A stretch of DNA of 60,000 bases from assembly GCF_026151205.1 (NCBI RefSeq), contig NC_087082.1:19928494-19988493 (forward strand), written 5' to 3'. The position numbers and the translations under genes were made by a program. This document shows positions 1 through 60,000 of the stretch, in pieces. Each line of letters opens with the position of its first letter. Position 1 is the first letter of the stretch. The notes beneath the pieces were generated by a model, which was given only the letters and a program-made list of their open reading frames with translations, made no database searches and was not told where the DNA came from. The stretch comes from Bolinopsis microptera. Taxonomy: Eukaryota > Ctenophora > Tentaculata > Lobata > Bolinopsidae.

Positions 1-571
1 AAGGCTCGACTTTTTTGTCTTTAAACTGTAATTTTTTGTTTACTGAAATGAGAACTGGTATTATTTTTGCCGTGGAGAATATACTTGATCGTTACAAGGG
101 ATTGGACAGCTATGATTATGAAGAAGTACAATTCTATTTTTAGGAGGAACCGTGAACTTCATACTTCACCAGGACGCTGGGTATCGGGTGTAGGAACTGT
201 TCCTTTATTATTTTAGCTTTGAAATTTCTCAAAAAATAAATTATTCGCATCTCAACTGCGAGTTTCAATATTGTACCCTCGTCATCGGAAGATTAACAAA
301 AAACATTTGTTTTCGCAGGGAAAAAACTGTCGTTATTAACTTTGTTATTCCGCTCTCCGGCTAGTCAATTGTCGTTCGTAAAAATCTCAAGCTTAATTAA
401 TTCAATCCAAACATCATTCCACCATGGGCATGTTGGGAGGGCACACCTTTGGCGAAACATAACACACTGTATCAGTGTATTATTATACCTATAACTATGG
501 CGGCGGTGCCACTTTGTACTTCAACCAAAGGTTCGGCAAGTTTTGTTTACCAATCCCCTCCTTGATCGTCA
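1..571. other. AT-rich stretch, no gene seen
   Basis: No open frame, splice-bounded exon or repeat was recognised on either strand. It runs into the C-rich minisatellite on its right. Confidence 0.5.
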
Positions 572-1090
572 GCAACTGTCAGCATTAAGCGGAACCCCCC
601 CCTACCCCAAACTTAAGCTTGGTCAGGCATTTAAGCGGACCCCCCCCCCCCTATCCCACAACTTAGCACGTCCAGCATTTAAGCGGGGACCCCCCCCCCC
701 TATCCCCAACTTAGCTGTTGCTGGCATTAAGCGGAACCCCCCCCCCTATCCCCAACTTTAGCTGGTCAGCATTAAGCGGACCCCCCCCCCCCCACTATCC
801 CCAAAACTTAGGCTGTCAGGCATTACGCGACCCCACCCCCCCCCACCTATCCCCAAAAACTTAGCTGTCCGCATTTAAGCGACACCCCCCCCCCCCTATC
901 CCAACTATAAGCTGTCAGCAATAAAGGCGACCACCCCCCCCCCCCCTAATCCCCCAAACTTAGCTTGTCAAGCAATTAAGCGGGACCCCCCCCTATCCCC
1001 CAAACTTATCTGACAGCATTTAGCCGACCCCCTCCCCCCCTACCCAAATTAGCTGTCAGCCTTAAGCGACCCCTTTCTCCCTCCCCCCAC
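572..1090. repeat. C-rich minisatellite, about 48-bp unit
   Basis: About eleven imperfect copies of a unit made of CAGCATTAAGCGGA, a run of 7 to 13 C, then TATCCCCAAACTTAGCTGT. C-run lengths vary and single-base indels are frequent, which may be real slippage or long-read consensus error. The open frame across it is an artefact of the repeat. Confidence 0.85.
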
Positions 1091-2689
1091 TGCGTTTAAC
1101 AATTACTAGGGAGGTCTGGAGTGATAAACTGGACTGGTTAAACAAACGTCTAATAGGTGTAATAGTCTAATACTCCACAAATTCTTTAGTCGTATCAGTT
1201 TATCAGTTCTTATGTAAGTATGTACAACTCATCCTGCTGGGGCAGTTCCTCAAAATCATCGGAAGAAATTAAATTTTTGTTTCACACAGAACCATCTAGT
1301 CGTTTCAAATATTAACGTTACCCAGGAGTCATCTTCCAACAAAAAACTTGTAAACAAACGCTACAATGTTGAACTATTGCTCCAAAAAAAACAAGTGTGA
1401 CCGTTTATTCAGGCACTCCCAGTGGCGTAACGTTCGTCCTGTTGGCGGCCACTGCGTTTTACGGTGGAGAGAATGTTTAGCGGGGGGTTCTGTTGTATGG
1501 GGAACAGCGTTTTCCTTCCCTCATTTTTTACATTCATTTCTACACTAAGCCTTATCACAAAAAATACAAAGTAAAATGAGAAAAGAAGCAGTTTCGCAGG
1601 TTTTCATAACCGACAAAGAAGTGAGGGGCGGAGTTGGAGACTCTTCGACGATTGTGAAATTTATTATCTTTACTATATATTTAAAGCGAGGACGATATAT
1701 TAAATACTATATATTTAATCTGAGCATTTTACTGACACCACGGCATCAACTAAAAACGGCGAATTTCTGCAAAAACCGTCAAAGGTATACAACTGCATCT
1801 TTTTGGACTGGAGTCAAATGCTTTAAAAACAAATGGCCCTCAAAAAATTTAAGCATGAAAAAATAAAAAAATTGGCCAAGAAATAGGGTTTTAGAGTCCA
1901 AAATTTGGTTACCCCACATTGGTGTTCAAAAACGCGAAATTAAATAGGTACCTAATTGTTTTAGTCCTCCTTTTGATCTTGACACCCATTTTTTTAAGGG
2001 TTAGGGACGGGGTTCAGCTAGTCTCCGTTAATTTAGCATATGACAAGAAATATTGGCAAAACTACAATTTAGTTTTTGACATTTTAATTAATCTCGTTTT
2101 TGGGAAAAAAGAATTTCACACTTGGGCGTTCGTTTTTAAACTATCCTTGTTTTAGGAATTTTATAATAATTATTAATAAAATACCTATAAGGAAAAACAG
2201 ATTGAGACTGGATGACTTTTGGAATGATGAAAACACACCTGTACCCGAAGTAAAAAACAGTTGTACTTGTCTGTGGTTTGATCTCTCTGTCTGCATAAAC
2301 TATTAGGACAATAGTTTCATTAATTAAGCTACAGTATTACAGTTTTAGTAGAATTTACGTTTTTTGTGTCATATCTTTCATATAACGTGACTCAGGGATT
2401 TGAAAACTGATACGGAACCCCGCTTTAGGTGTAGCTAAAAAGAAAACTCACCTGACTCACCCCTTGCTACCAGGGATATGGTTCCACACTGTAACGCGAA
2501 ACACTTGAGAAAGTAGTGGTGGAAAAAAATCGGGAAAAAACTGGAGGAAGTAACTCCGTTTCAAGTATTCTCTTTCAATCTACTGGACGACCTCTTCACT
2601 ATATTTTCACTGGATCCTTCCTAAACCTTTCCTAATATTTCTTCTTATCATGTACTCTGGAAATGCAGGGTAACGGTGGGAGCGATGTG
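1091..2689. other. Non-coding, no supported gene
   Basis: Only short chance ORFs (for example 1576-1866 and 1919-2155) with no recognisable domain, splice context or codon bias. AT-rich spacer between two repeat blocks. Confidence 0.45.
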
Positions 2690-3660
2690 AGTTTTACAGG
2701 TACAGTTTTACCAGGTTTAAATCCCAGGTTACCATGTTTTTTCCAGGTTACAAGTAAACATGTTACCAGATTTACCCCTGTTACAGGTTACCAGGTTACC
2801 ATGTTAACCAGGGTTAACCAGGTTCACCAGGTTTTTTACATGTTTAACCACGGTTACCATGTTTTACCAGGTTACCAGATTTAACCAGGTTACCCAAAGT
2901 TTAAACATGTTACAGATTACCCATGTTACCAGAGTTACCAGGTTACCAGGTTTTACCAGGGTTTACAGTGTTTACCAAGTTACCAAGGGTTACCATGTTA
3001 CCAGGTTTACCAGATTATCAGGTTACCCAAGAGTTAAAACATGTTACCAGAATACCATGTTACCAGGGTTACCAGGTTACCAGCATGGTTTTTTTACCAG
3101 GTTTTACCATTGTTATTACCAAGGTTACCAGATTATTCAGGTTGCCAGTTAAAACAGGTTACCAGATTACCATTTTACAGTTCAAACCAGGTTACCAGGT
3201 ACCCCAGGTTACCCAAGGTTTTCCATGTTTTAACCAGGTTATCCAGTCTTAATCAGGTTACAAGTTAAATGTTACCAGAATTACCCATGTTACCAGGATA
3301 CAGGTTTACAGGTTAACCTGTTTCCAGGTTACCAGATTATCAGGGTTCGCCAATGTAAAAAAACATAAAAGGTTACCTGATTCCATGTTACCCAGGTTCC
3401 AGGTTCATGTTTACCAGGTTTACCAGATTATCAGGTTGCCAAAGTTAAAGGTTACCCAGATTACCCATTTTACCATGTTACCAGGTTACCCGGTTACCAG
3501 GTTTACCCGTGTTAACCAGGTTACCAGATTAATCAGGTTGCCAAGTTACCATGGATACCTAGGTTAACCGGGGGTTAAACCGGATTTTGCCAAATTAATT
3601 TACCTACCAGGTTACCGGGATACTAGTTTGCCAAGGGTTGCTTGGTACTGGGTTCCAGGT
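2690..3660. repeat. Degenerate GGTTACCA array, block 1
   Basis: Dozens of copies of GGTTACCA (read also as TTACCAGG), with variable T and A runs and one-base insertions between copies. The peptides it encodes (LPGYQVTR-like) are meaningless translations. The same word recurs at 14.2, 16.8, 17.2-17.9 and 41.0 kb. Confidence 0.9.
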
Positions 3661-4144
3661 TACAAGATTGATATGGAAAATACTGAGTTCTCTGGTTACT
3701 TACTGTGTTTATACTATGTTTACATAGTTACCAGGTTCGTTGGGTCTAGGTTAATTAGAATACATAGTTTATTACATAAGTTTACGGACATTAGATTTTA
3801 TTTTGGGTGATCATCCATAAAGAATACCACATAAATCACTTTGCTTTTTTGAGGCAAGGATAGAACTTCAGCCACCCCTGCTCCTTTGGAACATGTGAAT
3901 ATTAATTGGAATCTGGAACCTGATTTTACACTTTTACTGTTGCACTACCCAACAGCTCAGGTTGTTTTACCGGGTGAAAGAGTTCGAAGTGAATGGTTAA
4001 AAGGGTACCAAATGGACGTGCCAAAGCTCCAGGGAGGGACTCTCCTGACGTTTACCCACTTATGTCGCTGGTATTGGTTACGGTGTAATCTGTTACATGC
4101 TCTTGAGGGACGGATGCGGTGGGCTGAGGTTAGTAAGGCGTTTG
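3661..4144. other. Unique spacer inside the GGTTACCA array
   Basis: About 480 bp of non-repetitive sequence separating the two array blocks. An ORF at 3886-4539 starts here and runs into the array. Its first 85 or so residues resemble no family known to me, and it stays open only because the array lacks stops. I do not call a gene. Confidence 0.4.
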
Positions 4145-5210
4145 CAGTTACCAGGTTACCAGGTTACCAGGTTAACCAGGTTACCAGGTTTACCAGGTTA
4201 CCAGTTTATACAGGGTTCCAGGTTACCAGGTTACCAAGTTACCAAGTTACCAAGTTTGACAGGTTACCTGGTAAACCTGGTAACCTGGTAACAGGTTACC
4301 CAAGGTTTTACCAAGGTTACAAGGTTACCAGTCACTTGGTCTACCTGGTTAACCATGTTACCAAGGTACAAGTTACCAGGTTACCAAAGTTACCAGTCAC
4401 CTGGGTTACAAGGGTTACCCAAGGTTACCAGGTTATTCTGTATTATCTGGTTATACCAGGTTCCAAGTTACCAGTTTTACCAAGTAACAGTTTTACCTGG
4501 GTTAACCATGTTTACAGGTTAATCTGGATACCCAAGTAACCAGATTTACCCCCAAGGTTCCCAGGTTACCAGTTACCCCAGGGTTTACCGGGTACCCAAG
4601 GTTTAGCCAGGTTATCTGGGCTTAATTCTGTGTTTACCAAAGGTTTACTAGCGGTTACATAGTTACAATGTTAACCAGGTCAAACCTTGGGTTAACTGGT
4701 TTACCTTGTTACAGGTTACCAAATGTTACCAGGTTAAACCAAGTTTACCAGGTCCACCTGGGTTTTACCAGAGGTACCAAGTTACCAGGTTATTGGTTTA
4801 TCTGGTTACCAGGTTCCCAAGTTACCAGGTTACCAAGTTACCAGGTACCTGGACCCAAGTTACCAGGTTAAATCTGGTTACCAAGTTACCAGATTACCAC
4901 GGTTCCCAGGTTACCAAGTTTACCAAGGTAGTTACCAGGTTTCGGGTTACTGGTACCGGGTTTCCCCAAGTTCCAGTTCCAAATTTTTACCAGGTTACCG
5001 GGTTACCAAGTTCCCAGGTTATTTTTTTTTCCCAAATTTACAATTTACCGGGTTTCCCCGGGGTTTACCAATTACCAGGTTCCCTGGCCAAGTTACCTTA
5101 CTGGTTACCTGGTACCAATTACGGGGTTCCCGGGGCCTTTTTCCAGGTTACCAGTTCCAGTCCCAAGTTTACTTGCACACAACCAGGGTTACAGTTAAAA
5201 ACTACAAGTT
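4145..5210. repeat. Degenerate GGTTACCA array, block 2
   Basis: Continuation of the GGTTACCA array. It is near-perfect at 4150-4260 and increasingly degenerate to the right. Inverted copies (CCTGGTAA) around 4265-4300 make local hairpins. Confidence 0.9.
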
Positions 5211-5520
5211 AGCGAGTTACTAGATAAATAAAGTAATCGACACGAACAGCCCTGCAAAGAACCAATAATTGATGAGTTGAGCAAAAAATTTCCCTACATC
5301 CCCCAAAAGAGGGAATCCTTTCCTTCAAAATTTTCGAATAATGAATGCGATAAAATTTTTACGTGTCAATTTCTTACATTATTAAACAAGAATACTAGAA
5401 AAAAACTGAACCCCCACATTTACCCAGAAAAAACACCCCCTAGCCGTGTGGGAAATTACAGTTATTGCTTATTTTTTGGGTTCGCATTTTTTCACCCCCA
5501 AAGGACGGTAATTTTTAACT
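5211..5520. other. Short spacer between array and satellite
   Basis: AT-rich sequence with no supported gene. The ORF at 5277-5522 shows no recognisable domain. Confidence 0.4.
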
Positions 5521-8500
5521 AACTTAATGTTTTTTTAACGATCAACAATAACATGTTAAACTTCTTTGGAATTTTTTTTTTTGGGGGGGTAAACAAAACT
5601 TTTTTAAACTATACTTAAGAATTTTAATTCTGGCAACAATAACATGTTAAAACTAATTTGAGTTTTTAATTTGATCAACAATAACATGTTAAACTATACT
5701 TAATGAGATTTTAATTCTGAGTCTACAATAAACATGTTAAACTATACTTAATGAGATTTTAATTCTGAGGTCCAACAATAACATGTTAAACTATACTTAA
5801 TGAGATTTTAATCTGAGTCAACAATAACATGTTAAACTATACTTAATGGATTTTAATTCTGAGTCACAATAACATGTTAAACTATACTTAATGAGATTTT
5901 AATTTGAGTCAACAATAACATGTTAAACTATACTTAATGAGATTTTAATTTGAGTCAACAATAACATGTTAAACTATACTTAATGAGATTTTTAATTCTG
6001 AGTCAACAATAACATGTTAAAACTATACTTAATGAGATTTTAATTCTGAGTTCAACAATAACATGTTAAACTATACTTAATGAGATTTTAATTCTGAGTC
6101 AACAATAACATGTAAACTATACTTAATGAGATTTTTATTCTGAGTCAACAATAACATGTTAACTATACTTAATGAGATTTTAATTCTGAGTCAACAATAA
6201 CATGTTAAACTATACTTAATGAGATTTTAATTCTGAGTCAACAATAACATGTTAAAACTATACTTAATGAGATTTTATTCTGAGGTCAACAATAATAATG
6301 TTATCTATACTTTAGAAATTTTTTTAGAGTCTCAACAGTAACATGTTAAACTATATTTAATGAGATTTTAATTCTGAGTCAACAATAACATGTTAAACTA
6401 TACTTAATGAGATTTTAATTCTGAGTCAACAATACTGTTAAACTATACTTAATGAGATTTTAATTCTGAGTCAACATTAACATGTTAAACTATTACTTAA
6501 TGAGATTTTTAATTCTGAGTCAACAATAACATGTAAACTATACTTAATGAGAATTTAATTCTTAGTCAACAATAACATGTTAAACTATGCTTAATGAGAT
6601 TTTAATTCTGAGTCAACAATAACATGTTAAACTATTCTTAATGAGATTTTAATTCTGAGTCAACAATAACATGTTAAACTATACTTAATGAGATTTTAAT
6701 TCTGATTCAACAATAACATGTTAAACTATGCTTAATGAGGATTTTAATTCTGAGTCCACAATAACAGTTAAACTATACTTAATGAGATTTTAATTCTGAG
6801 TCAACAATAACATGTTAAACTATACTTAATGAGATTTTAATTCTGAGTCAACAATAACATGTTAAACTATACTTAATGAGATTTTAATTCTGAGTCAACA
6901 ATAACATGTTAAACTATACTTAATGAGATTTTTAATTCTGAGTCAACAATAACATGTTAAACTATACTTAATGAGATTTTAATTCTGAGTCAACAATAAC
7001 ATGTTAAACTATACTTAATGAGATTTTAATTCTGAGTCAACAATAACATGTTAAACTATACTTATGAGATTTTAATTCTGAGTCAACAATAACATGTTAA
7101 ACTATACTTAATGAGATTTTAATTCTGAGTCAACAATAACATGTTAAACTATACTTAATGAGATTTTAATTCTGAGTCAACAATAACATGTTTAAACTAT
7201 ACTTAATGAGATTTAATTCTGAGTCAACAATAACATGTTAAACTATACTTAATGAGATTTTAATTCTGAGTCAACAATAACATGTTAAACTATGCTTAAT
7301 GAGATTTTAATTCTGAGTCAACAATAACATGTTAAACTATGCTTAATGAGATTTTAATTCTGAGTCAACAATAACATGTTAAACTATACTTAATGAGATT
7401 TTAATTCTGAGTCAACAATAACATGTTTAAACTATACTTAATGAGATTTTAATTCTGAGTCAACAATAACATGTTAAACTATACTTAATGAGATTTTAAT
7501 TCTGAGTCAACAATAACATGTTAAACTATACTTAATGAGATTTTAATTCTGAGTAAACAATCCCATTTTTAAACTATACTAAAGGGGTTTTAATTCTGAT
7601 CAACAATAACAGTTAAACTAACTTAATAAATTTTTAAATTCTATCACAAAAATTTGTTAAACTATACTTAATGGTTTTTTAAATTCTGAGTCAAAAAAAA
7701 ATGTTAAACATACAAATAGTTTTTTAATCTGAGTCAACAAACAGTTAAACTTATTTAATGAGTTTTAACTGATCAACAATAACGGGGAAACTAACTTAAT
7801 AGATTTTAATTTAGTAAAAACAATAACATTTTAAACTATACAATGAGATTTTAATTCTGAGTCAACAAAACATGTTAAACAACTTAATAAAAATTTTAAA
7901 TTTCTGGACAATAAATGTTCAATTTAAATAGTTTTTTTTTTCGAGTAAACTTAAACAGTTAAACAACAAATGAATTTAATTCGATCAACAATAACATGTT
8001 AAAACTAACTTAAGAGATTTTAATTCGACAACAAAACATGTTAAACTATACTTAATGAGATTTTAATTCTGAGTCAACAATAACATGTTAAACTATACTT
8101 AATGAGATTTTAATTCTGAGTCAACAATAACATGTTAAACTATACTTAATGAGATTTTAATTCTGAGTCAACAATAACATGTTAAAACTATACTTAATGA
8201 GATTTTAATTCTGAGTCAACAATAACATGTTAAACTATACTTAATGAGATTTTAATTCTGAGTCAACAATAACATGTTAAACTATACTTAATGAGATTTT
8301 AATTCTGAGTCAACAATAACATGTTAAACTATACTTAATGAGATTTTAATTCTGAGTCAACAATAACATGTTAAACTATACTTAATGAGATTTTAATTCT
8401 GAGTCCAACAATACATGTTAAACTATACTTAATGAGATTTTAATTTCTGAGTCAACAATAACATGTTAAACTATACTTAATGAGATTTTAATTCTGAGTC

Positions 8501-9170
8501 AACAATAACGTGTTAACCTATACTTAATGAGATTTTAATTCTGAGTCAACAATAACATGTTAAACTATACTTAATGAGATTTTAATTCTGAGTCAACAAT
8601 AACATGTTAAAACTATACTTAATGAGATTTTAATTCTGAGTCTACAATAACATGTTAAACTATACTTAATGAGATTTTAATTCTGAGTCAACAATAACAT
8701 GTTAAACTACACTTAATGAGATTTTTAATTTTGAGTCAACAATAACATGTAAAACATACTTAATGAGATTTTAATTTTGAGTCAACAATAACATGTTAAA
8801 CTATACTTAATGAGATTTTAATTCTGAGTCAACAATAACATGTTAAACTATACTTAATGAGATTTTAATTCCGAGTCAACAATAACATGTTAAACTATAC
8901 TTAATGAGATTTTAATTCTGAGTCAACAATAACATGTTAAACTATATTTGATGAGATTTTAATTCCGAGTCAACAATAACATGTTAAACTATACTTAATG
9001 AGATTTTAATTCTGAGTCAACAATAACATGTTAAACTATACTTAATGAGATTTTAATTTTGAGTCAACAATAACATGTTAAACTATACTTAATGAGATTT
9101 TAATTCTGAGTCAACAATAACATGTTAAACTATACTTAATGAGATTTTAATTCTGAGTCAACAATAACAT
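5521..9170. repeat. 47-bp satellite, left block
   Basis: Tandem array of a 47-bp unit, beginning AACAATAACATGTTAAAC and ending TTTTAATTCTGAGTC, about 77 copies. The left edge (5521-5700) is degenerate, most units are near identical, and 7550-8040 is heavily eroded by small deletions. The block is interrupted at 9170 by an RTE retrotransposon and resumes at 12750. Confidence 0.97.
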
Positions 9171-9196
9171 ACTACTATGTCGGAGCTAAGTCCGAT

Positions 9197-9604
9197 CTAC
9201 GCCAGAAAACCCCTCCATATATCCCTGTCCCGCATCAGGGTTCGCAGTTCCTCTTTAGAGTTTGTCCCAACTTCCTTCAGTAACATAGACAAGTAGCTTT
9301 GTCTTGGTCGGCCTTGCTGTGCTCTACCGTGCGTAGGTTCCCATAAGACTAAGTCACTGGCAAGTAGCTCAGGATGTCGGATGCAGTGTCCCGCCATTTT
9401 TAATCTCCTGCTTCGTAACTTGTTTGACAGCCTTGGGAGGCTACCATACAAAGTTATATTGCTGACCTTGTCCTTCCATGAGATACCCAGCACCATACGC
9501 AACATCTTTGTGTATGTCCCGTCCAAACTTTTCTCTTGAGCCTTTGTCAGTGTCCAGGTTTCTGATCCGTAGAGCAGTACTGATTCACAAGCCGCTATGA
9601 ACAA
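9197..9604 (-). pseudogene. RTE C-terminal fragment, frameshifted
   Basis: C-terminal part of the RTE protein in a different frame from the main ORF. It contains LLYGSETWTLT and the terminal AGHCIRHPE and RGRPRQSYL-type motifs usual at RTE ends. The related truncated copy at 15425-16294 carries the same stretch in one uninterrupted frame, which shows that the break here is a lesion. Confidence 0.88.
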
Positions 9605-9683
9605 TCTAATCTTTAGGCTCTTTGAGAGTTTGGATTTCCAGATATCCTTCAGTCTATGTAGGGCACCCCACGCTTTTCCCTTT

Positions 9684-12150
9684 CTAACCCCTTATCTCCC
9701 TATCTGTGCTCTCAATCCAGGAGCCTAAGTAGATGAAATCATCTACATTTTCTATGGCTTCCCCGGATCGACTTTGTAGGTCGCTAGATCGATCCTCCAT
9801 ATTCAGTGTCATGACCTTGGTCTTGCCTTCGTTTATGTGTAGTCCCACGCTTGCTGCCGCCGATTCTACTCTGAGCAGGAACTCGTTAGCCTTGTCCATG
9901 TCCTCAGATATAAGTGCTATATCATCTGCAAAGTCCACATCGGTGATGATCTTGGGCCCCACTCTTCTGCTTTTTCTACGTTCGAGGGTGAGTCCAAGTC
10001 GCTCCGCATCATCGCCTATGGCTTGCCTCATACAGTAGTCGATGACTATTGCAAAGAGGTAAGGTGCTAAGGTATCACCCTGTAACACACCTGCAAGTAT
10101 CTCGAACAATTCAGTTTCTCCGTCTGGAGTTAGGACTTTGGCCATTGTCTTCTCGTACATGAGCCGTATAAGCTGCACGATTTTGACTGGAATGCCGTAA
10201 GCTTCTAGAATCTTTAGCATTTTCCCACGATGTACACTGTCGAAAGCCTTCTTAAAGTCTATAAATGTCAGAACAGCTGGCAGTTTCCGACTCTTGACAC
10301 CCTCTATAAGACGTCTCAGTACCAATATCTGTTGAGTTGTTGACCTTCCTGGTCTGAATCCATTCTGGTTTCTACGCAGAATTGTCTCGATTTCTGGCTT
10401 CAACCGGTTTAGAACCATCTTGTTTAGAGACTTGGCAACTAGGGATGACAAGCTTATTCCCCGATAGTTCATTGGTTCGCTAAGGTCGCCCTTCTTTGGA
10501 ATTGGTATGATGTTGGCAGTTGACCATTGGTCTGGTTTCTCACCTTTCAATAGAGCATTGTTACAGAAGTCTAAGACAATTTGATCAAGGTCGCATCGTT
10601 TTAAGACTTCTGGGGCTATGTTGTCGTCACCCCATGCTTTCCCTTCCTTTATGCTGGACTTTGCTTTCCTGTACTCATCCAACGTAAACGGTTCTGTTCC
10701 GATATTCAGAGGTGGGTGGACTGGATCAATATCCTCTTCCGCGTTCTCTACCGTCGGTGGTGAGCCGAGAAGAGTAGCAAAATAGTCCTTCCATTTCTGA
10801 ACCCTTTCCGTTGGTGAGTTTCCCTTGATTTTGCCAGTATATGATGGAGCTTTACCTGTGATCTTGTTGATCATGGTCCAGCTTTTAGCATGTCTGCCCT
10901 GCCAACTTGCTTCCTCCAGTTCCCGGACCTGCCCCTCCAGCAGGTGCTCTTTGGCTGCTTGATAAGCATCGCCTAGCTTCTGTTTGCCCTCTTGAACAGC
11001 TATTCGGTTGTCTTCTGTAGCATCTGAGTGGTATTTTATGCTACATTCCCTCAGCTTCAGCCTGGCAATCTCAACACTTGGAGTCGCTGAGATTTTACAT
11101 CTTTTCTTTTTCTCCTTTTCAGGTAGTAAAAGTCGAGAAGTTGTCCTATTCGCATCAATAAAGCATTGGTACCTTTCTGTTGCCGTCTGATCATCCTTTT
11201 CAAGTATGGAAAAGCGGTTTTTAACTTCCACTGTGTACCTCTCTTGTAGAGCGATATCAGTTTTAAGTTTAGACCAGTCCAGAACCGGAGCCCTCTTCTC
11301 CGTCTTGCTTATCCGTAGACTAAGCTTTACCCTTGCTACGACTACTCTGTGATCCGAGCCAATACTGTGGAAACTACCATATGCTTCGGAGTTCTTGACG
11401 GAGTTCCGCCATTTCTTCCGGCAAATGATGAAGTCGATTTGAGATTTACTTTGACTCATATCTGAGAGATATGTCCAGAGTTTACCTCTTCGCTTCTGAA
11501 ATCTGGTGTTTGTGATTTCTAGCTGTCGCTCCAACAGCATATCCTCTAGCAGTCTACCATTTCGGTTTGCTGGACCCTTGTGGAAGGATGTCCAGTTTCC
11601 TGATGATGAGACATGCGCATTGAGGTCTCCTACAACGAATAGTAAGTTGTGGGCTGGTATCTGGTCGATGGCACCACCAAGGCTGTCGTAGTAGTTTTCT
11701 GCTTCGTCGACAGTCGCCCCCTCTGTCGGGCTATAAGTCACAATAACAGTTGTGACCGGGTTCCCTGCAAAGTTGGCTACCATCGTCCTCCTGTCATGTG
11801 AGTATACACTAATCAATGAGTTGAATACTGTCTTTTTGTCCAAGACAATACCAACCCCACCAGCAGCCGCCCCATTGCTGGTTCTCCATGCCGAAGTTGT
11901 TATGAGGTGAGAGCTTCCAAGATCTTGATACTCGATTTCAGTGCTATGTACTACCCGATGCTCCTGAATGCCCAAAATATGTACGCCACTATCCCTCATG
12001 CATACACCCAGCTCATCCCTCTTGTATTGTTCTCTTATTGTTCGTACATTAAGAGTTCCTACAAGAATTTCCTTCTGGCCACGTAGTAGTAGGGTACCAG
12101 CCTTTGAAAGAGTTGGAGCAGGAGATTTGGGTGTGACCCGCCGGTCGAGA
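9684..12150 (-). pseudogene. RTE ORF: AP endonuclease plus reverse transcriptase
   Basis: Main ORF of the RTE element. It nicks target DNA and reverse-transcribes the element RNA. The open frame runs from just after a TAA near 12153; the first ATG (11999) lies inside the endonuclease domain, because the N-terminal motif GTLNVRTI lies upstream in frame, so the original start is lost or non-AUG. Endonuclease motifs in order: LNVRT, GIQEH, VVGDLNAHV, GSDHRVV. Reverse transcriptase motifs: PIPKKGD, NYRGISL, NGFRPGRST, FIDFKKAFDSVH, GVLQGDTLAP, DVDFADDIAL. The frame breaks near 9685, and the missing end is found in another frame at 9197-9604. Clade assignment rests on motif wording; no alignment was run. 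Confidence 0.9.
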
Positions 12151-12600
12151 GATTAAGGTGTGTGCCCGAGGTAAATACCCCACACACCATGTGTTGAGTC
12201 TACGGCGGCGCCCGGCCAATAGGCAGGTCACAAATTGTTTTGCCAGACTTGTATAACCGCATCATAGTACTCAAGCGAACAACCATCCCCCTGTTCGCTA
12301 GGGCCGTTACTGCAGAAAGCCTCACGTCTAGAACAATTGATCATTTGTCGCTCCTGATCCTAGAGCATCCTTGTCTCGTTACTTGTCACATGCACTTTTT
12401 CTAAAGAGGAACTGTATAGTGATATACAGAAAGAAAATCTGTAGTAGATTTTCAAAGGCGACTGATAATATTGCGGACGCCACACCAACAATATGACAAC
12501 CATACCATAATCCAACATTCCCATGCACCTTTATAGTTTAGAGTGCTTAGCACTATCCCAACTGCCAATATATTGCCAAAACGTTTTCAGTCCTAGTTTG

Positions 12601-12746
12601 CTGACACCTAACTAGGACTGAGTGCAGTAGGACGGTAGAATGCAAGTGTGGAAGTGAGGATGTGGGATGGTAGGCCGGTATATGTAGTGTAGTGCTGACA
12701 CCTAACTAGGACTGAGTGCAGTAGGACGGTAGAATGCAAGTGTGGA
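12601..12746 (-). promoter_or_regulatory. Tandem 5' monomers of the RTE element
   Basis: A 52-bp sequence starting CTGACACCTAACTAGGACTG occurs at 12601-12652 and again at 12695-12746, offset by 94 bp, at the 5' end of the minus-strand element. Tandem 5' monomers carry promoter activity in some LINEs; promoter function here is inference. Confidence 0.5.
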
Positions 12747-12749
12747 ACA

Positions 12750-13996
12750 CAACAATAACATGTTAAACTATACTTAATGAGATTTTAATTCTGAGTCAAC
12801 AATAACATGTTAAACTATACTTAATGAGATTTTAATTCTGAGTCAACAATAACATGTTAAACTATACTTAATGAGATTTTAATTCTGAGTCAACAATAAC
12901 ATGTTAAACTATACTTAATGAGATTTTAATTCTGAGTCAACAATAACATGTTAAACTATACTTAATGAGATTTTAATTCTGAGTCAACAATAACATGTTA
13001 AACTATACTTAATGAGATTTTAATTCTGAGTCAACAATAACATGTTAAACTATACTTAATGAGATTTTAATTCTGAGTCAACAATAACATGTTAAACTAT
13101 ACTTAATGAGATTTTAATTCTGAGTCAACAATAACATGTTAAACTATACTTAATGAGATTTTAATTCTGAGTCAACAATAACATGTTAAACTATACTTAA
13201 TGAGATTTTAATTCTGAGTCAACAATAACATGTTAAACTATACTTAATGAGATTTTAATTCTGAGTCAACAATAACATGTTAAACTATACTTAATGAGAT
13301 TTTAATTCTGAGTCAACAATAACATGTTAAACTATACTTAATGAGATTTTAATTCTGAGTCAACAATAACATGTTAAACTATACTTAATGAGATTTTAAT
13401 TCTGAGTCAACAATAACATGTTAAACTATACTTAATGAGATTTTAATTCTGAGTCAACAATAACATGTTAAACTATACTTAATGAGATTTTAATTCTGAG
13501 TCAACAATAACATGTTAAACTATACTTAATGAGATTTTAATTCTGAGTCAACAATAACATGTTAAACTATACTTAATGAGATTTTAATTCTGAGTCAACA
13601 ATAACATGTTAAACTATACTTAATGAGATTTTAATTCTGAGTCAACAATAACATGTTAAACTATACTTAATGAGATTTTAATTCTGAGTCAACAATAACA
13701 TGTTAAACTATACTTAATGAGATTTTAATTCTGAGTCAACAATAACATGTTAAACTATACTTAATGAGATTTTAATTCTGAGTCAACAATAACATGTTAA
13801 ACTATACTTAATGAGATTTTAATTCTGAGTCAACAATAACATGTTAAACTATACTTAATGAGATTTTAATTCTGAGTCAACAATAACATGTTAAACTATA
13901 CTTAATGAGATTTTAATTCTGAGTCAACAATAACATGTTAAACTATACTTAATGAGATTTTAATTTTGAGTCAACAATAACATGTTAAACTATACT
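12750..13996. repeat. 47-bp satellite, right block
   Basis: About 26 copies of the same 47-bp unit, almost perfectly homogeneous, in contrast to the noisier left block. It ends in a partial unit near 13996. Confidence 0.97.
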
Positions 13997-14048
13997 AATT
14001 GTTGAACTTCGATTTGAGGATATAATTATAAATGATAATTTTGAGACT

Positions 14049-14088
14049 TCACCCTGATTTTTTGTGAAACTTGTTTTCGAGATAACCG
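14049..14088. repeat. Left arm of a 40-bp inverted pair
   Basis: A sequence beginning TTCACCCTGATTTTTTGTG and ending TCGAGATAAC. Its reverse complement lies at 18681-18719, 4.6 kb away, beyond the MYND gene. It may mark a larger element or be two copies of a dispersed repeat. Confidence 0.7.
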
Positions 14089-14153
14089 TTGACCATTGAC
14101 CAACAAACTAGGACCCTGGGACCCATGAGGGGATCCCAGACTCCAGGCCGCCG

Positions 14154-14420
14154 CCAGGCGCCTACAGGTGACCTCGCGTGCAGCCATGCCCATATTTGGT
14201 TGCCTGGTTACCAGGTTACCAGGTTACCAGGCGCCTACAGGTGCACTCGCGTGCAGCCATGCCCATATTTGGTTGCCTGGTTACCAGGTTACCAAGTTAC
14301 CAGGCGCCTACAGGTGCACTCGCGTGCAGCCATGTCCATATTTGGTTGCCTGGTTACCAGGTTACCAGGCCGCCAGGCGCCTACAGGTGACCTCGCGTGC
14401 AGCCATGTCCATATTTGGTC
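14154..14420. repeat. 73-bp minisatellite with GGTTACCA cores
   Basis: Four copies of a roughly 73-bp unit containing GGCGCCTACAGGTG, CTCGCGTGCAGCCATG and CCATATTTGGTTGCC, each ending in two to three copies of TTACCAGG. The number of TTACCAGG cores varies between units. The open frames across it are artefacts of the repeat. Confidence 0.9.
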
Positions 14421-14616
14421 AATGTTTGGCCCTATTATGCCAAATCACCTCAACATGCCCAAAACCAAGATTATGGGTGCTCTACTTGGAGCTAGTGGTC
14501 TCCTGAACTCGCATATGAAATGTCATCCAGATTGGACAAAAATTATTGAGTTATAAGGCAAAAACCATAAGCCCATATTTGGACATACGCACCAAATTTG
14601 ATAGCCTTTGATCCAG

Positions 14617-14818
14617 AAATTAGAAATTAGAAATTAGAAATTAGAAATTAGAAATTAGAAATTAGAAATTAGAAATTAGAAATTAGAAATTAGAAATTAG
14701 AAATTAGAAATTAGAAATTAGAAATTAGAAATTAGAAATTAGAAATTAGAAATTAGAAATTAGAAATTAGAAATTAGAAATTAGAAATTAGAAATTAGAA
14801 ATTAAAATTAGAAAAATT
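14617..14818. repeat. Heptamer microsatellite (AAATTAG)n
   Basis: About 28 near-perfect copies of AAATTAG. The G-poor unit does not match animal telomere repeats (TTAGGG), so it is an interstitial microsatellite. Confidence 0.97.
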
Positions 14819-15210
14819 AGTGTGTGTTTGTGTCCTCCGAGATACTTTTGATACTTTCAACACTACTATATAACAAATAATTTGAGCATGAATACGAAGT
14901 TGTTACTTTGAAACGTCGTTTATCCTAACAGTGCAGTATCATTTGTCGCAAAAATCAGAATAATCAGAAATTATTTGGAACTCCCAAAAACTGTCTATTG
15001 TCCTCCGAGAGTTGGAACCAACTTAAATCGATGTATTTGCGGACTTTTATTCATTATGATATGATGATATGATATGATATGATGAAATGAACAAATTGAA
15101 GAAGTCACGTGATAGTCGAGTGTACAGTGATTAATCATCATCCGGACCGCAAGCTTGCCTATCAAGTACTATTAGTTAGTACTATACTATTACTATATAG
15201 TAATAGCTTA
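14819..15210. other. Non-coding with a dispersed-repeat copy
   Basis: Contains a TATGATATGA-type simple repeat at 15055-15082. The segment 14930-15000 is partly repeated at about 25080-25138 inside an MRL intron (shared words GTGCAGTATCATTTGTC and CTGTCTATTG). No gene seen. Confidence 0.5.
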
Positions 15211-15211
15211 A

Positions 15212-15400
15212 TAGATGCGTGAGGTGCACTCAGAATTGAATTGAACTATATGCTTTGACTTAGTATGCTTTGACTGAGCGATTTCATACTTTTGCACCGG
15301 TTTAACTGCGACAGATTTAGAATATGCGGGAATATACTTTTGCATAATTTCAGCTGTGGTATAGTGAAGTCCCGGCCGTAGTCCTGGGTTACACTAGTAT
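15212..15400. repeat. SINE-like dispersed repeat, copy 1
   Basis: Shares its start (GTGAGG.GCACTC.GAAT) and end (AGTGAA.TCCCGGCCG followed by GGGTTACACT) with 45853-45984, with diverged middles. This suggests two copies of a short interspersed element. No convincing pol III A and B boxes were found in this copy. Confidence 0.4.
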
Positions 15401-15408
15401 AACATACT

Positions 15409-16296
15409 GACTTACTGACTTGACTTAAGGCGGCTTCAGCGTCCGAGTATTGATGCGCTGTCTCCATAAAACTCTATCCGCCATAAGTCCGCCCATTTCT
15501 CCAGTGTCGTTGAGACCCGTGTCAGCTCGTAGGCTATCAACATAGGTCATGGCTGGTCTCCCCCTACTCCGCACCCCATGAGTTGGTTCCCAGAGTAGCA
15601 AGCGGTTTGCGACTAGTTCTGGGTGCCGGTGGATATGGCCTGCTAGTCGCATCCTGCGCTCTTGGATCTTCATGGTTGCTCTCGGTAGGTTGCCATAGAC
15701 TTCTTTGTTGGTTTTTCGCTGCTTCCAATCCACATTAAGTGCCATCCTTAGCATTCTAGTGTAGCAGCCATCAATGCGTTTCTTCAATTGCTCTGTCAAC
15801 GTCCACGTTTCAGAACCATAAAGAAGTATTGACTCCACAGTAGCAACAAATAGACGGATCTTCAGTCCTCTTCTAAGGTCAGACTTCCACATCTTCTTTA
15901 GCTTGTGGCAGGCTGCCCAAGCCTTAGCTTTTCTGACCCGCAGGTCCCTCTCTGTTGTTGCTATCCAAGCTCCAAGGTAAACAAAGTCTGTCACCTTTTC
16001 CAGCTGGTTTCCAGAACAGCTATTAAGACTACTCGCCTCCTCTGTCATGTTCAGAGTCATGAACTTAGTTTTAGTGCCGTTCATGGCTAGCCCAACACTC
16101 AGTGCTGCTTTCTCAAGCCTGTCCAGGAGTAGTTTTGCCCCTTCAATGGTATCAGTGATAAGGGCAACATCATCTGCAAACTCGACGTCTGCGATCTTCT
16201 CGGCACCAATCCTTCTACTCCGTGCAGGCCTGAGAGTGAACCCAGAGTCCGAGTCATCATCGTCTATAGACACTGTCATGATATAGTCAATCACGA
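15409..16296 (-). mobile_element. 5'-truncated RTE LINE copy
   Basis: An 888-bp RTE insertion flanked by an 11-bp direct repeat TATAACATACT (15398-15408 and 16297-16307), read as the target-site duplication. Only the end of the reverse transcriptase and the C-terminus survive, the usual result of incomplete reverse transcription. It ends about 45 bp upstream of the MYND start codon, so it sits in that gene's promoter or 5' leader. Confidence 0.9.
15425..16294 (-). pseudogene. RTE reverse transcriptase C-terminal fragment
   Basis: A 289-residue open frame starting just before the catalytic box DVEFADDVALI. It contains MTLNMTEE, YLGAWIATTERDLRVRKAKAW, LLYGSETWTLTEQL, AGHIHRHPEL and RGRPAMTYV. 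It matches the two pieces of the RTE element at 9.2-9.8 kb but is clearly diverged in protein sequence, so it belongs to another RTE subfamily. It lacks endonuclease and fingers and cannot move by itself. Confidence 0.9.
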
Positions 16297-16344
16297 TATA
16301 ACATACTACGACATAATAACTAGTTTAATATTTGCAGCGAGTAA

Positions 16345-17151
16345 ATGAACGATTCTGTCGGTGAAGTGTGCGGCTTCTGTGATAAAAAAGAACCAGATTT
16401 ACTGAAATGTACAGCCTGTAAATCAGCTTGGTATTGTAATGTTCAATGTCAGAAGAAGGACTGGGAAAGCCACAAACAGTGCTGCAGAAAGACCGGTACT
16501 GAGGCTAAAATGGGGCCTGAAACGGTGGCCGAAGGACAAAGTTCAAGTTTTTGCCAAGATAGGGTTTGCGCATATTGTGGCAAAACAGGGATAAAGTTAC
16601 GAAAATGTGAAGCCTGTGAATCAGCGAAATATTGCAGCCCTGTTTGTCAGAAACAAGATTGGGGGAATCATGAAAAGGACTGCCGTGTTGTCAAAGTTTA
16701 TCCAGAGAGGTTTCTTACAGATTTCCCGGATGATACTTATACAAGTTTCGATAACGTTACAGGAAAAGTGACAAAGCACCAAACATTGCCCAAAGATACT
16801 GAAAATGGTATTGGAAACTTCGTCGCAACGGAAATGTTACCTGGTTACCAGGTTACCAGGTTACCAGGTTACCAGGCAACGGAAATGGACATGATAGTCA
16901 AAATTCAAACCTCCGTAGATTTTACAATCAGGCCGAGGTTAGTAGTGTACAACGAATCAAGAGACTATTATGTAGTAATAAAGGGACACGATCGGTACTA
17001 CGATGCAATAAATGACAAGGTATTATTAGAAGGACTGCCATGTGTTCGGAAGGATCCTCGACTCAGAAAACTATACGTCAAAGCTCATCTCAATTCGGAC
17101 TCATCTCTAGATATTTACCTGGACTGCACATATAATATTAAAAAGTGGTAA
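16345..17151 (+). CDS. Protein with two MYND zinc fingers
   Basis: A 268-residue single-exon ORF. MYND finger 1 uses C9, C12, C22, C25, C31, C35, H43 and C46 or C47; finger 2 uses C75, C78, C88, C91, C97, C101, H109 and C113. Both have the YC..xCQKxDWxxH signature. MYND fingers bind proline-rich partners and occur in transcription co-repressors and SMYD methyltransferases; no SET domain is present and residues 125-268 match nothing I recognise. Residues around 161-178 come from an in-frame GGTTACCA insertion. The last 14 codons with the stop are copied downstream several times. The ATG follows a TTTGCAG, so an upstream exon spliced to this one is possible. An RTE fragment lies directly upstream on the other strand. 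Confidence 0.75.
   Translation: MNDSVGEVCGFCDKKEPDLLKCTACKSAWYCNVQCQKKDWESHKQCCRKTGTEAKMGPETVAEGQSSSFCQDRVCAYCGKTGIKLRKCEACESAKYCSPVCQKQDWGNHEKDCRVVKVYPERFLTDFPDDTYTSFDNVTGKVTKHQTLPKDTENGIGNFVATEMLPGYQVTRLPGYQATEMDMIVKIQTSVDFTIRPRLVVYNESRDYYVVIKGHDRYYDAINDKVLLEGLPCVRKDPRLRKLYVKAHLNSDSSLDIYLDCTYNIKKW
16825..16887 (+). repeat. In-frame GGTTACCA insertion with 12-bp duplication
   Basis: Within the MYND coding region, GCAACGGAAATG occurs at 16825-16836 and 16876-16887 and brackets 39 bp of TTACCTGG/TTACCAGG. The net gain is 51 bp (17 codons), so the frame is kept. The direct repeat looks like a target-site or break-repair duplication. Confidence 0.9.
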
Positions 17152-17990
17152 ACTTAGCCACAGTTACCAGGTTACCTGGTTACCTGGTTACCAGGTTACC
17201 AGGTTAGATATTTACCTGGACTGCACATATAATATTAAAAAGTGGTAAACTTAGTCACAGTTACCAGGTTACCTGGTTACCTGGTTACCAGGTTACATGG
17301 TTAGATATTTACCTGGACTGCACATATAATATTAAAAAGTGGTAAACTTAGTCACAGTTACCAGGTTACCTGGTTACCTGGTTACCAGGTTACATGGTTA
17401 GATATTTACCTGGACTGCACATATAATATTAAAAAGTGGTAAACTTAGTCACAGTTACCAGGTTACCTGGTTACCTGGTTACCAGGTTACCAGGTTAGAT
17501 ATTTACCTGGACTGCACATATAATATTAAAAAGTGGTAAACTTAGTCACAGTTACCAGGTTACCTGGTTACCTGGTTACCAGGTTACCAGGTTAGATATT
17601 TACCTGGACTGCACATATAATATTAAAAAGTGGTAAACTTAGTCACAGTTACCAGGTTACCTGGTTACCTGGTTACCAGGTTACCAGGTTAGATATTTAC
17701 CTGGACTGCACATATAATATTAAAAAGTGGTAAACTTAGCCACAGTTACCAGGTTACCAGGTTACCAGGTTACCAGGTTAGATATTAACCTGGACTGCAC
17801 ATATAATATTAAAAAGTGGTAAACTTAGCCAAAGTTACCAGGTTACCAGGTTACCTGGTTACCAGGTTACATGGTTACCAGGTTACCAGGTTACCAGGTT
17901 ACCAGGTTACCTGGTTACCAGGTTTCCAGGTTAGATATTTACCTGGACTGCACATATAATATTAAAAAGTGGTAAACTTAGCCACAGTTT
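17107..17990 (+). repeat. Amplified MYND 3' end plus GGTTACCA
   Basis: About nine copies of a 95- to 100-bp unit (one longer) that begins GATATTTACCTGGACTGCAC, reproduces the last 14 or so codons and TAA stop of the MYND gene, continues through AACTTAG.CACAG and ends in several TTACCAGG/TTACCTGG words. Only the first copy is joined to the gene. Later copies differ mainly in the number and orientation of the 8-bp core. Confidence 0.95.
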
Positions 17991-18730
17991 TAGAAACTAC
18001 ATATATTTATGTTTGTAGTTTCATTCAGAGTTTTTGTTTCGTTCTGGATTAAATTAAATTATTATTAACATACAACGTTTTCAGTAACTCAAACACAACC
18101 AATTATGTTCTTTGTAAAATTATCGTAACTATTTTCTTTGTACTAATACTGTATTGACTATGGTTTATACATAGGATATGAATATCTAAGTTCTCATTTA
18201 CTTAATACCTATATCCCAATTTACTATCCAAAATCAGTTTGAGTTCCCGAGTCGGAATTTTATTTGCCCTTGATTGTTGATACACGCGCCGAGTTGTAAC
18301 CCTTTTGTAAGCCTTTGGTCGGCCGGAGTGCACGAGAGAGGTATAGAACGTGTAGACTGCATGTAGCAAATTCGTTGTCCATAATTATTAATATATGTCC
18401 ATTATAATGGACTAATAGGTTCGCGATATTCACAGAATTGATTTAATTAAAATTAAATAACTCAATCCTAGCTTTCAATTTCATGGTATTTTTGCATAAA
18501 ATATTCGGAATCAATTTATAATTACTGGGCGGCGCTCAGATGAGCTTATAATTCCGCCGAATCTTTATGTTTATGAACATAATAGCTTGGGGTCCCCAGG
18601 TAAATTTAGAATTGCATTTCAACCTAATACTGCATGCAAAAACTGCGGCCAAATTTCAAAATTAGCCGGGTCACTGACACTGTTATCTCGAAAACAAGTT
18701 TCACAAAAAATCAGGGTGAACCCCCCTCCC
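17991..18730. other. Non-coding, 3' flank of the MYND gene
   Basis: AT-rich with no supported ORF. Holds the right arm (18681-18719) of the inverted pair with 14049-14088. The MYND transcript probably ends here, but no clear AATAAA was found. Confidence 0.45.
18681..18719. repeat. Right arm of the 40-bp inverted pair
   Basis: Reverse complement of 14049-14088, starting GTTATCTCGAAAACAAG. It directly precedes the inverted-repeat-bounded minisatellite. Confidence 0.7.
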
Positions 18731-19171
18731 CACAGGAGGACTATAATGCAAAGAAACTGCTGCTGACTGCTGCTAACTGCTGCTAACAGCACCAGTTAGC
18801 AGCAGTCAGCAGCAGTTAGCAGCAGTAAGCAGCAGTAAGCAGCAATTAGCAGCAGTCAGCAGCAGTTAGCAGCAGTTAGCAGCAGTCAGCAGCAGTTAGC
18901 AGCAGTTAGCAGCAGTCAGCAGCAGTTAGCAGCAGTCAGCAGCAGTTAGCAGCAGTTAGCAGCAGTTAGCAGCAGTCAGCAGCAGTTAGCAGCAGTTAGC
19001 AGCAGTTAGCAGCAGTCAGCAGCAGTCAGCAGCAGTTAGCAGCAGTTAGCAGCAGTTAGCAGCAGTTAGCAGCAGCTAGCAGCAGTTAGCAGCAGTTAGC
19101 AGCAGTTAGCAGCAGTTAGCAGCAGTTAGCAGCAGTTAGCAGCAGTTTCTTTGCATTATAGTCCTCCTGTG
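18731..19171. mobile_element. Inverted-repeat-bounded AGCAGTTAG minisatellite
   Basis: A 441-bp unit starting CACAGGAGGACTATAATGCA and ending with its reverse complement. The inverted arms extend about 55 bp into the repeat (left: GCTGCTAACTGCT, right: AGCAGTTAGCAGC). The interior is about 40 copies of a 9-bp AGCAGTTAG unit with C/T variants. Both sides show TCCCC, a possible 5-bp target duplication. It could be a non-autonomous DNA transposon whose inner arm expanded. Confidence 0.7.
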
Positions 19172-19667
19172 TCCCCGGCCCCCATAATAATTTAGTCGGT
19201 TAACCGGGGTTTTAAAATGAATCCTGGTGATCCACCAGATAATGTTATTGAAATGGTTACAAATGATGTGCCTTATTAAATAAATTAAGAACATAGAGCG
19301 GAATTCAAAGGGAGAAGCGTGGTAACTGTTAGCCAATATCCACAATAGTGCCTCTGATTGCTGAACTGTACTAATGTAACTTTCACGTGCTCCCCACCTT
19401 CTAAAAGCTACCCACTTACATTATCAATAATTAACTTATAACATAATTCTAACCAAGTTATTACAACAGGGCACATAATTCTAACCAAGTTATTACAACA
19501 GGGCACAGCTGCGATGATTATCTCCTGTGGGTTGAGCATCCTGAACTTCATATTCTTCCTTCAACATGAACGTAGAGGCTCTATTGTGCAGGTACCTTTC
19601 ATAGCCTGGACCTTTTACCTCTCTTTCTGTGGGTTGAGGATCATTAACGTTGAGGATAAAACTCTAT
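19172..19667. other. Non-coding with one 32-bp tandem duplication
   Basis: A unit starting ACATAATTCTAACCAAG is duplicated head to tail at about 19441-19505. No gene seen. The minus-strand ORF 19136-19345 has no recognisable features. Confidence 0.5.
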
Positions 19668-20250
19668 GATGTGTAGGTGCAGTAAAGTGTAGCAGGTGCA
19701 GTAAAGTGTAGTAGATGCAGTAAAGTGTAGCAGGTGCAGTAAAGTGTAGTAGGTGCAGTAAGTGCGATAAAGTGTAGTAGGTACAGTAAGTGCGATAAAG
19801 TGTATTAGATGCAGTAAAGTGTAGTGGGTGCAGTAAATTTTATTAGGTGCAGTTAAGTGTAGTATGTGCAGTTAAGTGTAGTAAAGTGTAGTAGGTGCAG
19901 TAAGTGCGATAAAGTGTATTAGGTGCAGTAAATTGTATTAGGTGCAGTAAAGTGTAGTATGTGCAGTTAAGTGTAGTATGTGCAGTTAAGTGTTGTAAAG
20001 TGAAGTAGGTGCAGTAAAGTGTAGTAGATGCAGTAAAGTGTAGTAGATGCAGTAAAGTGCAGCAGGTGCAGTAAAGTGCAGCAGGTGCAGTAAAGTGTAG
20101 TAGGTGCAGTAAAGTGTAGCAGGTGCTGAGGTGCAGTAAAGTGTATTAGGTGCAGTAAAGTGTAGTGGGTGTATTAACTTGTATTAGGTGCAGTAAAGTG
20201 TAGTAGGTGCAGTAAAGTGTAGTAGATGCAGTAAAGTGCAGCTGCAGGTG
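19668..20250. repeat. 18- to 19-bp minisatellite GGTGCAGTAAAGTGTAGTA
   Basis: About 30 variable copies built from the words GGTGCAGTAA and AGTGTAGTA, with higher-order variants (AGTGCGATAAAGTGTATTAG). No coding potential. Confidence 0.93.
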
Positions 20251-21619
20251 CATTACAGCAGTGGAGAAACATATGACTCGTAGTTTGACTCGTAGTTTGA
20301 CTTATATAAATGTAGTTAGTTATAATTATATTAAAGACCTAGTATTTTAATTTGGCTATTTTATTATTCTGCTGAATGCAGGACATTTCAGCGTTGTAGG
20401 ACATCATGTTCTAGATATTATATTTAATAGTTTCCACTTTCAATTTCTATTTTAAAATTAAACATTAACTTTTAGTTGGTATAATAGCAAATTTTAAAAA
20501 TATTTCTTGTCAAGATAGATTTTAAACATGAAACATTTTGAAAATATCTTCCTTTTATGTCGAATACCGGATAAGTTAAACAAATGAAGACAGCGTTTAT
20601 GTTTCGTATTTGTAAAAATGGGTGAAAATAAGATATTCGCAAATTAACATATCATACACAGAATAATCAATAAAATAAAAAAGTTTTCAAAAAGAAATGA
20701 CTGTTTGCAGGGACTGTATCCATCACTTTTCACTCCTTTACAAATATTTGTTTCAATAACAAACATTCACGACCAGCACTGATGAGTGGTACCATTTCCT
20801 TGCATTAATTTATTAATTATAAGAAATACCTTCAAATTTTCTTGAACATAGCACGTGTATCATCGTAACAAATTTTAGATAGTCAAAACAAACAAACTTA
20901 TTAAATAAAAGTTAACTGTTTTTTATTCCTTAATATTGCTTATCAATTCGCGCACAAATTTAGAAAATCAAGTATAATTGATAATAGTCAAATAAAATCT
21001 AGCTTTAACATTTCTTATCTAATATGTCAGAAGATAATAATGAATGTGTCTTTAACGATAAGTCACAATCAATTCATTGTGTAATTAATGACAAACCGAC
21101 AAATCAATCGATTAGGAATTAACTAACTCTTAAAACACGAATTTAAAAGTTGTATTATCTAAGGTACCAGCGCATTACGTAATGGTGTAAAATAAACAAA
21201 CTAAAAGTAAAATACTTCTGAGCCACTTCTCAAGACGACTCTAGCACTAAAATAAATGAGGTCGAAAATCAGTTGCTTGCGGTATCCAATGATGTGACGT
21301 CACTTGTAGTCAACCTGTAGTCAATTTGTAGTCAACTTGTAGTCAACTTGTAAACAATTTGCTAACTTCATTCTTCATTCAATTCTTCAAATCCATAATT
21401 TCACAAGTGCAATCTTTATTCTTCGTCATGATAACAAGTAACAACATTGCTTGAGGATCGTTTTTTCTATGATCTTTGTCGCAATCTCTTCTCCCAGAAT
21501 GATAGTAGTATAATTAGTAGTATATACCACTAATTACTACTAATTATATCGTGTGGAAATACAAACTTCTCCGTATAAAAGGAAACTCTAAAACAAGGAG
21601 TTCTGGACCCTATCTTTCA
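20251..21619. other. AT-rich intergenic DNA and MRL 3' flank
   Basis: No ORF of note. Near the right end, five copies of GTAGTCAACTT (21307-21352) precede the 3' end of the minus-strand MRL gene. A minus-strand AATAAA (21415-21420) lies about 200 bp past its stop codon. Confidence 0.55.
21415..21420 (-). promoter_or_regulatory. Possible poly(A) signal of the MRL gene
   Basis: AATAAA on the minus strand, about 200 bp downstream of the MRL stop codon. Position is reasonable; no transcript evidence. Confidence 0.4.
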
Positions 21620-21813
21620 TTACTTGTGAAGCCTAACCATGGTCATTCCCTGTGTATCTGTCTCTAAGTTAATATCGAACAAGCTGGGAGCCTCCTTGAT
21701 CGTCACGTTCTCTCCGTTGTTCCATGCAGCTCCGAACCGAGCAGCGAAGATGTCACCAGCGTTGTCATCAATGTCTGGCAGGACGATGGATGCTCTGTCG
21801 TCACCACCCAGTC
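21620..21813 (-). CDS. MRL terminal exon
   Basis: 194 bp ending in TAA. The acceptor is CTCGCTCAG, with a poor pyrimidine tract, but the phase fits. The tail is rich in D, N and A (LPDIDDNAGDIFAARFG) with no proline repeats. Confidence 0.65.
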
Positions 21814-24800
21814 CTGAGCGAGTTGTCATGTTATAATGTGTTAATTATATTTAATTAGTTAATTTTCAGTAAGCAAAAATTCGGGAAGGGACTGAGTCAG
21901 ATGGTGAAATAAATCTCAGCAAAATTTCATTTCCTCTACGTCTGAGTGTGAAGGAAACTAACCGAATTGGAAGCTAGAATGTAGAGTTGGACTCAAACAG
22001 GCCCTCTGAATATCGTCTCCCTGCTCCTTGTTCAGCTTCTCCAGGAACGCTCGGGATGTGTTAAAGTTGTTGAGTAGTTTCTCACCGTATTCGAGACGAC
22101 GCAGCGCGTTTGTCCACAGTCGGAACTGCAGCTCGTTTTCAACACAGATACACCTGAGAGGGGTGAAGCGTGAATATTTTGACAAGAAAAGTCATGATGG
22201 TATAGTATTGTAGAGAAAGTGAAACTAACAAAGTAAAGTGAAACTAACCTTGTAGTGAAAGTGAAACTAACCAAATAAAGTGAAACTAACCTGGTAGAGA
22301 AAGTGAAACTAACCAAGTAAAGTGAAAGTGAAACTAACCAAGTAAAGTGAAAATGAAACTAACCTTGTAGAGAAAGTGAAACTAACCAAGTAAAGTGAAA
22401 GTGAAACTAACCAAGTAAAGTGAAAATGAAACTAACCTTGTAGAGAAAGTGAAACTAACCAAGTAAAGTGAAACTAACCTGGTAGAGAAAGTGAAACTAA
22501 CCTGGTAGAGAAATTGAAACTAACCTGGTAGAAAAAGTGAAACTAACCTGGTAGAGCGGTGTTGTTCTCGAGTGTTGGTCTTGGTTCGTATCAGGAAGCA
22601 GTATTCTGTGGGAGCTTTGTGCTGTTTCTTGAACTCTTTATTGTTGTTCGGCAAGAACATGTCGTTCTCTTCTGTCCTAAGGGAAACTACATGTTACAAT
22701 CAAGGCAAATAATTAACTAATTATATAATTGATATCATATTTTGATCGCAATTTTATTGCTGTTGGTACTACTTGGTATTGGGCAAATGCGAAGAATTTG
22801 CGTCAAAAATAATCAGAGTTATTACAATTTTACAAATCCTGAAACAAACATTATCACAAGTTTGATCGCTAATATAACACATTCCCGAGTTACATAACTA
22901 ATCTGACATATTCCCTCGACACAGACAAACCTAACCAATATCCGATATCTAGTATTAAGGCAACATCTCCATATGCATAACCTAAGAGTAAGCAAAGCGC
23001 TAGACGCTATCCTATCGTTGGTCCTAGATCCAGCCCCTCGAAACAAGAAAACAATACTCCCAGGAATCCTAGATTCAGCTCCTCGAAACAAGAAAACAGT
23101 ATTCCCGGGAATCCTAGATTCAGCTCCTCGAAACAAGAAAACAGTATTCCCGGGAATCCTAGATTCAGCTCCTCGAAACAAGAAAACAGTATTCCCGGGA
23201 GTCCTAGATTCAGCCTCTCGAAACAAGGAAACAATATTCCCGTAGATGTTACTAAGTGCAAACCTTGAGAAGCATGTTATTACTAAGGAAATGTTACTAA
23301 GTGCAAACCTTGAGAAGCATGTTACTAGTTACAAACCTTGAGAAGCAGGTCCAGGGCAGGGACTGCGATTTGTTCTTAGCTTTGCCAGCGTAGTAGATAC
23401 CACTGTCCCTGATCACGAAGTTCATTTTCCTCCAACTCTTCTTTCCTGACTTCAGCCAATGGACACCTTTCAGACCTACAGGTTTTAGTGAGGAAATATG
23501 ATAAATATGTAATAATAATGTGGTTTTAGTGAGGAAATATGATAAATATGTGGTTTTAGTGAGGAAATATGATAAATATGTGGTTTTAGTGAGGAAATAT
23601 GATAAATATGTAATAATAATGTTTAATCAATTTGACAAAAAATTTAGTATCAAAACTTGAATTTATAAATAGAGATTTATAAATTGTTAACGGATAATAA
23701 TCAACAACATGAGTGCACAATATAAGTTACATAAGTCAATCAGTAATTATGGGGATAAATAGCTAACTGACCAATTAACTGATCAACAGATAACTTACAA
23801 AGATAACCAATTAGCCAATTAGCTAATTAGCTACTATACCACGTGATATGACCTACCTATGCTGGGTATCCTTGTGTTAGCTGTATTGGAGAAGAAATCA
23901 TCAATAAGAACCTGTCTACACTCCCTATTGAGGTCCACTACATTAGCGTACGTGTCTACTGGCTTTAGGAAGAGTTGAGGTCTTCTGAATAACTCGTATC
24001 TAGGAGCAAGTGGTTAGTTTAGCATTGTTTAGATAGTGAGTTAAGGATAAATCACCCGGTAATCAGAAAGTAATCAGAAAGTAATCAGAAAGTCGATAAA
24101 AGGTCAGAAGTTCCAGAAAGTCTAAAATTGCACAAAGTCCAGAATTGCAAAAAGTTAAGAAAGTTAAAAATGCTAAGAAAGTATTAACCTACGTAAGTAC
24201 TACGTAAGTATTACGTAAGTATCACTACGTAAGTATTACGTAAGTATTACGTAAGTTTTACGTAAGTATTACGTAAGTATTACGTAAGTATCACGTATGT
24301 ATTACGTAAGTATCACGTAAGTTTTACGTAAGTATTACGTTAGTATCACGTAAGAATTGCGTAAGTATTACGTAAGTATTACGTAAGTATTAGTACACTT
24401 ACTTTCTGACGTTGTTTCGGAAGTACATCTTGTTAGTAGAGTCTCGGCTCCAACTGTTCAACACATCGTACACTATCTCGTGATCCTCCAACTCTCGTTC
24501 TGATGACAGGATTAATTAGGTTTAATTATTAATTAGTCAATAATTAAACTATCAACTAATTATTAATTAGTCAATAATTAAACTATCAACGTGCGTGATG
24601 GGCATACCTTTGAAACTTCTTTAATTTTACAAATCTATCCGTTAAAAGTGAGTATCAGTTAAAAGCGAGTTCTAATTTCAAATAATATCTCCAATGACAA
24701 AGCTTTCAGTTTCAAATTTCAACAATAGTTCAATGTTAAAAGGTTGGCACTTTGCCACATACCTATTGGCACTTTGCCACATGCCTATTGGCACTTTGCC

Positions 24801-27800
24801 ACATACCTATTTCCAGATCAGTGATGTGTTCCACTAGAGTCCAGTCTGATCCAGGTTTGTAATAGTTCTTCTCCGCCAGAACCTGACACACCTCCCAAGC
24901 AGTCTGCTTCTGTTCCACCCAGATGGTCTTGGAGCTGTTGTTTACGTTGAATACTTTCATTGCTATCTTCAGGTTGCTGGCGATCTTCAGTTTTTCTAGC
25001 GCTATTTTTAATTTCTCCTGTGAGCAGGGTTCGGTTTAGAGTTTGGAGTTTATATTTTAGGAAATAAAATAACAGTGCAGTGCAGTATCATTTGTCACAG
25101 AAATCAGAAATTATCAGAAATTATCATCTGTCTATTGTTATGCGACTAATAAATAATGTTCCAGTCCATAATCTTTATACCCATTGAGTATTCATTCAAT
25201 CAAAAAGATATTAGATTTGGGCACTGTTGGAGATATGAACCATATCTTGTTTTGACACCTGACCATTCTAAATCCAGAATGGCTGTCACGTTTAAAAAAG
25301 ATTAACCACCAGTAAATACTGTAACCATAGCAACATAGCTTACCTTCTTCAAGATAGCAGCCTTCTCTTCCTCAGTAAGATCCTCCTTCTCCTTAAGTAT
25401 CATAGTAAGTCTGCGCTGTATCTTAGCTGACTTTGGGCCGGGAGTAATAGGAGTAGTTGGGCTCGGTTCCTGTAACGCACCAGTGTGAAAACTACACTTA
25501 CACTTGGGACATGTCAGCTTGTGTGGGGGTTTGGGCGAGGGGGTTGCTCCCTCCCTCCCTCGCGAGGGGGTTGCTCCCTCCCTCCCTCGCGAGGGGGTTG
25601 CTCCCTCCCTCCCTCGCGAGGGGGTTGCTCCCTCCCTCCCTCGCGAGGGGGTTGCTCCCTCCCTCCCTCCCTCATTCCTACTACGCTTTTTGAACATCAT
25701 GTAAACAAACGCAATGGTATTGTGTGATAAAAGCAAGCAAAAGAAAACATACGGGGTCATTAAAGAACGGTTCGTTGTCAGGGACCCGTATAGGAACATT
25801 CATTGGATCAGTCTTGAAGTCGTTCTGAAAGGGGGCAGTTTGTTAAACTACATACCTAGTTTAATTCATTACACGTAACAACTTATGTTATTATTACAAT
25901 AAGCGGTTGTCTAAAGTGTTCCTGAACGGAGATATGGCTTCTGACAAGTTTAACGCGGACTTTACATTGACGGGAACGTGTTGGTACGCGATTAGAACTT
26001 TAGAACGTTATTAAAAGCGAGTCTGAATATAGAACCCACGAAGGAACTTCGTGCTCATTTCCATGGAAACAACATTTTGTGTGTTATACAGAACTGAAAA
26101 GGCACTTAAGAGGCTTTAGGTTTCGACACTCAATTTTCAAAACCCTAACTTTGACACGTTAAAGCTCCACCCTGTATTTTGAGACTGTTTTGATAAATTC
26201 GTCGTCAAGATTCTGATATAATTTTATGTAACTAAAGCTGCCGATAAAAGCTGTGTAAAATTTACTTGGAACCAATAAAAGTGAAAGTTTGAACTGACCT
26301 CTCTGAAATCAGTGGTTGTGCTGTTGTGAAAGTGAAAGTGAAAGTGAAAGTGAAAGTTTGGACTGACCTCTCTGAAATCAGTAGTTGTGCTGTTGAGACT
26401 CATTTTACTGTCGTACAACTCGGATGAAGAAGAAGTAAGGTAGCTGCTGACTCCGCTGCTCTTGCTTATGGTAGAGTGAGGGGTGGTAGACATGGTGTAC
26501 ATTGACCTGGGGGTCCGGAAACTTAGGGGACTGTTAGAAATCATGCGAATTTACATTCAAGAGACGGTTCAAATCGTACAATTTTTCCAGGTTCTGAGAT
26601 CGAAACTCAACGATCTTTAATTATTTAATTAATCACATGAATCACTTTAATTATCTATCGATAAAGATGCTTAAGTAGGACACGTAAATAAGAAATGTAA
26701 AAGTTGTAACTCACCCATTATTGCCGCTGCTAGGGTTAGAGTGAGAGCTAGCTCCAGAGCTAGTAGTGCACACAGAGGTTCTCTGATCGAATACGGAGGA
26801 AGCAGGTCGTCCCTCAGATACCAGGCTACCTGGTCTACTGTCCCTCTTGTCTGGTTCTGGAGGGTGCTCTGTTAGTGCCACTCTGGACGCTCTGTCCGTC
26901 TGTCCGTCTGTCACTCTGGAGGCTCTGTCTGTCTGTCCGTCTGCCACTCTGGAGGCTCTGTCTGTCTGTCCGTCTGTCACTCTGGAGGCTCTGTCCGTCT
27001 GTCCGTCTGTCACTCTGGAGGCTCTGTCCGTATGTCCGCCTGTCACTCTTGAGGCTCTGTCCGTCTGTCCGTCTGTCACTCTGGAAGCTCTGTCCGTCTG
27101 TCCGTATGTTACTCTGGAGGCTCTGTCCGTCTGTCCGTCTGTCACTTTGAAGACTCTGTCAGTCTTGTCTTTTTTCTTGTTTTTCTTTCGTTTCCGAAAT
27201 GATGCGAACATACTTTTAGGGCGAGATTTCAAGGCTTGGTCACAGTTTGTTTCAGTTGTAGAAGTCCAACTCTGAGGTCGTTGGTCGCTAATTGATCTAG
27301 CTGGTCTATCTAGTAACTCACTACCTGTCTCCATCTCTACTGGTAACCATGGTAACTTCTTCCTCTCTAGACTTTCTCTTTGATACTGTTTCTCTTTTGA
27401 TACTAAAGTCCTACTCAATATTATCTCATTTGTCATACTCGAAGGTCTGCGTAGGTCAAAAGTTTTGAACTCTTTGAATTGTTGTGGGGACCAGCTCATA
27501 GGTCTGTAATTTGTCAGTCTACAACTAGAAGTATAGTCTGGGAGAGGGGTTTCATCCGGAGATGATGATAAATGCTTTTCTGTTGCACTGTCAGAATCGT
27601 CTAAACAGTCAAAATTTCAATACACAAGGATTTGTAATAATCTGTTCGAGAACTTTACGAAAATTCGAGAACGAAAATCCCTGCCAAATCTTGTAATCCC
27701 AAAGAAGCAAAAGGATAAAATAAAAAAGCGGGTTTCAAAATGTGTAGGTTCTAGTGACTCACCAGTATTATCAGTACTACAAAATGTGTAGGTTCTAGTG

Positions 27801-28388
27801 ACTCACCAGTATTATCAGTACTACAAAATGTGTAGGTTGTAGTGACTCACCAGTATTATCAGTACTACAAAATGTGTAGGTTCTAGTGACTCACCAGTAT
27901 TATCAGTACTACAAAATGTGTAGGTTGTAGTGACTCACCAGTATTATCAGTACTACAAAATGTGTAGGTTGTAGTGACTCACCAGTATTATCAGTACTAC
28001 AAAATGTGTAGGTTCTAGTGACTCACCAGTATTATCAGTACTACAAAATGTGTAGGTTCTAGTGACTCACCAGTATTATCAGTACTACAAAATATGTAGG
28101 TTCTAGTGACTCACCAGTATTATCAGTACTACAATGTGTAGGTTGTAGTGACTCACCAGTATTATCAGTACTACAAAATGTGTAGGTTCTAGTGACTCAC
28201 CAGTATTATCAGTACTACAGGGTTTCAAAATGTGTAGGTTCTAGTGACTCACCAGTATTATCAGTACTACAGGGAGGAGGAGGAGTAAGGGCGGGGGAGA
28301 CTGGAGCTGGAGACATTGTGGGAGGAGGAGGAGGAAGAGAACCGCTCATTTCGGGGGAGGGAAGGGGGGTGGGGGGGGTGGGCTTCAT
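21620..28388 (-). CDS. MRL family adaptor (Mig-10/RIAM/lamellipodin-like)
   Basis: Reconstructed spliced gene of 12 exons: 28388-28253, 27600-26715, 26530-26368, 25824-25753, 25469-25344, 25017-24807, 24499-24403, 23999-23857, 23475-23337, 22676-22548, 22153-21963, 21813-21620. Every junction is GT-AG, phases agree and the sum is 2487 bp (828 residues plus stop). Domains: proline-rich N-terminus with SLPPPPPT, a possible EVH1 (Ena/VASP) ligand; a Ser/Thr-rich region with eight TDGQTDRASRV repeats; a helix KLKIALEKLK; a Ras-association domain (about 480-565, SSKTIWVEQKQTAWEV, DWTLVEH); and a PH domain (about 612-722, KKSWRKMNFVIRDSGIYY, LWTNALRRLEYG). Order and motifs match MRL proteins, which link Rap/Ras GTPases and phosphoinositides to Ena/VASP and actin at the leading edge. 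The long proline-rich C-terminal tail of vertebrate lamellipodin is absent. Start codon is the least certain part; the frame stays open upstream to about 28456. Confidence 0.88.
21963..22153 (-). CDS. MRL exon 11, PH C-terminal helix
   Basis: 191 bp. Encodes RCICVENELQFRLW and TNALRRLEYGEKLLNNF, matching the PH C-terminal helix (..LCCDD..TLHQWV.GIR.AKYG..LY.NY). Acceptor CCCCTCTCAG, donor GTTAGT in phase 1. Confidence 0.88.
22211..22547 (-). repeat. 5' splice-site array, MRL intron 10
   Basis: About 14 extra copies of GTTAGTTTCACTTT, preceded by CTACCAG, CTACAAG or TACTTG, directly following the true donor of exon 10. Read in transcript sense, each is a potential GT donor. Confidence 0.93.
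22548..22676 (-). CDS. MRL exon 10, PH domain middle
   Basis: 129 bp. Encodes FKKQHKAPTEYCFLIRTKT, matching the KYKAPTDYC.VLKHP block of MRL PH domains. Donor GTTAGT, phase 2; the CTACCAG-GTTAGT junction is repeated many times in the intron. Confidence 0.88.
23030..23232 (-). repeat. 45-bp minisatellite, MRL intron 9
   Basis: Four to five copies of a 45-bp unit containing TTCGAGGAGCTGAATCTAGG and ATTCCCGGGAATACTG (minus strand). All frames are open by chance, giving three spurious overlapping ORFs. Confidence 0.93.
23258..23336 (-). repeat. Duplicated 5' splice site, MRL intron 9
   Basis: Two additional copies of GCTTCTCAAGGTTTG (at 23258-23276 and 23303-23320) follow the true exon 9 donor at 23336. 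Confidence 0.85.
23337..23475 (-). CDS. MRL exon 9, PH domain first half
   Basis: 139 bp. Encodes GVHWLKSGKKSWRKMNFVI and RDSGIYYAGKAKNKS, the first PH strands including the basic lipid-contact region. Donor GTTTGT, phase 2; exon end and donor are copied twice in the intron. Confidence 0.88.
23482..23612 (-). repeat. Repeats upstream of MRL exon 9 acceptor
   Basis: Four copies of a 30- to 39-bp unit ending TTTCCTCACTAAAACC (transcript sense), the last lying a few bases from the exon 9 acceptor. The CTCACTAAAAC word resembles a branch-point and pyrimidine-tract region, so the 3' splice-site environment is multiplied. Confidence 0.8.
23857..23999 (-). CDS. MRL exon 8, RA-PH linker
   Basis: 143 bp. 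Encodes KYELFRRPQLFLKPVD and NRECRQVLIDDFF, aligned with the KYALFKNPQ and NKE.LLEE.F segments of MRL proteins between RA and PH. Acceptor CTTGCTCCTAG, donor GTAGGT. Confidence 0.87.
24190..24395 (-). repeat. TACGTAAGTAT array, MRL intron 7
   Basis: About 18 copies of an 11-bp unit. The transcript-sense strand reads ATACTTACGTA, whose first eight bases equal the 5' end of U1 snRNA (AUACUUAC). It begins within 10 bases of the exon 7 donor GTAAGT, to which it is complementary. Confidence 0.92.
24403..24499 (-). CDS. MRL exon 7, RA domain
   Basis: 97 bp. Encodes ERELEDHEIVYDVLNSWSRD, corresponding to the conserved ..FEDHENLVENLLNW.RDS block of MRL proteins. Phase 1 in, phase 2 out, donor GTAAGT. 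Confidence 0.87.
24746..24806 (-). repeat. Triplicated 5' splice site, MRL intron 6
   Basis: The 22-bp unit AATAGGTATGTGGCAAAGTG plus CC occurs as the true exon 6 donor and two further copies; the middle copy has GCATGT in place of GTATGT. Confidence 0.9.
24807..25017 (-). CDS. MRL exon 6, start of RA domain
   Basis: 211 bp. Encodes EKLKIALEKLKIASNLKIA, matching the helix that precedes the RA domain in RIAM and lamellipodin, then the RA strand pair with SSKTIWVEQKQTA and SDWTLVEH. Donor GTATGT in phase 1, repeated in the intron. Confidence 0.87.
25344..25469 (-). CDS. MRL exon 5
   Basis: 126 bp, phase 0 to 0, encoding EPSPTTPITPGPK followed by a charged helix (KIQRRLTMILKEKEDLTEEE) that leads into the helix before the RA domain. 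Donor GTAAGC. Confidence 0.8.
25541..25672 (-). repeat. 27-bp minisatellite, MRL intron 4
   Basis: Five copies of a 27-bp unit (GAGGGGGTTGCTCCC then TCCCTCCCTCGC on the plus strand) ending about 70 bp upstream of the exon 5 acceptor. The long ORF through it is not coding; retention would shift the frame (intron length 283). Confidence 0.93.
25753..25824 (-). CDS. MRL exon 4
   Basis: A 72-bp exon encoding 24 residues (NDFKTDPMNVPIRVPDNEPF start), phase 0 to 0, acceptor CCCCCTTTCAG, donor GTATGT. It lies in a different frame from the overlapping long ORF, which is spurious. Confidence 0.75.
26299..26367 (-). repeat. Duplicated exon 3 end and donor
   Basis: A 69-bp direct duplication that carries the last 24 or so bases of exon 3 (AACAGCACAAC.ACTGATTTC) and its donor. 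Between the copies is a short (GAAAGT)n run. Confidence 0.85.
26368..26530 (-). CDS. MRL exon 3
   Basis: 163 bp, acceptor TTTCTAACAG, donor GAGAG followed by GTCAGT, ending in phase 0. A second copy of the exon end plus donor lies 69 bp further on (donor at 26298). Its use would add 23 residues in frame, including a (HF)n run. Confidence 0.8.
26715..27600 (-). CDS. MRL exon 2, Ser/Thr-rich with coding minisatellite
   Basis: 886 bp. The acceptor GACTGTTTAG joins in frame to exon 1 (phase 1); the donor GTGAGT leaves phase 2. Contains eight 33-bp repeats encoding TDGQTDRASRV, a basic RKRKKNKKKDK stretch and many Ser/Thr. Probably disordered. Confidence 0.85.
26877..27160 (-). repeat. Coding 33-bp minisatellite in MRL exon 2
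   Basis: Eight copies of 33 bp encoding TDGQTDRASRV variants (TYGQ, TGGH, ADGQ). Unit length is divisible by three, so copy-number change keeps the frame. Confidence 0.93.
27729..28270 (-). repeat. 12-copy 44-bp splice-donor array, MRL intron 1
   Basis: Twelve copies of a 44-bp unit. In transcript sense each has TTTTGTAG, then TACTGATAATACTG, then GTGAGTCACTAG. The exon-proximal copy is the real exon 1 end and donor. Confidence 0.95.
28253..28388 (-). CDS. MRL exon 1, proline-rich N-terminus
   Basis: Encodes 45 residues, including two poly-proline motifs (SLPPPPPT and LTPPPPC). It ends in phase 1 at AATACTG followed by GTGAGT. The last 18 exon bases and this donor recur 11 more times in the intron. 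An upstream exon cannot be excluded. Confidence 0.7.
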
Positions 28389-29169
28389 GACCTTACATAG
28401 TAACCAATATAAACATGTGCATTGCGGTCTTTTAAACTCAAGTTTGAGTCCTTAGACCTTCAGAAGCGAGATACATATTTCCCATATACGCACCTGATAT
28501 GAAATATGGGGCGTGGCTCCACAGGTTGGACTAGCGACACAACATGCGGCCCTCGATTTTTGAGTTACCAATGACCTATTTAACCCGATTAAGCAGCAAA
28601 AAACTCTATACACGAGAGTGCACACTCAACTCCTCCCTCTACAGGAGTAATAACACATTTTTTTACACAAGATCTTGCTGTATGCCGGAATTTTATATTT
28701 TTCGATATTTGAATCAAAAATAATTTTTATTTGGATTTCAAATACGCGCTAACGCGCGCAGTAGAAATCGCAATAAGAGATTTAACCAAATTTTTTGTTG
28801 CGCCTTTTTCATTCTTCTCATATCAAATATGCGCTGATACTTTTCGTCGAATTTCCTATTTGTTGCGCTCAAGATGCAATTAGCAAGAGCCTCAAGCACC
28901 CACCATATATTTAGTTGAAAGTATTGTTTTTGGTTGCACTTGTAATGCATATGTTACTAAATGTATCTTGAGAGGGTATTTATATAACTGAGTTAGTGTT
29001 ACTGCGTTGTGGCTGCGATTTGCTGAGACTACTAGAAACTTGTTTCTAGTATAGAAACTTATGCGGATCAGGATATTGCTAAATAAAATCCCTTGTTACA
29101 CTCGTTTAGTTCTGGACAGGATTTGAACGTTATACACTTTTATCAGATCATTCGAATCATACACGGTGA
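28389..29169. other. MRL 5' flank, no other gene seen
   Basis: The MRL promoter and 5' leader presumably lie here. No TATA box or other element could be assigned. The minus-strand ORF 28738-28950 has no recognisable domain. Confidence 0.4.
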
Positions 29170-32100
29170 CGCGTGACACAGCGATCAGCGAAAACTGGTG
29201 TGACGAAGCAGACGTTAATGCAGAAAGAGGACAGTTATGAGTTCAAAGTTTTCTTTCCTACTTCCTTACTGAGCCTAGCTTCACTGATGCAAAAGGCTCT
29301 CAAAGACGGAGAAACAGGAAGAACTCCGGAACGATGTTTTGAATATTAGGTGTTGATATCTTGTGCGTTCAAGAGACCAAAAGTCAAAAATCATTCCACA
29401 AATATCTCAGAAAACAAATACAGAATTTGATCATGATGGAGCAAAATCAAGACGACATGGGTGGACTAGGTTTTTCCATCGATAATTCCCTAAATTATAC
29501 CATATGACAACAGCACTATCATAAACCTCAGACGGGTTTTCCTATCTAATGTCGTCATTCTTCTAATCTCCATCCCATCCTAAAAAATATCAGAAATGTA
29601 ACGTTATGGCCCGACCTAATCTAAAGCAGAAGGAAACCCTGCCCTTCTTATAAAGTTCTACAATAACTCACCCTGCTATTTCCAGTTCCTGCAATCTCAT
29701 GAATTGTTGGTGTAATTGAGGCGATCTCACAGTAAGTTAGAACCTAAACCTCCTTTGGACTATCAGTATGGTGTAACAGAGTATATGGGCAAGTTTGGAA
29801 TGGGTACAAGAACTCAATGGTGAACATTCCTTAAACTCATGTGATTAAAACAAACTGTTTGCTACCAATACCTAATTTGATCATCCTTGTAGACATCGAA
29901 CTACTTTTCTCTAATGTTATTCTGCCAAGGTCGCCCTAAAGGCCGCAAACTTACTCGTCCATCTTTGCCCAATTAGATTATATTCTTGTGCCAGAACCGC
30001 AGCAGATTCATGTCCAAGCTTGTAGATCATATGGCGGTCTACTACTAACACAGACGCACAGACTCGTTGCTTGTATAGATTCAACAAGCCCCTACTACAA
30101 AACTTTCCTACAAAAAAGATAAGTTTCAGTAGTTAAGAAGATACAACAATTCCCCTCTCACCACTGGACCTTCCCACAAAGGCCAAATACCAACTTTCCA
30201 GTCGAACAGAAAGCAACAACCAACTCTCAGGTAACATCAACCCCAAGAAGATCTCCTAACCTGATGATGTCCTCAAAACATCTGCTGATGAAGTATCGGG
30301 ACTACCACGCTCCAGAACCGTAACTTCATAGTGACTCTACTGTTGAAGCCTCTGTAAAAGAGAGACAAACCCTGCAAAGCGCACTTAACTGTAACAACCA
30401 AGCTCCGACAGACCTCAAGTCCCGTACAAGGATCAACAGTTACAGAAAGACATCCGTAAGCATCTCAAGAACCTTGCTTGACCCCACGTGCCGATACCAT
30501 CGCTCGACCATTCATGTCAACAAATTACACATTAGGCAGATGTTTGGAACTGTTGCGTACTCTAAGCTGACACTAAGCCCAAATCTACAATCAGAATCCA
30601 CAATGAAGAAGGTAACTATGTTGCCACAGAATTCTGGTAAAGCTCAAGTGATCAGAGACTACTACGAAAGCAGTACACGTGAGAGGATGAACCACTTCAA
30701 GCATTTATAAGGGGATGGAACGCTGCCTAGACAAACCCATCAAATGTGATGAAGTAAAGAATGCCGCCCAATCTCTCAAGAACAACAAGCCACTGGTCCA
30801 GATAAGTCTACATCGAGTGTTGAAAAATGCTTGGTACAAATTCTGGTCAAAATATTCCGAGATCAACAATAACGCATTTGAGAACCAATTCCTTTCCTGA
30901 TGGGTAAGGTGAAGCCATCATCACCCCCATGCCGAAACCCGCAAACCAGCCGGACCGGACTAGACCTACGACCACTAATGTCTATCAAATGGTGCTCGTA
31001 AGATATTATCCTTGATTGTACTGAAGAGAAATCGAAGACAAAGTTGATGCTTTCCCTGGTAGCACCAGGCGGGGTACAAACATGGTAAGGAGTTTGAGGT
31101 GATCTAGTGTGGGCTTGAGCGGATGTGATATCGGTATTGTCACGCGTAAACACTTCCAAGTAGCACACGATGGCATAGATATGTCTCGAGCATTTGAGCA
31201 CAATCAAACGCCAGAACAAATACTTGACCTTCATGTCAAGCGGATGCACAAGACGGACGACCTCAGGCTAGTAAGACCTCCTCTTAACCAACACCCTGCT
31301 CAAGGTCAGAGTGGAAGGAGAACTATCTGCTGTATTCGAGAGTCTTCTTGGATCCTTTTCAAGGTGACAGTCTCTCTCTCCGGCAAGCTTTTCACTCTTG
31401 TCCCTTGCAGGAGCTCTTATAGAACTACGCCATCGAACTAGCAAGAATCTCCCCCACACATACCCAATCCCCCTGTTTCAAAAGAAGGATGCCACTGGAG
31501 TCAGCGTATTCAGCATGATTGTAACTTCATGAACGTGGAAAAAGATCCTTAGAACAATCCTACCAATAGCCAAGGAAGTCTTCAAGGAGTTTTAAACCTG
31601 TTCAATAACACAGGAGAAAACAGAATTTACCCATGTTTTCCTCGATCCTGTGGAGAAACGAATCCCTTGGTCGTGATGATACCATGTTACGTGGAAATGA
31701 AGATTGGCGGAAGAGTAGATTCTTGGGGTCATTTGTGTAGTGAAAGTGATATAGCTGCTCCGATGCATTGCTGGAAACAATGCCTCTATAAGTTTCACCA
31801 AGATCGGGTCTCAGCAGAATATCTCCGTTACCAAAAGATAGCAGTAAAATCGAAGCCCAAATTGTAATCAATTCATCATGTACAATTGCATTAGTTGGTG
31901 TCCTACTGCAAAGTCACTAGAAAAACTAGACATTTGCCATAGAAAACACCTAGATCATTACTGCACATTTATTGGCCTCAGGGAACAATAACTAAAAAAT
32001 GCAAACTTATAACCTAAGATGTTAACCTCAGTAAAGCTATCAGATCGGTCCCTAAAGCAAGGTGGAAGCTCCTAGGTCATATCTTGACGTAGTGCCTGAT

Positions 32101-32200
32101 GAACTCCCCCGCTGCATAGCGTTACAGTTTGCCTGTCCAACAAACTGTAAAGGGCGCGTTGGTGGGGCCATCAAAGAAATTGTTCAAGATTATTGTGAAT
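29170..32200 (+). pseudogene. Heavily decayed non-LTR retrotransposon
   Basis: Conceptual translation in shifting frames gives LINE landmarks in the right order: an endonuclease-like VDILCVQETKSQ near 29350, GGLGF near 29460, QLDYILV near 29970, an RT-like AIITPMPKPA near 30915, and the C-terminal SLEKLDICHRKHLDHY near 31920 and ARWKLLGHIL near 32070, followed by a GRVGG basic end. Stops and frameshifts occur throughout, so this is an old dead copy. The short ORFs in the region are fragments or chance. Confidence 0.6.
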
Positions 32201-32864
32201 GAGTTGAACCCGTAGAGGTTTAAAACTTAACTCTTTGAATGATCTTAATAAGCTTAAATATTACTGCTATAGAGTTTGCTTGGAGAAACAAATTTAACTC
32301 TAGCTGTCCTAATCTGTACTGATCACCATTTTAGATAGACTATGATTTCTTTTAGGGGGTTTTGAATATTTTAATGGTGTAAACCGTTTTCTTAATATAA
32401 GAAATAATTTCAATCATGCTTCACTACCGAAATTACAATTAACCCATTCAAGCCTTCGTAAACAAAAACGGACAGTATTCTGTGTTAGAAAAAATATGTA
32501 CTTCCAACAAAACGTGCAATTTCTTGGTACTCAGGTGCACATTCTTGATGCCCGAAATGCATTCAAGCTCCTAGATATCTTCCTTCAATAATGGCCTATA
32601 ATCACATTTGCCAAAAAAAACAGCTGCATTGTAATGCGGTTGTCCCACTTAGTTTGATTATCTTATTTAAGCTGTAAATATCGAACTCGAAGACCTGTTT
32701 TCCGTTAATTATTTCCTTGAATGCAGGTATTTGAAGGTTTTGAAGCACTTTTTTTCCATTAATCTATTTTCCTGGTGTAGAAACAGACCTAACTAGTTGA
32801 TATTGTTTTATTCTAATTAAAGTATATATGAATTAATATAACTACAAATATCATATATTTTTAG
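32201..32864. other. AT-rich, no gene seen
   Basis: No ORF or repeat recognised; it leads into a possible exon acceptor at 32864. Confidence 0.4.
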
Positions 32865-32959
32865 CTGAACCAGAATTTCCTTGGGACGAGATGCTTTCCG
32901 AACAAACATTATTGTATGCTGATATAATAATAACAACCGATCCTAAGGGCCTGAAATAT
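32865..32959 (+). CDS. Candidate internal exon, cytochrome P450-like
   Basis: Bounded by TATATTTTTAG and GTAAGT and open in one frame: it includes EPEFPWDEMLSEQ and YADIIITTDPKGLKY. The segment resembles the N-terminal P450 block in which a short strand is followed by TDP, K/E and LKxVL. Joined in phase to 36009-36059 it continues VLKAWSTTHY. Short and unsupported by a neighbouring full gene, so it may be a relic. Function is a guess. Confidence 0.3.
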
Positions 32960-33258
32960 GTAAGTACTTTGTTCAAGCTTATGTGACCTTTTATATTCTT
33001 AGACACTTATGACTGCTTTAGCTCCACCTTTATAATAAAAGATAACCTCTACCAAGCCGATTGTGGAGAGAATGGCAGTCATATTTACATTACCATTTTA
33101 CAACTATTTAACATTACCACCAACTGACAGTAATTATCAAAGTCAAGAATTATACTGATGAAAACCATTAAATACCTAAAACTGCGTTGTACAAACACAC
33201 TTGTTTATTGAATAGTTAACATTAAGGATGGTTGATGCCTGTTTAAGTTCATTCCAGT

Positions 33259-33509
33259 GAGTTCCCACTACGAGTGTTGGCTGAAGGTGGCGCGCCTGAG
33301 AGGTGGCGCGTTGTAAGCAGAGTATGATAATCGCGAGGTCCTGGGCCGCATAGAGCGGACGCGATAATTCAAACGTAAATGAAAGCTAATGTCAAGCTGC
33401 GCCGCAAGGCTGACAATATAATACTCAGCGAAGCGCAGCGGCGCAGCCACCGTCTCTGCGCGTCGAGCCGCCGCGTCTCCAGTTGGTTACCACTCGAAGG
33501 TGGGAACTC
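33259..33509. mobile_element. MITE-like element with terminal inverted repeats
   Basis: A 251-bp GC-rich insert in AT-rich DNA. It starts GAGTTCCCACTACGAGTG and ends with the imperfect reverse complement CACTCGAAGGTGGGAACTC. The interior is rich in GCGC words. No clear target-site duplication was found. Confidence 0.6.
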
Positions 33510-36008
33510 CACGTTATGCTCATCTTACTTACCAGTTATTTAGACAGCCAATTCTTATCATTGTGACTTTAGCAAGTGGATATTTCAATGCAACATTTAA
33601 ACAACGTTTTAGGCAAGATTGGCACATTGGTTTGATCACTGATTGATCACCAAAGTTACTTAATGAATAATAATTGAAACTAATCAATCGAAATCACTGG
33701 ATTGAGTGCCATTGAATTGAGGGAAGAAATCACAGATTAAGTTGCCAGGCTCATGTATCCGTGCCAGATCTAAAATGGTCATAACTCGGCTTTGTTGTAA
33801 ACAACAACGTGAAGTTAAAGGAAAGACTTCAATTATCAACACAAGTCCAAATGTGTGCCCTGGAAATTTTGGAGTTCCTAACTTCAAAAACGTTCTCAAT
33901 TTATGGTGACAATAAGAAAAAGAGGGAGTGGTACAAAACCCTATCCAATCTCACTAGTGACAAAATACCTTTAGAATTTAGAAATAATCTCTATAATCGT
34001 TTCCTCTTCAAATAGTTATTTGGTCATTTACTTTTGAACACAGAGACAGTCTGAGTTCTTTAGCTTCGATCAGTATCGGATGAACGGTAGCTAGAGTTTC
34101 AAATGATACTTTGACCAGCTCTGGGTTTTCAGCTGGACATAGTTCCCAATTGAGCATCTTCGAAGCTTGCTTTTTTTCTGCAATTTGTCAAACACATCAC
34201 AAATTTGACGCCAAGTTTTCTCCCCCTGTATCCTCTGAGACTAAAAATGAAGACATTCTGCAATCATTCCAAACTACTTTCATCAGTTTTCTGCCGTGAA
34301 GTGAGACAGAGCTGGGTGAAGGGTTTCCTCTGCATTGTTTGCTGAATTCTGAGCACTGATGATTTCACTTTTCATTTCCTCTAGCTTTTTATTCGTGAGA
34401 ATACGCTGATATTAGACAATACCCTAAAACGCATCAAAAAAGGTTGCTTTACTCTAGAACGTCCTTTGATGGTTTCTTGAAACTTCTCGAATGGGATATC
34501 ACTATCATTCATCAAGTTTTATTGTCTTCATTACTCCAACCCAATATACCAAGATCATTTGAAGCATCGAAAGCTGGTCGAAAATGTTTACTTGACTACA
34601 TAGAGAGTCATTAAGTACAACATCTTCCAATAACGTACTCACAATTGTATAGCACCGGACCGACACAAATCGCAGATAAGTCGTCGAATTATAGCAATAA
34701 GAAGATGCACATGTAAGAAATGTAGTAACTCAAAGTTTTCCACGTTTTTAGGTCCCCGTCGGATCACATGATTTCTCCATCATAGAATTGTTCCCAATTA
34801 GTGGTATTTTACAGTACCGTCGAGCTATAATAATGACTCCATAGAGTGTGTTACGTATAGTTTAAGCTAGATCTTAGTCTTAAGCAATAAGGTTCAGAGA
34901 GCTAGAGATGTCAGAGTGATAGACAAGGTTACGACGACCAGATCCCCGGTTAAATCCCGAATTTTTTGAAAAAACTGAAGTTTAAAGCAAAATTAATATA
35001 CCAATTAAAAACAAAACACTGTCAGAGTCAAGTGCCAATTTGTTGGGTAAGGCTGCGCTTGTGCTTTTATCAGTTGCGAATACATATTAAGTGTAAGGTT
35101 AAGTGCTTGGTTTTCTTAGCTAAGAACCCGGTCCCAAATCTGGCTGAATCCCGGTCCCGGCGTAATACCTGGTTCAGCACTCCTTTCATTCCCCGGCCAA
35201 AAAAGCAGTCCCCGGTCGATCCTTGGGACAGAAGGGCCGGTTAAATAATGTTTTGTTTCTGATATTTTGGTCAAGAGCGTACTGATATACATTGAACCTA
35301 CACAGTTTTAAGTACCCCTCACTTGAGTACTTGTGAATCATAGTCCATGACCACTATTGGGAACCAATTCTGTGCGGAGAGAAACAAGTGATCCGACGCC
35401 AAGGGGACCAAAAAGTGGAAAACTCTGATTTACCGCACAATTATCTTTCCCAAACTGTACCTGTAAGTCGGGGTTTTACATAAAATATTATCACGAAGAT
35501 CAGCCTCAGCAAGTATTGCCATCCTGATATATTAAAGTAAATACCTATTTTTTTAGAAAATAAGTGCTTACTTTCTATCACCATCTATAAGTAATACTAG
35601 CCAAAATAGTGATACGTATACATATATATGCAGAGTGCTACATAGAGATCAATTGTTTCATCTTAAGTTTGTTTACGCAGTTTTTTTTTTTTCTTTTTTC
35701 TTTTTTTTTTTTTTTTTTTTTTTTGCTACGCTCATACCTGTAGTGGTAGTGAACCTGTAATAGTGATAGATTGCCCGACCCTAATTCGTGGTTTTAATCA
35801 ACGTGCTCATGCTTGGTTATAGTTGGATATCAGCTGTTATGTTCTAAAAATTTATAGCGCTTCATTAGTAAGACTATGTTCAATGTTGGAATTGTTTTAA
35901 TTAAATTAGTTACCCAGAATTTTATTAGGATATGGTAACGTAATACTTTTTTTGAGTTCCGATTATTTGTTTAAGTGTACTTGTTTTTATCAAAACATAT
36001 AATTTCAG
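33510..36008. other. No supported gene; poly(T) tract
   Basis: Holds short chance ORFs (33809-34015, 34111-34299, 34966-35244) with no recognisable family, and a T-rich tract at 35683-35724. Could be intron of the candidate gene above. Confidence 0.35.
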
Positions 36009-36059
36009 GTGTTAAAAGCTTGGAGCACGACACATTACGAATCGAAGGCGTTTCGCTGA
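36009..36059 (+). CDS. Candidate terminal exon joined to 32865-32959
   Basis: Follows acceptor ATAATTTCAG and reads VLKAWSTTHYESKAFR then TGA, in phase with the exon at 32865-32959. If the P450 reading is right, the stop truncates the protein early, pointing to a pseudogene or a chance match. Confidence 0.25.
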   Translation: MLKAWSTTHYESKAFR

Positions 36060-36967
36060 CTGATGGCTTGCTATTTACTGCTGACTACTAGCTTATCCTT
36101 CTGTTGCCTCAAATCAGGGAAGAACACCAATTAGAATCATCGATTTAATCACAGGCTATTACGATTGTTTACAAGGGCCCTAGCACCGGGTAGTTTAAGT
36201 TATTCGATTCGATTTTATTAAATAACGCCGTTTTGTCTTTTTCTGAGTCTATTATTAAAGCTGTCATGTGTTCATCTTATTTATTGCTGCGATGTTTTAC
36301 TTTATTTTATATATCAGTTTTGAGACTAATTAATGAATTTGACAAATTTACAAGTTTTAAATATTTGATAATTTTTGATATTCGCCATATTTATAGAAAA
36401 AGTGTATATCAGTAACAATACTACACAATATTAATGTATTTTGATTTCTGTTGTGTGTACAACACTCCCGTCATAGTAAAGCAGGCGGAGACTGCACGTG
36501 TCACGTGTTAAGAATTCTGGAGCTAAATTTCAATCATTTACATGTTGAGTTTTAGAGTGATCTACGAAATAATAGCATGTAACTTCGGTTTGTGATTTAA
36601 AATTTTATATACGATAAAAATTGATTTCTAGCTCCTCCCTGTGACAACCGGATTTTCTATGTATTCCTTTAGATAAAAAAAAGGTCAGACATATTTATAT
36701 GGTACAAAAATTCGGGATTTATGGAAAAATTGAAAAAATCCCCATATTTTTTTATCCTACGAATTTCTGAAAATTCGTACAGAATTACTGAATTTATGAA
36801 AAAATAATCCCCATATTTTCTTCCCAACCAAAATGTTCGATCCCCGCAATTATGGACCACATAATATGTCTTGTAAGGAATGATTCACATTCGACACAAA
36901 AACCGAGAAAGCACCTCTGCATTGGTTCGTGCGCTGCTCGGGGCGAGCACGTTTCCTTGATTTGTGT
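36060..36967. other. AT-rich, no gene seen
   Basis: Only weak, low-complexity ORFs on either strand. Confidence 0.4.
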
Positions 36968-37470
36968 AGGGGATTTCACACTTTGTATGAGTTCCCTGGT
37001 ATTTGAACATTTTCAGGGTGGTTTTAAATGGTTTATATTAGTACTTGTCCCTAACAATTAGGAAAACCGAGTTTCGACATCTTGACCCACTCAGGCCACT
37101 CCCAGGGGCCACGCCCCACCCCAAATTACTGAAGCCCAGGCAAATCAAGATGGAGAATCTTTACCCTGTATGGGTTTTTATGTTTCCGGGGTATTTGGAA
37201 CATGTTTAGGATGTCTAATATAATTACCTGTCCCAAACCACAGAAAGACCGAGTTTCGACATCTCTTGACTCACTCAGGCCACTCCCAGGGCCTCGCCCT
37301 ACCCCACAAAATTACTGAAATCAGCAGTCAAATCAAGAATGAGAATCTTTACCCTGTAGGAGATTTAATGTTTCCGGGTATTTGGAACATGATTTGTGGT
37401 TAGATAGAAGTACCTGACCCCACCAACCAAGCAACAATTTTCGACGTCTTGACCCACTCAGGGGCCATCC
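36968..37470. repeat. Diverged tandem repeat, 3 copies of about 185 bp
   Basis: Three copies sharing ATTTGGAACATG, GAGTTTCGACATC, TTGACCCACTCAGG.CCA and CCCAGGG, spaced by 182 to 187 bp. Divergence is 15-25% by eye. Confidence 0.75.
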
Positions 37471-38533
37471 CAGGGACAATTCGAAACAATTTTTTAGGGG
37501 AATTTTGAAATCCGTGTCAAATCCCCTAAAAAAATTCCCTCCCCAACAAAATTCAGGAAACGTCTTCGCAACGTTACGCGAATTGTAACGCGCCATTTAA
37601 CAAGTTTGGTAGACAAAGAAGCGCGCCGGCGAACCAAGCGGCAATAATCTATTGTCTCTTCAAATATTCAAACTCGGTTGAACAAAAAATAAATTGATTG
37701 TGACTGTAAATCATGGATTAAAAATTACGCATACAAGCAAATCTTGTGTTATCTTTTCCAATTGACACGTGCCCTGATCTAACTGCTAAGTTGTCCATTT
37801 TAGGCATTAGGGACTCATAATGATGAAAATCTCACAAAAAGATGTCGGATGACAAACGAAGCGTGATATATCGTTTCGCTTTATATATATATATATATAT
37901 TATATATAGTAAGATTTGCTTCCCACGCGGACGACTGGGGTTCGATTCTCAGTGGGGACCAATTCGGTTCCCAGTGGGACCAATTAGGTCGGATGTAGTT
38001 CGGCCACCAAACCATGGTGTAATACTTTCATAAGAGCTTCTTTTTTTTTTTTTCAATGAAACAAGAAATTTTTTTCAATGAAACAAGAAATTTAATTTTT
38101 AGCACATTTTACAGAGTAAAGAGATGTAAAACAATTTATAAAAATATAATGCTCATTTGGTGTATGACTTTTTGTCCTTGACTGTTAGTTTGATTTTGAA
38201 GGGACAGGCAACTAACGGGGCAGGGAATGTGCGTGCCTGAAAGCTTTTGCACACACCAAAACGCTAGTTCAGTTGAGTTTTTAGAGACAGGGCTCATATG
38301 AGGATCAGAAGAAAATTGTTAGCAGACGTTAGGGGTTCTGTTTGTGTTTGTTACTATGGGTTACAGTCTTGTTGTGACAGAAAGTCTACACTATATATAT
38401 GCCTAAGTTTAAATTGTGTAGTTTGAGGATATAAGATGCAACTTTAAGATTGATATTGGAGAGCTGTTGAAAAATTATGTTCGTTTTATCAATGGTTATA
38501 ATAAGCTTCTCACAGAACAAGACTTGGAAAACA
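37471..38533. other. Non-coding; TA run and tRNA-like fragment
   Basis: A (TA)n run at 37879-37907 is followed by CGACTGGGGTTCGATTCTCAG (about 37928-37960), which folds as a tRNA T-arm with a B box (GGTTCGATTC). No matching D-arm or acceptor partner was found upstream, so a SINE or tRNA relic is likelier than a gene. The rest is probably the 3' tail of the LINE at 38534. Confidence 0.4.
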
Positions 38534-39952
38534 CTAGACTAGGGGAATTTCGCTGACATGTGTGTGACCAGCAAGTAGTGATCTTTCGAAGACAATATTG
38601 TTGCAGTCAAAATCTTTGATTGTCCAATCAAGCGGGGCGTGGCTGTGTTGATTATTTAATAGTGCACGTTTAAGCTTTCCCCGCAAACACATCACACTCA
38701 TGGTAAAGTCATCCATTCTAATTTTTGGAGTAATCATGTTAAAAATTTTGGTTGATCTTGTATTATGGTTATCAGGTGGGTCAGCCTGACAAATAAGTAG
38801 GGTCGGCTTCCTTGTCGAGCATGTGTAGCCTTCATGTAAGGATATTGGAGCACGAAATTTCATTATCTTGTAGAGCTCGAGGTAACAGTGGTATGTATAG
38901 AGATTTTGGATAGCTAGGATATTATTATGTTTGAATAGCGGTTTAGTATGTTCTTTCATGAAAAACTTGTTGTTAAGTCTTTGGTGCCCTATTGGTCTGG
39001 TACGTGCACAGGTCTTAAACTTATCAAGGTAAGCCTCCCTATCACCGAACATAACCCTAAGACAGTACTTCTGGGCGGTAAACAGAGAGCTTATACGATG
39101 CTTCGCTGCCCCACCCCAGACAGATATACAGTAAGAGAGATGGGATTCAAACAAAGTATAGTATAGTTGTTGATGTAGAAATTCTGGAAGGGAGCAGCGA
39201 AGTCGACATAAGGTGGAAGTGGAATGATTTAGATTTCGCTTAAGGGCTTTAATGTGTTCTTCCCATGAAAGGTTTTCATCAATTATAACTCCAAGGAATT
39301 TAGTGGATGAAACTTTTTTTATCGGAAAGTTGTCTATAGTAAGTCCTACTTCATCATCTGATAGAGTCTCTGACTTAGAACCTTTCATGGGAGGCTTGAA
39401 GTGTATGTAGCAGCACTTGGACATATTTATATGTAACTTATTTGCTCGCATGTAAGACTGCAATGATGAAAGAAGCTTATTTCCACGTTCATAGGCCTCA
39501 CGTTTTGTTTTTCCTACAACAAATATATTGGTATCATCAGCAAATGTAACAAATGATCCTAGTTTAGAACTGTTTGAGATGTCGTTCATGTAGAGGAGAA
39601 ATAGGAGAGGTCCAAGTATTGAACCCTGCGGGACACCAAATTGAATAGATAGGGTGTCTGATTTTTCTCCCACAACTTCGGTGTATTGTAGTCTATTTGT
39701 TAAGTAGCTTTTTATAAGGTTATTTGCTACTCCTCTAATTCCACAGCCCTCTAATTTTATAAGTAGTGTTGAATGGTCGATAGTGTCAAAGGCTTTGCTT
39801 AAGTCAATGAATATTCCTAGAACATGATTCTTGAGTTTAAGAGATTTTGTAATTAAATCTACAGAGTAATTGACTGCATGAGATGTAGAATGAGATTGCC
39901 TAAATCCAAACTTCGAAAAAACTTTTGGTGAAAATTTTCGAAATTTTATCAA
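38534..39952 (-). pseudogene. Jockey/CR1-like LINE reverse transcriptase, 5' truncated
   Basis: A 472-residue open frame. Reverse transcriptase blocks: GFRQSHSTSHA, FIDLSKAFDTIDH, GVPQGSILGPLLFLLYMNDI, TFADDTNIFV, RANKLHINMSKC, STKFLGVIIDENLSW, then the C-terminal LSYCISVWGG and EHTKPLFKHNNIL region. The endonuclease and first RT blocks are missing, so the copy is 5' truncated near 39950, although the remaining frame is intact and looks young. Related, more decayed copies lie at 48.2-48.9 kb and 57.5-59.5 kb. They share the HTKPLF and FLGVIIDE motifs. Confidence 0.9.
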
Positions 39953-40049
39953 GCCTCAAAAAATGTCAAAGTGAAAAATTTTCGAATTTTTTCTAAAAAC
40001 TACCTTTCCCCGTGTTTTACAAAATTCTGATCATTTTGAGCCGATTTTA

Positions 40050-40131
40050 ATTGCTAATTAACTAATTACCAAAAATCATAAAAATGTTTATAAACATTTT
40101 TATGATTTTTGGTAATTAGTTAATTAGTAAT
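40050..40131. repeat. Long perfect hairpin
   Basis: An AT-rich palindrome with arms of about 38 bp centred on AAATGTTTATAAACATTT near 40090. The outer arms read ATTGCTAATTAACTAATTAC and its near complement. May be a folded mini-element. Confidence 0.8.
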
Positions 40132-40193
40132 TATCCAATTATCTGATTGTCTGACATGAACATTTTTCTGACAAAAGTTTTTCTCGTCGATAA

Positions 40194-40389
40194 GATAAAT
40201 ATACATATCACCGGAGACTCGCGGGCGGAACAAAATATTGTACGCGCACGCGCGTGCAATATTTCATATGTCCCCGAGGGCGCTAGCCCGAGGAAGACAT
40301 ATTTTCGTATAGCACGGATCGAGGGCCCATCGGGCCCGAGTGCTATACGATTTTTCCGCCCGCGGGTCGAGGTGATGTGGATTATATCC
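40194..40389. mobile_element. Multi-hairpin MITE
   Basis: A 196-bp element bounded by inverted ends (left GATAAATATACATATCACC, right complement of GGATATAATCCACATCACC, extending into CTCGCGGGCGGAA). Inside are three successive hairpins: 40235-40262, 40266-40303 and 40307-40350. The single strand would fold as a cloverleaf. A sequence like its right neighbour (ATCCACCAGCGTG) recurs at 59565. Confidence 0.75.
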
Positions 40390-40762
40390 ACCAGCGTGAG
40401 CTTTTTCTTACAGATATTAGTTTTTTTTATATCGGGTATATCCATGAGCGGGCGCTTCTCAAGTGTAGTTGTAATGCCACTAATTAGATGATCATTTACT
40501 AAGTTTTATAAATGTAAATATATCCACAATGTAATATATCCACAAGTGGGCGTTTATCACGAAGCTTCAGTTTCCAACAATCACAGCAAATTAATGTACA
40601 AGATTTCAGAAATTTTACGAGAAAATCATGTTGCTTTTAGTTTAAGATGTTATAGAACAGGCCAAAATGACTGACTATAGAACGAAAAACCGGCCGCTAT
40701 CAAACAATGTTTCAGCTCATTGTTTAATGTTTCCTGTACATATAATTTTATTGTAAACAATC

Positions 40763-40980
40763 AAAATATAGGCCCTCTCTCCCTCATCTCCTTATCTCCT
40801 TCTCTCACTCTCCCACTCTCTCCCTATCTTCCTTTCTCCTTCTCCCACTCTCCTTACCTCCCTCTCTCCCTCTATCCCTCTCTCTTTAGCTCCATCTCTC
40901 CTCATCTCCCTCTCCTCCTCTCCCTTTCTCTCCCTCTCTACTTCTCTACCTCTCTCCCCTCTCCCTCCCCTCTCCCTCCC
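40763..40980 (+). repeat. CT-rich tract, TCTCCCTC-type
   Basis: About 218 bp of almost pure pyrimidine. It ends a few bases before a probable 3' splice site and so is a very long polypyrimidine tract in the transcript. The ORFs on both strands are compositional. Confidence 0.85.
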
Positions 40981-40989
40981 TGGAACCAG

Positions 40990-43439
40990 AACAAGCACCG
41001 CCAGTCGCCACAGAGCCTGCTACTACCACGTGAGTATCAGTTACCTGGGTAACCAGGGTTACCCAGGTAACCAGTTACTAGAGTTTCTGTAGCAGCTACT
41101 GAGTGACTGGACAATCAAAAGTAGTAACCCAAATAGCTCGAGATCACAGTCTGATCATGGACATTGAATATGAAAGTTAAAGATCAAATTTATAACATCA
41201 ATTTAAATGGCAGTTTCAAAACAAAAACAGGGCAAAATATCTTTCGGGAACACAATAGAATAACACGTAAAATGTCGGCCTAAATTTCAAGGTTTATCAA
41301 CTGAAATAGTGAACTGAAAATGGTAAACACAAAACAATTATCGATACTAATGGATATCACAGGCTTAGACTTAACGTCTCCACGAATTTGGTGGATATAC
41401 ACCTTTGATTAATTCGTAAATAGTGGCCTAAGGACACTTGGAAAATTTTGGAAAAGTTGGTCAGCAGAATGAAACCTAAAAATTGAACTTAAAAACGTCA
41501 TAAATCCTTTGGAAGCTTTTCGTGTCAGTAGATCGATTTTTTTCAGACGGATCTGTACTATCTTTGCACTCTGCACTGCAAATGTCCATATCACGCAAAA
41601 TATTGACCTTATAAGGTAATCGTGACGTCGCGTTATCCATGAAAGTACTGGCACGAGTACTGAACAAACTGTGCCTGCAGTCACGTCAGGCACGGATTTT
41701 TAGCAAGGTAAGTAGGTACGGTTTTTGAAAAGATTTCCCTGGCGTGCCTGAGGAGTTGTCGCGTATCCTCTAATCACACTACGTGCCTCTGGTCATGACT
41801 GTCGTGCCTGTTGGCATTACATCTGACTGCACTATGAAAACGGTCATGGTGAAAACAGTCATAGTATGGTCGGACCCTTAAATTCTGAGATAAACTATGG
41901 GCGACAATCTTACAATTCCTTTACAATTTTGCTTGAACACCTCTTCTTTAAATAATAAATTAATGATATTCATTAATCGTTGCTCGGTAGTTATGAGTTA
42001 AACATACAATTAACAGGTTGGTTACCAGTCAAAAGTGGGGTGATTATAGAGTGGGATCTTGAGTCGACACCTATAGAAGTTAGAACTGATAGCGGGGTGG
42101 GGAGTAACGATAAGGTGGCATTGTACCTCAAATCTGCAGGGGGAGAGAATGCAGGAGAAGTCCAACTCTCCTTCTCCCCTACTCTACGATACTTTCTCGA
42201 CTATTGCGAACCCTGGACTAACCTCCCTGTTAATCCCCCCTCTGCTACTGACAAGGTGTGGCGTATAACCGAAACTGCAGGTGTTAGACTAGTGATACAC
42301 TGTAACGAGGTAGAGGTGCTTAACAAACTGCTATCAACGTGTAGTGGCGGTAGTTGGAGCACTATCTGGAACAGAGACGTGGCAAAGATAAAGTTCGAAA
42401 CCCATGACACAGCATCTGATTACTACAGACCACAACCAGGTGATTAATGACAACAAGCATCGTGATTACGTGTTTTCTGTCTAAATTTCAAGTGTGTTAT
42501 TTAACATAATATAACACATATATAGGATATGGGATATAGGATAGTTATTAGTTAGCATATTGTTAATTATAACTGAATAAAGTGGTAATAATTTTATCAG
42601 TTACTGTTTTCCGAATGAGATAAATCACATTCTTTCAATGAAGGCAGAGTTATAATCATATTGGCGATAGCGGATTGCAAAATAGCTAACTATAATTTAG
42701 AAATATTGAATATTTTGTAGTAGACATCATGGAGACAAGCCATTTTCAGCTACTAAAGGTTAAAACAATTATCAATCGAAAACTGATGTTTTTACAAAAT
42801 ATCTTGAACATAAGCAGTAAATTATTTTACCAAAAAAATCAAAACTGTTTTGGTTCAATATTATACAGTATTTGAGACTTGGACTCCCGAGCAAACGATA
42901 GTATAGTTATGTTAGAAGCTGCTTGAGAGGGTTCAGGTTGGGACAGGAAAACTAAATCGCGGAAGAGAACATAAGAAACCGTCAAAATAATAATTGTATC
43001 ACACAACTTAATTAATCAGTTTAACGTGATTTGATATGACATATCGACAGTGAGCTGTAAGGGACTGAAGGCTGAGTGGATAACTGCGATCAGAACAACA
43101 ACACAGTTCCCAGTAGTTCCAGGAACCGTGATGGAAGTGAATTGTGTTGAATCCAGAGCTCTCAATAAAGGGAGCAGCGAGGTGACCTGTACCTCAGGGA
43201 CGGAATTTAGTTTCGAATTTAATGAACCCGAGTGTATAAATACAGGTATTGTAGAAGCGAATACGCTAAATGGCCATAGCATCACTACAAGAGGATAACT
43301 AAACTCTTCATACAACCAGGATAGTATCACCAGAACCGACGAAAGGGGGTAAAATAATGTCGTAAGGGGGAGAGTTGGTTAATGGTTATATTACTATAGA
43401 AAACTGATTTAATTTAATTTTACAGTTGATGGGCTATGA
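40990..43439 (+). CDS. Extracellular protein: P/T linker, adhesion-type module, CCP
   Basis: 3' part of a spliced gene, exons 40990-41029, 41991-42439, 43051-43245 and probably 43426-43439, with phases 2, 1 and 1 matching at each junction. Exon 1 encodes a Pro/Thr linker (QAPPVATEPATTT). Exon 2 encodes about 150 residues beginning YELNIQLTGWLP and ending HDTASDYYRP; it contains CNEVEVLN and resembles a domain I recall from multidomain extracellular proteins of cnidarians and placozoans, possibly related to Methyltransf_FA. Exon 3 is a sushi/CCP module with four cysteines (SCK, VNC, VTC, PEC). Phase-1 flanks are typical of shuffled extracellular modules. The 5' exons, signal peptide and any membrane segment lie outside what I can see. 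The proposed end is VDGL then TGA. Confidence 0.7.
41040..41071. repeat. GGTTACC-type perfect hairpin in the intron
   Basis: GTTACCTGGGTAAC, loop CAGG, GTTACCCAGGTAAC: a perfect 14-bp stem built from the same TTACC word as the dispersed arrays. It starts ten bases after the exon donor at 41030. Confidence 0.9.
41991..42439 (+). CDS. Exon with YELNIQL..DTASDYYRP module
   Basis: 449 bp, acceptor GCTCGGTAG, donor CAACCAG followed by GTGATT. The frame is open throughout. Cysteines occur at YCEPW, IHCNE and STCSG. In transcript sense it enters in phase 2 and leaves in phase 1. Confidence 0.75.
43051..43245 (+). CDS. CCP/sushi domain exon
   Basis: 195 bp, phase 1 to 1, acceptor ATCGACAG, donor ACAG followed by GTATTG. 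Encodes one CCP: SCKGLKAEW, VVPGTVMEVNC, SSEVTCTSG, NEPECI. The hydrophobic and Gly spacing fits a single short CCP repeat. Confidence 0.8.
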
Positions 43440-43613
43440 CCAATAGCTCAGATGATACTGCAATCTAACCTAGATATCTAAATAAGAAACGGTTTGTTTG
43501 AGTTTTCCGGGAGGAAAAGTATGACAGCAGAAACCCAGTACCCAAAGGTCCCAAGAAAAGTTATCGAGGTAACCTGCTCTGAGATATCAACACAACAGCA
43601 TTTGACAAAGAAA

Positions 43614-43619
43614 AATAAA
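43614..43619 (+). promoter_or_regulatory. Possible poly(A) signal
   Basis: AATAAA about 175 bp downstream of the proposed stop of the CCP gene, on the same strand. Confidence 0.4.
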
Positions 43620-43796
43620 TGTAAGATAAATTTAAACTCAAAAATTTAACAAACAATGCATTGTTATTATAACATAGTAAAACACTCTGCTTCATATATA
43701 TATTAAGTCTAAATCAAAACACTTAATACAATCGTGAGATGTACGTAGAATCTATTTCAATTTTTCAACATGAACCCTTGATGATTATATAGTCTA

Positions 43797-44035
43797 ACAA
43801 ATATTAGAAAACTAACCGCAAATCCGGTGATTTCCATTTCAAATGACAAAAACCAGAAGATCTTAATAAGGTTCAACGATAATCTACTCCTATCTCAAGT
43901 TATTAATTAACAAATCCAGGAACGAAGATGATGCTGTATAAATTCTATACGAATGTCGACAGAATAGAGATGAACAGGAAGAAAGAGAGAGAATGTCAGC
44001 TCCAATTAATTTATGAGAATTCAAGGTTAGTAAGA
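43797..44035. repeat. Dispersed repeat, copy 1
   Basis: Shares with 44436-44650 the words AATATTAGAAA, AATCCGGTG, GATAATCTACTCCTATCT, CCAGGAACGAAGA and GATGCTGTATAAA in the same order. A shorter related piece (AATCCAGGAACGAGCC) lies at 47322. Possibly part of an LTR or non-autonomous element. Confidence 0.65.
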
Positions 44036-44435
44036 AAAATGTCCACTTAAATTACCCGCTTAAAATATTTCCATCGCGTTACATAATACTTAATAAATGT
44101 AATAGATTTGTAGTGTTGTAATTAGTTTTGAACTGTTGAAGTTTATCCAGCCCTAATAAACCTTCGTTTTTAAACCTATACTTTCAGCTTTTCAAGAGTT
44201 TATATTCCCAATTAGTCAGACTGAGCAGGTTGAGCTGTAGTAAATAGTAATACACAGTTCTGAGGTGTTAAAACATTTTCATTACTATCTTCAGTAACAT
44301 CCTCAAATTATTTGTTATATAGTAGTGTTGAAAGTATGATCAGCAGTTACAATTAAGGTACGTACCTATACTTAATACGTAACATCTAGTTAATTGTAAC
44401 AACATACACCATTGATAGCTTGGTGATATAGTTTA

Positions 44436-44650
44436 GCTAATATTAGAAACTGACTGAAAATCCGGTGCTTTCCTTTTCAAATGTTAAAAGCGAGAAGATC
44501 ATTATATCGTCAATTGATGATAATCTACTCCTATCTTAAGTTATTAATAACCAACCCAGGAACGAAGACGATGCTGTATAAAGACTATGTTCAGCAGGAA
44601 GAAAGAGAGAATATCAGCTTCAACCATTTAATCAGAATTGAAGGTTGTTT
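44436..44650. repeat. Dispersed repeat, copy 2
   Basis: Second copy of the unit at 43797-44035, same orientation, about 80% similar by eye. The ORF 44481-44717 arises from it and is not supported as a gene. Confidence 0.65.
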
Positions 44651-45057
44651 AAAATGCCCCTTTTTAGAGTGCTTTTTCGTGATATACGGCAACACTTCTA
44701 TTGTGTTGCATTCTTAAAATTCAATTGCTGTTTGATACACACATTGCTATTATCTAACTTATTTTCAACTTGACTGTGATCAAATTTACTTTCGCATTTT
44801 GAAGATGAACTGTGCTGATTACCAGAAATTACATGTACAATACCAATAATGTGTCACTCAGCAATTAAATCGCCATTTCAGAATACAGATTACAGAAACG
44901 AGCTTCATGGCATTGATAAGCAATGAATACCCTGAAAAAGACACATAACTCCATCACTGTGAGACCTATTTGTGTTTATAAACATTTATAACCATTATTC
45001 AATGTTAAATACATATCATTTGTAAATATGTATTTAACATTAAATGTTTTGCCATTA

Positions 45058-45061
<4 letters not shown>
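44651..45061. other. Non-coding, no gene seen
   Basis: AT-rich. A segment near 44874-44975 (TTTCAGAATACAG .. CACTGTGAGAC) weakly resembles 47320-47380. Confidence 0.35.
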
Positions 45062-45429
<368 letters not shown>

Positions 45430-45852
45430 GGCGCTGATTTTTTCGGTATAGTAGTATAGTGCCGACAGAACTTTAAGAAAGTCAAATGGTAAAGGGTTTT
45501 TAAATCGGTCGGTGGTAAGTGGTTTAATTAATGGATTTGTACCACAAATGTTGCATAAAATGGCTTGAGCAGCTTAATCAAGAAAACGGTAAGAGTTACA
45601 GGGCTTGCTCTCTCTCCCATTACTGCATAATATTATGTATTGTTAGTACATATATAATATTAACACTGTCATGAATACTTTAAACTTATTAGGGGAAGGA
45701 GCGCTCAAAGCGGTCTGTTTGAACTGTAGAGAGAGTTCATACTTTCATACGACAATGTAATGCATGTTTTCAAATGTGCGGGTGTGATGCGGAGTTAATA
45801 AGGGTTAATTTCTATTGATTATTGTTTAAGATACTATTTTTTTAAATACTAT

Positions 45853-45984
45853 TGGATACGTGAGGGCACTCCGAATAGAATTGCTCACCTAATGCGGGTT
45901 TTGACTCAGTGGGTAAATACTCCTACCCTTTTTTACTTCGGCAGTGAAATCCCGGCCGAAGGCCGGGTTACACTTGTATCATAT
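45853..45984. repeat. SINE-like dispersed repeat, copy 2
   Basis: Partner of 15212-15400 by its shared ends. The middle reads TTTTGACTCAGTGGGTAAATA, reminiscent of a pol III A box region, and a GC-rich CCCGGCCGAAGGCCGGG hairpin lies near the end. Confidence 0.45.
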
Positions 45985-46190
45985 AATACAATACTTTATT
46001 TCTGATTCTTACTCAGCGGGAACGAACCTTTCAGCTGACAAAATGTGAATCCTTTGTTGACTATTTTATGAGCTGTGAGTAGTAAAAGAAGAGGAAGAAT
46101 ATTCTTTTCGCTGAAATCTTTTAAAAACTGTTCAATCAATATCCAATAATTCTTATCATTTCATGAAACGTGATCATTTCTACTTTTACG

Positions 46191-47063
46191 TTACAAACAA
46201 GAACTCTGGTGTTTACCATTGGTTTTCAGGAGGGAAGCAACTTTCGGTTGAGGACATATATTAGCATTCCCTTTTTCGATCTCTACTGAATTACACTCAT
46301 TGTAATACTCGGGGTAAAGCTCATTATCCAACACATTTTCACAGTACTCATCCATACCAAACTCATAACTCTCCGAACTCGACTCTCCTTGCTCAATGTT
46401 GTGAGCTGTTTTGCTTGCAATTCTTGGAAATGTGTCCGATACGTTTGCAGATATGACACCGGACTTGACAATTTTCACCAATATGTCCACAAAGTCCACA
46501 CCGTCTACATTTAAGTCCCTTTTGTATTGCACTTTTCTGCTTACCACCCGAACCACCTTCCCCTTTCTTTCCATAAAGGTTTTTCACGTCCAAGGTTGGG
46601 TTTTTGACAAAGTTAACAGAATTCGATGACTCTCCACCAGAAGATAGCGTACTGTTCATAAATTGAGCCACTCTGTTTGCTTCCTCACGACTTAAAGCTT
46701 CCTTGACAGCAGTTGCAAGGGTTAGATCATATTTAGTCAACAACTCGGAAACAACCTTTTGATTTCTAAGTCCAGCGAGCAGTTGATCCAGTATTGCCTC
46801 GTTCTAATTAGCGAAATCGCATTCGTTTGCGATAGTTGTAAGTCTTGAGACATAGGTTGCTGTACAATGTACAGAGTGTACATTCCTCGTGTAGATTCCT
46901 CGCCCTCCTGCACGCAGCTTCTCAGTTTGTACCTCTGTGCGAACTTTGGAGCCGGGGCCAAGTGATTTAGTATTTGCTTTTTACATTCCTCGTAGCTGCA
47001 GCAGTCTTCCATCTTTTTTACGGTCAGTGACTTCAACAGCTTGTATTTGTTTTCATCTGTCAT
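46191..47063 (-). pseudogene. LTR-retrotransposon gag, frameshifted
   Basis: Three overlapping minus-strand frames form one gag-like reading: 47063-46737 (starts MTDENKYKLLKSL), then from about 46800 in a second frame (NEAILDQLLAGLRNQKVV.. to 46393), then a third frame to 46191. The second frame carries two CCHC zinc knuckles, CRRCGLCGHIGENC and CHICKRIGHISKNC, typical of Ty3/gypsy-type nucleocapsid. The first break is a lesion, while the second, just after the knuckles, lies where gag-pol elements often shift frame naturally. No protease or reverse transcriptase follows, so the element is truncated at about 46190. Confidence 0.8.
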
Positions 47064-48224
47064 TGCAATAAAGCATGCTAAATTCTTCTTTATAGCCGTG
47101 TTTCTAGCCTCACGGTTAGAACCATTATCGGCAGCATTGGACGGTTAGTGGCTCTTTTGTAGTAGCGTGAGCGTAGAAATAAAACAATCTGTTAACACGT
47201 AATCATAGAGGCTAGGGAAGAACATAACGTTAATAATTAATAATAATAACAATCAATATTCAATATATATATAACGACTATTATATATGATACCAGATTT
47301 TTGTCACTCGACCATTTCAGAATCCAGGAACGAGCCTCAGATCACGAGAAAAGACACGGACCTCCGCCACTGTGAGATACTGCTGTAACCAGACATTTCA
47401 AGCTATCTTAATGGACAATTTCACTAGTATTAACCTACCACTGAAGATGGTAAACATTGTACACCGTACCGAGCAGTAGAACCGGTATCCCTTTTAACAT
47501 TTTAAGAAATGCAATCGATTAATAAATGGCATTGGATTTTTTTGAGAGATAACTTTAAATCGTTTTGAACCTTTTTATAAATCGGCATTCACCGAGAAAT
47601 TTAAAGATTTATTTTGAAATTTAAAAAGTAAATGTTGTGTGCAGTGTGAATATTTTTCTTTAAAGTGTAAATTATTACTTACCGTACTATTTTTAACTGA
47701 TGTTTTTTTAAATAAGAAATTTAAATACATTTTACTTTACAACTTACATTACTTTTTGAAGTATTAATTAATAAGCACATAGTTAAATAACTTTGAATTT
47801 TCAGTTTTACATTAATACGTTAGCAATGACTATGATTTGTTTTAAACAGTTGCAACAATTAAATGTGTAATCTCACAACTCTCTTTCGAATAAAACATTT
47901 CAACAATTGGCCGTCATATAAAATAAATAAATGAATAATTGAACAAGGTACTGTAAGTGCTTCTAAACTCTGATATTGAGATGATTTGGCAGCAGTTTAG
48001 AAACTGTTTAAATAGTCTTAATAACTAGGATTGAGTATTTATCATTTATTCTGTATGAACTATAACCATATTAACATGAATTAACTATAGATGTGACTAG
48101 ATTGTTCACCACTATATGACTACGCGTCATGTTGTGCTGTATTTCTCACCTGGCCAGCATGCTGTTTCCAGCCCTTCTTCCTCATCCTTAGTTGAAAAAA
48201 CTTGAAAACTTGGAGAAAAAAAAC
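47064..48224. other. Gag leader side, possible LTR remnants
   Basis: Upstream of gag. The minus strand around 47290 reads AAATCTGGTATCA, similar to the primer-binding site region of some Ty3/gypsy elements, and 47320-47400 resembles 44874-44975. LTR ends could not be defined. The rest is AT-rich DNA without ORFs. Confidence 0.35.
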
Positions 48225-48902
48225 TTGAAAAACTTCGTCTGATTGTCCCATTACTGAGTGTTTAACTTGTTCCTATTGGATTGACCGTGAAACACTTTAA
48301 TCGAATACAGTTTATTCAAATGATAAATATAAATATAAACAATTAATAAATATAAACAATTAGTTCTTGTATAACACCCTAACGGAGACCAGGTCACTGT
48401 CTGATGTTGTAGCTGATATTGTAGCTGACTTTGCTGAGTAGGTATAAAACAAACATGCCTATTAGGAATAACAGGTTAGTTTATAGTGAACAACACTTCC
48501 CCCAAACTTTCCTTTCTTGAGTTCCAACCTGCTTGCAGAGACATAACATTTGTCTAAAACCCGCTTGCAGAAACTTCGAGTTTGGAAGAATAAACTATAG
48601 GTAGTGTGTTGAAGAGACGCCTTCGTGCGCGTCTTTTAAAATCTCAAAACTCGTTGGTATTCATCTGTTTTCAGCAAGAGTCTAATATCTCCCAACCGAA
48701 CTTTTTGTACACCTCTACGAAAATTTGGAATGACCTCAGCCCCTATGTATTCGAAATATGTGATGCTAATGAAGATGGGATAATAATGCCGGGTTCTTCC
48801 AAGAATTCAGACTTATCAGCCTCGTCAGGTATTATTAAATCTAACCTTAAAAAGCACTTGCTTCCCTCCAAAATCGAGATGACCCTAATACATGGTAACT
48901 AA
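48225..48902 (+). pseudogene. Jockey/CR1-like LINE tail with internal insertion
   Basis: The segment 48225-48268 (CTTCGTCTGATTGTCCCATT region) and the segment 48676-48902 (TATCTCCCAAC.GAACTTTT onward) are contiguous in the related copy at 59300-59549. The two copies are nearly identical to the stop codon. They encode the C-terminus of the reverse transcriptase protein (FLYTSTKIWNDLSPYVFEIC). The 406 bp between them is a later insertion. The ORF at 48606-48902 therefore begins inside the insert and is chimeric. Confidence 0.8.
48269..48674. mobile_element. Insertion within LINE, possible solo LTR
   Basis: 406 bp absent from the homologous copy near 59333. It starts TGTTTAACTTG and ends TTTTCAGCA, the TG..CA ends of LTRs, with a weak TGAG/AGAG flanking duplication. 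Contains TATAAA-like sequence. No partner LTR was found in the window. Confidence 0.45.
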
Positions 48903-49879
48903 TCTATATTATATCTCAAATTCTACATCCGGTACGGCTCTGCACACATGATATCTCTCTCTGCCATGAAACATGGCTAACCTTTTAAACTATGATTTAA
49001 AACCTAAACCTAAACTAAAACGTGCTTATAATGATTCAGCATGGACTTCAAGCGATTATGACATAATGCAGCTGTCATTTGAAAACAATCCCCTTCAACA
49101 AATTTAATCCAGTGTTCTCGGCCCACAGGTTCCTCCTATTAAAAAAATTTTTGATTTTGGTAAATGTGTGCTGACTCCACCACCTATGTAATATGTATTT
49201 AACCTAATATTTAGTGTATTACAGGTAGACATTGACTTAGGTAGGTATTTTTCTCTTAAGGTAGATATTAAGAATTTGGTAAATTTCTTAATTGTATGAC
49301 TATTTCCATTATTGAGACGTTTTAAATATTTGATTTAAGAGGTTTTTTTATAGGACTGGTTCACAGTGTGAACAGATTCCAGATTTATATATATTTAAAG
49401 TGATATTTAATAAATGATTAAAAGAACCAATTTTAAAGTTGCCATAGTAAAGCCTTTAGGTCCAAAAATATACCCATTATTTTATTTGAAAATTCAATTA
49501 ATTATTATATATACAAATCAAGCGTTACATTTCAGCCATGCAAAATTACAATGACATATTTTAATATTCTAATTGAAAAATGGTGCTGCAATATAAGTTG
49601 CTTAATGTTTGGCCGGATGACAACTAACGAGAAAAATAAACTTGATTAAACATAATAATTAATTCGGCTGAACCAACACATAGCAAAAGCCACATTAACG
49701 TTGGGGCCGTCTACCAAATTTGAATGACATACAATAACAAGAAATCAAACATATCATAAATAATTATATATGGATTTTGTTCATTACAATTCCGTCACAA
49801 CTGATAGAAGAAAAAAGAAGGACAAGCAGATAGGAAATGGACGGACAGAATTGTAACCAACAAAAACACATTTCTGAAA
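48903..49879. other. AT-rich, includes 3' tail of the CR1-like LINE
   Basis: No gene. The right part (from roughly 49800) is the 3' untranslated end of the minus-strand CR1-like element; its exact terminus was not found. Confidence 0.4.
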
Positions 49880-51733
49880 CTAGTCTGGCCAGACTGTATC
49901 GGCAGCCCAGAGGTACTTGATCAGATTGGCCTTAAAAGTAGAAATCCGCTCTGACTGCCGGATACATACTGGTAGACTATTCCATTTCAGCATAGATCTA
50001 TGAAAGAAGCTATTTCGGAAGGCATCCGAGCAGGGCACAGTGGTACTCATGTAAGTTGAAGTATCCGACCTGTCAATTATTTGAGCATTGTGCCTAGTGT
50101 ATCGGGTGCCCTCTGGGCGGCATAGGACTATATAAGTAGGAAGCGAAACTGGGATTATGCTATTCACTATTTTATAGAAGGTCATAAGATCGTTATAAAT
50201 AAACTTCTGCATGACAGGGAGAATATTTAGCTTCTTTTGCTCTGTAGCAAGTTTATCGTCATTATAACTGGAGTAGGGTTCACCATTGATCCATTTAATA
50301 GCCCTCTTTTGGATAGCAACAAATTGTTGAAGATGAGTTGCAGATTGAGGGGACCATATGACAGAACAATGTTCAAATATAGACCTAATTAACGCCAAAT
50401 AGAACGATCTTTTCTGCCTTTTATCAGTAGTGAAATGACATGTTCTCTTAAGTAGTCCAAGTCTGGAGGTAGCTTTGGAAACAAGCGCTTTACATTGTGC
50501 ACCCCAATTAAACCTGGAGTTTATTGCGACTCCTAAATCTGACTGAGAGGGCACAAAGTCAATATCACTTCCAGAAAGTTTATAAAAGAAGGTATTGAAT
50601 GGCAAGTTATCCAGCACGTTTCTTTGCAGGGACACAGAGAGGGCTTTGCACTTTTGTGGGTGGAACTTCATTCGATTTCTCACTGACCAATCATACAATC
50701 TATTGATGTCATTTTGGATTATGTGATGGTCAGGGTAACCAAGAATCTCCCTCCAAATTTTAGTGTCATCTGCATAAAGGGCGATATTGGTGCCTTCAGA
50801 GACACAGGAGAACATGTCATTTATAAATATTACAAACAATAGAGGGCCAAGTATAGAACCTTGAGGGACACCAGACCGAACTGGTAGAGAGGAAGACGTT
50901 TGGCCTCCTATCACTACTTGTTGTTGTCGCCCCTCAAGATAGGACTTGATAAATTTAAGCATTAGTCCATCGACATTAAAAATATTCTTTAATTTACTTA
51001 AAATGAGGTCATGCGAAACGCTATCAAAAGCTTTCGCAAAATCAAAATATATTATATCAGTCCTGGACCTGTTGTTCAGTGCAAGTGCAAGATTGTCCGT
51101 GAAAGGTATCATTTGGGTTGTGCATGAACGTTCATTAACAAAACCGTGTTGTCGGTCATCCAACAGATCAGAACATGCAGCGTATAATGCAGTCTTTATG
51201 CACCTTTCAAAGACTTTCATTACAAGAGATGTTAACGAGATAGGCCTGTAGTTCTCAACCGAAGACTTATCGCCCTTTTTGTGCACTGGTACTACAAGTG
51301 CCAGCTTCCAATCAGGGGGTATGCATCCGCTTGAGAAGGACAGGTTAAATAGAACACTAAGTGGGTATGCAAGGCTTTGGGCACAGTTTTTGAGGACTTT
51401 CCCATGAATCCCATCAGGGCCAGGGGCCTTGTTAGGATTTAACTTTTTAAGAATCAACAGAACATCTTCTTTACTAAACACAAGACTGGAAAAACAATCA
51501 TCACGAAAATCTATGTCAATGCCATAATCGCTCTCTTGAGAAAACTGCTCATAAAAATATTCGTTAAAAAGGGCAGCTTGATCAGATGGATTGTTTCGAA
51601 AGCGATTATGATATTTAACAGTTTCAGGGATCCTGGTTGACTTTGATTTAGATTTAACGTAGGTCCAGAATTTCTTGGAGATAAGAGCATCATCGGAGTC
51701 ATCCTCAACACTGAGTCTCATTCTTTCGTCCAT
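49880..51733 (-). CDS. LINE ORF2, reverse transcriptase part
   Basis: 617 residues from the first Met; the frame is open further upstream to the frameshift at about 51865. RT blocks: NKAPGPDGIHGKVLK, PPDWKLALVVPVHKKGD, NYRPISLTSLVMKVFE, QHGFVNERSCTTQ, IIYFDFAKAFDSVSHD, SGVPQGSILGPLLFVIFIND, ALYADDTKIW, NRMKFHPQKCK, followed by the LGVAINSRFNW thumb region and a C-terminal domain. All catalytic aspartates are present (FDFAKAFD, YADD). Separate LINE family from the truncated copies at 38.5 and 59 kb. Confidence 0.93.
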   Translation of the reverse strand: MDERMRLSVEDDSDDALISKKFWTYVKSKSKSTRIPETVKYHNRFRNNPSDQAALFNEYFYEQFSQESDYGIDIDFRDDCFSSLVFSKEDVLLILKKLNPNKAPGPDGIHGKVLKNCAQSLAYPLSVLFNLSFSSGCIPPDWKLALVVPVHKKGDKSSVENYRPISLTSLVMKVFERCIKTALYAACSDLLDDRQHGFVNERSCTTQMIPFTDNLALALNNRSRTDIIYFDFAKAFDSVSHDLILSKLKNIFNVDGLMLKFIKSYLEGRQQQVVIGGQTSSSLPVRSGVPQGSILGPLLFVIFINDMFSCVSEGTNIALYADDTKIWREILGYPDHHIIQNDINRLYDWSVRNRMKFHPQKCKALSVSLQRNVLDNLPFNTFFYKLSGSDIDFVPSQSDLGVAINSRFNWGAQCKALVSKATSRLGLLKRTCHFTTDKRQKRSFYLALIRSIFEHCSVIWSPQSATHLQQFVAIQKRAIKWINGEPYSSYNDDKLATEQKKLNILPVMQKFIYNDLMTFYKIVNSIIPVSLPTYIVLCRPEGTRYTRHNAQIIDRSDTSTYMSTTVPCSDAFRNSFFHRSMLKWNSLPVCIRQSERISTFKANLIKYLWAADTVWPD

Positions 51734-51804
51734 TATATTTTTAAATTTTGTTCGAAATGCACGAAACTTTTGTTTATGAGACTCAGAGTTGCTCCCTTTA
51801 TGCC

Positions 51805-53385
51805 TTATTCTCCATTTCTCCTTATTTCGTAGGAGACGATCACATTCGGAGTCATACCATGGGGCTGGAACTGAGACTTAATGGTCTTTTTAGGGATCCA
51901 TCGGTCACAGGCTGCATCAAGAACTCCTCTGAATCGACTCCAGGCAAGATAAGGATCATTACACTCAAATATACTATCCCAATCGATGCTAAATAACTCA
52001 GAATTCAGGCCCCTAAAATTACCTTTACTATAATTAAAGATCTTTCTTTTAGGCTGCTTAATATACTTGGTCTTAACATCAATGTCAAATGTGATACAAA
52101 AGTGGTCGGACATACACATTTCGTTTTGATCTAAAACTTTAACATTCTTAATAAGGTTCTGAATGTTAGTGAACACAAGATCTAAGGTGTTGCCTGACTT
52201 GTGAGTAGGGGAGCTAATAAGTTGTGTATGTCCGAGGTCATCAGTGAGAAAATTTACAAAGCTGGAATGTAGCTGGCAAGATGACTGACCATCTGGCCAG
52301 GAAATCGAAGCTAAATTAAAGTCCCCTACCAGAATGTGTCTTTGCAACTTTCTGGCAGATGCTAACGTAACAAAATGTTTCTTGAAAGATTCAAAATTAT
52401 CTAAGCCAAGTGTTCCTACTCTATAGAATGTAGATATGCAAAAGTTTCTTCCACACTGAGTCTTAATTATGACTGATAATAATTCAGCTTGAACACTAAC
52501 CTTTGAGAACTTTAGACTCGAGATATCAATGTCTGTTCTATGGGCAATCAGAACACCACCACCGTTTTTTCTGAATTTCTTGGGCTGGGTTGCATCCACT
52601 GGATGCGATCTTAAGGATCGATCAAGCCTAAATACTTTGTATTTGTCAGGGAGCACCTCATTACTGAGAATGGAATTTTTCAGCCATGTCTCGTTTAGAA
52701 TAATGATGTGAGGCTTATGTTTGTAGATATAACCATGGAATTCATGTATCTTGGTCATATTTAGTGGTGGTGTTCCTGATGCTAGATCGCGGGTATTTAG
52801 GAAACCATGGACATTATTGTAAACAACGGATAAATTTGGTCCAGGGTTCAGTAAGGAACAATTACAAATTACTATCAGGGAAATATTAAGGAGAGATAGA
52901 AAAACCAGACCACACCTAGACATGACCCCAAGCCAGCTGCTGGTAATATTAAAAATTAACTTAACAGTCTGTTTCGGTGACATGGTAGGTGACAGTTCGG
53001 TTTTTGTGGTAGATAGCAATTTTACAGAAATTGCAGCTAAGGCTGTCCCAATGCCCCTCTCCCCCCTGTACACAAGTTTAAAGTGTCTGAGAAAAATGGT
53101 ACAAAATATTACCATAAAGTAAAGATTTATGGATGACCTCAAACATGGTACAGAGTGTATTTTAGGTTGGAGGGGAGCACTAGGTAGTATATTAGCATCG
53201 ATAGTCAAAGAAAATATATACAAAATAACATAAAAATAAAATATACCCAATAGAGCACATAACATATGACGAGACAGAAGACAGGACAACAAATTTTCCC
53301 CGTTACCTCTATTACTTTTACTGATGATAACATACCTAGAAAACATACCAGTTGCAACACGGTGTTGTTGAGCCGATATTCCCAT
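51805..53385 (-). CDS. LINE ORF2, APE-type endonuclease part
   Basis: 526 residues. The first 165 or so residues are hydrophobic and not typical of an endonuclease, so the real start may be downstream (for example the Met near SRCGLVFLSLL). Endonuclease motifs from about residue 180: LNPGPNLSVVYNNVHG, IILNETWLKNS, NGGGVLIAHRTD, HILVGDFNLAS, NTLDLVFTN and CMSDHFCITFD. It ends in a frameshift; the next residues of the conserved linker continue in the reverse transcriptase frame. It cuts target DNA to prime reverse transcription. Confidence 0.88.
   Translation of the reverse strand: MGISAQQHRVATGMFSRYVIISKSNRGNGENLLSCLLSRHMLCALLGIFYFYVILYIFSLTIDANILPSAPLQPKIHSVPCLRSSINLYFMVIFCTIFLRHFKLVYRGERGIGTALAAISVKLLSTTKTELSPTMSPKQTVKLIFNITSSWLGVMSRCGLVFLSLLNISLIVICNCSLLNPGPNLSVVYNNVHGFLNTRDLASGTPPLNMTKIHEFHGYIYKHKPHIIILNETWLKNSILSNEVLPDKYKVFRLDRSLRSHPVDATQPKKFRKNGGGVLIAHRTDIDISSLKFSKVSVQAELLSVIIKTQCGRNFCISTFYRVGTLGLDNFESFKKHFVTLASARKLQRHILVGDFNLASISWPDGQSSCQLHSSFVNFLTDDLGHTQLISSPTHKSGNTLDLVFTNIQNLIKNVKVLDQNEMCMSDHFCITFDIDVKTKYIKQPKRKIFNYSKGNFRGLNSELFSIDWDSIFECNDPYLAWSRFRGVLDAACDRWIPKKTIKSQFQPHGMTPNVIVSYEIRRNGE
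51861..51868 (-). other. Frameshift site in LINE ORF2
   Basis: The endonuclease frame and the reverse transcriptase frame meet at a GGGG run here. The conserved linker reads on smoothly in the other frame, so one base appears to be missing in the homopolymer. Confidence 0.75.
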
Positions 53386-53520
53386 GGAACTTTTAAGTAT
53401 ATTATTAACAGAATTGTGTCTCGCCGTTGTGTTTTGTTAGGTATTGTGCTATAATATGAAGTAACATACATTATGCTATCACTTCGTTTGAATACATATA
53501 AATAACATCCAAATGATCAG

Positions 53521-53596
53521 ATCCAATAGGATACTGATGCAGACAATGAAAAATTGAAATATTGACTTGGATTACCACATCAGTATCCCATTGGAT
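53521..53596 (-). promoter_or_regulatory. Hairpin spanning the ORF1 stop codon
   Basis: ATCCAATGGGATACTGATG (53596-53578, minus strand) pairs with CATCAGTATCCTATTGGAT (53539-53521): a 19-bp stem with one mismatch or wobble and a 38-nt loop. The ORF1 TGA (53582-53580) lies within the 5' strand of the stem. It could influence termination or ORF2 re-initiation; function is inferred. Confidence 0.65.
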
Positions 53597-55097
53597 TAAA
53601 CCACTTTGAGTGTATGATTCTGAGATAGAACTTTGCCAACACTGGCATCCCAGCCTTGGGGCTGGGATGAATATCATAAAAGCCCCTATTGTCACACTTA
53701 GGAAATAATCTCTCGTTTCTGTTTCCATAGCGGTCTAAGAATGCCCAAAAAACATCAAGGTAAAACAGTTTATGCCTAGAGCAGCGATCAAAGATCAAAT
53801 TATTCATAGCACAAACATTACCAGGGATTTTCTCTTGTCCGTTGGGGTGGACTGGTGGAATAGCTTGTACAAAAACACGTGCATTTGGATAAAGTTTTTT
53901 TGCTGTCTTCATAAGGTCACTCACAGGGGTCTTGAGATGATTGACCCCCTGGGTACAGTACCGGATGTCGTTGGCACCGAAGCTTAAGAACAGTTTCTTT
54001 ACCTGCACAAGAGGGTTCTTTGTATAAAAGGCCTCAATAGATTTCTGTATAGCTGAGATCTTAAGCCCACCCTTAGCTATGTTGGTGACAGTTTCTTTAC
54101 CTCTACTGAGGCGATCAGCGTCCAATCGAGCAGCAAAGGAGTCACCAGCAATGAGAATGATAGACTTCTGGTGTTTTTGAGAGTCTGTGATGGGGGCTTT
54201 TGGGGATACTTTATTAGGACTGTCGGATGTAGGAGAGGGAAGAATAGGAGATGAAGGGGAAGAGGAAGAGGAAGGTGTGGCTAACTTTCTGAAGGAGAGA
54301 CTATACCTCCAACAAGTTTCATTGTCAGAAGGTGCAACTCCTGGGGCAATCCTGTGCCTCATGACTTGCTGTGCACCAGGCTTCATGATGTTCAGTGTGC
54401 CATTGGTGGCAGGGAGGGTGAAGTCTGCGTTAATCAACTCTTGGGCTGGCCTTGACCTAGAGGCCCTAGTTGTGCGTTGTTCTACTTGGGTTGTATCCAG
54501 TACAAACTCAAGTGACCGTGGAGCTCCTATTGAGTAAGTGCAAATGGAGCTGGACTGTGATATTATTAGGTCTTCATCGTCTTTATGGAGGCTTAACTTA
54601 GCTTGCTGAGTGTCGTACCTAGTAACAAGGCAAGCATCCATGTTGTTGGTGGTGGAGGGGAGGTCATTAATAAGTCCCATCAACTTAAAGATGCTAGGGA
54701 AGTTGTTGATGGGATGTGGCTTGTTAACTATGTTACCAAAGCAGTAGTCTTCTGATGAAGGGCTTAGCCATAGGGTGTGGACTTTTTTAGATTTGCCTTC
54801 AAGATTCATTGAATCCAATTCTTCTGTGATTTTCTTGAATAGATTTTCGTCCATTCCAGGGAGGACTGGGACGTGCTCTACGAGCGCATGTGGGCTATAC
54901 GAGACATTTTGAACAGTAGTTTCCTTCTTCGTTTTCTTTTCCTTCTTCTTTTCATCTAACCGTTCTATCTTTGAAGCAAGCTTTTCCTCTTTCAGACTGT
55001 CCAGGATACTCTCAGTGAGGAGGGTATGCATGTGTTGCTTTACTTCAAGAGATAAGTTTTGCAGTAAGGCGAGGAAGTTGGCGGGCAGTGTTGGCAT
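53580..55097 (-). CDS. LINE ORF1: AlkB-like dioxygenase plus SGNH esterase
   Basis: 505 residues. 1-62: Leu-rich, coiled-coil-like, ending in a Lys-rich stretch (DEKKKEKKTKK). About 105-272: an AlkB-type 2-oxoglutarate/Fe(II) dioxygenase fold: ACLVTRYD then LSLHKDDED gives H171-x-D173; YSIGAPRSLEF is the core strand; TLNIMKPGAQQVMRH gives the distal H248; and R264-YSLSF-R270 is the R-x5-R co-substrate motif. AlkB enzymes remove methyl groups from nucleic-acid bases. 275-305: Ser/Pro linker. 310-490: SGNH hydrolase with GDS (S320), GAND (N376) and DIHPSPKAG (D475, H477). Esterase domains are known in CR1 ORF1 proteins; the AlkB domain is the unusual part. All metal and arginine ligands are present, so it may be active. 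In vivo substrate unknown. ORF2 begins about 195 bp downstream. Confidence 0.85.
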   Translation of the reverse strand: MPTLPANFLALLQNLSLEVKQHMHTLLTESILDSLKEEKLASKIERLDEKKKEKKTKKETTVQNVSYSPHALVEHVPVLPGMDENLFKKITEELDSMNLEGKSKKVHTLWLSPSSEDYCFGNIVNKPHPINNFPSIFKLMGLINDLPSTTNNMDACLVTRYDTQQAKLSLHKDDEDLIISQSSSICTYSIGAPRSLEFVLDTTQVEQRTTRASRSRPAQELINADFTLPATNGTLNIMKPGAQQVMRHRIAPGVAPSDNETCWRYSLSFRKLATPSSSSSPSSPILPSPTSDSPNKVSPKAPITDSQKHQKSIILIAGDSFAARLDADRLSRGKETVTNIAKGGLKISAIQKSIEAFYTKNPLVQVKKLFLSFGANDIRYCTQGVNHLKTPVSDLMKTAKKLYPNARVFVQAIPPVHPNGQEKIPGNVCAMNNLIFDRCSRHKLFYLDVFWAFLDRYGNRNERLFPKCDNRGFYDIHPSPKAGMPVLAKFYLRIIHSKWFNPMGY

Positions 55098-56599
55098 CTT
55101 GTTGTGAAGTGTGGGAGGATCGGGAGGAGACTGGGTGATCCGGATAAGAGATCAACAGCAGGATGTTTCAGTGGCACCGTTATAAACCCTAGCAATCTGG
55201 ATCTGAAACAGTCAATAGGCCAGAGATTTATAGTTCAGAGTGAAAAAATTTGAATTATAATGAACAGAGTTGTCGTAAAGAACTGTATAGCAGAAAAAAG
55301 AATGCAATACTTATCTAAGGGAGAAGTAGCTAAAAGGAGTTAACAAATTTCAAACATCACTAGATCTCTAACAATTAAACTAACCTCGTACCAGACCGCA
55401 GGAGCCCTGGCAGTACAAGACTACCAGGGCAATAGGAAGAAACGATTACCACCTCCACAACCTGCCATCTAACTCAGATCCATCACACCCAGGACACCGG
55501 CAGACTTTACTCCAACGGATTACTCATCGGTAGCCATGCCTAAATAAATGTATTTAATTGTAGTTGTGAAAATAGTTTAAATAGTTTATGCTCAATCAGT
55601 AGGCTGTCACTCTATTAATGCACCACACCGCTTCCTCCACTGCACTAAAAGTTATACAATAAATTCTACAATCCTAATTTTTTATCGTGATGGAGACCGG
55701 TGTCCATACAAAACATTTACTAGGTTGCCGTTTGGTGTGAGCAATAGCGAACAGCACCCACACTCCTTTGCCCCGTCAACCTATATCTAATCTATTTAAA
55801 GAGTGACAACCATACTACACATTGAATTAGGATCCCTTTAAATATCAAATTGATTTATTGTAAACTTGTTTACTCTGTAATAAATGGCATAAAATTGAAT
55901 TTTTGTTTAACTGAATTTTTGTTTAACTGAAAACTCAACTGGGCTCTCCTGTGTCACCAAACTAAACCAATAAGTAATTTTAGATTATTATATTTTTCTA
56001 TATTTGTATAATAATTATATTGACGTAGTGGATGGTTGAGGGGGTTTCAAGCACAGGTCACTCTCAAATCCTAAAGATAAGCAGTGGCCTTCAGCACTTG
56101 AAACCTCTTTAAACCTCCCCTGATTTATTTATTATTGATATTGTTTGATTGTGCCGTAAAAATAAATATTTGTTTTATTAAATATTTGTTTTATTAGTTC
56201 CAGACAAGGTCTAGGATGCTCAATAGCCTTGTACACAATCGTCGGGTTGAACCGCCTTGACCACCGTACAATCCGGTCAATAGTGTAGATTATCAGGGGC
56301 ACTCCGACCCACCAATGCGACTGAAGATTTTATGTAAGAGAAAAATAAAGTTTTCAGCCAGGTTTGTTAAAAGCAACACAGACCTGTGCCAGAACACGAC
56401 CCTTTAACAGGAATCTGACGATTTCAATAGATGGTAAAAAGCTAAAAAAAGGGCTGACGGACAACTAGGAACCTTTCGATTTTACCTAGTTAACTAATTA
56501 ACATGCAAGCTTGGGAAATCCAATCAGCTCCGACAACTAGGAACCTCTTGAGATACTTTAAACATTTCTTATCTCCAGTCAAAATATAAATCATCGGCA
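55098..56599. other. CR1-like 5' leader and non-coding DNA
   Basis: Up to about 55515 the base composition is GC-richer and probably belongs to the LINE 5' leader. The remainder is AT-rich with no ORF. A copy of TATTTGTTTTATTA occurs twice at 56167-56200. Confidence 0.4.
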
Positions 56600-57067
56600 A
56601 ACATTTCTGGTCATTAACAGCATGAATTGTGCAGTCGTACCGTCTGCAATCCAGTTGTTGTACTCTGCCAGCGTATCAAGGTTCCGGGCTGTAGAGAAGG
56701 CAACGACTCGTACGTTCCGATCTGTCTTTCCGTCGAAGAGAACAAAGGGCTCGTGGAGGTGCAGGTAGAGGGGAGGATGAATTCTTCTGAGGTCTTCGCT
56801 TCAAAGTGCTGTGCAGACTTCACGCTTCTGTGGTGCAGCGTTGTCAGCAGGGTGGTTGTGGAGTTTGGAGCCAAGGGATAAAGAGTTATCTGACAGGTTG
56901 AGGTAGGCATGATTGGGACACTTGGTAGGAGGGTTGTGCTTCCGGCATCGCCAAGCAAAGTAAATGGCTGTATCTTTAGCCTTCTTTCTGGAGTAGATGT
57001 ACCCGTCCGTGTCCACCAGCTGTTGAGATCCTCTCTGTCCTTCGATGAATTTGGAGAAAGCAGGCAT
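56600..57067 (-). pseudogene. FLYWCH zinc finger / MULE transposase N-terminal remnant
   Basis: The ORF 57067-56801 starts MPAFSKFIEGQRG and reads LVDTDGYIYSRKK, AWRCRKHNPPTKCPNH and SLGSKLHNHPAD, matching the FLYWCH C-x4-6-C..H-x-H pattern. After a TGA at 56803-56801 the same frame continues with FVLFDGKTDRNVRVVAF, DTLAEYNNWIADGTT, which resembles the region before the MULE transposase domain in FLYWCH-MULE proteins. One in-frame stop and loss of the catalytic domain make this a broken fragment, unless 56801 is an exon edge. Confidence 0.65.
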
Positions 57068-57127
57068 GTTGAATTGAAACCGATATCTTCATGTTCACGT
57101 TTCAGTATATATACCAGAAGTTCGGTT

Positions 57128-57230
57128 GTACGGCCAGGTAGCGCAGTTGGTTAGCCTTAACCGTCACTGGCTAAAAACAAATCCTTCGGCTTCCTGTATT
57201 TGGCTGGTTGCACTTGTGTAACAATATGGC
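57128..57230 (+). repeat. tRNA-derived SINE-like sequence
   Basis: GGCCAGGTAGCGCAGTTGGTTAG resembles a tRNA 5' half with a good A box (TAGCGCAGTTGG). No B box or matching acceptor stem follows, and the end (GGTTGCACTTGTGTAAC) resembles the ends of the repeats at 15390 and 45970, so a SINE is likelier than a tRNA gene. Confidence 0.45.
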
Positions 57231-57489
57231 TGTTGGAATACTCCGAAGTAAAATAAGTGTCTAGATTTTAAAAAAATATTAACAGATGATCAACTCTCGC
57301 ACTTGTGATTGTATGTCTCGTATCACTCCTATTGCATGCTCGGCTCACATCCTTGGATACGAGAACCAGCCCCTTTCGGACCCGGCTCATATCCTTGGAT
57401 ATATACTTCATAATACACAGCTACTTACTAAACTGTCATGTGAACCCTACCCAGGTTCTTGGTTGTCCGGCTGTTAGGATGGTTATAAT
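57231..57489. other. Non-coding, small internal repeat
   Basis: CGGCTCACATCCTTGGATA and CGGCTCATATCCTTGGATA occur 45 bp apart (57340 and 57384). No gene seen. Confidence 0.4.
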
Positions 57490-57618
57490 ATGGATCACAT
57501 CACAAATGATTCGTCACTAATTGGGCCATGTGATGTGATACCTGTGGGAGGCCGAAATGAGAGGTTCCTAATTGTCGGTCACCGAAAAAAAGTTCAATGT
57601 ACAAAGTTTCTTGGGGTG

Positions 57619-57800
57619 ATAACACACATAACCCCGGCATGCGCAGGGATTATATTTCAATTTTTCCCGCGACGCGCGGGAAAAATTTATAATAATTTCG
57701 AGTGCGAAGCACGAGGGATTATTATGAAAATAACCCCGACGTGCTTTAGCACGAGGGGTTATTTTAATATAACTTAAGCGTGCCGGTGTTATGTGTTATA
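57619..57800. mobile_element. Multi-hairpin MITE in the LINE
   Basis: Ends GATAACACACATAACCCCGGCA and the imperfect complement TGCCGGTGTTATGTGTTATA. Inside lie hairpins TTTTTCCCGCGACGCGCGGG plus AAAAA, CGTGCTTTAGCACG and others. Same architecture as 40194-40389 but different sequence. Confidence 0.7.
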
Positions 57801-58545
57801 AACCCCTCCGGGTTAGTGCTAGGACCAACAAATTTCATAATTCTAGCTATATGAGATCAGTATGGAAAATATGAAATGGAATTGGGGAGTATATTATACT
57901 ACCAAATAAATACAACTAAGGTACTATGATATTTGAAATTGGCGTTATATCTAAACGTTATTCCTCAGTCAGAACGTTGAATGGATATCGATAAGGGGCG
58001 TCGAATTAAGCCTGGCAAGCGATAAAAGGTGGAGCTAATAATGATATCGTGTCATGAGTTTCATCAAAGTATACGACTATAATACATGGCTTATATCAAA
58101 CAGGGCAATTGCTACGACAAAATTAACCGGACAAATGTAACCGTCGTTCTGGAACTGGTCCAAGTAATGTAAGAGTTTAAGTAATGTACGCAGTGTGCTG
58201 GAGTTTTGCCAGCGCCTGCAGTAAGACCGATACGTAGATCAAGTGTATTTATAGTTCTTACGTTAAGCCATAGGTCACGTGACATTTTTTACCAAAGCGC
58301 GTCGTAGTAGTTAGTCACGTGATACACGTCATCAAAACACGTGACAGTGCGCGGTTGAAATTCTCATGGAATATCAAAACAAAAAAAATCTTGTTGAGCC
58401 AAATTAGCGGGACGGGATTATAGAAACTTTGCCGGGGTTATTCATTCAGCGGGAAAAAACTAACAGCGGGAGCCGGGATTATCAAAATCTATTTAGCGGG
58501 AGCCGGGATTATCAGAATCTTATTCTATCCCGGAGGGGTTTATAA
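57796..58545. mobile_element. 750-bp element with perfect 17-bp inverted ends
   Basis: TTATAAACCCCTCCGGG at 57796-57812 and its exact complement at 58529-58545. Internal copies of AGCGGGAGCCGGGATTATCA near the right end. No transposase ORF, so non-autonomous. It abuts the MITE to the left and together they interrupt the LINE codon run GVI-IDE. Confidence 0.7.
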
Positions 58546-59555
58546 TAGACGAACAGCTAAGTTGGAAAACACATTTTAATCATCTATCTTTACAGCTGAA
58601 CTACAGTATTGTATTTTTTTTATTAAATACTTTTCAAATTTTACAGAGTACAGCAATAGATGAATATAAAATAGAATCGTTCAAAATATCGCCCCCATCT
58701 GTAAAATATGATGGGCACCCAAACACGGTAAACACATAGTGAACTATGTCCGCAGTAACTTGGACCCATTACATCGAATTAATCTAAATCCAAAAATTTA
58801 TGAAAAACTATTTAATAACAAACAAATCCATGGTGAATAACAGTGGATATAGAGTCAAAATTGGTATTATCGATTAAGAGAATTTGCAAATTCATTCCCG
58901 GCCAAATCTGAACATTTGAAACTATAAAATGCTCTTTTTATGTCACATCTTAGCTATTGTATAAGTTGCTGGACTGGGATCCCTAAACATAAGCTGAATA
59001 AAATCTTTGCAATTCAAAAATGATGTATATTGTATAAGACTGCTATTTGGTAACATTCCCAATTTTGATCTTAAAGAATACTACTTAACCTGTGCACGTC
59101 CAAGAACTTATAATGACATATGGCTACTGGCTAGCAAGAAATACTGTCTTGAACACACTAAACCGCTGTTCACTGAGCAGAAAATTATGAACCTGGAGAA
59201 TCTGCACATGTATCATACATTTATGGAACTATTCAAAATTCTTAAATTTGATGTCCCCCAGTCGATTAAAGATCTTTTCAAGTTCTGTCCTAGAAATGAA
59301 AAACTTCGTCTGATTGTCCCATTACTGAGGTTAGATATCTCCCAACTGAACTTTTTGTACACCTCTACGAAAATTTGGAATGACCTCAGCCCCTATGTAT
59401 TCAAAATATGTAGTGCAAATGAAGATGGGATAATAATCCCGGGTTCTTCCAAAAATTCAGACTTATCAGCCTCGTCAGGTATTATTAAATCTAACCTTAA
59501 AAAGCACTTGCTATCCCTCCAAAATCGAGATGACCCTAATACATGGTAACTAATC

Positions 59556-59665
59556 AGTAATCTATATCCACCAGCGTGCGCTTTTTCGCATAGCGGGCTC
59601 TCACCAGCCCGCTGTCAAAGGGCCCGATATCTCTACAGCCCGCTCATGATATAGCCCGCTAACAA
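59556..59665. repeat. Hairpin-rich repeat related to 40379-40470
   Basis: Shares TATCCACCAGCGTG.GCTTTTTC with 40385-40410. Then AGCGGGCT..AGCCCGCT and GGGCCCGATAT repeats that can fold. Confidence 0.6.
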
Positions 59666-60000
59666 GTGACATTTAATTTGACCAGTAGCAATATAAGTAG
59701 TACAATGGGAGTTTTTCGAGCTGTATTTACCCCAAAAATTGAGGTACATTTAGCTTTAGCACAGTTGACTAATCTGCCAGCTTTTTTAGTCGGAGATTAC
59801 AAGTTCGAATCCCAGTCGAAGCCATTCTTTTCTGTTTGATTGGTGCAGCGGTTTCATGTAACCAGCTTCACCTGTCACATAAATTATCTAGTCACGTGAC
59901 TTGTGTAGTTGAAGATGAAGCTGTACATTTATTTAATTTGAGGAATCGTATTCTATTCAGATAGTCTCTAGATATAAATGAAACACCAAGTATCAACAAT
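59666..60000 (+). other. Non-coding with tRNA-like sequence
   Basis: 59755-59822 has an A box (TAGCACAGTTGAC) and, about 45 bases on, a B box (AGTTCGAATCCC) ending GTCGAAGCCA. Stem pairing is imperfect, so this is a tRNA-derived SINE or decayed tRNA. No other gene seen to the window end. Confidence 0.4.

Follow-up and report, generated by a model that had tools for sequence, protein, structure and literature searches.

The ORF1 product is the least understood of the LINE proteins. Five ORF1 types are distinguished in a survey that covers 448 elements of the Jockey superfamily (PMC4120745), and elements of the esterase type have been reported in cnidarians (PMC3905857). In this type IV ORF1 of CR1, L2 and RTEX LINEs, such as zebrafish ZfL2-1, an SGNH esterase domain lies at the C-terminus, ahead of the endonuclease–reverse transcriptase (RT) frame. 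The mode of RNA engagement by esterase-type ORF1 proteins is a published question: reportedly they have no structural RNA-binding domains, ZfL2-1 fragments purified without their arginine-rich motif form no stable complex with oligo-A RNA, and arginine-rich peptides have been suggested as the RNA binders (PMC3905857). The words "AlkB" and "oxygenase" are absent from the available main texts of the Jockey-superfamily survey and the esterase ORF1 paper (PMC4120745, PMC3905857). Uptake of an extra enzyme domain by LINEs has been described in insects, where a virus-derived SF1 helicase is kept in many families (PMC5563155); AlkB is not mentioned in that paper.

Human ALKBH3 and ALKBH2 and E. coli AlkB are stand-alone cell proteins. 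Plant RNA viruses carry AlkB within a multidomain protein of a selfish element, although these viruses have no reverse transcriptase. Ty3/Gypsy elements of Phalaenopsis orchids are likewise retrotransposons with an AlkB (2-ODD) domain, which sits in an additional ORF of a plant LTR element. To our knowledge, retrotransposon AlkB is otherwise known only from these orchid LTR elements. A literature search by titles and abstract openings, with Repbase and most subscription papers outside its scope, found no LINE with AlkB among the papers listed, and the AlkB discussions in PMC8857917, PMC11294593 and PMC10161547 include none on transposon-borne AlkB.

Here we describe a LINE of the ctenophore Bolinopsis microptera in which an AlkB dioxygenase domain lies inside ORF1, fused N-terminally to the SGNH esterase. 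This arrangement differs from ORF1 of the ZfL2-1 type, from the separate AlkB ORF of the orchid elements and from the insect LINEs, in which the added domain is a helicase (PMC5563155). We regard it as an esterase-type LINE ORF1 that carries an additional enzymatic domain.

The AlkB domain of ORF1 and its element

The element lies in a 60,000-nucleotide stretch of contig NC_087082.1, hereafter the window (Table 1). An AlkB signature in this LINE ORF1 is a confirmed observation: the motifs named in the initial annotation occur at the residues claimed, with ACLVTRYD at 155–162 followed by H171-x-D173, H248 and R264-x5-R270. The location given for the domain (residues ~150–272) also held, although its size was understated; the Pfam match extends back to residue 117 and the fold, as modelled, to ~75. 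Identity as a 2OG-Fe(II) oxygenase is borne out by a significant match of ORF1 sub-stretches to PF13532 (2OG-FeII_Oxy_2; E 4.8e-11, 43.7 bits against a curated cut-off of 31.2), which covers residues 117–270 when residues 1–286 are submitted and is found in 8 of 9 family members tested. The earlier reading of ORF1 as a LINE-borne AlkB is supported: neither outcome named as refuting in the initial annotation, lack of a significant 2OG-Fe(II) oxygenase match or of a double-stranded beta-helix in the predicted fold, was observed.

Table 1. Features of the AlkB-bearing LINE, in window coordinates. Element ends are approximate and were set where homology to other genome copies stops.
Feature	Position	Strand	Evidence
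LINE element, ~6.1 kb: 5' UTR, ORF1, spacer, ORF2, 3' UTR, A-rich tail	49465..55581	-	
ORF1, 505 aa, open: N-terminal segment, AlkB domain, linker, SGNH esterase	53580..55097	-	
AlkB-type 2OG-Fe(II) dioxygenase domain, residues 75-276	54270..54875	-	PF13532, PDB profile matches, model and fold search
H171-x-D173, putative Fe(II) ligands	54579..54587	-	both in 37/37 aligned rows
H248, putative distal Fe(II) ligand	54354..54356	-	37/37 rows
R264-x5-R270 (RYSLSFR), putative 2-oxoglutarate contacts	54288..54308	-	R270 37/37; R264 36/37, one gap
SGNH/GDSL esterase domain, residues 312-505, with S320, N376, H477	53583..54164	-	PF13472
ORF2 endonuclease part	51805..53385	-	PF14529 E 2e-11, PF03372 E 3.5e-8
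ORF2 reverse transcriptase part	49880..51733	-	PF00078 E 1.5e-30

In a Pfam search with the whole 505-aa ORF1, all families returned at E<=1 are GDSL/SGNH lipases (PF13472, E 2e-9 at residues 325–481), an esterase that the initial annotation leaves unmentioned; PF13532, RRM and zinc knuckle are not listed. PF13532 is probably lost there through HMMER's filters, so that the AlkB domain escapes a routine whole-protein scan. This miss is not read as absence because the sub-stretches score well above the cut-off and because an independent profile of 13 phage and bacterial AlkBs (A2) matches the full frame. Of 562 window frames measured from stop to stop and no shorter than 40 aa, A2 matches ORF1 alone (E 3.2e-13). 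Phage AlkBs had appeared as weak tblastn matches (best E 9e-3); of two such phage proteins, one found nothing in the scan and the other yielded AlkBs for A2 and A3. Relatives in viral contigs were found neither with ORF1 nor with its AlkB family profile as query.

Single-sequence comparisons with the PDB are weak: whole ORF1 matches no AlkB at E<=1, and the domain matches E. coli AlkB at E 0.07, after an unrelated antitoxin at 0.069. Together with the whole-ORF1 Pfam result, this could suggest that the resemblance arose by chance, or that an AlkB gene of the host happens to adjoin a LINE. However, the domain scores 47.6 bits against A2, whereas none of 2000 shuffles exceeds 6.9, and the fusion is found again in numerous genome copies belonging to several subfamilies, followed by LINE ORF2 frames; such explanations are exceedingly improbable, the repeated copies having already refuted them. 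A family profile, moreover, matches ALKBH3 and ALKBH2 in the PDB.

Structure prediction, which the initial annotation proposed as a check, agrees with the profile evidence: the modelled domain aligns to AlkB structures, and model and fold search place the double-stranded beta-helix of AlkB within it. The predicted AlkB fold and the putative Fe/2OG ligand set are common to the ORF1 domain, human ALKBH3/ALKBH2 and E. coli AlkB, at ~20% identity over the domain. The good model depends on an alignment of phage and bacterial AlkBs; a single-sequence AlphaFold model was meaningless (pLDDT 36.9) and was discarded.

Downstream, the endonuclease and RT parts do not share a reading frame; the window copy therefore has a broken ORF2. 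The A-rich 3' tail varies in length among copies, no clear target-site duplication was seen by eye at the element ends, and tblastn found no second ORF1 copy in the window. A 32-nt inverted repeat, imperfect and with a loop of 38 nt (window 53508–53609), lies at the stop codon of ORF1, ahead of ORF2, and could affect ORF2 translation. Elsewhere in the window, frames that resemble parts of other LINE RTs (38534–39952, 9684–11999) are only 25–33% identical to the RT of the AlkB element, and pieces at 15425–16294 and 59007–59549 look by eye like parts of other LINE RTs. ORFs of a repeated LPGYQVTR-type peptide (3886–5212, 14089–14556) appear by eye to be minisatellite read as protein, and the same unit occurs inside a MYND-finger-like ORF (16345–17151). 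A long (TH)n open frame (44976–45485) looks by eye like GT/CA microsatellite sequence rather than a gene.

Copies, conservation and selection

The AlkB-homologous domain, its active-site residues intact, is linked to LINE endonuclease and RT frames, is present in many copies and is under purifying selection. In the genome assembly (264.65 Mb, 232 contigs), at least 88 dispersed ORF1 matches were found, with 85 of 665 candidates scored. Among the matches listed, at least 19, the window copy included, span residues 1–505 at >=94% identity without a stop. ORF1 is open in all five longer window-family stretches compared (L045, L112–L115); ORF2 is a single open frame of 1170 aa in two of them, and its longest frame is 866–1107 aa in the other three. 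Copies with both frames intact therefore exist. Thirteen more diverged loci (L031–L043) are represented by sequences with 32–50% AlkB identity to the window (L031 50%, L033 45%, L040 36%, L039 34%, L042 32%). Twelve of these loci have frames matching the window endonuclease and RT, the exception being the decayed L037. ORF2 is a single frame in L031 (1147 aa), L038 (1172 aa) and L040 and L041 (1178 aa each), and is broken or partial in the others.

Conservation was counted in an alignment of the window copy with 36 ORFs, selected from 52 blastp rows for covering residues <=110 to >=400 (37 rows, 35 distinct); shorter or decayed pieces, including L036, L037 and L044, were removed beforehand. 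The HxD...H triad (H171, D173, H248) is present in every row. E175 is kept in 36 of 37 rows and Y161 in 35, with Met in the other two. In E. coli AlkB, 2OG is contacted by N120 and Y122; Y161 takes the place of this Tyr, and the position of the Asn is T, S or I in the ORF1 rows. Among esterase residues, S320 and N376 are invariant, H477 is found in 35/37 rows (two gaps) and D475 in 29/37 (eight gaps). On these counts, conservation is if anything tighter at the AlkB site than at the esterase site.

The initial annotation had argued from the intact ligands to selection, and a dN/dS comparison across copies agrees in showing purifying selection, with all values being simple NG86 estimates. In pooled pairwise comparisons of 19 window-family copies, the AlkB domain has a pN/pS of 0.22, the esterase 0.18 and the N-terminus 0.37. 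For L039 against L040, dN/dS is 0.17 for AlkB (dS 0.79) and 0.10 for the esterase. Synonymous sites are saturated in older subfamily pairs, and some close pairs are uninformative or high: AlkB values are 0.85 for L039–L042 (12 changes) and 0.43 for L019–L020 (5 changes), and esterase dN/dS is 1.07 for L031–L035, where the end of L035 diverges.

Other AlkB–SGNH frames in the genome

A six-frame Pfam scan of the genome returned at least 151 PF13532 matches (150 of 587 candidates scored), a count in which LINEs, other repeats and host ALKBH genes may be pooled. Among the matches listed, most lie in long frames, several of which fall into recurrent size classes, with at least 18 frames at 551–552 aa and others at 593, 611, 644–646, 676 and 707 aa, and a single place has internal stops. 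At four listed places, for example C10:16875843-16876241 on the + strand, PF13532 lies inside open frames of 3226–3388 aa, which are possibly giant polyprotein elements.

Two places of different size class, L116 (of which 462 aa were read) and L117 (550 aa; 170–1822), match PF13532 at 3.1e-23 and 4.1e-19, respectively, followed by an SGNH match under the cut-off. Alignment of L117 with the window ORF1 extends from the AlkB domain into the esterase, with 26% identity across 232 columns (E 2e-10). When seven sequences are aligned, L116 and L117 retain the Fe ligands, both Arg residues and the Ser, Asn and His positions of SGNH; the SGNH Asp is aligned in three of the seven. The SGNH GDS motif reads SSS in L116 and L117, and their AlkB part has an FPYxYNGG stretch. 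A 601-base piece downstream of L117 (L118) holds one open frame that matches the window endonuclease (E 1e-5) and PF14529 at 7e-5, under its cut-off. The shared domain order and ligands of L116 and L117, and the LINE endonuclease frame after L117, suggest that AlkB–SGNH ORF1 could mark a large, old LINE class with dealkylation built into retrotransposition, carrying, in place of host genes, most of the AlkBs of this genome; we give this reading an even chance of being correct.

Proposed function of the dioxygenase

We consider it reasonably probable that a LINE ORF1 acquired and kept an ALKBH2/ALKBH3-like dioxygenase ahead of its SGNH esterase, and that this domain demethylates template RNA or single-stranded cDNA. 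ALKBH2 and ALKBH3 remove 1-methyladenine and 3-methylcytosine (3mC), lesions that block polymerases. LINE RNA is copied directly at the target, so a cis-acting ORF1 protein that clears polymerase-blocking marks would help. ORF1p would bind the RNA of its own element in cis, the AlkB domain would strip methyls from the Watson–Crick face (e.g., of 1-methyladenine and 3-methylcytosine) on template RNA or single-stranded cDNA, and target-primed reverse transcription would thereby be kept unblocked. The substrate is a guess by analogy with the nearest structural relatives.

Because the ligands are intact, we infer that the ORF1 domain is an active Fe(II)/2-oxoglutarate demethylase. Loss of catalysis, with the domain kept as a nucleic-acid-binding scaffold, would fit the variability at Y161 and the Asn-equivalent position, and the lack of a structural RNA-binding domain in esterase-type ORF1 (PMC3905857). 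It is nevertheless very unlikely: H171, D173, H248 and R270 are kept in 37/37 rows and R264 in 36/37, and the same residues recur in the far-diverged L116 and L117, whereas a scaffold needs none of them. In the demethylase model, the AlkB domain may also supply the nucleic-acid contact otherwise missing from esterase-type ORF1. This part is weakened by the near-neutral charge of the domain (-2 to +5 net across five representatives), which has no marked basic character, the basic part of the protein being the esterase, and by the arginine-rich peptides proposed as RNA binders (PMC3905857).

The AlkB of orchid Gypsy elements is the basis for reading the domain as an m6A eraser that strips N6-methyladenosine from element transcripts to evade host RNA surveillance (PMC9289625). 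This seems unlikely here, as the family profile that matches ALKBH3 and ALKBH2 finds neither ALKBH5 nor FTO in the PDB at E<=1, and Foldseek ranks both below ALKBH3/ALKBH2. L1 is promoted by m6A and suppressed by ALKBH5 in human cells (PMC7873242), so m6A erasure need not benefit a LINE.

Action on DNA, either to repair alkylated bases of the cDNA or insertion site or to counter host DNA methylation of the element, is a further candidate, and one we regard as decidedly unlikely. The nearest solved relatives, ALKBH2 and ALKBH3, act on DNA, and 3mC is a by-product of host DNA methyltransferases. However, ORF1 proteins are thought to be mainly RNA-directed, and we know of no AlkB enzyme that removes 5mC, which makes direct de-silencing unlikely; de-silencing through 5mC removal was set aside for that reason. 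In Nematostella, intergenic retrotransposons are methylated above background (PMC8857917).

Demethylation of the template by ORF1 remains our preferred reading, and AlkB brings to this protein a concrete, assayable chemistry. It poses the question of whether a LINE RNA template must be cleared of methyl marks or damage before it is copied. That animal LINEs carry the domain in numerous copies, and that it is under selection, suggests that base methylation may be a real obstacle to LINE replication or a part of host control.
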